Assembly: GCA_030537155.1 (NCBI GenBank)
Contig: JAUNOH010000001.1
Location: 111,574 to 159,584 of the forward strand
Origin: Bacillota bacterium
Lineage (GTDB): Bacteria > Bacillota_I > Bacilli_A > RFN20 > CAG-826
Direction of reading: 5' to 3'
Length of the DNA: 48,011 bases
Shown: piece after piece, positions 1-48,011 of the stretch
Layout of the letters: every line of letters starts with the position of its first letter
Position numbering within the stretch: the stretch's first letter is position 1
Translations under genes and position numbers: made by a program
The notes under the pieces: model-generated
Told to the model about the DNA's origin: nothing
The model's database searches: none
Seen by the model: only the letters and a program-made list of their open reading frames with translations

Positions 1-15
1 GCGCTTTATCAGCGC
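1..15 (-). terminator. possible terminator of the kinase-like gene
   Basis: GCGCT (1-5) and AGCGC (11-15) form a 5-bp stem with a 5-nt loop just after the stop codon of the minus-strand gene ending at 22. The window ends here, so a following U-run cannot be seen; the call is tentative. Confidence 0.3.
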
Positions 16-21
16 CTCTCA

Positions 22-606
22 TCAGTTCCAGTATTTAATGGCCATCAATGCCATCGACTTATTGACCTCGGCATCCGACATCATCTGATATCCGGATACG
101 TCATAGCCTTTTTTCTTGAGTATCTCTTTCAGCTCCTTGCCATGGAACCAGCTGGCTAAGCCAACCTTTTCCAGCCCGTTGGTCTCGTCCATCTTGCTGA
201 CCTTGATGGGGAGATAAAACATCTGGCTGCCCCTGAGCATAAAGTTCTGGGGGGCCCAATCCAAGGCGATTTTGGAGAAGCGGGCAAAGCGATATAAGGC
301 GAACAGGGCCCGGAAATACTCTTCCGGCAATGGGCCTTTGGAAAGCTCGGTCAAAACGCCGTTTTCGTGGAAGGCGTCGAAGGCGATGATCTGCCTTTCG
401 TCGTCATGGAAATTCATCTTGGCCATATTGATGCCGCAGTGCTTCAAAAGCTTGTAGTCATCTAGGACCTTCTGATACTCCTCGCGGTAGACGCGGACCA
501 AATAGGAAACATTCGCATAAGTCGCGATATAAGAATCATGATCGGGATGGTTGGCGACCACCTTCACGACCGTGAATTTCTTCTTCTTGATCCAGATCTC
601 TTCCAT
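22..606 (-). CDS. small protein-kinase-like (aminoglycoside/choline kinase fold) protein, function unknown
   Basis: A 194-aa protein. It has a kinase-like plan: an N-terminal strand region with a basic residue in YLVRVY, a charged helix (about residues 42-58), a hydrophobic hinge, then IALDWAPQNFML, in which D116 and N121 are spaced like the catalytic Asp and Asn of kinase loops. A clear DFG/DxD metal site is missing, because the following segment reads YLPIKVSKMD. It may therefore be a degenerate or very small kinase. I chose the ATG at 606 rather than the upstream ATG at 639 because a perfect TATAAT lies at 617-622, inside the longer frame, and would give a near-leaderless transcript. It is divergent from the P-loop kinase at 749. 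Fold assignment is inference from motif spacing. Confidence 0.5.
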   Translation of the reverse strand: MEEIWIKKKKFTVVKVVANHPDHDSYIATYANVSYLVRVYREEYQKVLDDYKLLKHCGINMAKMNFHDDERQIIAFDAFHENGVLTELSKGPLPEEYFRALFALYRFARFSKIALDWAPQNFMLRGSQMFYLPIKVSKMDETNGLEKVGLASWFHGKELKEILKKKGYDVSGYQMMSDAEVNKSMALMAIKYWN

Positions 607-616
607 AGGCCCCCGT

Positions 617-622
617 ATTATA
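617..622 (-). promoter_or_regulatory. -10 box of kinase-like gene
   Basis: The minus strand reads TATAAT here, 10 nt before the ATG at 606. No Shine-Dalgarno sequence lies between, so transcript and start codon nearly coincide. No convincing -35 is visible. Confidence 0.5.
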
Positions 623-748
623 GCGAAATATCCGTACATTTTGCGAAAAATATTCCAAAACTATGCCTTTAATGAGACAAAAGTTGAAAACACTTTCAGC
701 AATGTTGAATTGAAAATAGAGGCATACACACACTAGCATATACGCGTT

Positions 749-1243
749 ATGAGAACCCTAATTCTCCTCAGCGGCCTCCCCGGATCGGGCAAATCGACTT
801 GGGCCAAACGCTTTTGCCATGAGTATCCGAAAGCCAAAGTCGTCTCCAGCGACGCCATCAGGCTCAGGGAGTTTGGGGCCGTCCAAAACTTCGACCATGA
901 AAAAGACGTCTGGCGCATCTTCCTCGAGGAGATCAACGGTTACGCCGAAAGCGATCCCGACGCCGTCGTCATCGCCGATTCGACCAACCTCTCCAACTAC
1001 TATCGGAAATACTATTTCGAGGCCACACCCAACTTCGAGAAGCACATGCTCGTCTACTTCGACATTCCCTTCGAAATCTGCCAGGCCCAAAACAAATTAA
1101 GGCCCTCGAATAGAGTCGTCTCCGATGAGGCGATGAAAAGGCTATCTGGAGAACTGGAGAAACCCTCTTCCGAAATCATGAGCCTCTTCGACGAATACAT
1201 CCCCGTCGGAATTGAGTTTGCCAAAAAGGGATTGGCGTATTGA
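749..1243 (+). CDS. P-loop nucleotide/polynucleotide kinase-like ATPase (AAA_33 type)
   Basis: A 164-aa P-loop protein with Walker A GLPGSGKST at residues 9-17 and a short Asp-containing strand VVIADSTN (about 73-80) that fits the second conserved block of the AAA_33/zeta-toxin/polynucleotide-kinase group. The rest matches a single-domain kinase of usual size. Substrate cannot be told. It is a clear relative of the gene at 3585 (same length, same Walker A position), so this genome carries two copies of the family 2.3 kb apart. There is no good Shine-Dalgarno; TAGCAT at 734-739, 9 nt before the ATG, may be the -10. A bidirectional terminator follows. Confidence 0.75.
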   Translation: MRTLILLSGLPGSGKSTWAKRFCHEYPKAKVVSSDAIRLREFGAVQNFDHEKDVWRIFLEEINGYAESDPDAVVIADSTNLSNYYRKYYFEATPNFEKHMLVYFDIPFEICQAQNKLRPSNRVVSDEAMKRLSGELEKPSSEIMSLFDEYIPVGIEFAKKGLAY

Positions 1244-1250
1244 GAAAGAA

Positions 1251-1277
1251 AAAACCGTCGGTTGGCCCGGCGGTTTT
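1251..1277. terminator. bidirectional rho-independent terminator
   Basis: Arms 1251-1261 (AAAACCGTCGG) and 1267-1277 (CCGGCGGTTTT) pair over 11 bp with one G-U pair and a 5-nt loop. A-run and T-run flanks serve both converging genes. Confidence 0.85.
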
Positions 1278-1291
1278 CATTTGCTTTCTTG

Positions 1292-2230
1292 TTAGGCCCT
1301 GTGGGAGGTGGTCTTCTTCTTTTCGGGGAGGAAGGCCGCACAGGCATAGGCTAAGCCAAGGACGACGAGGATGCTTCCGACCACGCAGCCCATGACGACG
1401 TAATCGAGTCCGGCGTAGGCGCCTTTGGCTCCGTTGAGGGAGTAGGTGCTGCTGGCGTTATGCCAGAGCCACTCGATGGTGCCTTCGACCATGATGATGA
1501 CGCCGATCAAAGTCCAGGAACCGCCGAAGAGGACGGCCGGGAGTTTGCTCTTCTTACCCTTGTGGGCAACTAAGGCCGAGAACAGGCAGCAGAGGAAGGC
1601 GAATAAAGCCAAGACATCGTAGATGGCTAGGCGGCAGATATAACCCCAGTAGTTTCCGCTTCCGGCCAAGGTGACGAAGAGGGTCGGAAGGGTAGCTAGC
1701 AAGTAGCCAAGCAACAATGATCCGAGGGCGCCGGAGAAGATCTCCTGCATCTTCAAGCCATCATCATCGTCGAGCAGCTTCGACATCGGGATGTTGGAAC
1801 CCAACAAGGCGGCAATGAAGAGGATGACGAAGAGGATGATGAAGAAGGTCTGGCTGGTGCCGTGGGGAATCAAGGCATAGAAGAAGACGGAGTTGAGGAG
1901 GAAGAAGAGGGCCAAGGCATTGCCAATCGCCCCATAGACGTAGAAGCATTTGACGACGTCCTCGTCTTTGCTCTGGGCGTTCATGGCCTTGATCGAATAA
2001 TAGATACCGACCGCCGATAGGAGCATGACGGCCATACCGATCATGCCGAATTGCATGGCCCAGTTATAGGGGTAGTCGCCATTGAAGATCATCGACTGTT
2101 CCCAGATTCCGCTGACGAAGTAGCCGGGGTCGACCCAGAAGCAGAAGTAGAAAGCCAAGCAGCCAAAGGCTAGGAATAGGAAGGTGAACACGGTTAGATT
2201 CACGGTTCTGGCGGTGGAAGTATATTTCAT
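1292..2230 (-). CDS. polytopic membrane protein, about 8 TM segments, unknown function
   Basis: A 312-aa, very hydrophobic protein. I count about eight membrane segments, near residues 10-32, 58-80, 98-120, 127-147, 164-192, 198-222, 232-257 and 274-302, with a basic C-terminal end (EKKKTTSHRA). An acidic loop (KLLDDDDG, near 152-159) lies on one side. I do not recognise the family. The start is supported by GAGGA 9 nt upstream and by a good promoter at 2271-2299. It is transcribed alone: its promoter follows the flavoprotein gene and its end meets a bidirectional terminator. Loop sequences are rich in Gly/Tyr/Trp, and no transporter signature is visible. Confidence 0.75.
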   Translation of the reverse strand: MKYTSTARTVNLTVFTFLFLAFGCLAFYFCFWVDPGYFVSGIWEQSMIFNGDYPYNWAMQFGMIGMAVMLLSAVGIYYSIKAMNAQSKDEDVVKCFYVYGAIGNALALFFLLNSVFFYALIPHGTSQTFFIILFVILFIAALLGSNIPMSKLLDDDDGLKMQEIFSGALGSLLLGYLLATLPTLFVTLAGSGNYWGYICRLAIYDVLALFAFLCCLFSALVAHKGKKSKLPAVLFGGSWTLIGVIIMVEGTIEWLWHNASSTYSLNGAKGAYAGLDYVVMGCVVGSILVVLGLAYACAAFLPEKKKTTSHRA

Positions 2231-2270
2231 ATAGAGTCCTCGAAAGCCTCGCTGGGAGGCGCGCTAAACT

Positions 2271-2299
2271 ATTAAACGCTAGAGCAATTGGTTAGTCAA
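2271..2299 (-). promoter_or_regulatory. sigma-A-type promoter of the membrane protein gene
   Basis: On the minus strand TTGACT (2294-2299), a 17-bp spacer and TTTAAT (2271-2276) match the consensus in 5/6 and 5/6 positions. This is the best canonical promoter in the window and lies 41 bp before the start codon. Confidence 0.8.
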
Positions 2300-2346
2300 T
2301 CAGCTTTTCCTATTAGGAAAGTGTTTTGCGACGATATGGCCTTAGG

Positions 2347-3522
2347 CTAAAGGGAATCGGCGATCAACAGGGAAGAAATCAGGCACCAGCCTAGGTTATG
2401 CCCACCACAAAGGCCATCGACATCTAGCATCTCGCCGGCAAAATAGACGCCATTTTCCCGTTTAGACGATAAATCCTCCCCCACTTCGGTCAGGCTTATT
2501 CCGCCCATGGTTACTTGGCTATTCTCAAAGCCATAACTCCCCGCGAAGCTGAAGCGGAGGTCCTTGATGGCCTTGGCGATTTTGAAAACCTCTTTCTTCT
2601 CGATCGGCTTTTTCGAATCGACTTTGGCGACGGATAAGACATAATCCTTTAAAGGCGGAACCAAATAAGCATCTAAGAAGAAACCCGGATTTTTCTTGGC
2701 TGAGTCTTCCAAATCCTTGACCAAGGTGGCGAATTGAACCTTGGGGAACAAATCGAGGGAAATCTCAACGTCGGGATTGCCAAGCCGATTGATATAAGCG
2801 GAGCAGTTGAAGATGACGATGCCGGAGAGCCCGTCGTCCTTAAAAAGCACTTCGCCCTCCTCTTCGTGGATGGCGACTCCGGAGGCGGAGACATGGACCT
2901 TGGCCTGATGACGGATGCCGGATAAAGGTTTTACCTTCTCCCTCACTTTAATGGGGCATAGACTCGGCTGTAACGGGACGATTTGATAGCCGTGCTTTCC
3001 CAACAAAGGAAATAGTTTCCCATCCGAACCAAGTTTGGACTGCGATTTCCCTCCGGTGGCGAAAATCAGTTTGTCGCAGGAATAGGAACCACTGCTTGTT
3101 TTGAATTCGATGATCTCACCAACCGAATAATCGATGAATTCGCTTTCGAAGACGAACTCGACCCCTAATTGCCTGGCCTTTTCCTCCAGAAGGTTGACGT
3201 AGGAGGACGCGCTGTTGGTTAAGGGATAAACGAGATCGCCCTCGTTAGTCAAAATCACCCCGAGCTCGGCCAAACGGAATTGAAGCTCGCCAAAGGGGTA
3301 TTTCTCCAGTATCGGCTTCATGTAAATGGGGTGGTTATAATCCTCGGGCTTGGAATTCATGTTGAGGAGGTTGCATCTGCCGTTCCCGGTAGCCAGTACT
3401 TTCCTTCCGGCCTTTTTGTTTTTATCAAAAACCATCACCCGCCACTCGGGGTGTTTCTTCTTGATGAAGATGGATAGATATAGCCCCGCCCCCGAGGCCC
3501 CGATGATGGAAACGATATTCAT
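2347..3522 (-). CDS. BaiN/HI0933-family NAD(P)/FAD-dependent oxidoreductase
   Basis: A 391-aa flavoprotein. The dinucleotide-binding motif IIGASGAG sits at residues 6-13, and the family's signature GRKVLATGNGRCN follows at about 40-52. A second glycine block near the C-terminus (YFAGEMLDVDGLCGGHNLGW) closes the FAD site. This is the HI0933/YhiN (BaiN) family, of usual length; the physiological substrate of most members is unknown. No Shine-Dalgarno precedes the ATG; a TAAACT hexamer 9 nt upstream (3532-3537) may be the -10 of a leaderless mRNA. It is divergent from the P-loop kinase at 3585, 62 bp away. Confidence 0.85.
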   Translation of the reverse strand: MNIVSIIGASGAGLYLSIFIKKKHPEWRVMVFDKNKKAGRKVLATGNGRCNLLNMNSKPEDYNHPIYMKPILEKYPFGELQFRLAELGVILTNEGDLVYPLTNSASSYVNLLEEKARQLGVEFVFESEFIDYSVGEIIEFKTSSGSYSCDKLIFATGGKSQSKLGSDGKLFPLLGKHGYQIVPLQPSLCPIKVREKVKPLSGIRHQAKVHVSASGVAIHEEEGEVLFKDDGLSGIVIFNCSAYINRLGNPDVEISLDLFPKVQFATLVKDLEDSAKKNPGFFLDAYLVPPLKDYVLSVAKVDSKKPIEKKEVFKIAKAIKDLRFSFAGSYGFENSQVTMGGISLTEVGEDLSSKRENGVYFAGEMLDVDGLCGGHNLGWCLISSLLIADSL

Positions 3523-3531
3523 ATATCGACA

Positions 3532-3578
3532 AGTTTAGGCGAAACTTCGTGCCAAAGGGAGATGGCAAAGCCTAAAAT
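3532..3578. promoter_or_regulatory. divergent pair of -10 boxes
   Basis: TAAACT on the minus strand (3532-3537, 9 nt before the ATG at 3522) and TAAAAT on the plus strand (3573-3578, 6 nt before the ATG at 3585) face apart. Neither gene has a Shine-Dalgarno sequence, so both transcripts are predicted to be leaderless. Confidence 0.45.
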
Positions 3579-3584
3579 AGGGCC

Positions 3585-4076
3585 ATGAAAAAATTGATTC
3601 TCGTCTGTGGACCTGCCGGAATCGGCAAAAGCACCTTCTGCCGCAAGTATGAGGCGGATCATCCAGATGAGGAAGTCAAGATCATCGCCGCCGATGAGGT
3701 GAGGATGGCCATGACCGGCGGATACGATAAGTTCCCTCCCAACCACAACATGATGGTCGTCTATGAGAGGATGATCGAATTGGCCGAACAGTATTTCTCG
3801 GAAGGCGGGGATAATCTCACCATCATGATGGATACCACGATGCTCTACGACGAGAGGAGGAGCTACTTCCTCAGGAACATCAGGGGATACGAGAGGAAAG
3901 AGCTATTCCTGCTGAAGGTGAAAGACGTCAAGACCTGCCTTGAAAGAAACCATCTCAGAAAACAAGAGAAATGGGTGCCCGAAGAAGTCATCATCGATAT
4001 GTATAACTGCTACAAGGACCCCGCTCCGGAAGTGGCTAAGCAGTTCGATGAAGTGAAAACCTTCTACGTCGATTAA
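3585..4076 (+). CDS. P-loop kinase-like ATPase (AAA_33 type), paralogue of the gene at 749
   Basis: A 163-aa protein with Walker A GPAGIGKST at residues 9-17 and the block LTIMMDTTML (about 78-87) in the place of the second Asp motif. After it, basic residues in CLERNHLRKQ (about 113-122) could form the lid. Length and layout match the gene at 749, but the loops differ, with an acidic N-terminal part and GYDKFPPNHN (about 45-54) as a likely substrate loop. It belongs to the AAA_33/polynucleotide-kinase-like group; the substrate is unknown. It is monocistronic and ends at a strong terminator shared with the converging DUF2188 gene. Confidence 0.75.
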   Translation: MKKLILVCGPAGIGKSTFCRKYEADHPDEEVKIIAADEVRMAMTGGYDKFPPNHNMMVVYERMIELAEQYFSEGGDNLTIMMDTTMLYDERRSYFLRNIRGYERKELFLLKVKDVKTCLERNHLRKQEKWVPEEVIIDMYNCYKDPAPEVAKQFDEVKTFYVD

Positions 4077-4084
4077 AAACAACA

Positions 4085-4110
4085 AAAAGGGGACGAAAAC
4101 ATCCCCTTTT
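4085..4110. terminator. bidirectional rho-independent terminator
   Basis: AAAAGGGGA (4085-4093) pairs perfectly with TCCCCTTTT (4102-4110) across an 8-nt loop. It sits between converging genes and works on either strand. Confidence 0.9.
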
Positions 4111-4129
4111 AGTTTGCTTTGAAACTCGC

Positions 4130-4474
4130 TTATTTCTTTTTGGCGGGTTTGGCCGCAGCGGCTTTGGCGGCCTCTTTCTTGGCGGCGTCCTCAGCCTTCT
4201 TCTTCTCGACCGACTTCTTGGCCGTGGTACCGCCGATGACGGCGCCCTTCCTCGGTCCCTTCGAGGCGTGGATGACGGCAGCCCCTCCCTGATTCTTGGT
4301 TAGGGTGTCGACATAGGCCTCGGCCTCGGCTTTGGTTGAACAAAGTTTGATGACCTTGCCACCGCGAATCTTGATGGCCCACATGCCATCGCTCTCCCTC
4401 TTGAGGACGTGATATACCTTAGCGCTGTCCTTCTTGGGGGCTTCCTTCTTCGCTTCGACTTTCTTTTCTGCCAT
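4130..4474 (-). CDS. DUF2188 (YegP/YdhR-like) protein with lysine/alanine-rich tail
   Basis: A 114-aa protein. A short Lys/Glu-rich head (EKKVEAKKEAPKK) leads into a DUF2188-like domain at about residues 19-75: YHVLKR, WAIKIRGGKVIKL, STKAEAEAYVDTL and AAVIHASKG follow the family's order (YHV, W-K, T-EA, HxxdG). The last 30 or so residues are a Lys/Ala/Glu tail ending in AAAAKPAKKK, like a histone H1 or Alba-type DNA-binding tail. The start is set by AAAGGAG 8 nt upstream; a longer frame to 4543 overlaps the NAD synthetase end and lacks support. Nucleic-acid binding is inference from the tail; the domain's function is not established. Confidence 0.8.
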   Translation of the reverse strand: MAEKKVEAKKEAPKKDSAKVYHVLKRESDGMWAIKIRGGKVIKLCSTKAEAEAYVDTLTKNQGGAAVIHASKGPRKGAVIGGTTAKKSVEKKKAEDAAKKEAAKAAAAKPAKKK

Positions 4475-4532
4475 AAAACTCTCTCCTTTCCTATGGAAAT
4501 GCTTTCGATGCAATTGTAAAACTATTTGCGAT

Positions 4533-6764
4533 TTAGTCCACAAAATCGAGCTGTTTTAGAAAATCTTCTGCTTCAGCCTCGGTTGGAAGGCGCAAATCCC
4601 CACGCGGGGAGATGGCCACGGTCCCGACCTTGGCCCCGTCGGGGAGGCAGTTCCGCTTGAACTGGTTTTGGAAGAAACGGCGGAAGAAGACCTTCAGCCA
4701 CTTCTTGATGACCTCTTTCTCGTAAACGCCCTCAAACACCTGACAAGCTAAGACATAGATCTTTTTGGGTGAGGCCCCATAACGGAGGAAGTGGTAGATA
4801 AAGAAATCGTGGAGCTCATATGGCCCGATGAGGTCTTCTGTCTTTTGAGCCAATTCGCCTTTCTTCGTCGAGAGCAGCTCAGGCGAGATCGGGGTGTCGA
4901 TGATGTCGTTTAGGGAATCGGTGGCCTCGGGATGGAGGATGGCGTATCCCTTGCAGAGGTAGCGGACCAAAGTCTTGGGAATAGAGGCGTTGACCCCATA
5001 CATGGACATATGGTCACCACCATAGGTGCACCAGCCCAGGCATAGCTCCGATAAATCCCCGGTCCCGACCATCAAAGCCCCATGGTCATTGGCATAATCC
5101 ATCAACACCTGGGTCCTCTCGCGGGCCTGGGCGTTTTCGAAGGCATTGTTTTCAACGTTGCTTTCGTGTCCGAGATCAGATAGATGCTGACGGACGGAAT
5201 CGCCGATATTTATTTCCAGTAATCCGACGCCAAGCTCCTCGCTCAGTTTAACCGCATTGTCGTGGGTCCTCTTGCTGGTTCCAAAACAAGGCATCGTTAT
5301 GGCGGTTATGCCCTTGAGGTCATAGTTTAGGAGCTTGAACGACTCGACCATGACCAATAAAGCTAAGGTGCTATCCAATCCACCTGAAAGACCGACGACG
5401 GCCTTTTGGCATTTGATGGCCTTAAGCCTGGTGGCTAAGCCAACGGCCTGCATCTTCAAGATGGAGGAAACCCTCTCCAAGTCTATCTCCCCAGCAGGGA
5501 GGAAGGGGTTTTTCGGATAATCTCTCTCAATCTTTTTCTGGAGCGGGATTTCCATGTCAAAGGGTATGTAGACCATCCTTGGGGTGAAGGAATCCGAGAA
5601 ACTCGTGGTCCTTATCCTCTCGTGGTTTATCAGATCGAGATCGATGTCCGCGAATATGTCCTCGTTTTCAAATAGTTTGGACTGCCTGAGGATACTCCCG
5701 TTTTCCGCGATTAGGTGATGACCGGAGAAAACGAGGTCCGAGGTTGACTCGCCAATTCCCGCCGAGGCATAGACATAGCCGCATATTTGCTTCGCCGAGT
5801 TGATGCTCACCAGCTTACGGCGGTAAGCGTCTTTCCCCACCACCTCGTTGGAGGCCGAAAGATTAAGCACGAGGGTAGCCCCAGATAAAGAAGCAAAAAC
5901 CGAGGGGGAATCCGGCATCCAACCATCCTCACAAATCTCAGCAAAAACCTTTAATTTTGGGTAACTTTCGTCGACGAAAACCAGCTTATTTCCAAACGGA
6001 TACGGTTCGCCGTTGATATGAATAAAGCCCGTTTGTTTTGGGGCGGGTTGGAAATAACGCTTCTCATAAAATTCCCCATACTCGGGGATGTGGGTCTTGG
6101 GAACGACTCCGAGGATCCGGCCGCGGTGGATTATCACCGCGCAGTTAAAGAGGGATATCCCATCATGTAACGGAGCACCGACCGCGAAGAGGATGTCATA
6201 GTCTTTTGAGAATTCCTCAAGTTCAGCCAAACCGTTTTGGACCAATTCGAGAATTCGGCTTTGGAGGAACAAATCCCCAGCGGTATATCCTGTGAGAGCT
6301 AACTCTTGGAACACCAAAACCTTCACGCCTTTCTTTGAGGCCTCTATCACTTTGGCCTTTATGGCCTCGACGTTGTGGGTGACGTTTCCTATTTTTACAT
6401 CGATGGAGCTAGCCCCCACCCTGATGAAGCCAAGGGGGTCATCGGCTTGATTGGCGTTTTTCTTCGGGGGGCGTCTATGTTCCCCCATCATCGGGATAGG
6501 CCTATGCAAGGCGGGGTCATCGTGAAGGAACTCGCCATGTTCCATCATTGGCATGATCTCTAATGGGGGTCTTGGCCCACGAGGCCTATGTCTTTCCTCT
6601 GGCATCGGTGGTCTACCCTCCGATTCGAATTGCTCGATGGGGACGATCACAAAATCGCCATAGCCGTTCTTGGTGATGATTATCGGCTCACGGTGTTTAT
6701 TGATTTCTTCCGAGATTTTCACCGTGTCCCTCAGGGCGGTGATGGGCATGATTTTCATTTTCAT
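4533..6764 (-). CDS. nadE: glutamine-dependent NAD+ synthetase with N-terminal Phd/YefM antitoxin-like domain
   Basis: A 743-aa protein in three parts. Residues 6-48 read like a Phd/YefM antitoxin domain: ITALRDTVKISEEIN, then EPIIITKNGYGDFVIVPIEQ. Residues 49-108 are a Pro/Met/His/Arg-rich linker. Residues 110-743 are a complete glutamine-hydrolysing NAD synthetase: the nitrilase-fold triad is E154 (VFQELALTGY), K223 (VPKTH) and C278 (FAEICEDGW), and the ATP pyrophosphatase loop is SGGLDS at 460-465. It makes NAD+ from deamido-NAD+, ATP and glutamine in the cytosol. The enzyme part alone matches the family's length of about 640, so the head is an addition. ATGs at 6764 and 6758 are both possible; TATTAT at 6771-6776 favours a leaderless start at 6764. 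Confidence 0.93.
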   Translation of the reverse strand: MKMKIMPITALRDTVKISEEINKHREPIIITKNGYGDFVIVPIEQFESEGRPPMPEERHRPRGPRPPLEIMPMMEHGEFLHDDPALHRPIPMMGEHRRPPKKNANQADDPLGFIRVGASSIDVKIGNVTHNVEAIKAKVIEASKKGVKVLVFQELALTGYTAGDLFLQSRILELVQNGLAELEEFSKDYDILFAVGAPLHDGISLFNCAVIIHRGRILGVVPKTHIPEYGEFYEKRYFQPAPKQTGFIHINGEPYPFGNKLVFVDESYPKLKVFAEICEDGWMPDSPSVFASLSGATLVLNLSASNEVVGKDAYRRKLVSINSAKQICGYVYASAGIGESTSDLVFSGHHLIAENGSILRQSKLFENEDIFADIDLDLINHERIRTTSFSDSFTPRMVYIPFDMEIPLQKKIERDYPKNPFLPAGEIDLERVSSILKMQAVGLATRLKAIKCQKAVVGLSGGLDSTLALLVMVESFKLLNYDLKGITAITMPCFGTSKRTHDNAVKLSEELGVGLLEINIGDSVRQHLSDLGHESNVENNAFENAQARERTQVLMDYANDHGALMVGTGDLSELCLGWCTYGGDHMSMYGVNASIPKTLVRYLCKGYAILHPEATDSLNDIIDTPISPELLSTKKGELAQKTEDLIGPYELHDFFIYHFLRYGASPKKIYVLACQVFEGVYEKEVIKKWLKVFFRRFFQNQFKRNCLPDGAKVGTVAISPRGDLRLPTEAEAEDFLKQLDFVD

Positions 6765-6770
6765 GCCCTA

Positions 6771-6776
6771 ATAATA
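6771..6776 (-). promoter_or_regulatory. -10 box of nadE
   Basis: The minus strand reads TATTAT 6 nt before the first ATG. The only Shine-Dalgarno-like bases (AGGG) lie inside this gap. It fits the leaderless pattern seen at other genes here. Confidence 0.4.
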
Positions 6777-6824
6777 GCATTTTAATGACAGGTGGATGAA
6801 TTCTTCATTCCTCTGATGAGGTGA

Positions 6825-6830
6825 TATAAT
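6825..6830 (+). promoter_or_regulatory. extended -10 box of the ATP-grasp gene
   Basis: TGATATAAT is a perfect extended -10 (TGN-TATAAT). Transcription would begin about at 6837, three bases before the ATG at 6840. A GAGGTG upstream (6819-6824) overlaps the promoter and is too far from the ATG to act as a ribosome binding site. Confidence 0.6.
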
Positions 6831-6839
6831 CACTTTAAT

Positions 6840-7721
6840 ATGACAAACAAAGGTTTAGTGGTAGTCAATGCCTATGGGGTTTTGCCGCCCATCGAGCATT
6901 TAATCAGCAGGCTCAAGGAGGAGTTCCTCGACTTTGACGTCGAACTCGATGTCCGAAGCGCCGGCGACGTCTTGGCCTGGATTGGGCAAGAGGGCTGGGT
7001 TTATCACTGGCACCTCCCCTATGATTTCTGCATCTATTTGGATAAGGACCCCTACCTCTCCATCCTTTTGGAAAAATCCGGATTGAGGTTATTCAACTCC
7101 TCCGAGGCCGTCCGCATCTGCGACGACAAGATGATGACCTATGCCCATTTGGCGCACCGCTACATCAGGATGCCGGTCACCATCCACTCGCCTTTGAAAT
7201 ATCTGAAAGCCGAAAACCCCTCTTTCTTAGAACAGGTCAAAGGCAAGATCAGCTTCCCGATGGTGGCTAAGCTTAATTACGGCTCCCGCGGGGAAGGCGT
7301 CTTCTTAATAAAGGACGAAAAGGAACTATCCGCCTTCGAGAAAAAGCACGAGTTCGAACCGCATCTATATCAGGAATTTATCGACGCCCACAAGGGGTGC
7401 GACTACCGCGTCATCGTCATCGGTGGTAAAGCCATCGCCAGTATGAAGAGGGAATCCTCGGGTGATTTCAGAAGCAACATCGCCCTGGGGGCCAAAGCCA
7501 CTGCCATCGCCTTACCACCTGATTATCTGAAGATGGCCGAGGAAGCCGCCAACGCGATCAAATTGGATTACTGCGGGGTCGACATATTGGAAGGCGCCCA
7601 CGGCGAACCATATCTTTGTGAGGTCAACTCCAACGCCTTCATCGATGGCATCGAAAAGGCCACCGGCCTCAACATCGCTTGGGTCTATGCCTATTACATC
7701 GCCCACGAAATTTATAAGTAA
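6840..7721 (+). CDS. RimK-like ATP-grasp ligase
   Basis: A 293-aa ATP-grasp protein. The N-terminal third is a Rossmann-like pre-ATP-grasp domain. Then FPMVAKLNYGSRGEGVFLIK (about 138-157) is the ATP-binding strand and glycine loop, HLYQEFID (about 179-186) the hinge, DYRVIVIGGKAIASMKR (about 192-208) the central strand, FRSNIALGAKA the phosphate loop, and YLCEVNSNAF the Mg2+-binding Glu/Asn pair. This is the RimK/LysX branch, which ligates an amino acid to a carboxylate of a protein or small molecule. The target cannot be told. It is followed 8 bp later by an alpha/beta hydrolase gene; the pairing of an amino-acid ligase and a peptidase-like enzyme may be functional (inference). Confidence 0.85.
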   Translation: MTNKGLVVVNAYGVLPPIEHLISRLKEEFLDFDVELDVRSAGDVLAWIGQEGWVYHWHLPYDFCIYLDKDPYLSILLEKSGLRLFNSSEAVRICDDKMMTYAHLAHRYIRMPVTIHSPLKYLKAENPSFLEQVKGKISFPMVAKLNYGSRGEGVFLIKDEKELSAFEKKHEFEPHLYQEFIDAHKGCDYRVIVIGGKAIASMKRESSGDFRSNIALGAKATAIALPPDYLKMAEEAANAIKLDYCGVDILEGAHGEPYLCEVNSNAFIDGIEKATGLNIAWVYAYYIAHEIYK

Positions 7722-7729
7722 AACCAATT

Positions 7730-8671
7730 ATGGAAATAGATGAGAAAAAGACCCTGAGGTTTAACGGTTTTCCAATGCGCGTCCACCTTTGGGGCGAAAG
7801 CTTTGATAATCCCTTGATCGTCTTCGTCCACGGCGGGCCGGGCAATCCCTTCCGCCATAAAATCGCGGAACATCTATTGCCCTTAACCGACTCCTATACT
7901 TTGGTGGCCTATGACCAGCGTGGCACCGGCGGGAGCTATCGCCCCTACCTCAAGCCCAAAGACATAAGCGTCGAGGCCTACGTCGATGATTTGCTATCCC
8001 TCTGCTCTTACCTTTTAAGACGCTTTAAGCAAAATAACTTATACATAATCGGGGAGAGTTTCGGCTCCTATATCGCCAGCCTCGCCGTCTTGAAGAAGCC
8101 CTCGCTTTTTAAGGCCTATATCGGTTATGGGCAGATGGTCGACGACCAAGCCTCCCTGCTCGTCCAATACGAAGAGACATACAAATCATGCCTTGATGAG
8201 GGGGATAATGAGGCCGTCGACATCCTCGAGGCCATGGGCAAGCCGGAAAACGGCAAGTTCCACACAAAGAGGCAGATGAACGATTTCCTCTATCTCTTCT
8301 ATTCCTATGTGATCGACCCATATCAGGCCAGCTATCAGGAAAGGGAGGTTGACCCCTTCTATCAATCGGAGGAAAACTCCGCCTCGGAAGCCGAGGGCTG
8401 GGAGAAGGGCAAGAAACTTATTTCCAGGGCCTTTAGCCAAGCTAAGCCGGCCAAGCTCTTACCCAAGGAAGGACTTTTGAAGATAGAGATCCCCTATCAC
8501 GTGATTCAGGGTTTGGATGATCTCATATGCCCCGCCCTGCTCCTTCCCGAATTCATGGAACGAGTCGAGGCCCCCGAGAAGTCATTGACCCTCTATCCCC
8601 ACTGCGGGCATCTACCGAGCTTCGAAAACCCGGCCCGCTTCATGCGAGACGTCAGGGAAAAATTTCACTAA
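7730..8671 (+). CDS. proline iminopeptidase-like alpha/beta hydrolase (S33)
   Basis: A 313-aa alpha/beta hydrolase. The oxyanion motif HGGPG is at residues 34-38, DQRGTGGS at 62-69, the nucleophile elbow GESFGS with S110, and a late Asp/His pair in VIQGLDDLICP and YPHCGHLPSFENP. HGGPG plus DQRGxGxS is typical of proline iminopeptidases and related S33 enzymes. There is no signal peptide, so it should act in the cytoplasm on short peptides or an amino-acid ester or amide. It starts 8 bp after the ATP-grasp gene without a Shine-Dalgarno and is probably co-transcribed. A bidirectional terminator follows. Confidence 0.85.
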   Translation: MEIDEKKTLRFNGFPMRVHLWGESFDNPLIVFVHGGPGNPFRHKIAEHLLPLTDSYTLVAYDQRGTGGSYRPYLKPKDISVEAYVDDLLSLCSYLLRRFKQNNLYIIGESFGSYIASLAVLKKPSLFKAYIGYGQMVDDQASLLVQYEETYKSCLDEGDNEAVDILEAMGKPENGKFHTKRQMNDFLYLFYSYVIDPYQASYQEREVDPFYQSEENSASEAEGWEKGKKLISRAFSQAKPAKLLPKEGLLKIEIPYHVIQGLDDLICPALLLPEFMERVEAPEKSLTLYPHCGHLPSFENPARFMRDVREKFH

Positions 8672-8674
8672 AAG

Positions 8675-8704
8675 AAAACGACCCCGGGAAGGGATCGTTT
8701 TTTT
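8675..8704. terminator. bidirectional rho-independent terminator
   Basis: AAAACGA plus CCC pairs with GGG plus TCGTTTT, followed on the plus strand by a run of seven T (8698-8704). It separates the hydrolase from the converging mscL gene. Confidence 0.85.
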
Positions 8705-8715
8705 CTTTGCCTTGG

Positions 8716-9402
8716 TTATTCCTTCTTTTCCTTGGCCTTCTCGGATTTGAGGAGGTCGCGGATTTGGGCGAGAAGTTCGACTTCGGTCGGTTTCGGAGCT
8801 TCGGGAGCCACGGGAGCGGGCCTCTCTTCGGGGTGCTTCTCGTAGTATTTCTCGAGCTGGTCGGCCTTAATCTTGTCGTTTTTGGCCTTGATGGCGGCGA
8901 AGACCTTCACGATGGTGAATAGGCAGATGGCGACGACCAAGAAGGAGATGATCGCGTTGATGAAGGTGCCCCAGTCGATGATGGCGGAGTTGTTATAGGT
9001 GTAGGTGCTGCCATGGAGGGTATAGAGCTTCAGCAAGTTGCTCTGCCAGGAGGTGAAGGAGGCATCGGAGGCCGTGATGGTGGCGCCTTGGTTGGCGGCA
9101 TAGGTGATGGTGACTTCAACCAAATCGCTTGAAGCGAAGGATTGACCAATGCCATCGACGCCGGCCTGGGCGCTGTTGAGGGCCGGAAGGACGGTCACCA
9201 AGCCGTTGATACCACCGGGGACGCCCCAGGTGCAGATGGATAGCAGGATGTTGGAGAAGGCGGTGACGATGGCTGAGAAGGCGCTGGCCATGATGACGCC
9301 GACGGCGAGATCGAGGACGTTGCCCCTGGAGATGAAGGCCTTGAATTCCTTCCAAGTCGATTTGCCGGACTTCTTAAGCTTCTTCTTTTCTTCTTTAGTC
9401 AT
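8716..9402 (-). CDS. mscL: large-conductance mechanosensitive channel MscL with an enlarged external loop
   Basis: A 228-aa protein. The N-terminal helix and first TM carry the MscL signature FISRGNVLDLAVGVIMASAF (about 23-42), the second TM is about 145-168 (FINAIISFLVVAICLFTIVK), and the C-terminal helix PTEVELLAQIRDLLKSE matches the cytoplasmic bundle. Ordinary MscL is about 130-150 aa; the extra length is mainly in the loop between the two TMs (about residues 60-143, Gly/Ser/Thr/Ala-rich) plus a Pro-rich linker (EERPAPVAPEAPKP). It forms a membrane pore that opens under hypo-osmotic stress. The start is set by GGGAGGA 9-10 nt upstream. Confidence 0.88.
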   Translation of the reverse strand: MTKEEKKKLKKSGKSTWKEFKAFISRGNVLDLAVGVIMASAFSAIVTAFSNILLSICTWGVPGGINGLVTVLPALNSAQAGVDGIGQSFASSDLVEVTITYAANQGATITASDASFTSWQSNLLKLYTLHGSTYTYNNSAIIDWGTFINAIISFLVVAICLFTIVKVFAAIKAKNDKIKADQLEKYYEKHPEERPAPVAPEAPKPTEVELLAQIRDLLKSEKAKEKKE

Positions 9403-9714
9403 GATTGAATTTTTCCTCCCATTAAGAAGATGGAATGTTTAATGCGGTTATTTTCCCACTTAAAACGAAACAATCATACAACTTAATACGGAAAATTGTT
9501 CTTTTTGCCCGCTTTTATAAGCGGAATCACCAATTTTTAGCAAACCAGGGCCACTGATGTTCCAAAAATGCAACATCGTGTAACAAAAATGTTTTATGTC
9601 TTGAGCACAGCCCCTTTGGTCCAACCGATATTCCGGGATCGGCAAGCAAAAAAATCGTTTTCTTTTTACACTGTCAAAAATTAATAGGCTTCAAAAACAG
9701 CTGTTCAAGAACCC

Positions 9715-9744
9715 CTCAGGAAAGCGGGTGGGCAATTTCCTGAG
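9715..9744. other. 9-bp perfect stem-loop upstream of nrdD
   Basis: CTCAGGAAA (9715-9723) and TTTCCTGAG (9736-9744) are exact complements around a 12-nt loop. No U-run follows directly, so a simple terminator is unlikely; it could be an RNA element or a protein site. Confidence 0.6.
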
Positions 9745-9764
9745 ATCTCCTCTACTTTTTTGGA

Positions 9765-9778
9765 AAAAACTAGTTTTT
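9765..9778. promoter_or_regulatory. 14-bp perfect palindrome (candidate operator)
   Basis: AAAAACTAGTTTTT is fully self-complementary and lies about 70 bp upstream of the likely nrdD -10. The binding protein is unknown. Confidence 0.35.
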
Positions 9779-9811
9779 AAAACCATCTTCGAGTCCAGCA
9801 AAAATAGGGGG

Positions 9812-9850
9812 TGCAAATTGTTTTGCATTCTTTCGAAAGGCCCTTATTAT
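9812..9850 (+). promoter_or_regulatory. likely nrdD promoter with dyad over the -35
   Basis: TTTGCA (9822-9827), a 17-bp spacer and TATTAT (9845-9850) form a plausible promoter. The -35 is the right arm of an inverted repeat, TGCAAA-TTGT-TTTGCA (9812-9827), so a repressor or activator could act there. It does not match the NrdR box consensus. Confidence 0.45.
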
Positions 9851-9988
9851 TAACCCGCAAAGGTCCCTTAAGGGGGAAACTTACAAGTCGTCCATAGCAG
9901 ATAATTGCCAGGTTCGGTCGTTTTTAAACCCCCTAACCGACGGCATGCCTTAGCGACATCAACCATAAGCATCAAGAGGAGAAAAAAC

Positions 9989-12367
9989 ATGCTTACTGTC
10001 ACCAAAAGAGATGGGACGAGAGTCCCCTTCGATCTGAAAAAGATCGAGACGGCCATCAGCAAGGCCTTCACCGCCGAGCATCAGGAAATCACCACTGAGG
10101 TTTTGGAGCTATTAGCCCTCAGGGTCACGGCGGATTTCAATAAGAAGATTAAAGACGACAGCGTCTCGGTCGAGGACATCCAGGATTCCGTCGAGATCGT
10201 TTTGATTCAAGCAGGCTATGTCGAGATCGCCCGCTCCTACATGGATTATAGGAAGCGCCACGCCGCCCTTCGTCAGGTCAAAACCACCTCGCTCGACTTC
10301 AAAAACGTCGTCGACAACTACCTCCGCGTCAATGACTGGCGCGTTAAGGAAAACTCCAACGTCACCTATTCCTTAGGCGGCCTGATCCTCTCCAATTCGG
10401 GCGCCGTCACCGCCAACTACTGGCTTTCCGAGGTCTATGACAAGGAGATCGGCGATGCCCACAGGAACGCCGACATCCACATCCACGACCTCTCCATGCT
10501 CTCCGGCTATTGCGCCGGTTGGTCGCTTAAGCAGCTCATCAAGGAAGGCTTAGGTGGCGTCTCCGGGAAGATCACCTCCTCCCCCGCTAGGCATTTGATG
10601 ACCCTCTGCAACCAGATGGTCAACTTCCTCGGCATCATGCAGAACGAATGGGCCGGCGCTCAGGCTTTCTCCAGCTTCGACACCTACCTCGCCCCCTTCG
10701 TCAAGAAGGACAACCTCACCTACAAAGAGGTCAAGCAGTGCGTCCAATCCTTCATCTACGGCGTCAACACCCCGTCGAGGTGGGGAACTCAGGCTCCCTT
10801 CACCAACATCACCCTCGACTGGACCGTCCCCGATGATATGGAGAACCTCCCCGCCATCGTCGGCGGCGAGGAGATGCCCTTCACCTATGGTGAGTGCAAA
10901 GCCGAGATGGCCATGGTCAACAAAGCCTTCATCGAGACCATGATCGAGGGCGATGCCAACGGCCGTGGCTTCCAATACCCGATCCCGACCTACTCCATCA
11001 CCAAGGACTTCGACTGGTCGGAGAATGAGAACAACAAACTTCTCTTCACCATGACCGCCAAATACGGCACCCCCTACTTCTCCAACTACATCAACTCTGA
11101 CATGAAGCCGAGCGACGTCCGCTCGATGTGCTGCCGCTTGAGGCTCGACCTCCGCGAGCTGCGCAAGAAATCCGGCGGCTTCTTCGGCTCTGGCGAATCG
11201 ACCGGCTCGGTCGGCGTCGTCACCATCAACATCCCGCGCATCGCCTATCTGTCCACTTCGAAAGAGGACTTCTACGCCAAACTCGACCACATGATGGACA
11301 TCTCGGCCCGCTCCCTCGACGTCAAGAGGAAGACCGTCACCAAATTGATGGATGCCGGCCTATACCCCTACACCAAGAAATACCTCGGCTCCTTCAATAA
11401 CCACTTCTCCACCATCGGTCTAGTCGGCATGAACGAAGCCTGTCTCAACGCCCGTTGGATCGGCACCGATCTGACCCACAAGGAGGCCCAGGAATTCACC
11501 GTCGAAGTCCTCAACCACATGAGGGAGAGGCTCTCCGACTATCAGGAGCAATATGGCGACCTCTATAACCTAGAGGCCACCCCGGCCGAATCTACCGCCT
11601 ATCGTCTCGCTAAGCATGATAAGGCCAAGTATCCCGATATCATCACCGCCTCCAAGGACGGCGATACCCCCTACTACACCAACAGTTCCCACCTCCCCGT
11701 CGGCTACACCGAAGACATCTTCCAGGCCCTCGACATCGAGGATCAGTTCCAGACCCTCTACACCTCGGGCACCGTCTTCCATAGCTTCCTCGGGCAGAGG
11801 CTCCCCAACTGGCAGAGCTGCATGAAGCTGGTCAGGAAGATCGCCGAGAACTACAAGCTCCCCTATTACACCATGTCCCCGACCTACTCGGTCTGCGCCG
11901 ACCATGGCTACATCACCGGTGAGCAATACGTCTGCCCGCACTGCGGCAAGGAGACCGAGGTCTACTCCAGGATCACCGGTTACTACCGCGCGGTCAAAAA
12001 CTGGAATGCCGGCAAGGTTCAGGAATTCAAGATGCGCCGCACCTACGTCGTGAAGAACTCCGCCAACCCGACCGTCAAGGAAGGCGCCACCTGCAGCGTC
12101 GGCGAGAAACTCAACGAGAACGCCCCGAAGCTGGTTGAACCCCTCCTATTCACCTCGCCAACCTGCCCCAACTGCAAGATGGCGAAGACCCTCCTCGAGA
12201 AGGATGGCATCAAGTATCAAAACGTCGACGCCTTGACCAATAAGGATTTGGCCAATGCCTATGGCATCAAACAGGCCCCGACCCTCTTGGTACCCGATGG
12301 CGACGCCTACAAGGTCTACGAGAACGCCTCCTCCATCAAGGGATACATCCTCTCCACCAAGAAGTAA
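9989..12367 (+). CDS. nrdD: anaerobic (class III) ribonucleoside-triphosphate reductase with C-terminal glutaredoxin-like domain
   Basis: A 792-aa protein. Residues 1-90 are an ATP-cone (LTVTKRDGTRVPFDLKKIE), the allosteric activity site. The core is the glycyl-radical barrel; C381-C382 in RSMCCRL is the likely thiyl-radical region, Zn-site cysteines occur in VCPHCG, and the radical glycine is G664 in RITGYYRAVKNWNAGK. Residues about 715-792 form an added thioredoxin-fold domain, LLFTSPTCPNCKMAKTLLE, with C726-P-N-C729 and a cis-Pro region (KQAPTLLV). It reduces NTPs to dNTPs without oxygen. The start is set by AGAGGAG 7 nt before the ATG at 9989. trxB and nrdG lie directly downstream. The fused CPNC domain suggests a disulfide-fed rather than formate-fed enzyme (inference). 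Confidence 0.95.
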   Translation: MLTVTKRDGTRVPFDLKKIETAISKAFTAEHQEITTEVLELLALRVTADFNKKIKDDSVSVEDIQDSVEIVLIQAGYVEIARSYMDYRKRHAALRQVKTTSLDFKNVVDNYLRVNDWRVKENSNVTYSLGGLILSNSGAVTANYWLSEVYDKEIGDAHRNADIHIHDLSMLSGYCAGWSLKQLIKEGLGGVSGKITSSPARHLMTLCNQMVNFLGIMQNEWAGAQAFSSFDTYLAPFVKKDNLTYKEVKQCVQSFIYGVNTPSRWGTQAPFTNITLDWTVPDDMENLPAIVGGEEMPFTYGECKAEMAMVNKAFIETMIEGDANGRGFQYPIPTYSITKDFDWSENENNKLLFTMTAKYGTPYFSNYINSDMKPSDVRSMCCRLRLDLRELRKKSGGFFGSGESTGSVGVVTINIPRIAYLSTSKEDFYAKLDHMMDISARSLDVKRKTVTKLMDAGLYPYTKKYLGSFNNHFSTIGLVGMNEACLNARWIGTDLTHKEAQEFTVEVLNHMRERLSDYQEQYGDLYNLEATPAESTAYRLAKHDKAKYPDIITASKDGDTPYYTNSSHLPVGYTEDIFQALDIEDQFQTLYTSGTVFHSFLGQRLPNWQSCMKLVRKIAENYKLPYYTMSPTYSVCADHGYITGEQYVCPHCGKETEVYSRITGYYRAVKNWNAGKVQEFKMRRTYVVKNSANPTVKEGATCSVGEKLNENAPKLVEPLLFTSPTCPNCKMAKTLLEKDGIKYQNVDALTNKDLANAYGIKQAPTLLVPDGDAYKVYENASSIKGYILSTKK

Positions 12368-12382
12368 TCGCTTCGAAAATAT

Positions 12383-12403
12383 GGCCCCCTTAAACAAGGG
12401 GCC
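12383..12403 (+). terminator. terminator or attenuator between nrdD and trxB
   Basis: GGCCCC..TT pairs with AA..GGGGCC with a one-base bulge and a short loop, followed by TTCTTAATTTATT. The T-run is imperfect, so read-through into trxB is likely. Confidence 0.6.
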
Positions 12404-12426
12404 TTCTTAATTTATTGGATACATTT

Positions 12427-13338
12427 ATGGACACTGATTGCATCATCATCGGCGGTGGCCCCTCCGGCATGACCTCCGCCCTCTACCTGCTCCGTTCCGG
12501 CAAGAAGGTTTTATTATTAGAGAAAGAGGCCTTTGGCGGGCAGATCGCCGAAAGCCCCAGGCTGGAAAACTTCCCCTCGATCAAATCGATCTCCGGGCTC
12601 GAGTTTTCCGCCAACCTCCTCGAGCAGATCGAGGCCTTGGGTGTCGAATACGATTTGGCGGAAGTCACCTCGATTGAAAAAGAGGGCGACATCTTCACCG
12701 TCAAAACCAATTTCGGCGATGAGCACCACGCCAAAACCGTCATCATCGCCTCCGGCGTCAAGCACCGTAAGCTCGGCATCGCCCGCGAAGACGAATTGGT
12801 GGGCCATGGCCTCTCCTATTGCGCGGTCTGCGACGGCGATTTCTTTGCCGGCAAAGACGTCGTCTTGATCGGCGATGCGAATACGGCCCTGCAATATGCC
12901 CTGCTATTGGCTGGCAAATGCCATCACGTCCAAATCGCCACCCTCTTCGACCATTTCTTCGGCGATCAGATCTTGGTGGACGCCATCAAGAAGGTGCCGA
13001 ATATCTCCTACGAGCACAATCTGAGCGCCCTCCGCTTCTTAGGCGACTCCGAATTGACCGGAATCGAGTTTGAAAACACCCAGACCAAGGAAAAGAAAAC
13101 CTTCGCCTGCGAGGGGGCCTTCATCGCCATCGGCCAGGTGCCGGATAACGAACGTTATTCCAACCTCGTCGACCTCGAAAAAGGCTTCATCAAAACCAAC
13201 GAGATAATGGAAAGCAAAACCCCGGGGTTATACGCCGTCGGGGATTGCCGGGTGAAGAATATGCGCCAGGTGGTGACCGCCACCAACGACGGGGCCATCG
13301 CGGCCATCGCGGCAGCCAATTACCTCAACACCCATTGA
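12427..13338 (+). CDS. thioredoxin reductase-like flavoprotein with atypical NAD(P)H domain
   Basis: A 303-aa protein. The FAD motif IIIGGGPSG is at residues 6-14, the redox pair C132-A-V-C135 sits in YCAVCDGDFF, and the second FAD block GLYAVGDCR is near 270. In place of the usual GxGxSA and HRRxxFR NADPH-binding motifs it has IGDANTALQYALLL (about 148-161) and IATLFDHFFGD (about 170-180). NADPH specificity is therefore doubtful; ferredoxin-type or NADH-type thioredoxin reductases also lack these motifs. It lies 59 bp after nrdD and probably recycles the CPNC domain fused to NrdD. I chose the ATG at 12427; an in-frame TTG at 12415 is less likely. Confidence 0.85.
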   Translation: MDTDCIIIGGGPSGMTSALYLLRSGKKVLLLEKEAFGGQIAESPRLENFPSIKSISGLEFSANLLEQIEALGVEYDLAEVTSIEKEGDIFTVKTNFGDEHHAKTVIIASGVKHRKLGIAREDELVGHGLSYCAVCDGDFFAGKDVVLIGDANTALQYALLLAGKCHHVQIATLFDHFFGDQILVDAIKKVPNISYEHNLSALRFLGDSELTGIEFENTQTKEKKTFACEGAFIAIGQVPDNERYSNLVDLEKGFIKTNEIMESKTPGLYAVGDCRVKNMRQVVTATNDGAIAAIAAANYLNTH

Positions 13339-13346
13339 CGAAAATA

Positions 13347-13374
13347 AAACGGAGCCTCAACTCCGTTTTTTTGT
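13347..13374. terminator. bidirectional rho-independent terminator
   Basis: AAACGGAG (13347-13354) pairs with CTCCGTTT (13361-13368) across a 6-nt loop and is followed by more T. It ends the nrdD-trxB unit and the converging nrdG. Confidence 0.9.
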
Positions 13375-13378
13375 TGCT

Positions 13379-14071
13379 TTAGTAGGAACGTAGCTTTGCT
13401 TCCCCGACGTATGGTTTTACGATCTCAAGGAAACGCTTTGCCTTTTCCTCGCTCACCGCGTGAAATCCCCCGACGATGCAGTGGTCGGAATCGATATAAA
13501 GCTGCAGGAAATACCTGGGCGCGCCCGCAATCCACTCCCCGATCGATTTCATGGCGGTTTCGTCATGGAATTCGTCCATTATGGTCGTCCGGAATTCATA
13601 GGCCACCTTGTTGTTTTTTAATAGCTCAACCGAGGCCTTAATCGGGGCGAGGTTGAAGGATGGGACCCCGATTGTTTCCCCATAACGTTCTGGCGAGTTT
13701 TTGATGTCCATCGCCACATAGTCGACGAGCCCTTTGGAGATCGCCTCCGCCAGCTTATCGGGATTGGAGCCATTGGAGTCCAATTTGACTTTGTAACCGA
13801 GTTCCTTGATGAGGGAAAGCTTCTCTAATAGGTCGGGCATCAGGGTCGGCTCGCCGCCGGAGACGCAGACGGCGTCAAGGACGCCCTGCCGCTTCTTCAG
13901 GTAATCGTATATCTCCTCCCAGGGGATGGTGGGGGCGTTTTGTGGGTTGATGACCAAATCCATGTTATGGCAAAAGGGGCAGCGCATGTTGCAGCCTGCC
14001 ATGAACAGGGTCGTCGTTATATTGTCGTCATAGTCGACGAGCGAAAGCTTTTCCCAGCCGCTGAAGTCCAT
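13379..14071 (-). CDS. nrdG: anaerobic ribonucleotide reductase activating protein (radical SAM)
   Basis: A 230-aa radical SAM enzyme. The 4Fe-4S motif CNMRCPFC has cysteines at residues 27, 31 and 34, followed by VCVSGGEPTL (SAM-binding GGE motif) and VDYVAMDIKNSPERY. The full-length TIM-barrel layout is the NrdG2 type often annotated as anaerobic ribonucleoside-triphosphate reductase activating protein. It cleaves SAM to make the glycyl radical on NrdD, which lies next to it in the opposite orientation. There is no Shine-Dalgarno; TATAAA 8 nt upstream of the ATG suggests a leaderless mRNA. A 16-bp palindrome overlaps this promoter. Confidence 0.93.
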   Translation of the reverse strand: MDFSGWEKLSLVDYDDNITTTLFMAGCNMRCPFCHNMDLVINPQNAPTIPWEEIYDYLKKRQGVLDAVCVSGGEPTLMPDLLEKLSLIKELGYKVKLDSNGSNPDKLAEAISKGLVDYVAMDIKNSPERYGETIGVPSFNLAPIKASVELLKNNKVAYEFRTTIMDEFHDETAMKSIGEWIAGAPRYFLQLYIDSDHCIVGGFHAVSEEKAKRFLEIVKPYVGEAKLRSY

Positions 14072-14079
14072 GGGGATAG

Positions 14080-14100
14080 TTTATATCAATATAAATTGAT
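14080..14100 (-). promoter_or_regulatory. nrdG -10 box with overlapping palindromic operator
   Basis: The minus strand reads TATAAA at 14080-14085, 8 nt before the nrdG ATG. Touching it, ATCAAT-ATAA-ATTGAT (14085-14100) is an inverted repeat. The half sites look like FNR halves but in outward orientation, so the regulator is not assigned. Confidence 0.45.
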
Positions 14101-14103
14101 GGG

Positions 14104-14637
14104 TTATTTTTTCGGGAACTTTTCCTTGAAGGCGGCGATGGCTTTCTTCACCGTCTCAATCGCCGTCTCACGGCCGTTGATGCCGGGGACCAAGGTGTCC
14201 TTGCCCTCCAGCACTTTGTAGGTCTCAAAGAAGTATTGGATCTCCAACACCATATGCTCGGGGAGCTGATGGATATCCTTGTAATCCTTATAGAAGGGGT
14301 CGTTGGGGCAGACGGCCAAAATCTTGGCGTCGGGCAAACCCTGGTCGACCATCTGGATCATGCCGATCGGCTTGGCCCGGACGAGGCAACGCGGTAACAC
14401 CTTCTCCGAGGAGATCAAAAGGACGTCTAGGGGGTCATAATCCTCGGCGTAGGTCAACGGGATGAAACCATAGTTCTGGGGATATTGGGTCGAGGTGTAG
14501 AGGATACGGTCCAACTTCAACAAGCCGGTATCCTTATCGAGCTCGTATTTGTTTTTACTGCCGGCCGAAATCTCAATGAAGACGTCAAATTCTTCGGGGG
14601 TGATCCGCTCAGGCGGGAAATCTTTCCAGGGGTTCAT
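14104..14637 (-). CDS. ppa: inorganic pyrophosphatase, family I
   Basis: A 177-aa soluble enzyme that hydrolyses pyrophosphate to phosphate with Mg2+. The signature DYDPLD is at residues 66-71 with the three metal-binding Asp, and earlier YPQNYGFIPLT (about 52-62) and later active-site residues in FYKDYKDIHQLP are in the expected order. Length is normal for a bacterial family I enzyme. AAGGAGTG precedes the ATG at good spacing. It sits 32 bp upstream of nrdG on the same strand, but the nrdG promoter lies in that gap. Confidence 0.95.
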   Translation of the reverse strand: MNPWKDFPPERITPEEFDVFIEISAGSKNKYELDKDTGLLKLDRILYTSTQYPQNYGFIPLTYAEDYDPLDVLLISSEKVLPRCLVRAKPIGMIQMVDQGLPDAKILAVCPNDPFYKDYKDIHQLPEHMVLEIQYFFETYKVLEGKDTLVPGINGRETAIETVKKAIAAFKEKFPKK

Positions 14638-14699
14638 GGGTTACACTCCTTGCTAGTTCGATTATACACAAGGCGCCTTCCAAATTTTGGAAAATGCCG

Positions 14700-15500
14700 T
14701 CACTTGTCTTTCTTTTTCTTCCAATTGGGGTGGGTCTTCTTATATTCGACGAAGCGAAGGTCAAAGTCGGTGACGAAGGAAGTCCTCATCGGAGCCGTCA
14801 ATTCCACCATCGAGACAAGCTTTGTGGGTTCTAGAACCGAATAGGCAATCTCGAAGGCGTTATGCTCGACGTCTTGTCCCTCCACATCGATTTGATTGGG
14901 GGAACCGATGATGACCATCTTGGAGTTTCTTCCAATCCTCGTGACCATGGTTTGTAACTCGTCCAAGTCCATGTTTTGGGCCTCGTCGACGATGATGATG
15001 GAGTCATTGAAGGAACGCCCCCTCATAAACTCTGGGGCCAAAGGCACGATGTCGGAGGGTAGCTTCTCATACATCGGGGAAGAGATGATCGAATCGTCCA
15101 TCCTGCCGCCTCCGATGGGGCCTTTCGGCTTTCTCATCGGATGCTGCTGATCATCCTTAATCCCCTCCATGAGGTGATTGTAGTTATCTAGAAGCGGTCC
15201 CAGATATGGTCCGTATTTATCTTCCTCAGTCCCTTTTAGATAGCCGAGGCGATGGCCGATTTCCACCGGCTCGCGGACGTAGAAGATGGTTTTGTATTTC
15301 TTTTTGGCCCCTTTGCCGCGGACTAAGGATAAGGCTGCGGCCAAGGCGGCGAAGGTTTTGCCGGTTCCGGCACTCCCCTTGCAGAAGACGACGGGGAGGA
15401 ATTTTGGGTCTTGGTTGATCTGCCTTATCAATTCGGCCTGCTCGGGGTTCTCCCGGAAGTCGATGCCAAAAAGGACGTAGCCCGATTCAACGCCGCCCAT
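14700..15500 (-). CDS. PhoH-like P-loop ATPase
   Basis: A 266-aa protein with Walker A GSAGTGKT at residues 42-49, followed by YVREPVEIGHRLGYLKGTEE, and Walker B IIIVDEAQNMDLDELQTMVTR region, all typical of the PhoH family of SF1-like ATPases. VIIGSPNQID gives the motif III-like segment. It lacks the PIN domain of PhoH2 and the KH domain of some PhoH proteins. The C-terminus is Lys-rich (NWKKKKDK). Role is unknown; the family is linked to RNA metabolism. GAGGT lies 12 nt before the ATG, a rather long spacing. It is divergent from the DUF2075 gene. Confidence 0.85.
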   Translation of the reverse strand: MGGVESGYVLFGIDFRENPEQAELIRQINQDPKFLPVVFCKGSAGTGKTFAALAAALSLVRGKGAKKKYKTIFYVREPVEIGHRLGYLKGTEEDKYGPYLGPLLDNYNHLMEGIKDDQQHPMRKPKGPIGGGRMDDSIISSPMYEKLPSDIVPLAPEFMRGRSFNDSIIIVDEAQNMDLDELQTMVTRIGRNSKMVIIGSPNQIDVEGQDVEHNAFEIAYSVLEPTKLVSMVELTAPMRTSFVTDFDLRFVEYKKTHPNWKKKKDK

Positions 15501-15544
15501 GGATATTAGATGACCTCATCATTGCCGATATTGTATGCCAAGAA

Positions 15545-15569
15545 GCGCTTTTTGAGAAACCGAAAGCGC
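15545..15569. other. stem-loop between divergent genes
   Basis: GCGCTTT (15545-15551) and AAAGCGC (15563-15569) are exact complements around an 11-nt loop, about 45 bp upstream of the PhoH-like gene. It could be an operator for one or both divergent units. Confidence 0.4.
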
Positions 15570-15728
15570 GCCCAAGGCCAATTAAATGGTCTTGCAAGAA
15601 AGTTTTGCCAAGGACATCGGGGAGGAAATAGGCAGTGTATTAACATCTTTATATCACTCCTTTAACATCTTTTCGTGGTCAGGATCCCGGCCTTATCCGA
15701 TAATTGGGCCATCGGTATTTGAAAGAAG

Positions 15729-17618
15729 ATGCTCGTTTATCATCAGGAAAAATCCAAATTCCTCGACGATGTCTTAAGCGGCGAAATCGCGGACATCATC
15801 AAGGCCAAACTCAGCGAGTGTGGTTTTTCGGGCGGCTCGCCCTCCGAATATGCCTCTTGGGATAACTCGATGCATTTCATGTCGAGCATCCTCTACGACC
15901 CGAGGATCCCCGACGAGGCGGATATATCCATCGAATACGGAATACCCCTAACCTCCAAACGCGTCGATTTCATCATCACCGGATCCGATGCGGATAACCA
16001 CGACAATGTGGTGATAATCGAATTGAAGCAATGGACGACTTGCCAAAAGGTAAGCGACATCGAAAAGCATACGGTCAGGGCCTTCGTCGGCGGCGATCAA
16101 CGCGACGTCCCCCACCCCTGCTATCAGGCCTATTCCTACAAGGTCCATATCTGCAACTACGCCGAGGCGGCCAGCGACCCCAACCTCTTTATCTATCCGA
16201 CGGCTTATTGCCATAACTTCAAAGAAGAGGATAGGCAAATCATTGAGGACCCCATCTATTCGACGTGGCTGAAGATGGCCCCATTGTTCCTGAAAAAAGA
16301 CGCCAAAAAGTTAGCGGATTTCATCGCTGGGAAAATATGCAAAAAGAGCCCGCACGGCGACTTACTTTATGAAATCGATCACGGGCGGATAAAACCCGCG
16401 AAAGCCCTGCAGGATTGCCTGGCAAGCCTAATGAAAGGCAACAAGGATTTCCAGCTGATGGACGAACAAATCACCATCTACGATAAATGCCTAAAAGCCT
16501 ACACCGAATGTGAGAAGGACAAGCAGAAGAGGGTGCTGATAATCGAAGGCGGCCCCGGCACCGGAAAAAGCGTCTTGGCCGTCAATCTTTTATATGAGTT
16601 CACCAGCGGCAAAAGATGCAACCCCGGATTGGCGGCCTACCTCACCAAAAACAGCGCACCCCGCAAGTCATACCTGAAGTTGTTGGCCGGGGCGGACATC
16701 GAGGCCAACGTCAAGGTAAGCGAGCTATTCCGTTCGCCCTTTGGCCTCTCCAATCTGCCGAATGATTTCTACGATGTTTTGCTAATCGATGAGGCCCATC
16801 GACTCGTCAGCAAAATGTATGGGGACTGGAACGGGGAAAACCAGATCAAAGAATGCATAGAGGCCAGCCGCCTTTCCATCTTCTTCATCGACGATAGCCA
16901 GCGCATCTCCACCAAGGATATCGGCTCGGTCGATTCGATAATCGATTGGGCTATCAAGCTTGGCGTCTCGCCCCAAAACATCCATTACGGGAATGGCTAT
17001 AAATTATCGGCCCAATTCCGTTGTAACGGCTCAGACGCCTACATCAACTTCATCGACAACTTATTGGGCATCCAGCAGACCGCGAACACCAGCCTCAACG
17101 ATTTGGAGTTCGATTTCCGAGTCTATGACGACCCCTCCACAATGAGGGAGGAATTAAGGAAAAGAAACGGCAACAACAAAGCCAGAATGGTGGCCGGATA
17201 TTGCTACGACTGGAACGTCAAAAACAAGAAGGGCGATTGGGATATCATCATCGGCCCCTCCTTCAAGGCCAAATGGAACCTCGATGGGAAATCGGAGCTA
17301 TGGGCCATCAGAAGCGATTCCTTCGACGAGGTCGGCTGCATCCACACCTGCCAAGGGCTTGAATTCGATTACGTCGGGGTCATAATCGGAAAAGACCTCC
17401 TATATAGGGACGGGAGAGTCATGACGAACAGGGCCGCGGTCTCCAAAGACGATAAATCCTCGGGAATCGCCCACTGCAAGGACGAGAAACTAGCGGATCA
17501 ACTCTTGAAGAACACCTATAAGGTTTTGCTCTCAAGAGGCCAAAAGGGCTGTTATGTTTACGCCGAGGATGAAGCCCTTAGAAACTACTTAAAGAAGATG
17601 ATCGGACAAGGAGAATAG
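15729..17618 (+). CDS. DUF2075 helicase-like ATPase with N-terminal RecB-like nuclease domain
   Basis: A 629-aa protein. Residues about 60-140 carry a PD-(D/E)xK nuclease core: D80 in KRVDFII, E98-L-K100 in VVIIELKQW, and Q133-x3-Y137 in HPCYQAYSY, the RecB/Cas4-type third motif. Walker A GGPGTGKS is at 274-281, DEAH in LLIDEAHRL (about 351-359), and later helicase-like segments are HTCQGLEFDYVGVIIG and NTYKVLLSRGQKGCYVY, as in the DUF2075 (Schlafen group 3-like) family. This is a nuclease-helicase fusion acting on DNA or RNA. It is followed 2 bp later by a MazG-like gene, and a terminator ends the pair. The start ATG has only a weak GAAAGAAG upstream. A defence role is inference from composition. 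Confidence 0.85.
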   Translation: MLVYHQEKSKFLDDVLSGEIADIIKAKLSECGFSGGSPSEYASWDNSMHFMSSILYDPRIPDEADISIEYGIPLTSKRVDFIITGSDADNHDNVVIIELKQWTTCQKVSDIEKHTVRAFVGGDQRDVPHPCYQAYSYKVHICNYAEAASDPNLFIYPTAYCHNFKEEDRQIIEDPIYSTWLKMAPLFLKKDAKKLADFIAGKICKKSPHGDLLYEIDHGRIKPAKALQDCLASLMKGNKDFQLMDEQITIYDKCLKAYTECEKDKQKRVLIIEGGPGTGKSVLAVNLLYEFTSGKRCNPGLAAYLTKNSAPRKSYLKLLAGADIEANVKVSELFRSPFGLSNLPNDFYDVLLIDEAHRLVSKMYGDWNGENQIKECIEASRLSIFFIDDSQRISTKDIGSVDSIIDWAIKLGVSPQNIHYGNGYKLSAQFRCNGSDAYINFIDNLLGIQQTANTSLNDLEFDFRVYDDPSTMREELRKRNGNNKARMVAGYCYDWNVKNKKGDWDIIIGPSFKAKWNLDGKSELWAIRSDSFDEVGCIHTCQGLEFDYVGVIIGKDLLYRDGRVMTNRAAVSKDDKSSGIAHCKDEKLADQLLKNTYKVLLSRGQKGCYVYAEDEALRNYLKKMIGQGE

Positions 17619-17620
17619 CC

Positions 17621-17947
17621 ATGGATGAAGAAACCATTCTAGAAAAGTTGAGGAAGTTTAATGCCGAGCGGGACTGGGATCAGTTCCATAGCGGCGAGAA
17701 CCTAGCAAAATCGATCTGCATCGAGGCCGCCGAGCTATTGGAGCTCTTCCAATGGGACCACAAAGAGAAATCACTGGAAAGGCTAGAGGAGGAGCTCGCG
17801 GACGTTTTGACCTACTGCTATATGATGGCGGACGTCTATAAGCTGAGCCCCGCCAAAATCATGATGGAGAAATTAGCCAAAAACGAGCTCAAATACCCCG
17901 TCGAAAAAGCTAAGGGATCCAATAAGAAATACGACGAATTCGATTGA
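17621..17947 (+). CDS. MazG-like nucleotide pyrophosphohydrolase
   Basis: A 108-aa all-alpha NTP pyrophosphohydrolase. The metal-binding motifs are EAAELLELFQW (about 32-42) and EEELADVLTYCYMMAD (about 56-71), giving the E-x2-E/E-x2-D pattern of the MazG/dCTPase superfamily. The small size fits the single-domain dCTPase-like group (NTP-PPase), which cleaves a dNTP to dNMP and pyrophosphate. AAGGAG inside the end of the upstream gene provides the ribosome binding site; the two genes are separated by only 2 bp and clearly form one operon with the DUF2075 nuclease-helicase. Substrate is not determinable here. Confidence 0.9.
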   Translation: MDEETILEKLRKFNAERDWDQFHSGENLAKSICIEAAELLELFQWDHKEKSLERLEEELADVLTYCYMMADVYKLSPAKIMMEKLAKNELKYPVEKAKGSNKKYDEFD

Positions 17948-17971
17948 TTCTCTTCTATGCGTTTAGGTTAT

Positions 17972-18004
17972 AGCGACTTGCCGTATTGGCATTGTCGCTT
18001 TTTT
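17972..18004 (+). terminator. terminator of the DUF2075-MazG operon
   Basis: AGCGAC (17972-17977) pairs with GTCGCT (17994-17999), with an inner TGCC/GGCA stem, followed by a six-T run. It lies inside a longer reading frame starting at 17957, which argues against that upstream start for the next gene. Confidence 0.9.
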
Positions 18005-18022
18005 CGTTTTGAAGCAAGGATA

Positions 18023-18283
18023 ATGATAGAAAGCGGTTTAGCTATAACGAAGGCACATCCCGGACGCGGGGCGGTCTTCATCCCAAAAACCGTCTACAAG
18101 AAGAACTTTGTGGTGTTTGCCTTCGCCCTGACCGAAGGCGAAATGAAGATGATCGAGACCGTGGATCTTAAAACGTCCTCCTTCTTCTCCCATTATGATC
18201 CGGCCATGGTCGAGTGGTTCGTGGAAATGGTCAACGTCCGCCGCAACAGCCAAAACAGTAAAACAGAGAAGAAAAATTGGTAA
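18023..18283 (+). CDS. small protein of unknown function
   Basis: An 86-aa protein beginning MIESGLAITKAHPGRGAVFI. I do not recognise it. It has a probable beta-rich N-terminal half (VFIPKTVYKKNFVVFAFAL), a middle acidic turn, and a Lys/Asn/Ser-rich C-terminal tail. There is no signal peptide or membrane segment. The start at 18023 has AAGGA just upstream; an in-frame ATG at 17957 is rejected because a strong terminator (17972-18004) lies between. Its own terminator follows at once, so it is a single-gene unit. Confidence 0.6.
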   Translation: MIESGLAITKAHPGRGAVFIPKTVYKKNFVVFAFALTEGEMKMIETVDLKTSSFFSHYDPAMVEWFVEMVNVRRNSQNSKTEKKNW

Positions 18284-18285
18284 AT

Positions 18286-18318
18286 AAAAGGGCACCCGGC
18301 CTTCCGTCGGGCGCTTTT
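18286..18318 (+). terminator. rho-independent terminator
   Basis: AAAAGGGCACCCG and CGGGCGCTTTT form a GC-rich stem with small mismatches around GCCTTCCGT, followed by TTTTCTTT. Confidence 0.75.
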
Positions 18319-18355
18319 CTTTGCCCCGGAAGACAATGTGGCCAATCCAATATGC

Positions 18356-18361
18356 TATGAT
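18356..18361 (+). promoter_or_regulatory. -10 box of the phospholipase-like gene
   Basis: TATGAT lies 6 nt before the ATG at 18368 with no Shine-Dalgarno in between, which fits the leaderless pattern. Confidence 0.4.
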
Positions 18362-18367
18362 TTTCCT

Positions 18368-19333
18368 ATGCCAGGTTTATTGACACATTATTGCTTCGCC
18401 AAACACAAGATCAAATCTTCTTCGAATCTCGTCTACGTCGGAACCCAAGGACCCGATATTTTCTTCGCTTATGGCAATGTCCCCTTCACGAAGAGGGAAT
18501 ACAAGGATAGGGTGCCTCTTTTCGGGAACACGTTGCACGCCATCGACCCGGCCGTCCCCTATTACGAGCTATTCAAAATCGCCAGGGAGAGCAAAGACAG
18601 GGAAATCTTAAGTGAATACCTCGACGGGGTCTTGATGCATTACGCCCTCGACCTCTATGGCCATCCCTATGTCTTTTATCGTTCCGGCTGGGACGCCGAT
18701 CCCGAAAAATATAAGAAGTGCCTCCTCTCCCATAATTTCTTTGAGACCTTCCTCGATAAAGCGGTTATGACCCAATTCTGTGACAAGACAAAGCCACACA
18801 AAACCATGCCCTGCAGCGACGAGGAGGCCATCGCCATCGACAAGATGTGGATGGAGTTGAACAAGCGCCTCTCCATCATTCCCCAAGAATACATAGAAGG
18901 CAGTTTCGTAACCGCCCTGAAGGACTATCGGCTCATCCATCGGATTCTCTTATCCAAAACCGGGATAAAGAGGGGGCTGATCGGACTCTTCCTCGGAAAG
19001 CAAAGCAAAGCCTACGCCTACTCATATCCCAGAAACATCAACCAGTTCGGGAGAAACGATTACATGAATCTAGGCCACTCACAGTGGAGGATCCCGTCCG
19101 ATGGCGAAACCCGTTACGATTCGCTAAGAAATCTATTCGACTTTGCCTATTTCAAATATACGCGCCTAAAATCCATCAAGGAAAAAGCGATGGAAGGGGA
19201 AGACTGCCTCGAGGAATTCAAAGCCGAGACGGCTGGCTACACCCATAACGGAAATAACGTCAAAGATCCGGTTATGAAGTATTTCGACTTAGCCTGGAAG
19301 GATAAAAAGAAACCTTTGGACCTCGTCCTTTAG
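18368..19333 (+). CDS. zinc-dependent phospholipase C-like protein
   Basis: A 321-aa protein beginning MPGLLTHYCFAKH. Putative zinc ligands fall in the family's order: H7, D30 (GTQGPDIFFAYG), H58 (GNTLHAIDP), H92, D96 and H100 (LMHYALDLYGHPYVFY), then SHNFFETFLDKAV. This is the Zn_dep_PLPC family (S1-P1/phospholipase C fold), usually annotated only as zinc dependent phospholipase C family protein. It lacks a signal peptide, so it is probably cytoplasmic and its substrate is uncertain. I chose the ATG at 18368 over an upstream GTG because the conserved start MPGxxTH begins there. Confidence 0.8.
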   Translation: MPGLLTHYCFAKHKIKSSSNLVYVGTQGPDIFFAYGNVPFTKREYKDRVPLFGNTLHAIDPAVPYYELFKIARESKDREILSEYLDGVLMHYALDLYGHPYVFYRSGWDADPEKYKKCLLSHNFFETFLDKAVMTQFCDKTKPHKTMPCSDEEAIAIDKMWMELNKRLSIIPQEYIEGSFVTALKDYRLIHRILLSKTGIKRGLIGLFLGKQSKAYAYSYPRNINQFGRNDYMNLGHSQWRIPSDGETRYDSLRNLFDFAYFKYTRLKSIKEKAMEGEDCLEEFKAETAGYTHNGNNVKDPVMKYFDLAWKDKKKPLDLVL

Positions 19334-19422
19334 ATGCCCCAAAGAAATATAAACACCAAAAATGGTGAAAATTTTGTCCCCGCTTTTGTCCCAGCCGTTG
19401 AAATATAGGTCAAATAATATAG

Positions 19423-19452
19423 AAAACATCGGGGGTTTCCCGATGTTTTTTT
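19423..19452. terminator. bidirectional terminator next to tRNA-Ala
   Basis: AAAACATCGGG (19423-19433) pairs exactly with CCCGATGTTTT (19439-19449). On the plus strand a T-run follows; on the minus strand it lies 8 nt past the tRNA 3' end. Confidence 0.85.
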
Positions 19453-19457
19453 CGTTT

Positions 19458-19533
19458 TGGTGGAGCATAACGGGTTCGAACCGTCGACCTCCTCGTTGCG
19501 AACGAGGCGCTCTCCCAGCTGAGCTAATGCCCC
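19458..19533 (-). tRNA. tRNA-Ala, anticodon CGC
   Basis: A 76-nt tRNA including an encoded CCA. The acceptor GGGGCAT pairs with ATGCTCC (one G-U). The D arm is GCTCAGCTGGGAGAGC, the anticodon stem CCTCG/CGAGG holds the loop TTCGCAA, giving anticodon CGC (codon GCG). The T arm has the loop TTCGAAC. The discriminator is A. It reads GCG codons, in line with the GC-rich codon use of the window. Confidence 0.95.
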
Positions 19534-19587
19534 AAGGCCCTGTAATTATAGGAGCCGGGGGCATCCGTTTCAACGGAAAGCGGGGGC

Positions 19588-21939
19588 TTAATTCCAGTAT
19601 TCGATTTTGCCGAAATCGCTGGTGGCGGTAAACGACAATTTCTTGCCTTCCTCGACCTCGAAGATAGCCAGGGCCTCGCCCTGATAAACCTTCACTTTGT
19701 CGCCGAGATAAGATTCCTCGTGATAGGGGGAGCCGTTGCCGAAAGCCAAAAGGCTTCCGTTTTTGACGTTCGATATCTTGATGAAACCATTGAGCTCCGG
19801 CTTGATGACGCCCTTCTTGTCGCCGAAGCGGAGACGGACGTAACGATATTTCCCGGTACCGGGTTCGTTCACATACGTAAGGACGTTTTCTTTGCCGGCG
19901 CTCTTTAAGGAAACCTCGGCCACTTTTTCACCAGATTTGGTGAATGACTTGGCGGTGATGGTGCCAGGTTCGTATTTGAAGTTGATCTTGGCAATTCCTG
20001 TCTTTTTATTGACCACTTTCGCCCCGACTTTCTTACCGTTGATGAATAATTCAACCCGATGATCTTTGGAGTAGATCTCGGCCACGCCGTGTTTGCCGAT
20101 CCACTTCTCATCGAAGGAGTAATACGGCATCGCCAAAGATAGTTTCCAGGCGGATGGCGAATGCTTTGAGGCCTTCTCATAAGGCGAGACGATGGCCATT
20201 TCCAAGGGTTTCACGCCATACATGACCTGAGTATATAAAGCCTCTCCTAAGGGCCGGCCGGTGATATCCAATCTGCCCTGCCCGGCCGTCATCCAGCCGC
20301 AGCCGTGGTCGAAGCTCGGGGCGTCGTTCTCATTGATCCAGGCCCCGATGCCGCATTCGCCGAGGTAGTCGAAGCCAGCCCAGACGAAGTCGCCGATGAC
20401 TCGTTCATGCTTTTCGGCGGCCTCGAGGAATATCTTGGTGTCCGCGCAGAAGGTCTCCGAACCCAAAATCAAACGATGTGGGTATTTCTTGAGGTCTTTC
20501 TTATAACGCTTTCTGGCGTAGTTATATCCGGCCACGTCGACGTTGGCGAAACTATCCCTCGTCTTGCGGTCGCAAATGCCCAATCTAGAGCCGGTCAACA
20601 TGACTTCGGAGCCGAAGAAGTTGGCCATGTTGTTGAAGAATTGGGAGCCGACCGATTTCTTCTTGGCCTTGGCTTGCTTATTGCTATCGGCCTTATCGTC
20701 GGAATAGACGCCAAAACCCAGAGTTGAGAGGGCGTTGAAGAAGATATTGACCGCACATGCGACCGGCCTGGTGGGGTCATATTTATGGAAGGTCTCGGTC
20801 AGGGTCTTGGTGAATTCGATGCCGCGGGGATAGGCGGTCTCGCTGACCTCGTTGCCGGAGGAATATAAGACGACGGACGGATGGTTGTAGGCATTCAAAA
20901 CCAATAGCCTGATGTCCTCATCGTAGTTATCCATTATCTCGTTGACGTAGTCGTATTTGGTCTTGTGGATGTACCAGCAGTCGACGTACTCATTCATGAC
21001 ATACATGCCCAGCTCATCGCAGGCGTCCAACATGTCGGTGCACATCGGATGATGACTCATCCTGATCGCGTTATATCCGAGCTCTTTCAATTTCTTAACT
21101 TTCCAGAATTCGATATCCCTGAGAGTGACCGCACCCAATAGTCCGTTGTCCGCGTGCTGGCAGGCGCCTTTTAGTAGCAATCTCTCGCCGTTGATTCGAT
21201 AGCCGAAATCGCCCCATTCGATCTGGCGGATTCCAAACCTTATTTCCTGCAGATCCCCCTTGTATTCGCATTTTAGGGTGTATAGGCTCGGGTGTTCGGC
21301 GCTCCAAAGTTCGGGCGAGGGAACCACCACTTCGGCGGAATCCTTGAAAACCCCTTTTAAAACGGCTTCTCCGGCCGGATTGATGATCTCGTAGGCTATT
21401 TCCCCTTCGCCGCTAATTTTGCCCTCCAAACGGAGTTTTCCACTCTTGTAATCCAAGGTGGTGACGCGAAGCGAGTTCAGCTCGATCCTATCCTTCGGAA
21501 GGATATATAGCCACACGGGGCGGTAGATGCCAGTTCCGGTATACCATCTGGAGTTCGGCTGGTCGGCATTATGGGCGACGACGGAAATGAGGTTCTTCCC
21601 CTCTTTCAATTTGTCGGTGATGTCGACATAGAAGGTGTTGTAGCCATAATCGTTTTTGAAGACGGCCTCGCCGTCGAGAAAGATCTCGGCGTTTCGGTAG
21701 ACGCCCTCGAAACAGAGGATGGCTTTTCCTCCTTCCTCGATGACGGGTTTATCGAATTCCTTCTCATAGACGTAATCGTGGCAAAGGAACCAGGCGGTAT
21801 TGACCCCGCCTTCGGCCTCGGGGGATCTCTCCTCCCGGATCATACGATCATCGGGTACCCGGCAGGAAACGAATTCCCCGGTTTTCCCGTTGTCGAAAGT
21901 GGCGACTCGCCACCCCTGGTTAAAACTGACTTTTTCCAT
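19588..21939 (-). CDS. glycoside hydrolase family 2 (beta-galactosidase/beta-glucuronidase-like), cytoplasmic
   Basis: A 783-aa GH2 enzyme. The N-terminal sugar-binding domain (about 1-150, with GIYRPVWLY at 137-145), the immunoglobulin-like domain (about 150-240) and the TIM barrel (about 240-580) are in normal order; C-terminal beta domains follow. The acid/base is E364 in YSSGNEVSE and the nucleophile E495 in ILGSETF. There is no signal peptide, so it acts on imported oligosaccharides. Sugar specificity (galactoside, glucuronide, other) cannot be read from sequence. The barrel has a Lys-rich insertion (about 415-435). AAAGGAAG precedes the ATG at good spacing. Its upstream palindrome suggests separate control from the GH3 operon. 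Confidence 0.92.
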   Translation of the reverse strand: MEKVSFNQGWRVATFDNGKTGEFVSCRVPDDRMIREERSPEAEGGVNTAWFLCHDYVYEKEFDKPVIEEGGKAILCFEGVYRNAEIFLDGEAVFKNDYGYNTFYVDITDKLKEGKNLISVVAHNADQPNSRWYTGTGIYRPVWLYILPKDRIELNSLRVTTLDYKSGKLRLEGKISGEGEIAYEIINPAGEAVLKGVFKDSAEVVVPSPELWSAEHPSLYTLKCEYKGDLQEIRFGIRQIEWGDFGYRINGERLLLKGACQHADNGLLGAVTLRDIEFWKVKKLKELGYNAIRMSHHPMCTDMLDACDELGMYVMNEYVDCWYIHKTKYDYVNEIMDNYDEDIRLLVLNAYNHPSVVLYSSGNEVSETAYPRGIEFTKTLTETFHKYDPTRPVACAVNIFFNALSTLGFGVYSDDKADSNKQAKAKKKSVGSQFFNNMANFFGSEVMLTGSRLGICDRKTRDSFANVDVAGYNYARKRYKKDLKKYPHRLILGSETFCADTKIFLEAAEKHERVIGDFVWAGFDYLGECGIGAWINENDAPSFDHGCGWMTAGQGRLDITGRPLGEALYTQVMYGVKPLEMAIVSPYEKASKHSPSAWKLSLAMPYYSFDEKWIGKHGVAEIYSKDHRVELFINGKKVGAKVVNKKTGIAKINFKYEPGTITAKSFTKSGEKVAEVSLKSAGKENVLTYVNEPGTGKYRYVRLRFGDKKGVIKPELNGFIKISNVKNGSLLAFGNGSPYHEESYLGDKVKVYQGEALAIFEVEEGKKLSFTATSDFGKIEYWN

Positions 21940-21966
21940 AGAGAGCTTCCTTTGCTTGTTGGTTTG

Positions 21967-21985
21967 ATTCTAACACATATGTGTT
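21967..21985 (-). promoter_or_regulatory. GH2 operator palindrome with possible -10
   Basis: AACACATATGTGTT (21972-21985) is a perfect 14-bp palindrome. On the minus strand it is followed by TAGAAT (21967-21972), a possible -10. The -35 is poor. A dyad in a promoter spacer is typical of repressor binding. Confidence 0.5.
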
Positions 21986-21992
21986 TGAGAAA

Positions 21993-22019
21993 GGGGCGAC
22001 GGTCACGAACCGCCGCCCC
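21993..22019 (-). terminator. terminator after the GH3 operon
   Basis: GGGGCGACGGT (21993-22003) pairs with ACCGCCGCCCC (22009-22019) with one G-U or mismatch, and the minus strand continues TTTCTC. It separates the small membrane protein gene from the GH2 gene. Confidence 0.8.
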
Positions 22020-22035
22020 GTGGCGCCAAATGCGA

Positions 22036-22491
22036 TTATTCGGCTTTTTCCTCGGCTTTCAATAATGAGCCGGGGACGGAGGCGGCTATCAATAGGCAAT
22101 AGCCCACCACCATGATGATGACCCCGCCGATGGCGTTCCATAAGGCGGCGCCTTCGGCTGCCGGGTAGTTGACCGGGATGAACCAGACGTCAGCCGCCCA
22201 AGGCACGGCGCTCATGATCCAGATGACCAGAGCCACCACCAAGAGGGCGCCGGCGACCAATAGGCTCACGCCATGGGCCCACTTGGGGAGTTTTTTGGCG
22301 AAGACGAAGCAGCCGACCTCAACCAAGAAGGCGAGGATGAAGCAGGTGACGGCCCAGCCGTTGACGCTGCTGCCGGCGGCATAGCCGGTTGTCTGGTTGA
22401 CGCAGTACCAGATGAAGGAGACCAGGGTCAGGCAGGCCGACCCGAGCAGGAGATAGCCAAACAGGTTATAACGCTTGAAGAAGTCTTTCAT
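22036..22491 (-). CDS. small four-TM membrane protein co-translated with GH3
   Basis: A 151-aa protein with four membrane segments near residues 10-30, 43-64, 73-95 and 117-139 and a short acidic/basic tail (KAEEKAE). I do not recognise the family. Its ATG follows directly on the stop codon of the upstream GH3 gene (TAAATG), with GGAGG inside that gene's end, so the two are translationally coupled. This suggests a partner for the membrane-anchored GH3 enzyme, for example an anchor or export helper (inference). A terminator follows. Confidence 0.75.
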   Translation of the reverse strand: MKDFFKRYNLFGYLLLGSACLTLVSFIWYCVNQTTGYAAGSSVNGWAVTCFILAFLVEVGCFVFAKKLPKWAHGVSLLVAGALLVVALVIWIMSAVPWAADVWFIPVNYPAAEGAALWNAIGGVIIMVVGYCLLIAASVPGSLLKAEEKAE

Positions 22492-25400
22492 TTACTTATC
22501 CTCCTTGGAAGCTTTGTGGCTCCTGATCTCAGAGACCGCATAGGTGGCGCCGAAGCCGACGACCCAAAGGGCGGAGACGGAGATGAGGACGGTGTAGAGG
22601 ATCCTCCAGCTGTTGAATAACTGGACGGTATAGGAGTTGGAGCTGATGCCGTTCATGGCATTGGAGTTGGCGATGGCCCATAAGCCATAGTGGAGGTCCT
22701 GCTTGATGGCGGCGGCAAGGGTGCTGTCGTTTTGCAGGGTATCCGCATCCCAATAGGAGACGGAAGCCCCGAAGCCGCAGAAGCAGTTGGTGCCGTATAG
22801 CAGGGACTCCTTCGGCATGGCGATGGTCGAGACGCTGGTGAAGTCGGTGACGTTATAGCCCTTGAAGCCCCACTCCTCGCGGAGGATCTTGACCATGACG
22901 CCCTCGTTGGCGGAGGGAGCCACACAGCCGATGCGGTTGTAGGAGCTCATGATGCCGAGGATCTCCTGATCGAAGACCTGACCTTCGGCCTGCTCGCTGA
23001 TGGAGGTCTGACCACGCTTGGCGAAGACCTGCTCGAAGTTACGTAGTTCCATCTCGCGGGCTTTTTGCTCGTTCATGAAGACGGCGATGCCCGAACGGTT
23101 GATCTCCTGATCGTTGAAGGCGACGTGTTTGAGGTTGACTAAGCAGCCCATGCTCTCAGCGCCCTGGACGATGTTGGAGCCGATGAAGCCAGAGAGGATG
23201 GGATCCTCAGAGAGATATTCCCCACCGCGGCCGTTATAGCCGTGGCGATGGAGGTTCATGGCCGGACCGATCATGATGGGCAAGCCGAGCTCAACGGAGG
23301 TTTCGCCGAGGATGATGACGCCATTCTCGTAGGCGAGGGCCTTATTCCAGGAATAGGCGATGTTTTGCTGGGCCGGGGTGACGCGGGAGCCATAGGCGGC
23401 GTAATCCTCGGCATCGCTCCAGGCCGTTCCCTGATAGGAACCATCGTCGAAGAAGTGGGTGTCGGATCCGCCGGGGCCGTCGTCGGTGTCATAGCTATTC
23501 AATCCGACGGCATCCATGCCGGTGATGGCGTGGAAGGCACCTGCGGAGAAGGCCATGAACTCAGACATGGTGGCCTGGTTGAGCAGGTCATCCCAGCGCT
23601 CATCGTCGAATTCGGCGTTGGCTAAATCGGTGAGTTTGTAGTTGGTGGAGGTGGAACCCCAAATGAGGTCGCCGCCGCCATCGTTTTTGATTTCATAGAC
23701 GTCGCAGTCGAAGTAGGCGGCCATGGCATCGTTGATGGATAAGCCAGCATAGGATTCGGGGAAGGTACCGTCGAAGTCGTCGCGGCTCATGTAGGTGACG
23801 GTGTCCTCGCCCATCCAGTAGTTGAGGTCCATGGAGGAGCCGCCTTCGCTGAGCTGGTTGGTGATTTCGACGTTATTGACGGAGCCGGAGAAGGTCACGG
23901 CGTCGACGCCGTTGGTGTCGCCATCATCCCAAGTCCAGGAATGGACCTTGCTCTCATCGCCCGCAGCATCCATGCCGTCGCCGGTATCGTAGTTTTGGGC
24001 GGCGAGGATGTTGTTGAGGGCATCGTGGGAATCGCTTCCGATGGCGAAGTAATAGGTGCCATCCTCAACGATGAAGGTCTCGGCGTTTTGATAGTCGTAG
24101 GAGGCGAGGTTGCAGAGTTCGACTTCCATGGTGATGGTCTGGCTCTGGCCGGGTTCGAGGGAGTCGGTCTTCTCGAAGCCCATCAGCTGGATGGCCGACT
24201 TCTCGACGCCATACTGCTTGTCATAATCGGTATAGGGGGTCTGGGCATAAAGCTGAACGACGTCTTTGCCAGCCACATCTCCGGTATTGGTGACGGTGAC
24301 GGTGACAGAGGCAGTCTCTTTGTTGCCCCTGACGCTGACCGAGTCGAGGGTCTGAGTGAAGGTGGTATAGCTTAGACCAGCACCAAAGGGATAGGAGACC
24401 TCATTCGAGTAATCCCAGGTTCCGGCCACGGTGGCTAGGCTGCCATCGCTGGCGGTATAGGTTCCGGCCGAGGCCTTGGAGGCGTTCTCATTGCCTTTGA
24501 CGATCTCGGCGTAACGGGTTTCGTAGTAGCGGTAGCCGCTATAGATGCCCTCGGCCTCGACGAGGTAGGAGTTGACCGTGGCGTCGCTGGCGAAGTCGCT
24601 GGCATTGGCCCAGGGGATGTTCCCGAAGGATTGCATGGCCGGGTTAGCCGCGTTGTTGTTGATTTGGATGTCACCCAATTTGGCGGAGGGGTTGACGCTG
24701 CCCTTGAGGATGTCGGCGACCCCGATGAAGCCATAGGCTCCGGGATAACCGATCCACATGATGGCGTCGATGTCCTCATCGTTGACCAAATCGTGATATT
24801 CCATGGTGGTCACGGAGTTGATCAGGACGATGACCTTGTCGAAGTTCTCCTTGGCCTCGTTGAGGATTTCCCTCTCCTCGCTGGAGAGACCCATGACGTT
24901 GCCAGAGGGGGTGTCTTCCCCACCGAGGTAATAGTTGGCGCTTTCGCCGCCGGGGCGGCCGAAGACGACGATGGCCGCATCCTTATAGGAGGCGTAGTCG
25001 GCGTTGTAGTCGCTCTTATAGCTGGACAATTCGCTCAGTGAGAGTTCCGGAATGTCATCATAGACCTTCAACTCGTTGTATTCAGGGTTCTGAAGGCCAG
25101 TATAGGGGTTGGAAGGGGCCCAGCTGAGGGTGTCGCAATAAGCCTTATAGGCCGCGAGCATGCTGGGGTTGAGCGAGAAGCCTTCGTCCTCAAAGGCGTC
25201 GTAGATGAGGTGTTCGCTCGTCGTCCCATAATCGGGGCAGGAGCCGGTGGAGTTCCCGTAGATGGGGGCATAGCTCCTTAGGCCCATGAGGGTGACGTTC
25301 ATTTCGTCGCTGGCGAGGGGCAGAGCCGAGTTTTGGTTCTTCAGAAGAACGAACGTCTCGGGCGCCAGCCTCCGGGCGAATTCCCCATATCCCTCGTAGG

Positions 25401-25608
25401 CTTCCTTGGCTGACTTGAACTTCGGTTCGTACGACCAAAGCGATTCATCGCCGTCCTCGGTCACCACTTTGGAGTGGGTTGTGTCGAAGAGGGTATCCAA
25501 TCCCGCGGGGTAGGACTCAAAGATCATGGCGGCGGAAATTGAGATTCCCAACGCCAGGACCCCGCCGAGGGAGAGGGCCCGCCATAAACCAGGTTTCGGT
25601 TTTGGCAT
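22492..25608 (-). CDS. membrane-anchored, circularly permuted glycoside hydrolase family 3
   Basis: A 1038-aa GH3 enzyme (beta-glucosidase/beta-xylosidase type). The usual C-terminal alpha/beta-sandwich domain comes first (FVLLKNQNSALPL, PYGNSTGSCP region), then a fibronectin-III-like domain (VTVTVTNTGDVAGKDVVQLY), then the TIM barrel (GPAMNLHRHGYNGRGGEYL, KHVAFNDQE), with the nucleophile D922 in GYNVTDFTS. This order is the permuted form known in rumen bacterial beta-glucosidases. An N-terminal TM (about 9-31) and a C-terminal TM (about 1002-1028) put the catalytic body outside with both ends in the membrane. The start is fixed by AAAGGAGG before the ATG at 25608; a longer frame to 25695 has no support. 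Confidence 0.92.
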   Translation of the reverse strand: MPKPKPGLWRALSLGGVLALGISISAAMIFESYPAGLDTLFDTTHSKVVTEDGDESLWSYEPKFKSAKEAYEGYGEFARRLAPETFVLLKNQNSALPLASDEMNVTLMGLRSYAPIYGNSTGSCPDYGTTSEHLIYDAFEDEGFSLNPSMLAAYKAYCDTLSWAPSNPYTGLQNPEYNELKVYDDIPELSLSELSSYKSDYNADYASYKDAAIVVFGRPGGESANYYLGGEDTPSGNVMGLSSEEREILNEAKENFDKVIVLINSVTTMEYHDLVNDEDIDAIMWIGYPGAYGFIGVADILKGSVNPSAKLGDIQINNNAANPAMQSFGNIPWANASDFASDATVNSYLVEAEGIYSGYRYYETRYAEIVKGNENASKASAGTYTASDGSLATVAGTWDYSNEVSYPFGAGLSYTTFTQTLDSVSVRGNKETASVTVTVTNTGDVAGKDVVQLYAQTPYTDYDKQYGVEKSAIQLMGFEKTDSLEPGQSQTITMEVELCNLASYDYQNAETFIVEDGTYYFAIGSDSHDALNNILAAQNYDTGDGMDAAGDESKVHSWTWDDGDTNGVDAVTFSGSVNNVEITNQLSEGGSSMDLNYWMGEDTVTYMSRDDFDGTFPESYAGLSINDAMAAYFDCDVYEIKNDGGGDLIWGSTSTNYKLTDLANAEFDDERWDDLLNQATMSEFMAFSAGAFHAITGMDAVGLNSYDTDDGPGGSDTHFFDDGSYQGTAWSDAEDYAAYGSRVTPAQQNIAYSWNKALAYENGVIILGETSVELGLPIMIGPAMNLHRHGYNGRGGEYLSEDPILSGFIGSNIVQGAESMGCLVNLKHVAFNDQEINRSGIAVFMNEQKAREMELRNFEQVFAKRGQTSISEQAEGQVFDQEILGIMSSYNRIGCVAPSANEGVMVKILREEWGFKGYNVTDFTSVSTIAMPKESLLYGTNCFCGFGASVSYWDADTLQNDSTLAAAIKQDLHYGLWAIANSNAMNGISSNSYTVQLFNSWRILYTVLISVSALWVVGFGATYAVSEIRSHKASKEDK

Positions 25609-25628
25609 ATTTTTCCTCCTTTTGCGCC

Positions 25629-25666
25629 ATAAAAGCGCTTTTATTGATGGAAAAAGCCTATGCCAA
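25629..25666 (-). promoter_or_regulatory. GH3 promoter with LacI/CcpA-like operator over the -10
   Basis: On the minus strand TTGGCA (25661-25666), a 17-bp spacer and TAAAAG (25638-25643) form the promoter. The perfect 16-bp palindrome ATAAAAGCGCTTTTAT (25629-25644) covers the -10. It resembles a cre site (12 of 14 consensus bases), so repression by a LacI-family regulator or CcpA is likely. Confidence 0.65.
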
Positions 25667-25727
25667 AAAGCTGAAAGGGCTTTCAAAATTTGCAAATTGT
25701 GCAGGTTTGGAAGACAAAAGTTGCAAC

Positions 25728-27014
25728 CTACTCCATGAAGAAGATGGCGTCGACCGTGAAGATATTATCCTTCTCCCTCAAGGTGAGGTGCCCGCCGTAT
25801 TTCTGGGCGATGTAATACATGCTCTTGGTCCCGAAGCCGTGGGATTCGGCATCTTTTTTCGAGGTCAGAGGCATCCCCTTTTTGAAGTTCGGGATCACGT
25901 TGGTGTAGTTCTCGATGTGGACGGAGCACATATTGCCGTTTTTCCTCACCTTCATGGCGATGTAACGGGACTGTTTGTCGTTCACTTGCCGGCAAGCCTC
26001 ATAGGCGTTGGTTAAGGCGTTGCCGAAAAAGGAATAGACGTCACCCGGGCTCATGAAGTTTATGGCGTCCGGGTCGACGATGCAGGTGAACTTAATCTGG
26101 TGCTTACGCATGGCCTGGGCTTTCTCGGCCACGACCGCGTCGAAGGCCTTGTTGCCGGTGTTGGTTAGCATGTCGTATTGGGAGATGGCCTCCTCCATTT
26201 CCTTAATCTGCTCAAAGGAGGAGGAATCGTTTTGCCGCAATAGATTCAGCTGATGTTTGAGGTCGTGGGCTTTGATGGAAAGTATCTCGGCGCTTTTCTC
26301 GGAGATGGCCCTCTGCTTCTCCTCGCTGGATAACAGGGTCTCGATCTTCGCCTTCTCGACCTCGGATTCGTTTTGGAAGTTGATGTATAGCTCGACGAAT
26401 AGATAGACCAGGCAAGCCAAGCACTCATATACCCTGGTGAAGACGCTTTCCATCTCAAACAAACGGCAGAGGCTCGGCAAGACGATGATGGCCAAGGCGA
26501 AGACGGCAAGCGAAATCTTCTGCCTGAGCTTTTTCATCGAGAGGTTATCGGCCGAGGCGATACGCCGGGCGAAGACGAAATAAATCCCGGTTAAGGCCAA
26601 GCCGAAGTAGGCGATTCCGGAAAACAGTTGGATGTAGTCGTTATAAGGGTTATCGCTTTGAAACAACGGGGTATTTATCAGGATGATGCTCCAAAGCGAA
26701 AAGCAGGCGTGATTGGCCACCACTCCCATCATCAAGGCGACGAAGAGGGTCCCCGGCGCCTCGCGGAAGGTCAATAGCATCCCGACATAGATCATGAGTC
26801 CGACGATCATCGTCCCCACCGGGAATCCATATACGAATGTGTATGGGAAAAAGTAGCTGAAGACCAGGACGCCGGCGATGCAGAGGATCAGGGGTATCCA
26901 AAAGTATTTACGCTTCTCAAACTTGAAGACGAAGATGAATACCGCGGCCATATAGGCCAGGGAAAAATAAAAAAGATAGTTCAGGTCGAAGGCGGAATTG
27001 TAGTCGTATTCCAT
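25728..27014 (-). CDS. AgrC-like sensor histidine kinase
   Basis: A 428-aa membrane kinase. About six TM segments fill residues 12-210, then a coiled helix, the phospho-acceptor region IKAHDLKHQL (H250), and a GHKL ATPase domain with N-box NALTNAYEAC (332-341) and G-box HGFGTKSMYY (392-401). This is the HPK10/AgrC-VirS class, which usually senses a peptide or small extracellular signal and pairs with a LytTR regulator. It starts 2 bp after the stop of such a regulator. Its ligand cannot be told; no AgrB/AgrD-like pair is present in the window. It ends just before the GH3 promoter. Confidence 0.9.
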   Translation of the reverse strand: MEYDYNSAFDLNYLFYFSLAYMAAVFIFVFKFEKRKYFWIPLILCIAGVLVFSYFFPYTFVYGFPVGTMIVGLMIYVGMLLTFREAPGTLFVALMMGVVANHACFSLWSIILINTPLFQSDNPYNDYIQLFSGIAYFGLALTGIYFVFARRIASADNLSMKKLRQKISLAVFALAIIVLPSLCRLFEMESVFTRVYECLACLVYLFVELYINFQNESEVEKAKIETLLSSEEKQRAISEKSAEILSIKAHDLKHQLNLLRQNDSSSFEQIKEMEEAISQYDMLTNTGNKAFDAVVAEKAQAMRKHQIKFTCIVDPDAINFMSPGDVYSFFGNALTNAYEACRQVNDKQSRYIAMKVRKNGNMCSVHIENYTNVIPNFKKGMPLTSKKDAESHGFGTKSMYYIAQKYGGHLTLREKDNIFTVDAIFFME

Positions 27015-27016
27015 GG

Positions 27017-27727
27017 CTATTTGCCCCCGAGGAAGGTAGCAAAGTCGTCGAGGAAATCCTTTTTCTTCGAACGCGATAAAGGCAGGAGGATGTCGCCTAC
27101 TTTTACTTCGCTATTCCGCACCTCATTCACGTGGCGGAGATTGACGATGAAGGAGCCGGAGATCCGGGAGAATCCATAAGGCGAGAGATTGCCCTCGGCA
27201 TCCCGCAAAGAGGTGTGGTCGCGATACTCGCCATTCGCGGTGTGATAGATGACGGAATGGCCATCGCTTTCGACGTAGGTCACCTCCGATAATCTCAACA
27301 CCTCAGTCCCCTTCTTCCCGGCGACGATGATGGTTTTGCTATCTGGGTTGGCGCTCACTAAACGGAGGGCTTTTTCCAGCTTTACCTTAAAGGGGAAATA
27401 GTCAATCGGCTTCACCACGAAATCAAGGGCGTCGACCTCATATCCCCTGATGGCGAATTGGGCCATGTTGGTAATAAAGATCAGGGCCGCCAAACCGTCG
27501 ATTTTCCTAAACTCAGCCGCGCAGCTAAGACCGTCCATGCCCGGCATCTCGATATCCATGAAGACGATGTCGAACCTCTCCTCGGAAACGGTTTTGAGAA
27601 ATGACTCCGCGTCCTGAAAATGCGTCGGTTTCAGTTCGACTTTCTTCTCGCCTTCGAATTGCGACAAAAAGGAAATCAGGCGTCCGGCGTCATTTAAATC
27701 GTCTTCTACTATGGCGACACGTATCAT
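27017..27727 (-). CDS. LytTR-family response regulator (AgrA-like)
   Basis: A 236-aa regulator. The receiver domain has the acidic residues E8-D9-D10 and phospho-acceptor D58 in IVFMDIEMPGMDG; the conserved Lys is in FVVKPIDYF. The C-terminal LytTR DNA-binding domain covers about 135-236 (VTYVESDGHSVIYHT, FSRISGSFIVNLRHV). It is co-transcribed with the kinase at 25728. I chose the ATG at 27727; an in-frame TTG at 27736 is less likely. Likely targets are the flanking GH3 and GH2 genes, but no LytTR repeat was identified with confidence. Confidence 0.92.
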   Translation of the reverse strand: MIRVAIVEDDLNDAGRLISFLSQFEGEKKVELKPTHFQDAESFLKTVSEERFDIVFMDIEMPGMDGLSCAAEFRKIDGLAALIFITNMAQFAIRGYEVDALDFVVKPIDYFPFKVKLEKALRLVSANPDSKTIIVAGKKGTEVLRLSEVTYVESDGHSVIYHTANGEYRDHTSLRDAEGNLSPYGFSRISGSFIVNLRHVNEVRNSEVKVGDILLPLSRSKKKDFLDDFATFLGGK

Positions 27728-27785
27728 CAACACCAATATTTAAGCACATTATCGAAGCAAATCATCAACCTTCCTTCCAAAGGAA

Positions 27786-27811
27786 AAGGCCACCGGTTTC
27801 CCGATGGCCTT
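27786..27811 (-). terminator. terminator of the second GH3 gene
   Basis: The minus strand reads AAGGCCATCGG-GAAA-CCGGTGGCCTT followed by TTCCTTT. The 11-bp stem has one T-G pair and a GAAA loop. Confidence 0.9.
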
Positions 27812-27844
27812 CCTGAAAAGGAGTTACCCGCGTTCTAACTTAGA

Positions 27845-30800
27845 TTAGGCGGACGTGGTTTCGTCCTCTTTTTTGTGGCGGACGCAGCGGATCACGACCC
27901 AGGTCGTTCCACCGACGATGAAGGCGCCTAAGGCGACATCGACCAAGATGAGCCAAATCCTCCACGGAGACATCGTGTAGGAGATGATGGTTCCGGGGGC
28001 GACGCCCTGCATGGCGAGGGAGTTCGTGACCGAGTAGATCATGTTCTTCAAAGCCTTGCGGATGGCGATCCTAGCAGTGGCCGAGGAGGTGTCGGTGAAG
28101 GGATTGGATCCCCAAGCGGACCAGGTAAGCTGCATATCGGTACCAGCCCTCATACCCTGATCGGCGGACATGTACTGATAGAGGTTGAAGTCGGAGATGC
28201 CGACGCCCTGGAAGCCCCACTCATCGCGGAGGACGGTGGTCATGAGTTCGTAGCTTCCGCCGGCCCAGACGGTGCCGATCCTGTTGAAGGAGGACATGAC
28301 GCCGGTGGCGGCTTTCATGGTGCGGGTCGCGATGGTGCCCTCACTATCAGAGATGTACTTCTCGGTGGTGGTGGCTTCCTTGACGACGATCTCGAAGGGT
28401 TTCAGATAGATTTCGCGCACAGCCTGTTCGTTGGCCCAAGTGCAGAGACCGGCGGTCCTCCAGGTCTCCTGATCATTGAGGGCGAAGTGCTTGATGTAGG
28501 CCTTGAGGCCATAGTCGCCGGCGCCGGAGACGACGTTGGCGGCGATCTTGCCGGCTAAGAGTCCGTCTTCGGAATAGTATTCGAAGTTACGGCCGGCGAA
28601 GGGTGAACGGTGAGTGTTCATGGCCGGGCCATACCAACCGGCGAAGGGAGTCGACATGCAGAGGGCTTCCTGGCCGATGGATTGTCCCATCTCCTTGGCC
28701 AATTCGACGTTGAAGGTGGCGGCGAGCAAGGGCTCGGACATGTAGGCGCAGACGTTCTCGTAGGTTCCCATCAAAGAGGAGAATCCCTGCGGGCCGTCAT
28801 GGTCTTCGCAAGCCGGGAGGCCGAGGCTCTCGATGGCCGGGGTGTTGTAGGCGTTGTTGTAGAGGTAGGTAGTGGCGGCGTTGTAGTCGGCCTCGGTGAG
28901 CTGATCCATCAGCTGATTCCAGGCTTCGTCGTTGTAGTCGACGCCACGGAGGTCGATGGCCTGCAAGCCATAGGTGGCACCCATGGTCGGCATGACATCG
29001 GATTCGTTGTTGACGACTGTATAGTTATCGCCGAGCAGGTCGTTGACGGTGGTGCTGCCAACAACGAGGTTCTCAGCTTTGGTTTCGGCCTCGACAGCAG
29101 CGGTCGGGAAGGTCCCGGAGAAATTGCTGCGGGTCAGGTTGGTGGCATGGCCGCCGGTGAAGTAGGCGGACATGAAGTCGAACTGGTTGGTGACGGCGAC
29201 TTCATCGCTCGGGCGCTTGTTGTTCTCGCCATAAACGATGGTGCTGCCGACGGTGAAGTCGACTTCGTCGAGGACGTCGTGGGAGTTATCCCTCAACGAG
29301 ACGGTGTAGTCGCCAGCCTCGAGCACGTAGGCCTTATTGGTTATGTAGTCATAGGAGGCCATATCCTCAAAGTCGATGGTGAGGGTGACTTCCTCGGAGG
29401 CACCGGCATTTAAGGTAGCGGTCTTAGCGAAGGCTCCCAAGACGGCGGCGGGTTTTTCGATACCGGCGGTGACGTAGGGGGCGCTGTAGTAAAGCTGGAC
29501 GACTTCCTTGCCGGCTTTGCTACCGGTGTTGGTGACTTTAACAGTAACGGTGACGGAGTTGTTGCCGACGTTGCTGCTGGTGATCTCCTTAGAGAAGGTG
29601 GTGTAGCTCAACCCATGGCCGAACGGATAGGCCACCGCGGCATCATAGGCCGCTTCGTTGGCGAGCACGCCCTCCTCAAAGGCGGTTTCATAGTATTTAT
29701 AGCCGACGTAGACGCCCTCTTCATAATCGACGAAGTGAGCGAGGTTGGTTCCACCGTTGCCTGTCCAAATGGAGCTGGTGTAGGTGCCTTCGTATTCGTT
29801 TTCACCGTTGATGGCGAAGTTCTGGAAGGTCGGGTCGGCGGTGAAGTCGGCGGCATAGATGTCGGGGAGACGGCCGCTGGGGTTGACGGTGCCGGCAAGG
29901 ATCTTACCTAAGGAATTGAAGCCGGTGGAGCCGGGGGAGCCAGCCCAAACGATGGCGTCGACGCCCTCGTCGTCCCTTAATTCGGCGATTTCGATCGGGG
30001 TGGAGGCGTTGAGAACGACGGTGACAGTGGCCGCATTGGCCTTGGCATACTCGATCATCCCCTTCTCTTCGGCGGAGAGTTCGAGCTCGTGCTGCCCTTC
30101 AACATAGTTGTCGTATTCGGCTTTGGCGTTGGCGTTGCTATCAAGCAAAGTCTTGGAAGCCGTGGTCTCCGAATCGCGGAGGAGGTTGGTGGAAAGATCC
30201 AAACCCTCACCGCCGCAGCGGGAGATGAAGACGACCGCGTTTTCGCCAGAAACCTGAGTGGTGCCGAAGGTATAGGCACTGGTCGGGATCTCACCGATGA
30301 AGAAGGTTGACCCATCGTAGTTGTCCATCACGATGGCCTGGCGAGGATAGTTGCTGTAATTGTTGGCAAAGAAGGTATTCACGGTCGAATCGACGGTGAA
30401 TCCGGCGGATGTGAGACCCGAAATCGGGGTAGCGCACCTTGAGGTGTCGACGTTTCCGGATCCGGAACCGCCATAGACGGGGTCGACCGAGCCACGGCCC
30501 ATCAGGGCGACGGTGGTCGAGGTGCTCAGCGGGAGGGCGCCGTTGTTCTTAAGCAGAACCATGCCCTCGTCGGTGATCTTCTCGACGGTGTCTTCGGCAG
30601 CCGCCAAAGCCTGAGCGCTACCAGCAGCCGAACCAGTGCTACCGGCAGTTCCCGAGGAATACTTCTGCTCATAATAAGCCGTGTCCCAGGTTTCGGTGCC
30701 TTCGGCCAGCGTCTTGACGACCTGACCCTTGCCGACATACGTGTCGAGGATGGTGGAGGTGAAGCTGACCGCGACCTCGATACCGATGATCAGGACGGCA

Positions 30801-30868
30801 GCTAGGCCGAGGAATGGTGCCCACCAGGCAATGAATTTGCCGTTGGACATCTTCTTTTTCTTTGACAT
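27845..30868 (-). CDS. membrane-anchored, circularly permuted glycoside hydrolase family 3 (second copy)
   Basis: A 1007-aa GH3 enzyme with the same plan as the gene at 22492: N-terminal TM (about 15-38), sandwich domain (GMVLLKNNGALPL), fibronectin-III-like domain (VTVKVTNTGSKAGKEVVQLY), TIM barrel (GPAMNTHRSPFAGRNFEYY, KHFALNDQETW) with nucleophile D893 in GISDFNLYQ, and a C-terminal TM (about 968-995) followed by a charged tail. Both ends should be in the membrane and the catalytic body outside. The Ser/Gly/Ala-rich stretch at 70-87 looks like a flexible spacer. AAAGGAG lies before the ATG. It differs enough from the first copy to suggest a different sugar linkage. A cre site lies upstream. 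Confidence 0.93.
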   Translation of the reverse strand: MSKKKKMSNGKFIAWWAPFLGLAAVLIIGIEVAVSFTSTILDTYVGKGQVVKTLAEGTETWDTAYYEQKYSSGTAGSTGSAAGSAQALAAAEDTVEKITDEGMVLLKNNGALPLSTSTTVALMGRGSVDPVYGGSGSGNVDTSRCATPISGLTSAGFTVDSTVNTFFANNYSNYPRQAIVMDNYDGSTFFIGEIPTSAYTFGTTQVSGENAVVFISRCGGEGLDLSTNLLRDSETTASKTLLDSNANAKAEYDNYVEGQHELELSAEEKGMIEYAKANAATVTVVLNASTPIEIAELRDDEGVDAIVWAGSPGSTGFNSLGKILAGTVNPSGRLPDIYAADFTADPTFQNFAINGENEYEGTYTSSIWTGNGGTNLAHFVDYEEGVYVGYKYYETAFEEGVLANEAAYDAAVAYPFGHGLSYTTFSKEITSSNVGNNSVTVTVKVTNTGSKAGKEVVQLYYSAPYVTAGIEKPAAVLGAFAKTATLNAGASEEVTLTIDFEDMASYDYITNKAYVLEAGDYTVSLRDNSHDVLDEVDFTVGSTIVYGENNKRPSDEVAVTNQFDFMSAYFTGGHATNLTRSNFSGTFPTAAVEAETKAENLVVGSTTVNDLLGDNYTVVNNESDVMPTMGATYGLQAIDLRGVDYNDEAWNQLMDQLTEADYNAATTYLYNNAYNTPAIESLGLPACEDHDGPQGFSSLMGTYENVCAYMSEPLLAATFNVELAKEMGQSIGQEALCMSTPFAGWYGPAMNTHRSPFAGRNFEYYSEDGLLAGKIAANVVSGAGDYGLKAYIKHFALNDQETWRTAGLCTWANEQAVREIYLKPFEIVVKEATTTEKYISDSEGTIATRTMKAATGVMSSFNRIGTVWAGGSYELMTTVLRDEWGFQGVGISDFNLYQYMSADQGMRAGTDMQLTWSAWGSNPFTDTSSATARIAIRKALKNMIYSVTNSLAMQGVAPGTIISYTMSPWRIWLILVDVALGAFIVGGTTWVVIRCVRHKKEDETTSA

Positions 30869-30946
30869 TTTCTTGCTCCTTTCAGCATTTTTGGGGCAGG
30901 GCTAACTAAAGGGGGATTAGCCACCGCCTTTTAGCGGGCGTCAAAA

Positions 30947-30975
30947 GTTGTAACCGCTTACAGCAAATGTAGCAA
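30947..30975 (-). promoter_or_regulatory. GH3 promoter with consensus cre site
   Basis: TGTAACCGCTTACA (30949-30962) matches the catabolite-responsive element consensus TGWAANCGNTNWCA at every position and is an exact 5-bp-arm dyad. It overlaps a plausible -10 TACAAC (30947-30952), whose -35 TTGCTA lies at 30970-30975 after a 17-bp spacer. This predicts carbon catabolite repression. Confidence 0.7.
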
Positions 30976-31015
30976 ATCACCCCCTGATTGAAAAAGGCAA
31001 TTTGCGCCAAACGAC

Positions 31016-31046
31016 AAAAAAGCGGAGCGAACTGAAGCGCCCCGCC
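31016..31046 (-). terminator. terminator of the LytTR regulator gene
   Basis: The minus strand reads GCGGGGCG-CTTCAGTT-CGCTCCGC followed by TTTTTT. The stem has one mismatch. Confidence 0.8.
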
Positions 31047-31054
31047 TATATGCA

Positions 31055-31846
31055 TTATTTGTTGAGGAATTCGGACATTTTGGCCGGATCGCCATCTCCC
31101 CTACCAGTCTTGGGCATCCGGGTGCTGGCGTAATCCTTATAGGCCTCAAGAACCTTTTTCTTCTCGCTCCTGGATATGGGGATTGAATGCTTGAGTATCT
31201 TCAGGTCATTCCCATCGATCTGGGTCACATAATGGAGATTAACCAGGGTTCCTTTATTACATTTGATGAAGTCAGGACTCTTAGCGGATAAATCGTTCTC
31301 GACGTCGCTGAGCTTCCCGCGGCCGACGATGTTAGCCCGGGCGGTGTGGAACACGAGGTTATGGTTGTCCTTCTCGATGTAGAGGATATCGTCCAACACG
31401 AGTTCATGATATTTGGCCCCGGCTTTGAAGGCGTAGGTGGCCGCGTTTTTGCTATGGAGGAAGGAGAGGAATTTCATCATGGCTTTGGCCGCCTTGACGA
31501 AAGCCTCATAGGAGAAGGGATAAATCAGAAAATCATACGGGTGGTGCTCAAAGATTTTCTGGGGCTGTCCATAGCCTTTTTGCGAGACGAAGAATATCGG
31601 GAGCAGCGGGTCGGATTCGCGTTCCATCTTCGCCACCTCATATCCGTTGAATGAGGGGTCGTCGATTTCGATGACGCACATCAAAGGCGAATAGGCCCTC
31701 TTGTGGATGAGGCTAACATCGGCTTGATTGCCGCCATAACGGGCGAGGTTGAAATAGACGCCTTCGTTCTCGGCATAAAAGCGCTCTAAATACGATTGGA
31801 TAAGGTCACCGACTTTCGCGGTGGCGATTATTTCAATTTTTACCAT
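31055..31846 (-). CDS. LytTR-type regulator with degenerate receiver-like domain
   Basis: A 263-aa protein. The C-terminal half (about 150-245) is a LytTR DNA-binding domain (ILYIEKDNHNLVFHT, FIKCNKGTLVNLHYVTQIDG). The N-terminal half aligns with a receiver fold, but the acidic pair is replaced by A8-T9-A10 and the phospho-Asp position is E60 (MCVIEIDDPSFNG). It may therefore be locked in an active-like state or be controlled without phosphorylation (inference). No kinase gene is adjacent. The ATG at 31846 lies 6 nt from TTTAAT; a longer TTG frame is rejected. A terminator separates it from the GH3 gene, so it is a single-gene unit next to the carbohydrate locus. Confidence 0.85.
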   Translation of the reverse strand: MVKIEIIATAKVGDLIQSYLERFYAENEGVYFNLARYGGNQADVSLIHKRAYSPLMCVIEIDDPSFNGYEVAKMERESDPLLPIFFVSQKGYGQPQKIFEHHPYDFLIYPFSYEAFVKAAKAMMKFLSFLHSKNAATYAFKAGAKYHELVLDDILYIEKDNHNLVFHTARANIVGRGKLSDVENDLSAKSPDFIKCNKGTLVNLHYVTQIDGNDLKILKHSIPISRSEKKKVLEAYKDYASTRMPKTGRGDGDPAKMSEFLNK

Positions 31847-31852
31847 GAATGA

Positions 31853-31858
31853 ATTAAA
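31853..31858 (-). promoter_or_regulatory. -10 box of the LytTR regulator gene
   Basis: The minus strand reads TTTAAT 6 nt before the ATG; TATATT 4 bases farther (31857-31862) is an alternative. There is no Shine-Dalgarno. Confidence 0.35.
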
Positions 31859-31885
31859 TATATGGCAAAAGTTAAACAATGCAAG

Positions 31886-31914
31886 AAAAAGCCGGCCCTT
31901 TTGAGCCGGTTTTT
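31886..31914. terminator. terminator of rmuC
   Basis: AAAAGCCGG pairs with CCGGTTTTT (one G-U) around CCCTTTTGAG. On the minus strand it ends in TTTTTCTTG, 20 bp past the rmuC stop. Confidence 0.85.
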
Positions 31915-31933
31915 CGGTAATTTACGATTTTAT

Positions 31934-33208
31934 CTATTCGCCGGAAAATTCGACGGGGAGGGGTTCCTCATCGCTATCTATCACGGCTACATCGCTCTTT
32001 TTGATTTTGGCAAACTTATTGCCAAGCTTGGTGACGGTCTTATCAAACTGCTCGGTTGAGGAGGTAAGGCTATTGATGTCTTTCTGCAATTTTTCCCAGC
32101 GCGGTTTAAAGCGGTCAAAGTCGGCGGAAAGCGAGGTGATGGCGGCATCGATCTTCTGGAGGTTCTCGCTTTTGGCCGAATCTATCTGCATCAAACGGAA
32201 GGAATATAGAAGCGGCTGAAGGATGGTTGGCGAGGCCATGACGACGTTTTTCTGGCGGGCGCTTTCCACCAATTCCGGGAACTCGGTTTGGATGTAGGCG
32301 AAGATGCCATCGCTCGGCACGAACATAATGGCGGTGTTCACCGTCTTCCCGGCGACGATATATTTGCTGGTTTCGTCCACCCTTTTCCTAAGGGCCTGGC
32401 GGAAGGTCGATTTGCAGTTTCTCTCCTCCTCTTCGCTGAGGGTGGCACCCTTCTCAAATAGCTGCTCATAGCCGACGAGGCTGAACTTCGAATCGATGGG
32501 GACGATCCTTTGCCTCTTTTCGCCGTCGAGGAAAATGACCGCGTCGGGCTTGAGGGAAGGCTCATCTCCCCTACCCTTCACCAGGGTATATTGGAGGTCA
32601 TAGAGGACGCCTTTGCTCTCCCCGAACATGGCCTGCAATAAAAGCTCGAGCTGCCATTCGCCATAACGTCCCCTCTGCTGGTTGTTGCTTAGGATGCCGG
32701 TGAGCGAGGAGATCTCATTTTGCAGGCTCCCGAGGTGCTCCTGGGCGGCCTGGAGGATCCCGAGTTCCTTCTGGAGGCTGGCCATCGACTCCGAAGTGGT
32801 TTTAAAGCCCTCGCTCAAGGAGGCATCTACCTTTTTGTTGATGGCCTCAAGGTTGGCGTCAACCTTTTGGTTCAACGCCTTTATGCCCTCATCCAGCCTC
32901 TGGTTGATGCTGGTCTGGAAATTGTTGAGCCTGGCCATATCAGCCTCGGATTGTTCTCTCGCCGCCTTGTTGAAGGCCTCGGCCTGGAGGTTGGCGCTGT
33001 CTTTAAGGGAGGCGGAGATGGAGAGTGGGACCGTCTTCTCGAGGCTATCGATGTTGCTTTTAAGCTCGGCCTTAATGGAGATTATCTCCTTCTCGAGGTC
33101 GCCCCCGTCCTTATTGCCTTTTCGTAAACTCACCACCAGTGAAATGACCGCGCATAATAGGCTCAAACAAGCAACGGCCAAGATGACGCATAGCATGACA
33201 GTGTCCAT
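31934..33208 (-). CDS. rmuC: RmuC family DNA recombination protein
   Basis: A 424-aa protein. One N-terminal TM (about 5-27) anchors it, a long coiled coil covers about 40-170, and the RmuC nuclease-like domain follows (GRYGEWQLELLLQAMFG, LKPDAVIFLDG, IPIDSKFSL-like block at about 250-258). RmuC limits DNA rearrangements at inverted repeats; the restriction-endonuclease-like fold is inferred from the D-x-K pattern in IVPIDSKFS. The start has AAGGAG at good spacing. It is divergent from the Y-family polymerase gene, so two DNA-repair genes share an upstream region. Confidence 0.93.
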   Translation of the reverse strand: MDTVMLCVILAVACLSLLCAVISLVVSLRKGNKDGGDLEKEIISIKAELKSNIDSLEKTVPLSISASLKDSANLQAEAFNKAAREQSEADMARLNNFQTSINQRLDEGIKALNQKVDANLEAINKKVDASLSEGFKTTSESMASLQKELGILQAAQEHLGSLQNEISSLTGILSNNQQRGRYGEWQLELLLQAMFGESKGVLYDLQYTLVKGRGDEPSLKPDAVIFLDGEKRQRIVPIDSKFSLVGYEQLFEKGATLSEEEERNCKSTFRQALRKRVDETSKYIVAGKTVNTAIMFVPSDGIFAYIQTEFPELVESARQKNVVMASPTILQPLLYSFRLMQIDSAKSENLQKIDAAITSLSADFDRFKPRWEKLQKDINSLTSSTEQFDKTVTKLGNKFAKIKKSDVAVIDSDEEPLPVEFSGE

Positions 33209-33314
33209 TTTTTCTCCTTATCCTTTGATTGCCTCTCGGAATAGTCTACCACGGGCGTAAAGCCATGGGTCCCGAACCTATTTTGTCAAGGCTGGCGAAT
33301 GGGTTTTTTCTCAA

Positions 33315-33320
33315 TAAAGT
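33315..33320 (+). promoter_or_regulatory. -10 box of the Y-family polymerase gene
   Basis: TAAAGT lies 8 nt before the ATG at 33329; no Shine-Dalgarno is present. No convincing LexA box was found. Confidence 0.35.
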
Positions 33321-33328
33321 AAAGCCCC

Positions 33329-34588
33329 ATGAAAAACGAGAAAGCCCTCTACGCCGTCATCGATCTGAAGTCGTTCTATGCCTCCTGCGAATGCGTGGCC
33401 AGGGGGCTTGATCCATTTACCACACCCCTCATCGTCAGCGATCCCGAACGCAACGAATCCTCGATCGTGATGTCGTCGTCTCCTTTTTTAAAGGAGAAGT
33501 ATCATATTCCCAATGTCTGCCGGAGGAGGGACGTCCCCAAATCAATCCCGGGCCTCATCATCGCCCAACCGCGGATGGCCCATTACATCGAGACCTCGGC
33601 CAAGGTCGTTTCGATCCTTTTGGATTTCGTCTCCGAGGAGGACCTCCACGTCTATTCCATCGATGAGTCATTCATCAATATCGGGCCCTATCTCTCCCTG
33701 TCCGGCAAAAGCCCGGAGCAATTCGTCTCCGACATCCAAAAAACCATCAAAAGGCAGACTGGTTTGACGGCTACCGCCGGAATCGGCCCAAACATGTTTT
33801 TAGCCAAGATCTGCTTGGATAACGAAGGAAAAAAGAAACCCCCATACCTGGCCAGATGGGAATACGGCGATGTGCCAACAAAGCTATGGAAGATATCCCC
33901 CATCACCAAGATATGGGGCATCTCCTCCGGCACCGAAGCCCATCTAAAGCGCATCGGGATCCGCTCCATCGAGGCCTTGGCCAAAACCGACGTCGATTTA
34001 TTGACGGATGAGTTTGGGGTTATGGGCAAGCAGCTCCATGACCTGGCCAACGGACGGGATGGATCCGACATCCGGGAGAAATACGTCCCTAAGGAGAAAA
34101 GCCTCTCGATCGGGCAGACCCTGATGCGGGATTATTCAGCCAAGGAGGCCGAATTGATAATCCGGGAGATGTGCGACGACCTCTGCCTCCGCCTTCGGGA
34201 AGAGGGAAAGAAGGCGAGGCTCGTGGGGCTATATGTCGGCTACGACGCAGAGACCGGTGGCGGATTCTCTCGTCAGGCCTCGCTGGATAAGGGGAGCGAC
34301 GACAACGACGTCCTCTACCACGCCTTGATGGAGCTGTTTCATCGCCACATCGAGGATTTCCCCATCAGGAGGCTAGGTCTTTCCTTTGGGAGGATGATCA
34401 GCTCAAATATCGACCAGCTTGACGTCTTTGAAGACTTTGAGGAGAGCCAGAAGCGCGGCCAATGCCAAAGGGCCATCGACAAGATTCAGCTTTCCTATGG
34501 CAAAAACTCGTGTCTACGGGCCTCCTCGTTGACTGAGGCCTCGACCATCAAGGAACGCCACGGGCAAATCGGGGGTCACAAGGCATGA
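33329..34588 (+). CDS. Y-family DNA polymerase (UvrX/UmuC-like)
   Basis: A 419-aa translesion polymerase. The palm motifs are AVIDLKSFYASCE (D12) and VYSIDESF (D112-E113); the helix-hairpin-helix part KIWGISSGTEAHLKRIGI and a C-terminal little-finger domain follow. The overlap ATGA with a YolD-like gene matches the UvrX-YolD pairing known from Bacilli plasmids and phages, so UvrX/pol V-type is more likely than DinB. It would copy past damaged bases in the cytosol. The gene appears leaderless. No clear SOS box is visible, so control by damage is not shown. Confidence 0.9.
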   Translation: MKNEKALYAVIDLKSFYASCECVARGLDPFTTPLIVSDPERNESSIVMSSSPFLKEKYHIPNVCRRRDVPKSIPGLIIAQPRMAHYIETSAKVVSILLDFVSEEDLHVYSIDESFINIGPYLSLSGKSPEQFVSDIQKTIKRQTGLTATAGIGPNMFLAKICLDNEGKKKPPYLARWEYGDVPTKLWKISPITKIWGISSGTEAHLKRIGIRSIEALAKTDVDLLTDEFGVMGKQLHDLANGRDGSDIREKYVPKEKSLSIGQTLMRDYSAKEAELIIREMCDDLCLRLREEGKKARLVGLYVGYDAETGGGFSRQASLDKGSDDNDVLYHALMELFHRHIEDFPIRRLGLSFGRMISSNIDQLDVFEDFEESQKRGQCQRAIDKIQLSYGKNSCLRASSLTEASTIKERHGQIGGHKA

Positions 34589-34908
34589 AGGAAGACCGCG
34601 GAATGATGAAATGGGAGTCCTACCGCTCCCTGGTGGACCAAGCCAGCGCCCTTTCGGCGATGCTATATGAGAAAAACAAGGTCCCCAAACCACTTCTGGC
34701 AAAAGAAAAAGCAGAGGAAATCAACGAGATCCTCTGCACTTATTCGGGCGAAGACGTGACCGTCACCTATTGGGAGGATGGCTATATAAAGCACATCGAC
34801 GGGCAAATAGATGTGATCGACGCCGTCTACAAATTCCTGAAGGTCGGCTTTAAGCGGATTTCCTTCAGGGAGCTCACCGGCCTAGAGAGACTTACTCTTC
34901 GGGGATGA
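34585..34908 (+). CDS. YolD-like protein
   Basis: A 107-aa protein with the YolD-like domain in order: RGMMKWESYRSLVDQ (about 5-19), NKVPKPLLAKEKAEEINEIL (about 30-49), VTVTYWEDGYIKHIDGQIDV (about 57-76) and a C-terminal beta strand. YolD proteins accompany UvrX-type polymerases and are thought to act like UmuD in binding the polymerase. The start codon overlaps the polymerase stop (ATGA), so translation is coupled. Its 3' end overlaps by 17 bp the end of a small gene on the other strand. Confidence 0.88.
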   Translation: MKEDRGMMKWESYRSLVDQASALSAMLYEKNKVPKPLLAKEKAEEINEILCTYSGEDVTVTYWEDGYIKHIDGQIDVIDAVYKFLKVGFKRISFRELTGLERLTLRG

Positions 34909-35053
34909 TGAAGCCGTGGGTGCCGCTGGAAGCGTAGACCGAGGCATGCATGCCCAGTAGGGCCATGAGCCTGTTGGTGGCTTCGGCGTCTTCCTCTTCG
35001 GTTTTGACGCCAACGAACTCTTTTTCGTATTTATCGATTTCGGCGAAATGCAT
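34892..35053 (-). CDS. 53-aa protein of unknown function
   Basis: Begins MHFAEIDKYEKEFVGVKTEE, acidic in its first half, with a helix of Ala/Leu/Met (about 26-36) and the end HGFIIPEE. It is preceded by a strong AAAGGAGG 8 nt before the ATG, which is the main support for translation. Family unknown. It is the second gene of a two-gene unit with the 54-aa gene at 35086 (32-bp gap), and overlaps yolD tail to tail. Confidence 0.6.
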   Translation of the reverse strand: MHFAEIDKYEKEFVGVKTEEEDAEATNRLMALLGMHASVYASSGTHGFIIPEE

Positions 35054-35085
35054 AACACTTCCTCCTTTTTCAATCTGTGGTTTGC

Positions 35086-35250
35086 TTACCTCGCGACGCG
35101 GGATAAGGCGTTGTTGTGATACTCGCTGATGATGCGGTTGCGGTTCTCTTTCCCGCGGATGAAGATGTAGGCGAGCAGTTTGCCCGTGAACAGTTCGACT
35201 CTGTCCCCAACCCTGAGACGGGAATGGGACTTTTTTACGCTTTGATACAT
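35086..35250 (-). CDS. 54-aa basic protein of unknown function
   Basis: Translates to MYQSVKKSHSRLRVGDRVEL, then a Leu/Ile-rich strand (FTGKLLAYIFIRGK) and an Arg/Asn-rich end (SEYHNNALSRVAR). The charge is strongly positive, so nucleic-acid binding is possible (inference). AAAGGAG with a second AGGA gives a good ribosome binding site. It is first in a two-gene unit with the acidic 53-aa protein; the basic/acidic pairing is notable. Cre-like palindromes lie upstream. Confidence 0.6.
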   Translation of the reverse strand: MYQSVKKSHSRLRVGDRVELFTGKLLAYIFIRGKENRNRIISEYHNNALSRVAR

Positions 35251-35329
35251 AGTTTCCTGTCTCCTTTCTAATGCGTGCTCCTTTTCGAAGCGCCATCACT
35301 ATAATCACGGTCAAAAAATAATGAAAATT

Positions 35330-35356
35330 TGTAAGCGATTTCGGTAAACGCTTTCA
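35330..35356. promoter_or_regulatory. two tandem cre-like sites
   Basis: TGTAAGCGATTTCG and GGTAAACGCTTTCA share one base (35343) and each match TGWAANCGNTNWCA except at one end base. They lie about 80 bp upstream of the 54-aa gene and are likely LacI/CcpA-family sites. Confidence 0.5.
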
Positions 35357-35405
35357 TTTCTGACTATCTAAAAAGTCAGTGTTTATCGATGTTTTTTGCT
35401 TTTGA

Positions 35406-35442
35406 TGTAAACACTTACATATCTTTGATGAAAATATTTTCA
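35406..35442. promoter_or_regulatory. two further operator-like palindromes
   Basis: TGTAAACACTTACA (35406-35419; cre-like but with CA for CG in the centre) and TGAAAATATTTTCA (35429-35442; perfect 14-bp palindrome). The binding proteins are unknown. Confidence 0.4.
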
Positions 35443-35563
35443 GGAAGTTCGGGCGACCTTTTGGACCTTTCTAAGGCGACTGTGCAAGATTTTTTGTTTA
35501 ATTTGTGCCACCTCTCCGCGCGGGTGTTGTAGGATATTCAAGTACAAAGAAGAGGTTCGTTTT

Positions 35564-36454
35564 ATGGCTAAAGAAAAAGAGAAATTGCTAAACAAATATG
35601 AAAGGCTTGGCAACCGGCAGAGGAAATTCTGGTTCATCTGGAATTTGATCGAGGCTTTTATCCTCGTCGCCGCCGGGGCTTTGGCCATCACCATCGGGGT
35701 GATGTCGGATCAGCTAGATTCCTCGGTTCAGGAGACTTTCGCCTTGGTTTTCGCCTGCGTCGTCGGGGCCTACATCATCTTAGATGGCATACTCCGTTAC
35801 ATCGTGAGTTTATTTAACTTCGTTTCGGACGGCGGGGAATCTTCCCTGCTCGTCTCGGCTTTTGAGATAACTTTGGGCACCGTCATCGTCATCTGGTACG
35901 AGACTTTCCTCAACATCGCCATCACCTTCATCGCCGTCATCCTGATGGTCGTCGGGGCTTTGATCATCGCCTCCTCCATCTTCCAGATCGTGAGGAAGCT
36001 TAAGGCCCTCTACGTCCCCATACTGACCATCGCCTTCTCGGCCTTATTGATCGGCTTGGGCATCGCGATGCTCATTCTCTACTATGGCAAGAACGATTCC
36101 TTCTACGCCGCCGTAAACATCGGCTTAGGCGTTGTCTTGGCCGGCGTTGGCATAACCCAGTTCATCGTCGTCTTGATCATGAACCACAAGGCCAAGAAAA
36201 ACCTGTTTGCCAAAAAGAGCGAGGAGGCCCCGGTCGAGCAGATCGTCGATAACCCCGACGAGGCTGAGGTGGAGACCGTCCACGCCGAAAAGGTTGAGCC
36301 GGAAGAGGTTAAGGAAGAAACCGAGACCCCGGAGGAAGAAGAGGAGAGGAAGCCGGTTGGCGCCATCGAAGGCGGACCCAGCCACCATCTCGAGCACAAG
36401 GAAGAGGAGGAAGAAGAACCCCTCCAAATCGACGTCGTCGACCCCGAAAAATAA
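35564..36454 (+). CDS. DUF308-like membrane protein with acidic tail
   Basis: A 296-aa protein with about six membrane segments in residues 28-215, in paired hydrophobic repeats rich in Gly/Ile/Val as in HdeD/DUF308 proteins (LAITIGVMSDQLD, VAVILMVVGALIIASSIFQI-like blocks). A hydrophilic tail from about 225 on is very rich in Glu (VEPEEVKEETETPEEEEERK, then HKEEEEEEPLQ). The role is unknown. AGAGGT precedes the ATG. It is followed by a terminator and then a paralogous gene. Confidence 0.7.
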   Translation: MAKEKEKLLNKYERLGNRQRKFWFIWNLIEAFILVAAGALAITIGVMSDQLDSSVQETFALVFACVVGAYIILDGILRYIVSLFNFVSDGGESSLLVSAFEITLGTVIVIWYETFLNIAITFIAVILMVVGALIIASSIFQIVRKLKALYVPILTIAFSALLIGLGIAMLILYYGKNDSFYAAVNIGLGVVLAGVGITQFIVVLIMNHKAKKNLFAKKSEEAPVEQIVDNPDEAEVETVHAEKVEPEEVKEETETPEEEEERKPVGAIEGGPSHHLEHKEEEEEEPLQIDVVDPEK

Positions 36455-36473
36455 CGAATATTTAACCGAAATT

Positions 36474-36495
36474 GGCGCACAACGCGCCTTTTTCT
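36474..36495 (+). terminator. rho-independent terminator
   Basis: GGCGC and GCGCC pair around ACAAC, followed by a long T-rich run (TTTTTCTTTTTTC). Confidence 0.8.
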
Positions 36496-36562
36496 TTTTT
36501 CTTTTATTGCGTGCGTCTTCCCCAAGAAGTAAAACGATTCTCCTAAGAAAGGGGAATTCATA

Positions 36563-37222
36563 ATGTTTAAGAAATTCAAAATCCTCTGGGCCATATATAA
36601 CTGCCTAGAGGTCGCCGCCCTGATCACCCTCGGGGTTCTCTGCCTGGTTTACGCGAATAACCCAGACGCCTGGAAGTACACCCTCATCATCACCGGCATC
36701 GCCATCATCATCGATGCCTCAATCCGCCTGCTCGGAGGGGTCTTCGATAGCCTCGTCCGCCGGCCCAATCTCCCGGAAGCCATCGGGGGCTCAGCCGAAT
36801 TGGCACTTGGCATTACGACGATCTATGTCGGGAACAACATCGCTTCCGCCACCGCCCTCTTCCAATATGCCGCCCTCTTCATCGGCATCGCCCTAATCGC
36901 CGTCGGATTTATCTGTCTGGTTTATTCCTTCATCTATTTGGTAAATGGAATCTCCAGTCGCTTCTCCAACATCGTCAATATCATCGTCGAGGCCCTCGCC
37001 ATTATCTTGGGCATCGTCGTGTTGGTCTATTTGGGCGGGGCCGATGCGGCCGCCATCTTGGAAGTCTCCTTCCGGACCATCGGCATCATCTTCCTCTCCG
37101 TCGGAGTCATCGGGGCCCTGGGGTTATTGCTCCACTTCATCGGACGCCACAAAGGAGCCGAGGAAGACGACTTCGCCAGCAAGGAAGAAGAAGCCCAGGA
37201 AGCCGAATTCACCGACAAATAA
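36563..37222 (+). CDS. DUF308-like membrane protein, paralogue of the preceding gene
   Basis: A 219-aa protein with about six membrane segments and the same opening plan as its neighbour (FKILWAIYNCLEVAALITLG against KFWFIWNLIEAFILVAAGAL). The acidic C-terminal tail is short (GAEEDDFASKEEEAQEAEF). The pair probably arose by tandem duplication. AAAGGGG lies upstream of the ATG. The role is unknown; HdeD-type proteins are linked to acid stress in enterobacteria, but that cannot be assumed here. Confidence 0.7.
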   Translation: MFKKFKILWAIYNCLEVAALITLGVLCLVYANNPDAWKYTLIITGIAIIIDASIRLLGGVFDSLVRRPNLPEAIGGSAELALGITTIYVGNNIASATALFQYAALFIGIALIAVGFICLVYSFIYLVNGISSRFSNIVNIIVEALAIILGIVVLVYLGGADAAAILEVSFRTIGIIFLSVGVIGALGLLLHFIGRHKGAEEDDFASKEEEAQEAEFTDK

Positions 37223-37225
37223 AAA

Positions 37226-37266
37226 CCCATCCGAAGATGGGCTTAATCCCCGAATGGGGATTTTTT
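37226..37266. terminator. double-hairpin terminator
   Basis: Two successive stems: CCCATC-CGAA-GATGGG (37226-37241) and AATCCCC-GAAT-GGGGATT (37245-37262) with a T-run. It ends the DUF308 gene and also lies at the end of the converging ThyX-like gene. Confidence 0.85.
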
Positions 37267-37864
37267 ATTTGCTGCAACCGGTAAGTTCGGCAAAGTGCGG
37301 GAGGCTAAGGCACCAATCGCAGAAGACGTGCCACTCCTTAAGCTTGTGGGCCTTCCTCTGGTTGAACATCGTCTTCAACTGCTGATAGTTGGTCACCATC
37401 GTGGCGGCGAGGCAGAAGCCCTCGGGCAATGAGGCTACCAAGACCCTCCATTTGGCCTTCTTCTCGTCAAAATGCTCGGGGTCATCGGGGATCAGGTTAT
37501 ACTCCCTGATCAACTCCCTCATGCGGTCAAGGATGATTGGGTCGGTCTCCTCCACGCATTGCTCGCCCACGTCGAATTTGAGGAGGCAGTGCATCGTCGA
37601 CTGGCTGGAGACGAAGTCGAACCAGTGGTAACGCTGAGCCTCTTTCCACCAATAAAGCGGGGCGTTGACATCCAAATGGACGAGGATGCCGTGCAGGAAG
37701 TTATCGTGGCCCTCGCCGCTTTTGGCGGAACCGAGTTTGTTGGCCCTTAAGAAATCCTTTTCGTTGGGTTCGCTGGGGTCGATTTTGATCCTCATCGGAT
37801 TGCCGCTGGCTTTGACGGCCCTCTCCAAGCCATAAACATAGGAATTGGTGACTGAGAAATTCAT
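37265..37864 (-). CDS. ThyX-like (flavin-dependent thymidylate synthase-fold) protein
   Basis: A 199-aa protein. Residues 78-92 (QRYHWFDFVSSQSTMH) sit where ThyX has its RHRxxSxNxxSxR motif, and the later block TNYQQLKTMFNQRKAHKLKEW resembles the ThyX dUMP/FAD-binding region. The residues are not identical to canonical ThyX, so activity is uncertain. Similar proteins occur in phages and Firmicutes, usually unnamed. The start overlaps the folD stop (ATGA), so translation is coupled; FolD makes methylene-THF, the carbon donor of thymidylate synthesis, which supports the link (inference). Confidence 0.55.
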   Translation of the reverse strand: MNFSVTNSYVYGLERAVKASGNPMRIKIDPSEPNEKDFLRANKLGSAKSGEGHDNFLHGILVHLDVNAPLYWWKEAQRYHWFDFVSSQSTMHCLLKFDVGEQCVEETDPIILDRMRELIREYNLIPDDPEHFDEKKAKWRVLVASLPEGFCLAATMVTNYQQLKTMFNQRKAHKLKEWHVFCDWCLSLPHFAELTGCSK

Positions 37865-38652
37865 TTTTTATATGCCTCCATTAGATTTTCCAATAACGCC
37901 AAGCGGGTCAATAAGCCAACCCCGCCGGGAACCGGGGTTTGTCTAGCCACGGGCAGGTTAGGAACGACGTCCCCGTGCAACTTTCCGTCTGCTCCCCTAT
38001 TGATGCCGACATCGACTATCCAAGCTTCTTTTTTATAGGGATAGCTCTCATCTAACATCCCCTGCTTCCCGACCGCCGCGACGATTAAGTCGGCGTGGGC
38101 GATGTAGAAGCGGACGTCCTCGTCTTTACTTTTGCTATGGAGCACGGTGACGTTGGAATCATTCGCAGTCAATAGCTTGGCCATCGGCTTACCGACGATC
38201 TCGCTGCGACCAAGGACGACGGCGTTGCTTCCCTTCAAGGGGAACCCCTCCCGCTTTAGGTAATCGATGATGCCTTTGGGGGTGCAGGGATCAAACTTAG
38301 TCAGGGGATGGAATCCGTCGACGTCTTTTTCCGGGGAGACAGCCAATTTGACGGCAGCCTCGCTGATATGTTTTGGAAGGGGCAGCTGGACGATCAATCC
38401 GTCGACGGAGGGATCGGCATTCGCCTTCTCTATCTCCTTAAAAAGATCCTCCTGGCTGATCTGAGGGGATAACTTATGAAGTTGGACATCGGCCCCGATT
38501 TCAGCCCCGTCTTTTAGCTTTCCCCTGACATAGGCGTCAGAGGCCGGATCGTCATTGACCTGAATTATCAATAGCTTGGGCTTTTTGGCCAGCTTTTCGA
38601 TTTCAACTTTTAAATTGGCCTTCCGCCAGGCGACGTATTCTTTGATTTCCAT
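37861..38652 (-). CDS. folD: bifunctional methylenetetrahydrofolate dehydrogenase/cyclohydrolase
   Basis: A 263-aa enzyme that interconverts 5,10-methylene-THF, methenyl-THF and 10-formyl-THF with NADP+. Conserved blocks occur in order: DDPASDAYVRGKLKDGAEIG (about 34-53), VDGLIVQLPLPKHI (about 82-95), PEKDVDGFHP (about 105-114), CTPKGIIDYL, VVLGRSEIVGKPMAKLL (NADP loop) and PVPGGVGLLTRLALLEN. The first motif has Y and K (YVRGK) as catalytic residues. I chose the ATG at 38652; the frame extends upstream to 38712 into the secG terminator, which is not credible. It forms an operon with the ThyX-like gene. Confidence 0.95.
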   Translation of the reverse strand: MEIKEYVAWRKANLKVEIEKLAKKPKLLIIQVNDDPASDAYVRGKLKDGAEIGADVQLHKLSPQISQEDLFKEIEKANADPSVDGLIVQLPLPKHISEAAVKLAVSPEKDVDGFHPLTKFDPCTPKGIIDYLKREGFPLKGSNAVVLGRSEIVGKPMAKLLTANDSNVTVLHSKSKDEDVRFYIAHADLIVAAVGKQGMLDESYPYKKEAWIVDVGINRGADGKLHGDVVPNLPVARQTPVPGGVGLLTRLALLENLMEAYKK

Positions 38653-38684
38653 AATTTGCTTTCGGCTTAGTCTAGCACCCGAAA

Positions 38685-38710
38685 AATAAAAAGGAACGGC
38701 TCGCCGTCCC
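38685..38710 (-). terminator. terminator of secG
   Basis: The minus strand reads GGGACGGC-GA-GCCGTTCC followed by TTTTTATTTTT, 20 bp past the secG stop. Confidence 0.85.
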
Positions 38711-38730
38711 ACATCCTTTTACGCTGTCTA

Positions 38731-38964
38731 TCAGGCCGAAGCCAGGGCCGATAAGAGCAATGAGAGGAATAAGAAGATGACCGCGAAGATGAAAGTCAGC
38801 ACGGTGACGATCTTTTCCGAACCCCTCTCCTGCTTTTTGGCAAAGACATTGAGGCCGCCGCCGGTGATAGCACCGGAAGCACCCGAGGATTTACCACCCT
38901 GGAGCAAACTCAAAATGATGATGATGATGCAGACGATCATGAAGATAACGTCATACCAAGCCAT
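38731..38964 (-). CDS. secG: protein translocase subunit SecG
   Basis: A 77-aa protein with two membrane helices (about 5-22 and 53-75) and the Gly/Ser-rich loop LQGGKSSGASGAITGGGLN typical of SecG. It helps SecYEG channel activity. AAAGGAG precedes the ATG, and a TATAAT promoter lies at 39001-39006. It is transcribed alone, next to the HAD gene and 4.8 kb from secA. Confidence 0.93.
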   Translation of the reverse strand: MAWYDVIFMIVCIIIIILSLLQGGKSSGASGAITGGGLNVFAKKQERGSEKIVTVLTFIFAVIFLFLSLLLSALASA

Positions 38965-39000
38965 TTCTCATTCTCCTTTTGCCGCCTAAGGCGCTAGAAA

Positions 39001-39028
39001 ATTATAGCCAACCGGAAATCAATCGCAA
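39001..39028 (-). promoter_or_regulatory. secG promoter
   Basis: TTGCGA (39023-39028), a 16-bp spacer and a perfect TATAAT (39001-39006) on the minus strand, 37 bp upstream of secG. The -35 overlaps the 3' end of the HAD gene. Confidence 0.65.
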
Positions 39029-39645
39029 CTAAATAGTTGGCGCAGGGATTTTATTTTCTCTCCCCCGAAATCGGGATGCTCGTCGTTGCGGTCAACCAAA
39101 ATGGCGTCGATTCCGGCGTTATGCCCACATTCGATATCCTGCAGGGAATCCCCAACATAGACGGCAGAGGCGCCATCCACACCCAGCATCCTCAAGGCGA
39201 TGTCGATGGGTTCACGGTCGGGCTTGCTCTTTTTGTAAACGTCGGATCCAACGATGACGGGAAAGGCGGAATCCAGGCCGAATCTGCCAAGGATTTTACG
39301 GACATGATCGGAAAGGTTTCCGGTCACGATTCCAAGCTTTTTGCCCTGCGAATGTAGTTTGCTAACGACTTCAAACGTCTCAGGGAAAATCTTGATAAGC
39401 GAAAGCGAGTCCTCATAATCCAGGGCCCGGCAAATCTCCTCAGCCCAAGGAGTCAATTCCTCTTCGCTTAGATTGGCCATCTTGGCGGCCTGGGGAAGGG
39501 AATGGTGCATATATTCCCTGGCGTCTTCGGGGGTGCATTTTTTGCCGATGGCCTCAAAACCATGGAGGAAGACGGGGAAAAGCGATTCGCTTGTGTCGAA
39601 GGTGGTCCCATCGAAATCAAGGAGGTAGACGTCGTATTGCTTCAT
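39019..39645 (-). CDS. HAD-family phosphatase (phosphoglycolate phosphatase-like)
   Basis: A 208-aa HAD hydrolase with the catalytic motif LLDFDGTTFD (nucleophile D10, acid/base D12), a helical cap (about 15-80), GIVTGNLSDH (motif II, about 107-116), a Lys in VYKKSKPDREP (motif III) and the end motif VYVGDSLQDIECG. This layout fits the Gph/PpaX-like group; substrate is unknown. The ATG overlaps the uvrB stop (ATGA), so it is translationally coupled to uvrB as the last gene of the secA operon. Confidence 0.88.
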   Translation of the reverse strand: MKQYDVYLLDFDGTTFDTSESLFPVFLHGFEAIGKKCTPEDAREYMHHSLPQAAKMANLSEEELTPWAEEICRALDYEDSLSLIKIFPETFEVVSKLHSQGKKLGIVTGNLSDHVRKILGRFGLDSAFPVIVGSDVYKKSKPDREPIDIALRMLGVDGASAVYVGDSLQDIECGHNAGIDAILVDRNDEHPDFGGEKIKSLRQLFSCD

Positions 39646-41630
39646 TTGTTCAGACTCGCTTTCAACTCGAACATTATATCCCTAATCTCGGCGGCTTTTT
39701 CGAAGTCGTATTCCTTGGCTGCCGCCTTCATCTGCTTCTCGAGATCTTTGATCTGAAGCTGAATCTGACTGGCGGAGGCTTTGCCGTTATTGGTGTATTT
39801 GACGAGTTTATCGACCTCGTTTTCGGAATTGTGCAAAGGCGGGGCTATCGATTTGATGATGGTGGTCGGTACGATGCCGTTTTCCTCGTTATAGGCTTCT
39901 TGGATTCCGCGCCTGCGGTTCGTCTCTTCGATGGCCTCGTGCATGGACTCACTAATCGAGTCGGCATACATGAAAACCTCGCCATTCGCGTTTCTGGCCG
40001 CCCGGCCGATGACCTGAATCAGGCTCCTCGTACTGCGGAGGAAGCCCTCTTTGTCAGCGTCGAGTATGCAAATAGCGGATACCTCGGGAATATCTAAACC
40101 CTCACGAAGCAGATTGATGCCTACTAAGACGTCATATTTTCCCTTGCGGAGTTGATAGATTATCTCGGTTCTTTCCAAGGTTTTGGTTTCGTTATGGAGA
40201 TAAGTGACTTTAACGCCGCGTTCCTTAAGGAAGGAGGTTAAATCCTCGGCCATCTTGATGGTCAAGGTGACGATCATCACGCGCTCATTTTTGCTGACGC
40301 GGTCTTGGATGACCTGAAGGATGTCATCGATTTGCCCCATGGTGGGCCGGATGTGGATCTTCGGATCGAGCAAGCCCGTCGGACGGATGATCTGCTCGGC
40401 GACCTCTCCACCGCACTTCTCCAACTCGTAATCACCGGGGGTAGCGGAGGTGCAAACGACGGTCGAGGGCATCAATTCCTCAAACTCCTCAAAACGAAGG
40501 GGGCGGTTATCCAAGGCGGAAGGCAAACGGAAGCCATATTCCACCAAGGTTTCCTTTCTGGAACGATCTCCCCGATACATGCCGCGAACCTGAGGAATGG
40601 TGACGTGGCTCTCGTCGATAAGCAAAACAAAGTCATCGGGGAAATAGTCGATTAGGCAATATGGACGTTCGCCGGCTTTTCTTTTATCGATGTGGCGGGA
40701 GTAGTTTTCAATGCCGGGGCAACGGCCGAATTCCTTTAGAGAATCGATGTCTTGCCTGGTTCTCATTTCAAGCCTCTCGGCTTCAAGGAGCTTGCCCTGT
40801 TCCTTTAATTCAGCTAGGCGTTCTTCAAGTTCGACAGAGATGCTCTCGCAAGCCTCCAAAATCCTTTTCCTAGTGGAGGCGTGGTCATAGGCCGGATAAA
40901 ACGGATATGTCTTATACGATTCCTTCACGACCCCGGTCAAGGAATCGACTTCAGAAATGGTGTCGACTTCATCGCCAAAGCAATCGATGCGGATGAAGAT
41001 ATCGGGCGAAGTGAGAGGGTAGATGTCGATGCTATCGCCGTGCACCCTGAAGGAGCCTGGAGCGGGCGAAAGGTTGTTGCGGGTATATTGGGAGTCGATT
41101 AGGCGCTGGAAGAATTCCTTGCGGTTGAGCGTCTCCCCTACCCTAACTTCGAAAAGGAGGTTCCGATACTCGTCGGGGTCGCTTAAGCCGTAAATGGCTG
41201 CGACTGAGGCGACGACGATGGTATCCCTTCTTTCCAAGATGGAATTAACGGCAGAAGTCCTGAGCATTTCTATCTCATCGTTCATAACCGCGTTTTTATC
41301 GATGTATGTATCGGTTTTCGGAACGTAAGCCTCGGGCTGATAAAAATCGAAGTTCGAAACGAAATATTCAACCCTATTCTCCGGGAAGAGCGACTTAAAT
41401 TCCCCATAGAGTTGTGACGCCAAAGTTTTATTATGAACAAGGACGAGTGTCGGTCTATTTAAGGCAGCGATTATGTTAGCGTCGGCAAAAGTCTTTCCAG
41501 TTCCGGTTGCACCTAAAATAACCTGGATCTGTTTACCATTAGAAACGCCGTCTAAAATCGTCTGTATGGCCTTTGGTTGATCGCCGGTAGGCCGAAATGG
41601 GGATACGAGTTTAAAGTCCTTGCTCTCCAT
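39642..41630 (-). CDS. uvrB: excinuclease ABC subunit B
   Basis: A 662-aa nucleotide-excision-repair helicase. Walker A GATGTGKT (about 39-46), the beta-hairpin region YYQPEAYVPKTDTYI-like block (about 96-110), DEAD-type motif LLIDESHVT, GINLLREGLDIPEVS and QVIGRAARN are all present, and a C-terminal UVR domain (EKQMKAAAKEYDFEKAAEIRD) completes it. It loads on damaged DNA with UvrA and recruits UvrC. The start overlaps the end of the yitT gene by 20 bp, and the end overlaps the HAD gene by 4 bp. Confidence 0.97.
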   Translation of the reverse strand: MESKDFKLVSPFRPTGDQPKAIQTILDGVSNGKQIQVILGATGTGKTFADANIIAALNRPTLVLVHNKTLASQLYGEFKSLFPENRVEYFVSNFDFYQPEAYVPKTDTYIDKNAVMNDEIEMLRTSAVNSILERRDTIVVASVAAIYGLSDPDEYRNLLFEVRVGETLNRKEFFQRLIDSQYTRNNLSPAPGSFRVHGDSIDIYPLTSPDIFIRIDCFGDEVDTISEVDSLTGVVKESYKTYPFYPAYDHASTRKRILEACESISVELEERLAELKEQGKLLEAERLEMRTRQDIDSLKEFGRCPGIENYSRHIDKRKAGERPYCLIDYFPDDFVLLIDESHVTIPQVRGMYRGDRSRKETLVEYGFRLPSALDNRPLRFEEFEELMPSTVVCTSATPGDYELEKCGGEVAEQIIRPTGLLDPKIHIRPTMGQIDDILQVIQDRVSKNERVMIVTLTIKMAEDLTSFLKERGVKVTYLHNETKTLERTEIIYQLRKGKYDVLVGINLLREGLDIPEVSAICILDADKEGFLRSTRSLIQVIGRAARNANGEVFMYADSISESMHEAIEETNRRRGIQEAYNEENGIVPTTIIKSIAPPLHNSENEVDKLVKYTNNGKASASQIQLQIKDLEKQMKAAAKEYDFEKAAEIRDIMFELKASLNK

Positions 41631-42612
41631 CTTTGTTCTGACTCTTGCCGCCTTGTTCGGCGCATTTTTTCGGAAGCGGGTCGAAACCCTCGCCGTTGAT
41701 CATGGAGGCGTTGGTGAAGGTTACGAAAGCCCTGGGATCGACTTGGGCGATAAACAACTTAAGATCATTCAGCTCACGGCGGTTGAAGGCCACACGGATT
41801 ATCTTCCTTCCTTCACCGGAATAGCCGCCAGTGGCGTCAATAACCGTGCTGGCATGATCCATTTTCTGATGAATATAGTCCATGATTTTCGCGGGTTCAG
41901 AAGAAATGATGTCGGCGATAACATAGGAATTCATGTTGACATAGCCGACCTGTATGACCAGGGCGCAGGCCAAGGCGGAAAGGATGCCGATAAAGCCGTG
42001 AGGGATATCTTTCATGAAGAGCATACCAACGATGATTAGAAGCGCGTCGAAAATGAAAGAACCCACGCCTTCCTTGATGGGGGTGTGTTTGGCCAAGATG
42101 GAACAAAGGACATCCAGACCGCCGGTCGAACCATTGCCAATATAGTTGATGGCAACGGAAGCTCCAACGAGGGCACCACCGAACAAACCGGCTAAAAGAG
42201 TCAATGAGAGATTCTCAAAAGAAGTGTCACCAACAACCGTGGGAGCACTGAGCTGTTCGGTTATGAACGCCCCAACCTGGAAACGAAGAAATAGTGAATA
42301 TAGCAACGGGAATAGAATGGAAGCATATAGGGTTTTCAGCGTATACCTCTTACCAAGGAAGAAGAAACTTATGGCCAACATCAGGATCTGGACAGCCCAG
42401 GTAACTATGTCGGTAATATCCATCGTCCCGCCACCAAGTTCAAAAAGATATTGCGCGATGACGGCGATGGAAGAAACGCCACCAGTTACCAGGTTTAGAG
42501 GCACGATGAAAACCGCGTCCGCAAAAGCTAAGATCAAGCACCCTAAAGTGACGATCAGATAATTGAGGGCGATTTTAAGATGCCTCGCTCTTTCTCTATT
42601 CTTTTCTAGCAT
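41611..42612 (-). CDS. YitT family membrane protein
   Basis: A 333-aa protein with five to six membrane segments (about 15-40, 52-78, 82-98, 132-160, 178-205 and beyond) and the soluble DUF2179 domain at the C-terminus (TGGYSGEGRKIIRVAFNRREL, then DPRAFVTFTNASMINGEGF). The motif LVTGGVSSIAVIAQYLF and NGSTGGLDVLCSIL are typical of the family. The function is unknown; it is common in Firmicutes. I chose the ATG at 42612, preceded by AAGGGAAGG, rather than the longer frame to 42669. It overlaps prfB by 17 bp and uvrB by 20 bp. Confidence 0.88.
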   Translation of the reverse strand: MLEKNRERARHLKIALNYLIVTLGCLILAFADAVFIVPLNLVTGGVSSIAVIAQYLFELGGGTMDITDIVTWAVQILMLAISFFFLGKRYTLKTLYASILFPLLYSLFLRFQVGAFITEQLSAPTVVGDTSFENLSLTLLAGLFGGALVGASVAINYIGNGSTGGLDVLCSILAKHTPIKEGVGSFIFDALLIIVGMLFMKDIPHGFIGILSALACALVIQVGYVNMNSYVIADIISSEPAKIMDYIHQKMDHASTVIDATGGYSGEGRKIIRVAFNRRELNDLKLFIAQVDPRAFVTFTNASMINGEGFDPLPKKCAEQGGKSQNKDGEQGL

Positions 42613-43718
42613 TGCCTTCCCTTGATAACATTTCCAAATAAGCGTAGACAAACCCATCGATATCGCCATCCATTACGGCAGCGACGTTGCCCATTTCAAA
42701 GCCGGTTCTGTTGTCTTTCACCAATTGATACGGTTGGAAGACATAGGAACGGATCTGACTGCCCCATTCAATATTTTTCTGCTCGCCAATCTCGCCTTTT
42801 ATCTGAGCTTCGCGGGCTTCTAGCTCGCGTTGCATCAATTTGTCAGTCAGCATGGCCATACAGGTGGCTTTATTGAAGAGCTGCGATCTCTCGATTTCGC
42901 ATTGGACGACTATCCCGGTCGGCAAATGGGTGATACGGACGGCTGAAGAAACCTTGTTGACGTTTTGCCCGCCGGCACCGCCGGAACGGAAAGTATCGAC
43001 CCTCAAATCCTTTGGGTCGATTTCGATTTTCTTTATGGCGGAGAACTCGGGAACGACGTTAACCGAGCAGAAAGACGTATGCCTCCTGGCGTTCGCGTCA
43101 AAGGGCGAAATCCTCACCAAACGGTGGACTCCCCTTTCTCCTTTTAGCATGCCGTAGGCGTTATGGCCGGTGATTTTTACATAGGCGCTTTTGATGCCGG
43201 CTTCGTCACCGTCTTCATAAGAAAGAACCTTGGCTTTGAAACCGTGCCTTTCGGCCCATCTCCCATACATACGGAGAATCATCGATGCCCAATCCTGCGC
43301 CTCGGTTCCCCCGGCTCCCGGGTGAACGTCGATCGTGCAGTTTAAGGCGTCATATTCGCCAGAAAATAGAAGCAGGCTCCGAAGTTGCTTGATATCCTCG
43401 TCGAGGTCGTTTTCCATCGATTCGATGAGCTCCAGCATCTCGCTGTCGCCATCTTTGACTTCTTTGATTAATTCAGAGACGTCGTTGAAATTGCTTTGGA
43501 TGCTTTCAAGATCGTTGACCTTGTTACGGATGTCCTTTAAGCGGTTGACGACGACCATCGCCGAGGATTGGTCATTCCAAAAACCCTCGGAGTTTTCCTT
43601 TTCCTCGAGTTCGGCTATCTCTTTCTTCAGACTGTCGAGGTCAAAGAGAGCCACCGAGCTGCGAGACAAGCCTGGAGATTTCCTGCAGGCGTTGTTTTGA
43701 TTCGACTAGCTCTTGCAT
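42596..43718 (-). CDS. prfB: peptide chain release factor 2, with programmed +1 frameshift
   Basis: Translation starts at the ATG at 43718 with AAAGGA upstream and gives MQELVESKQRLQEISRLVSQ plus LGGSL, then meets UGA at codon 26 (43643-43641). CTT-TGA-C allows the classical +1 shift into DLDSLKKEIAEL, giving a 373-aa protein. The tripeptide SPF (stop-codon reading, in ISPFDANARRH) and GGQ (RSGGAGGQNVNKV, peptide release) are intact. Release factor 2 reads UGA and UAA. Having it, with autoregulation, shows that UGA is a stop here. It lies 21 bp after secA, the conserved Firmicutes order. Confidence 0.96.
43640..43646 (-). promoter_or_regulatory. RF2 programmed frameshift site
   Basis: The minus strand reads CTT-TGA-C, the slippery sequence of prfB autoregulation. 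The usual strong Shine-Dalgarno-like stimulator just upstream is weak here (GGTGG). Confidence 0.9.
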
Positions 43719-43739
43719 ATTCCTTTTCCTAAATTGATA

Positions 43740-46166
43740 TTATTCAGCCTTTGGCTGGTTTTCCGGGGCATCCTCGGATTTCGCTTCAACAGCGTTCTCC
43801 GGGTTTTTCGGGGCCTCTTCCTTCAACCTGATTTTGACGTTGAGGAGATTGTAGGCGGTATCGACGGCGATGACGTCATTCATATCCCTGAATAGCTCAT
43901 AACCCTCATTGACGTAATCCTGAAGCGGATTGGTCTGGGCGTAGGAGCGGAGGCTGATGCCCTCCCTCAGGTGGGCCATCGTATCGATGTGCTTGGTCCA
44001 GTTATGGTCGATGACCGATAAAGAGACTTGCCTTTCGACCTTATCCAATTCGGTGACGGGCCAGCTCTTTCTCTTTTGAAGGTAGAGGGCATATAAGGCT
44101 TCGCCCAGGTCCTCACTGGCTTCTTCAACCGGCGATTCATCGTAGGCGCTGACGGGGAGGGTCCCCTCGGGCATCATGGCCGGCTCAACGAGCTTCTTTA
44201 AAGCCTCGCCAGAGATCAAACCGTCGCCGATATCGGAAGAAACGGCGCGCTTGCAAAGGTATTTCGCGCCCTCCATGAATTGGTTCCTGATGACTTCGGT
44301 GATATCGTCGGCCATCAATAAAGCGTCACGGCGATCATAGATGATTTGCCTTTGCTTGGCCAAGACGTCGTCATAGTCGAGCAAGTTCTTGCGGATATCG
44401 AAGTTTTGGCCTTCGATTTGCTTTTGGGCGTTGGTGACGGCATTGACTAGCGTCTTGCTCTCAATCGCCTCGTCCTGAAGCTGGTTAACGAAGAGGTTGC
44501 GGAGGTTTTCCGGGGCAAACCTCATCATAAGATCGTCGTCAAAGCAGACATAGAAACGGCTGAATCCGGGGTCGCCCTGACGGCCGGAACGGCCGCGGAG
44601 CTGGTTGTCGATACGGCGGGATTCATGGCGCTCGGTGCCAAAGACGCACAAGCCGCCAAGCTCCCTGACACCAGGGCCCAGTTTGATGTCGGTGCCACGG
44701 CCAGCCATGTTGGTGGCCAATGTGATGGCCCCCTGCTCACCGGCGTGGGAGATGATCTCGGCTTCACGAGCCTGGTTTTTGGCGTTTAAAACTTCATGGG
44801 GCAATCCGGCTTCATCTAAAAGATGAGAGATCTCCTCGTTGGATTCGACGGAGGTCGTACCGATTAGAATCGGCTGACCCTTCTCGTGGCGCTCCTTAAC
44901 TTCCTTGATTAAGGCCTTAAGCTTGGCGCTATGGGTGCCGAAGATGTAGTCGACGGCGTCTTCCCTCTGAATCGGACGGTTGGTCGGGATGACGACGACC
45001 TTCATGTTATAAATCTTGAGGAATTCCTCTTCCTCGGTTTTGGCGGTACCGGTCATGCCGGAGCACTTCTTATAAAGACGGAAGAAGTTCTGATAGGTGA
45101 TGGTGGCCAAAACAGTGGTTTCCTGTTTAATCTCGACGCCTTCCTTGGCTTGGATGGCCTGTTGGAGACCGTCGTTATATTCCCTGCCCTTCATGATGCG
45201 GCCGGTGAATTGGTCGATCAGCTGGATCTGCCTGTCGGAATCGACCATGTACTCGACGTCACGGCCCATGATGAAGTTGGCCTTCAAGGCTTGGTGGATA
45301 CGGTGGACTAGTTCCTGGTTTTCGGGATCGTATAGATTCCTGACGCCAAACATCCTCTCGGCCTTGGTGGCCCCATCTTCGGTCAGGGAGCAGGTCCTGG
45401 TTTTGATGTCGATGGTGAAATCTTTTTCCTTCTTCAGCGATTTGCAGAAACGGTCGGCCACCTGATAGGCGGAGGCGCTGGTGCGGGCGCCACCCGAGAT
45501 GATCAACGGGGTTCTTGATTCATCGATCAAGATGGAGTCGGCTTCGTCGACGATGCAGAAATTCAATCCGCGTAAAACCCTGCCGCTGAGGCTCGGGGCC
45601 ATGTTGTCGCGGAGGTAGTCGAAGCCAAGCTCGGAGTTGGTGGTGTAGGTGATGTCGCAAAGATAGGCTTCCCTCTTTTCGGCGGTGGTCTTCGAATGGA
45701 GGTTGACGCCGACGGTGAGTCCTAAGAAACGGTAGACCTGGCCCATCCAATCCGCGTCACGTTCGGAAAGGTATTCGTTGACGGTGACGACGTGGACGCC
45801 TTTGCCTTGAAGGGCGTTAAGGTAAACGGCCATGGTCGCGGTCAGAGTTTTACCTTCGCCGGTCTTCATCTCGGCGATGAAGCCGTTATTAAGGACCAAA
45901 GAGCCGATGATCTGAACTTTGTATGGGAACTGGCCAAGGGTGCGCAAGGCGGCCTCGCGGCAAACCGCGAACGCCTCATATTTGATGTCCTCTGGTTTAA
46001 CCCCCTCGGCGAGTTTTTTCTTAAATTCCTCGGTTTTTGCCCTCAAATCTTCGTCGCTGAGGGCCCTCATTTGCTCTTCATAAGCGATAACCCGATCGGC
46101 TTCCCTCTCATATCTTTTGAGTTCGCGCTTTTCGAGTTGGAATAGTTTTTCAATGAAATTCGCCAT
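43740..46166 (-). CDS. secA: preprotein translocase ATPase SecA, without SEC-C zinc tail
   Basis: An 808-aa motor protein. Walker A MKTGEGKT (about 99-106), VVTVNEYL, FCIVDEADSILIDESRTPL (DEAD motif), TNMAGRGTDIKLG and GRSGRQGDPG are all intact, followed by the helical scaffold and wing domain. The C-terminus is a short acidic tail (AKSEDAPENQPKAE) and lacks the Cys-rich SEC-C zinc motif found in many SecA proteins. It drives export through SecYEG. AGGAGA precedes the ATG. It is in an operon with prfB, yitT, uvrB and the HAD gene; comFC lies just upstream. Confidence 0.97.
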   Translation of the reverse strand: MANFIEKLFQLEKRELKRYEREADRVIAYEEQMRALSDEDLRAKTEEFKKKLAEGVKPEDIKYEAFAVCREAALRTLGQFPYKVQIIGSLVLNNGFIAEMKTGEGKTLTATMAVYLNALQGKGVHVVTVNEYLSERDADWMGQVYRFLGLTVGVNLHSKTTAEKREAYLCDITYTTNSELGFDYLRDNMAPSLSGRVLRGLNFCIVDEADSILIDESRTPLIISGGARTSASAYQVADRFCKSLKKEKDFTIDIKTRTCSLTEDGATKAERMFGVRNLYDPENQELVHRIHQALKANFIMGRDVEYMVDSDRQIQLIDQFTGRIMKGREYNDGLQQAIQAKEGVEIKQETTVLATITYQNFFRLYKKCSGMTGTAKTEEEEFLKIYNMKVVVIPTNRPIQREDAVDYIFGTHSAKLKALIKEVKERHEKGQPILIGTTSVESNEEISHLLDEAGLPHEVLNAKNQAREAEIISHAGEQGAITLATNMAGRGTDIKLGPGVRELGGLCVFGTERHESRRIDNQLRGRSGRQGDPGFSRFYVCFDDDLMMRFAPENLRNLFVNQLQDEAIESKTLVNAVTNAQKQIEGQNFDIRKNLLDYDDVLAKQRQIIYDRRDALLMADDITEVIRNQFMEGAKYLCKRAVSSDIGDGLISGEALKKLVEPAMMPEGTLPVSAYDESPVEEASEDLGEALYALYLQKRKSWPVTELDKVERQVSLSVIDHNWTKHIDTMAHLREGISLRSYAQTNPLQDYVNEGYELFRDMNDVIAVDTAYNLLNVKIRLKEEAPKNPENAVEAKSEDAPENQPKAE

Positions 46167-46193
46167 GAAATTCTCCTAAACGGGCTAAATGAT

Positions 46194-46211
46194 ACCATTT
46201 CATAAAATGGT
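46194..46211. other. hairpin between comFC and secA
   Basis: ACCATTT (46194-46200) and AAATGGT (46205-46211) pair exactly around CATA. There is no strong T-run, so it may be a weak terminator or a leader element for secA. Confidence 0.45.
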
Positions 46212-46233
46212 AGGCAATCGATGGGCAACGGCC

Positions 46234-46938
46234 TCAGGACGGCTCGTGCGGACCTTTGGTTTTGGCCATCACCAAAACCCTGATTTTGCTGGCTCCATGC
46301 TTTTTCAGAAGCTTGATGCAGTTTCGAGCAGTCGCCCCAGTCGTGTAAACATCGTCGACCAATAGAATCTTCTTCCCCGAAACCGAGCGCCCGCCGACCC
46401 ACCTTAGATGCTTCCCCACTTCCTGGCGGGACCGATAATCCAAATCGCTTTGCTTTCTATCGTCGGTTTTTTCGATGGCGTGAATCATGGGCAATCCAAG
46501 ACAAGAGAACATCTCCCTAACGTGGTTGAACCCCCGCTCGTCATCATGATTTTTAGAGGATGGGGCCGGGACAATCGTATAACCGGGATAAAGCATCCGC
46601 AAAATCGGGGCCTGATGATCTAAGAAGACATCTTTAAGTTCATAGTCGAAGCATCCCTTGAAACGAAACAAGGCCGATTTGATGGCCTGATTGTATTCGT
46701 AAACGGCCAGGCCCCTAACCCCATTCGTCGAAAAGTAGATGTTCTTCGGCTCAAACTCAGAAAGGCAACGGGAGCACAAACAACCGCACCCAAAAACCGC
46801 GCTCCGGAAGCCATAAGGGCGAATCCTATGAAAGCACAGCTTGCAGATGTGTGTTGCACCGCTTAATTTCTTGGATGGCTTTTTCCATCGATCGAGTCTT
46901 TTTGCTACATAGGAAAATAACGTCCCCGCTGGCTGCAT
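46234..46938 (-). CDS. comFC: ComF family protein (ComFC, phosphoribosyltransferase-like)
   Basis: A 234-aa protein. A long basic head (about 1-28) precedes a Cys-rich zinc-finger region (C32, C35, then C51, C53, C55, C58), and a phosphoribosyltransferase-like domain ends in LLVDDVYTTGATARNC (PRPP-binding motif). ComFC assists uptake of transforming DNA and is often used in natural competence. GGAGG lies 7 nt upstream of the ATG at 46938, giving strong support for this start although the gene then overlaps comFA by 113 bp in another frame. No nearer start codon is available before the zinc finger. Confidence 0.88.
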   Translation of the reverse strand: MQPAGTLFSYVAKRLDRWKKPSKKLSGATHICKLCFHRIRPYGFRSAVFGCGCLCSRCLSEFEPKNIYFSTNGVRGLAVYEYNQAIKSALFRFKGCFDYELKDVFLDHQAPILRMLYPGYTIVPAPSSKNHDDERGFNHVREMFSCLGLPMIHAIEKTDDRKQSDLDYRSRQEVGKHLRWVGGRSVSGKKILLVDDVYTTGATARNCIKLLKKHGASKIRVLVMAKTKGPHEPS

Positions 46939-47986
46939 CCTTTTTCCTCCCAACCCGCCCGGCGATCTGAATCAAGGCCGCCGAGTCGTATATTTTTTCA
47001 TCCGCCTTATAGATGATTACTTGTATGTCTTTGACCGTAACGCCGCGCTCCAAAACCGCGGTCGTAACCAAGTAACGATATCGCCCTTTTTTGAAGAGAG
47101 AGATGATGTCGGAGCGGCCTTCCCTTTTCGAAGAGACATAATTCCCGCCCTCCACAAAAAGAGAAATAAAAGAATAAAGGCGCTTCGAGCATTCAACTGT
47201 CGGAACAAAGACAAAACATTGCTTCCCTTTCTTTCGATATTCCAAAAGCTTTTTTATGACAAAAAATTCCTTGAGCAACCCGTAGCGAATAACGACCTCA
47301 GGAACCGGAATTGGCTTTTTGTGAAATCTGGTCATCAAAGTAAGTATCGCTTTGCCTTCTTTTTTGAACTCGCTTAGCACCGAATCACTCGGAGTGGCAC
47401 TCATCATCAGGCAATGGCCCCTGAGGCTCCGGCGATAAAAGGCATCCAGGACGTGGTTGCCCTTAAAAGGGAAGGCGTCAATCTCATCCAGGACCAGAAG
47501 ATCAAAATAGTTTGGGTAACGATAGAGTTGGTGAGTTGTGAGAATAATCAAATCGCCCTCTAGGCATCTGGTGTGCTCCCCATATACCGCTACAACCTTG
47601 TTTGACGGAAAAGCGCCTTTCAATCGGTAAAATAACTCGATAACGACATCTCTTCTGGGAAGTGCGAAGCCGACATTGAGTCCTTTGCTCATGGCATAGG
47701 CGATAATTCCATATGAGATCTCCGTCTTCCCGGATCCGCATACGGCATAGACCAATGTATCTATTCCATCCTTATAATTCTGAATGATTTGATCGGATAA
47801 TTCCTTCTGCTCCTTGGAGAGGGAATAGGACAAATCCAAAATCACATTCTTCGGTTTTGAATCTTTTTGAACTGCTGATATCCCTTTAAAGCTTATGCAG
47901 GCTCGGCAATACGGCTTGCCCCTAATATAACCTATGAATTTCGGGTCCTTGTTCCCGCATTTTTCGCAGACGAATTTTTCTCTCAC
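46826..47986 (-). CDS. comFA: ComFA-like DEAD-box DNA translocase
   Basis: A 386-aa helicase-like ATPase. A four-Cys zinc finger opens it (C7, C10, C27, C30), then Walker A VCGSGKTEI (about 82-90), DEID in LVLDEIDAFPF, MMSATPSD (motif III), VTTAVLERGVTVKDIQV and QIAGRVGRKKDAA (motif VI). ComFA pulls single-stranded DNA across the membrane during transformation. The start is a GTG at 47986, 25 bp from the window edge, with no clear ribosome binding site, so the start is uncertain. It is upstream of comFC, secA and prfB, the order seen in Bacilli. Confidence 0.9.
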   Translation of the reverse strand: MREKFVCEKCGNKDPKFIGYIRGKPYCRACISFKGISAVQKDSKPKNVILDLSYSLSKEQKELSDQIIQNYKDGIDTLVYAVCGSGKTEISYGIIAYAMSKGLNVGFALPRRDVVIELFYRLKGAFPSNKVVAVYGEHTRCLEGDLIILTTHQLYRYPNYFDLLVLDEIDAFPFKGNHVLDAFYRRSLRGHCLMMSATPSDSVLSEFKKEGKAILTLMTRFHKKPIPVPEVVIRYGLLKEFFVIKKLLEYRKKGKQCFVFVPTVECSKRLYSFISLFVEGGNYVSSKREGRSDIISLFKKGRYRYLVTTAVLERGVTVKDIQVIIYKADEKIYDSAALIQIAGRVGRKKDAASGDVIFLCSKKTRSMEKAIQEIKRCNTHLQAVLS

Positions 47987-48011
47987 AATATAAGGTAGAC
48001 GAAAAAAGCGA

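Follow-up and report, generated by a model that had tools for sequence, protein, structure and literature searches.

The window, as we call the whole 48,011-nucleotide stretch of DNA analysed here, carries on its minus strand (positions 6764-4533) a single unbroken reading frame of 743 amino acids, in which a short head and a linker precede NadE, the NAD+ synthetase that carries out the final step of NAD+ formation (Table 1). The neighbours of this fused nadE encode a DUF2188 protein and an ATP-grasp protein. A small protein similar to the DUF2188 product follows the fused nadE in the same-genus loci L005, L006, L151 and L170 as well. Two further genes of the window (749-1243 and 3585-4076) encode P-loop kinase-like proteins of about 163 amino acids each, assigned by an AAA_33 match for 3585-4076 and by sequence judgement for 749-1243.

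Table 1. Features of the fused nadE locus, in positions of the window
Feature	Positions	Strand	Basis
Phd/YefM-like DNA-binding head, residues 1-48	6621..6764	-	PF02604; b-a-a-b-b-a fold; PDB matches; purifying selection
Pro/Met/His/Arg-rich linker, residues 49-111, predicted disordered	6432..6620	-	low pLDDT; high dN in close relative pairs
Complete glutamine-dependent NAD+ synthetase (glutaminase + synthetase), residues 112-743	4533..6431	-	NF002730; nearest structure; catalytic residues
Putative operator, sense GTCATTAAAATG-C-TATTATTAGGGC, abutting the nadE start codon	6765..6789	-	degenerate copy of GACATAATTATG-n-[C/T]ATAATTATGTC
Extended -10 promoter element TGCTATTAT, within the operator	6771..6779	-	sequence; TG in 60/62 sites
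Gene for a DUF2188 protein immediately 3' of nadE (context, no role in the mechanism)	4130..4474	-	PF09954, 33.3 bits

Architecture of the fused protein

The head is a genuine Phd/YefM domain by profile and by fold. With residues 1-120 as the query, residues 3-48 match PF02604 at 32.4 bits (cut-off 29.8), and the profile on which the original prediction of an antitoxin-like head depended is thus present; with the full-length query the score is 28.8 bits, slightly below the same cut-off, and the alignment to the head ends at position 47 of the 74 in the profile. The NCBIfam model TIGR01552 (phd_fam) gives the head 21.9 against a cut-off of 20.8. As a search of PDB sequences with the head alignment returned no match at E 0.01, we relied on fold comparison. 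AlphaFold2 models the head with good confidence as b-a-a-b-b-a, and when the head alone was compared with the PDB by Foldseek the best matches were the Phd, YefM and RelB antitoxins, some of them operator-bound; E-values were weak and Z reached 6.9 at most. Five residues (P7, I8, R12, N33 and G34) are invariant across 25 aligned heads.

Behind the head, residues 50-107 are predicted to be disordered (AlphaFold2 pLDDT about 30), and the enzyme body is folded. PF00795 covers residues 124-379 and PF02540 residues 443-609 (Pfam), while the NCBIfam equivalog for NAD(+) synthase, NF002730, matches residues 110-740 at 778.4 bits (cut-off 473); Glu154, Lys223, Cys278 and the PP-loop SGGLDS are all present. 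The nearest solved structure is that of M. tuberculosis NadE (36-38% identity), which shares the catalytic body but has neither the antitoxin head nor the linker. PF02604, NF002730, the catalytic residues and the AlphaFold2 model together confirm what had been read from the sequence at the outset, namely that one frame holds a Phd/YefM segment, a linker and a complete NadE.

Distribution, descent and selection

A search for the same fusion in related genomes, proposed with the original prediction, found the head in relatives, where 62 different fused genes were read, in four families (f1-f4) of one order of uncultured gut Bacilli. Among the 146 genomes of the family that were searched, the fusion occurs in many genera, and some NadE proteins of this type lack the head; these headless relatives are active-looking enzymes of about 630 amino acids. 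An order-wide search of 279 genomes with the head alignment found fused heads in f1, f2, f3 and f4, and no fused head was found outside the order among the 395 genomes of the class and 392 genomes of the phylum that were sampled, in which heads occur only in short open frames of at most 132 amino acids. A scan of named genomes added one headed NadE, belonging to a horse-faecal Bacilli bacterium (L034).

On a tree of 92 NadE bodies, built with the head columns excluded, the label 'head' needs 3 changes, compared to a mean of 25.6 with shuffled labels; support is poor for 31 of the 89 inner branches of this tree, and some of its long branches are uncertain. The pattern is consistent with one old fusion followed by a few losses or replacements. 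A single genome (G023, L185:863-2941) encodes a NadE of this type in which an XRE helix-turn-helix domain (HTH_3, 38 bits) stands where the Phd/YefM head would be. It sits on a long branch, its glutaminase cysteine region is altered, and no second XRE-headed NadE was found among 29 relatives. This single case may represent a further DNA-binding head that NadE acquired independently.

Purifying selection on the head is as strong as on the enzyme. Fused genes compared in 14 pairs have a head whose dN is near or under that of the body and whose dN/dS is like that of the catalytic body, while the dN of the linker is several-fold above both in most pairs, a few very close pairs showing no difference. 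For L028 and L029, dN is 0.101 for the head, 0.478 for the linker and 0.101 for the body. We conclude from these rates that the head is a translated, functional part of the protein and the linker a tether.

The operator-like site and stand-alone antitoxins

Most fused nadE genes carry an inverted repeat of 25-26 bp, GACATAATTATG-n-[C/T]ATAATTATGTC, just 5' of the start codon of the head. The half-sites, GACATAATTATG, are separated by 1 bp in 51 sites and by 2 bp in 11, and with two exceptions the repeat ends 0-16 nt upstream of the start codon. The upstream motif was fitted with a tied half-site model; a one-register PWM misplaced the sites with the 2-bp spacer. The expectation-maximisation (EM) fit with tied halves gave 20.4 bits on average for 65 upstream regions, compared to 6.8-7.7 bits when the same fit was made on Markov-random upstreams, and by this matrix the promoter is the best site of its own locus in 56 of 61 fused loci. 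Headless nadE genes of the same lineage have no site above 12 bits at any of 12 loci (L027, among these, is truncated 11 nt upstream of nadE), and headless nadE genes elsewhere have such a site at 1 of 77. Sites are weak in a small subclade of fused genes (L010, L017, L154 and L159) and in two f4 genes (L190 and L194); for L154, L159, L190 and L194 the site is weak or missing.

In 60 of the 62 sites the right half-site follows the TG of an extended -10, which places the operator on top of the promoter. In part the site is AT-rich promoter, and headless nadE promoters accordingly reach low scores as well. We rejected the view that the motif is merely promoter: it explains the low scores of headless nadE but fails for the outer half-sites, which are not promoter elements and are also conserved.

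In the window, 6765-6789 is the sole site above 12 bits over all 48 kb (18.8 bits with the tied-half matrix). It is also the top site of the window with the antitoxin-only matrix described below, at a modest 9.5 bits, and belongs to the weaker copies; a search of the window's genome with the consensus pattern, allowing up to 3 mismatches, missed it. Where the site touches the ATG, as it does here, the transcript probably begins at the start codon or close to it. In another genome (G178) a second strong operator-like site (24.7 bits; L224:1586-1610) lies away from nadE, 250 nt before a gene for a putative membrane protein.

Among stand-alone Phd/YefM genes, those whose heads are closest to the fused ones have the operator of fused nadE too, 13-17 nt 5' of their own start codons, and in both examples that were checked with Pfam (L145 and L147) the antitoxin gene has a ParE-family toxin gene behind it. 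In other orders of the class the same site is found 15-25 nt upstream (L204-L208 and L211) or 40 nt upstream (L209-L210). An independent matrix was trained on 11 stand-alone antitoxin operators only and then scanned across the fused loci, where the nadE promoter is the top site in 56 of 62, the chance per locus being about 1.4%. At headless loci the promoter is top in 6 of 13, with scores of 11.5 bits or less and mostly under 7, a level that the shared AT-rich -10 would be expected to give. The suggestion, made with the original prediction, that the enzyme may bind its own promoter is thus supported by comparison, in that a conserved operator of antitoxin type overlaps the promoters of nadE genes with the head, and headless nadE genes score low for it.

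A divergent antitoxin subgroup, MQIVPMRDLKDTVKI (L149 and L197-L200), has a different palindrome, GGCTAAATAT..ATATAATTTAGTC, and head and operator therefore appear to change together. The proteins of this subgroup begin with MQIVPI in L149 and with MKIVPM in L200, and only L198 among its members has an obvious toxin-sized gene directly behind. A solo head-like protein of 62 residues, which ends soon after the DNA-binding part, is encoded near a contig end in a genome of family f8 (L144, G276); the NadE of that genome is of the short type, about 250 amino acids.

In E. coli, YefM and Axe repress via two palindromes over the promoter with centres 12 bp apart, and YefM alone binds weakly, the toxin being needed for firm repression (PMC7730913). 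The fused NadE resembles the YefM-YoeB and Axe-Txe systems in the DNA-binding fold, in the paired palindromes over its own promoter and in the proposed autoregulation at the first gene. It differs in that the toxin-binding tail and the toxin are missing, a metabolic enzyme standing in their place, and in that its half-sites, GACATAATTATG, lie 1-2 bp apart without a strict TGTACA core, although the sites with a 2-bp spacer do have TGTACA at their centre.

Autoregulation, its alternatives and significance

Computation establishes the fusion and its conservation, the selection on the head, the operator and the link between operator and head. We consider it probable that NadE has captured the DNA-binding domain of an antitoxin along with its operator and represses its own gene; DNA binding, repression and bridging by the NadE oligomer are what we infer from the sequence comparisons. 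In an ancestor within the order, NadE would have gained the N-terminal half of a YefM-type antitoxin, the part that dimerises and binds DNA, and the antitoxin's promoter-operator would have been retained along with this head. The heads would pair, occupy both of the neighbouring palindromes lying over the extended -10 of nadE and block RNA polymerase once NadE is sufficient. The flexible linker would let the heads on a NadE oligomer reach the DNA with catalysis undisturbed, and the oligomer may take over the part of the toxin by bridging two head dimers at a single operator. More speculatively, and against our own expectation, the assembly or ligand state of NadE (NaAD, ATP or NAD+) might alter the hold of the heads on the operator, which would make the fusion a one-protein feedback device that reads NAD+ synthetic capacity and also touches toxin-antitoxin expression where the operator is shared.

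Phd/YefM domains dimerise, and NadE of the M. tuberculosis type works as an oligomer. Both facts would suit a head whose chief role is to pair NadE subunits or to set their assembly or stability, the operator-like sequence being an ancestral promoter carried along. We find this improbable, since the invariant R12, N33 and G34 sit in segments that align with the DNA-binding domains of antitoxins, and since the outer half-sites, which are not promoter, are conserved and match antitoxin operators. The head could alternatively act as a global regulator of NAD or toxin-antitoxin genes, with NadE binding at numerous operators, among them the operators of the cell's antitoxin genes. The operator is indeed common to antitoxin genes of the same class, and the second strong site in G178 would fit as well; with up to 3 mismatches allowed, however, most of 24 genomes show the nadE site alone or nothing, and the remaining pattern matches are mostly low-scoring or intragenic, which leaves this reading with little to recommend it.

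It had also been proposed that a toxin-binding head shields the cell. That part of the original prediction was not supported: only the N-terminal, DNA-binding half of the antitoxin is kept, its tail having given way to an unconserved disordered linker, and no toxin-like open frame (judged by size and by eye) lies directly behind fused nadE at any of the 62 loci. A head that still binds a toxin encoded elsewhere, shielding the cell or tying NAD+ supply to the toxin, could draw on other antitoxin-toxin pairs in the genome, such as a YefM-like/YoeB-like pair (L002), but with the toxin-binding C-terminal part missing we judge toxin binding unlikely, indeed slightly less credible than global regulation. 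A toxin partner was rejected on both counts, neither a neighbouring toxin gene nor a toxin-binding tail being present, and the fused NadE is for the same reason not a toxin-antitoxin system. That the head is what remains of an antitoxin gene left in frame, or that the real start lies near residue 105, would agree with the active-looking headless NadE of about 630 amino acids but is scarcely credible given the purifying selection on the head, its retention across four families and a promoter directly before the ATG of the head, so near that a much later start is unlikely.

Turning to other regulators of NAD metabolism, NrtR and NiaR likewise control NAD supply through transcriptional repression but are separate proteins, unfused to NadE. 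The 3H domain of NiaR was found in none of 274 genomes of the order, and NiaR was ruled out as the regulator of nadE on this ground. NrtR_WHD exceeds its cut-off in 4 genomes only, all of family f5, and the window's genome has neither NrtR_WHD nor the 3H domain. In the NrtR-bearing f5 genome G269 (L221) the NadE, the sole one of that family that was read, is headless and has no operator, which would fit one regulator replacing another in the few genomes concerned.

Enzymes that double as repressors are already known. NadR of enterobacteria combines a helix-turn-helix domain with NMN adenylyltransferase and ribosylnicotinamide kinase and represses NAD genes; it thus resembles the fused NadE in that an enzyme of NAD metabolism bears a DNA-binding domain at its N-terminus, but its DNA-binding fold and its enzymes are others, and it controls other genes of the pathway, while the fused NadE, as far as seen, would control mainly its own. 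BirA and PutA are autoregulatory enzymes with DNA-binding domains, and likewise unite enzyme and repressor in a single chain; their helix-turn-helix or ribbon-helix-helix heads are unrelated to Phd/YefM, and their ligand switches are known. No description of a fusion between an antitoxin head and NadE, or of the transfer of an antitoxin DNA-binding domain and its operator to NadE, was found in the open-access papers searched; what is new here is the operator-like repeat that most fused nadE genes share with antitoxin genes.

If our preferred reading, self-repression by the captured head, is true, a toxin-antitoxin module has been dismantled, and its DNA-binding half and operator now serve to regulate an essential enzyme of metabolism. 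What solo antitoxins do has been raised as an open question (PMC2701414), on which the NadE fusion would then bear. The fusion also suggests a possible route to the control of NAD+ supply in a lineage in which NiaR was not found and NrtR occurs in one family only, and the fused nadE offers a small, directly testable autoregulatory system.
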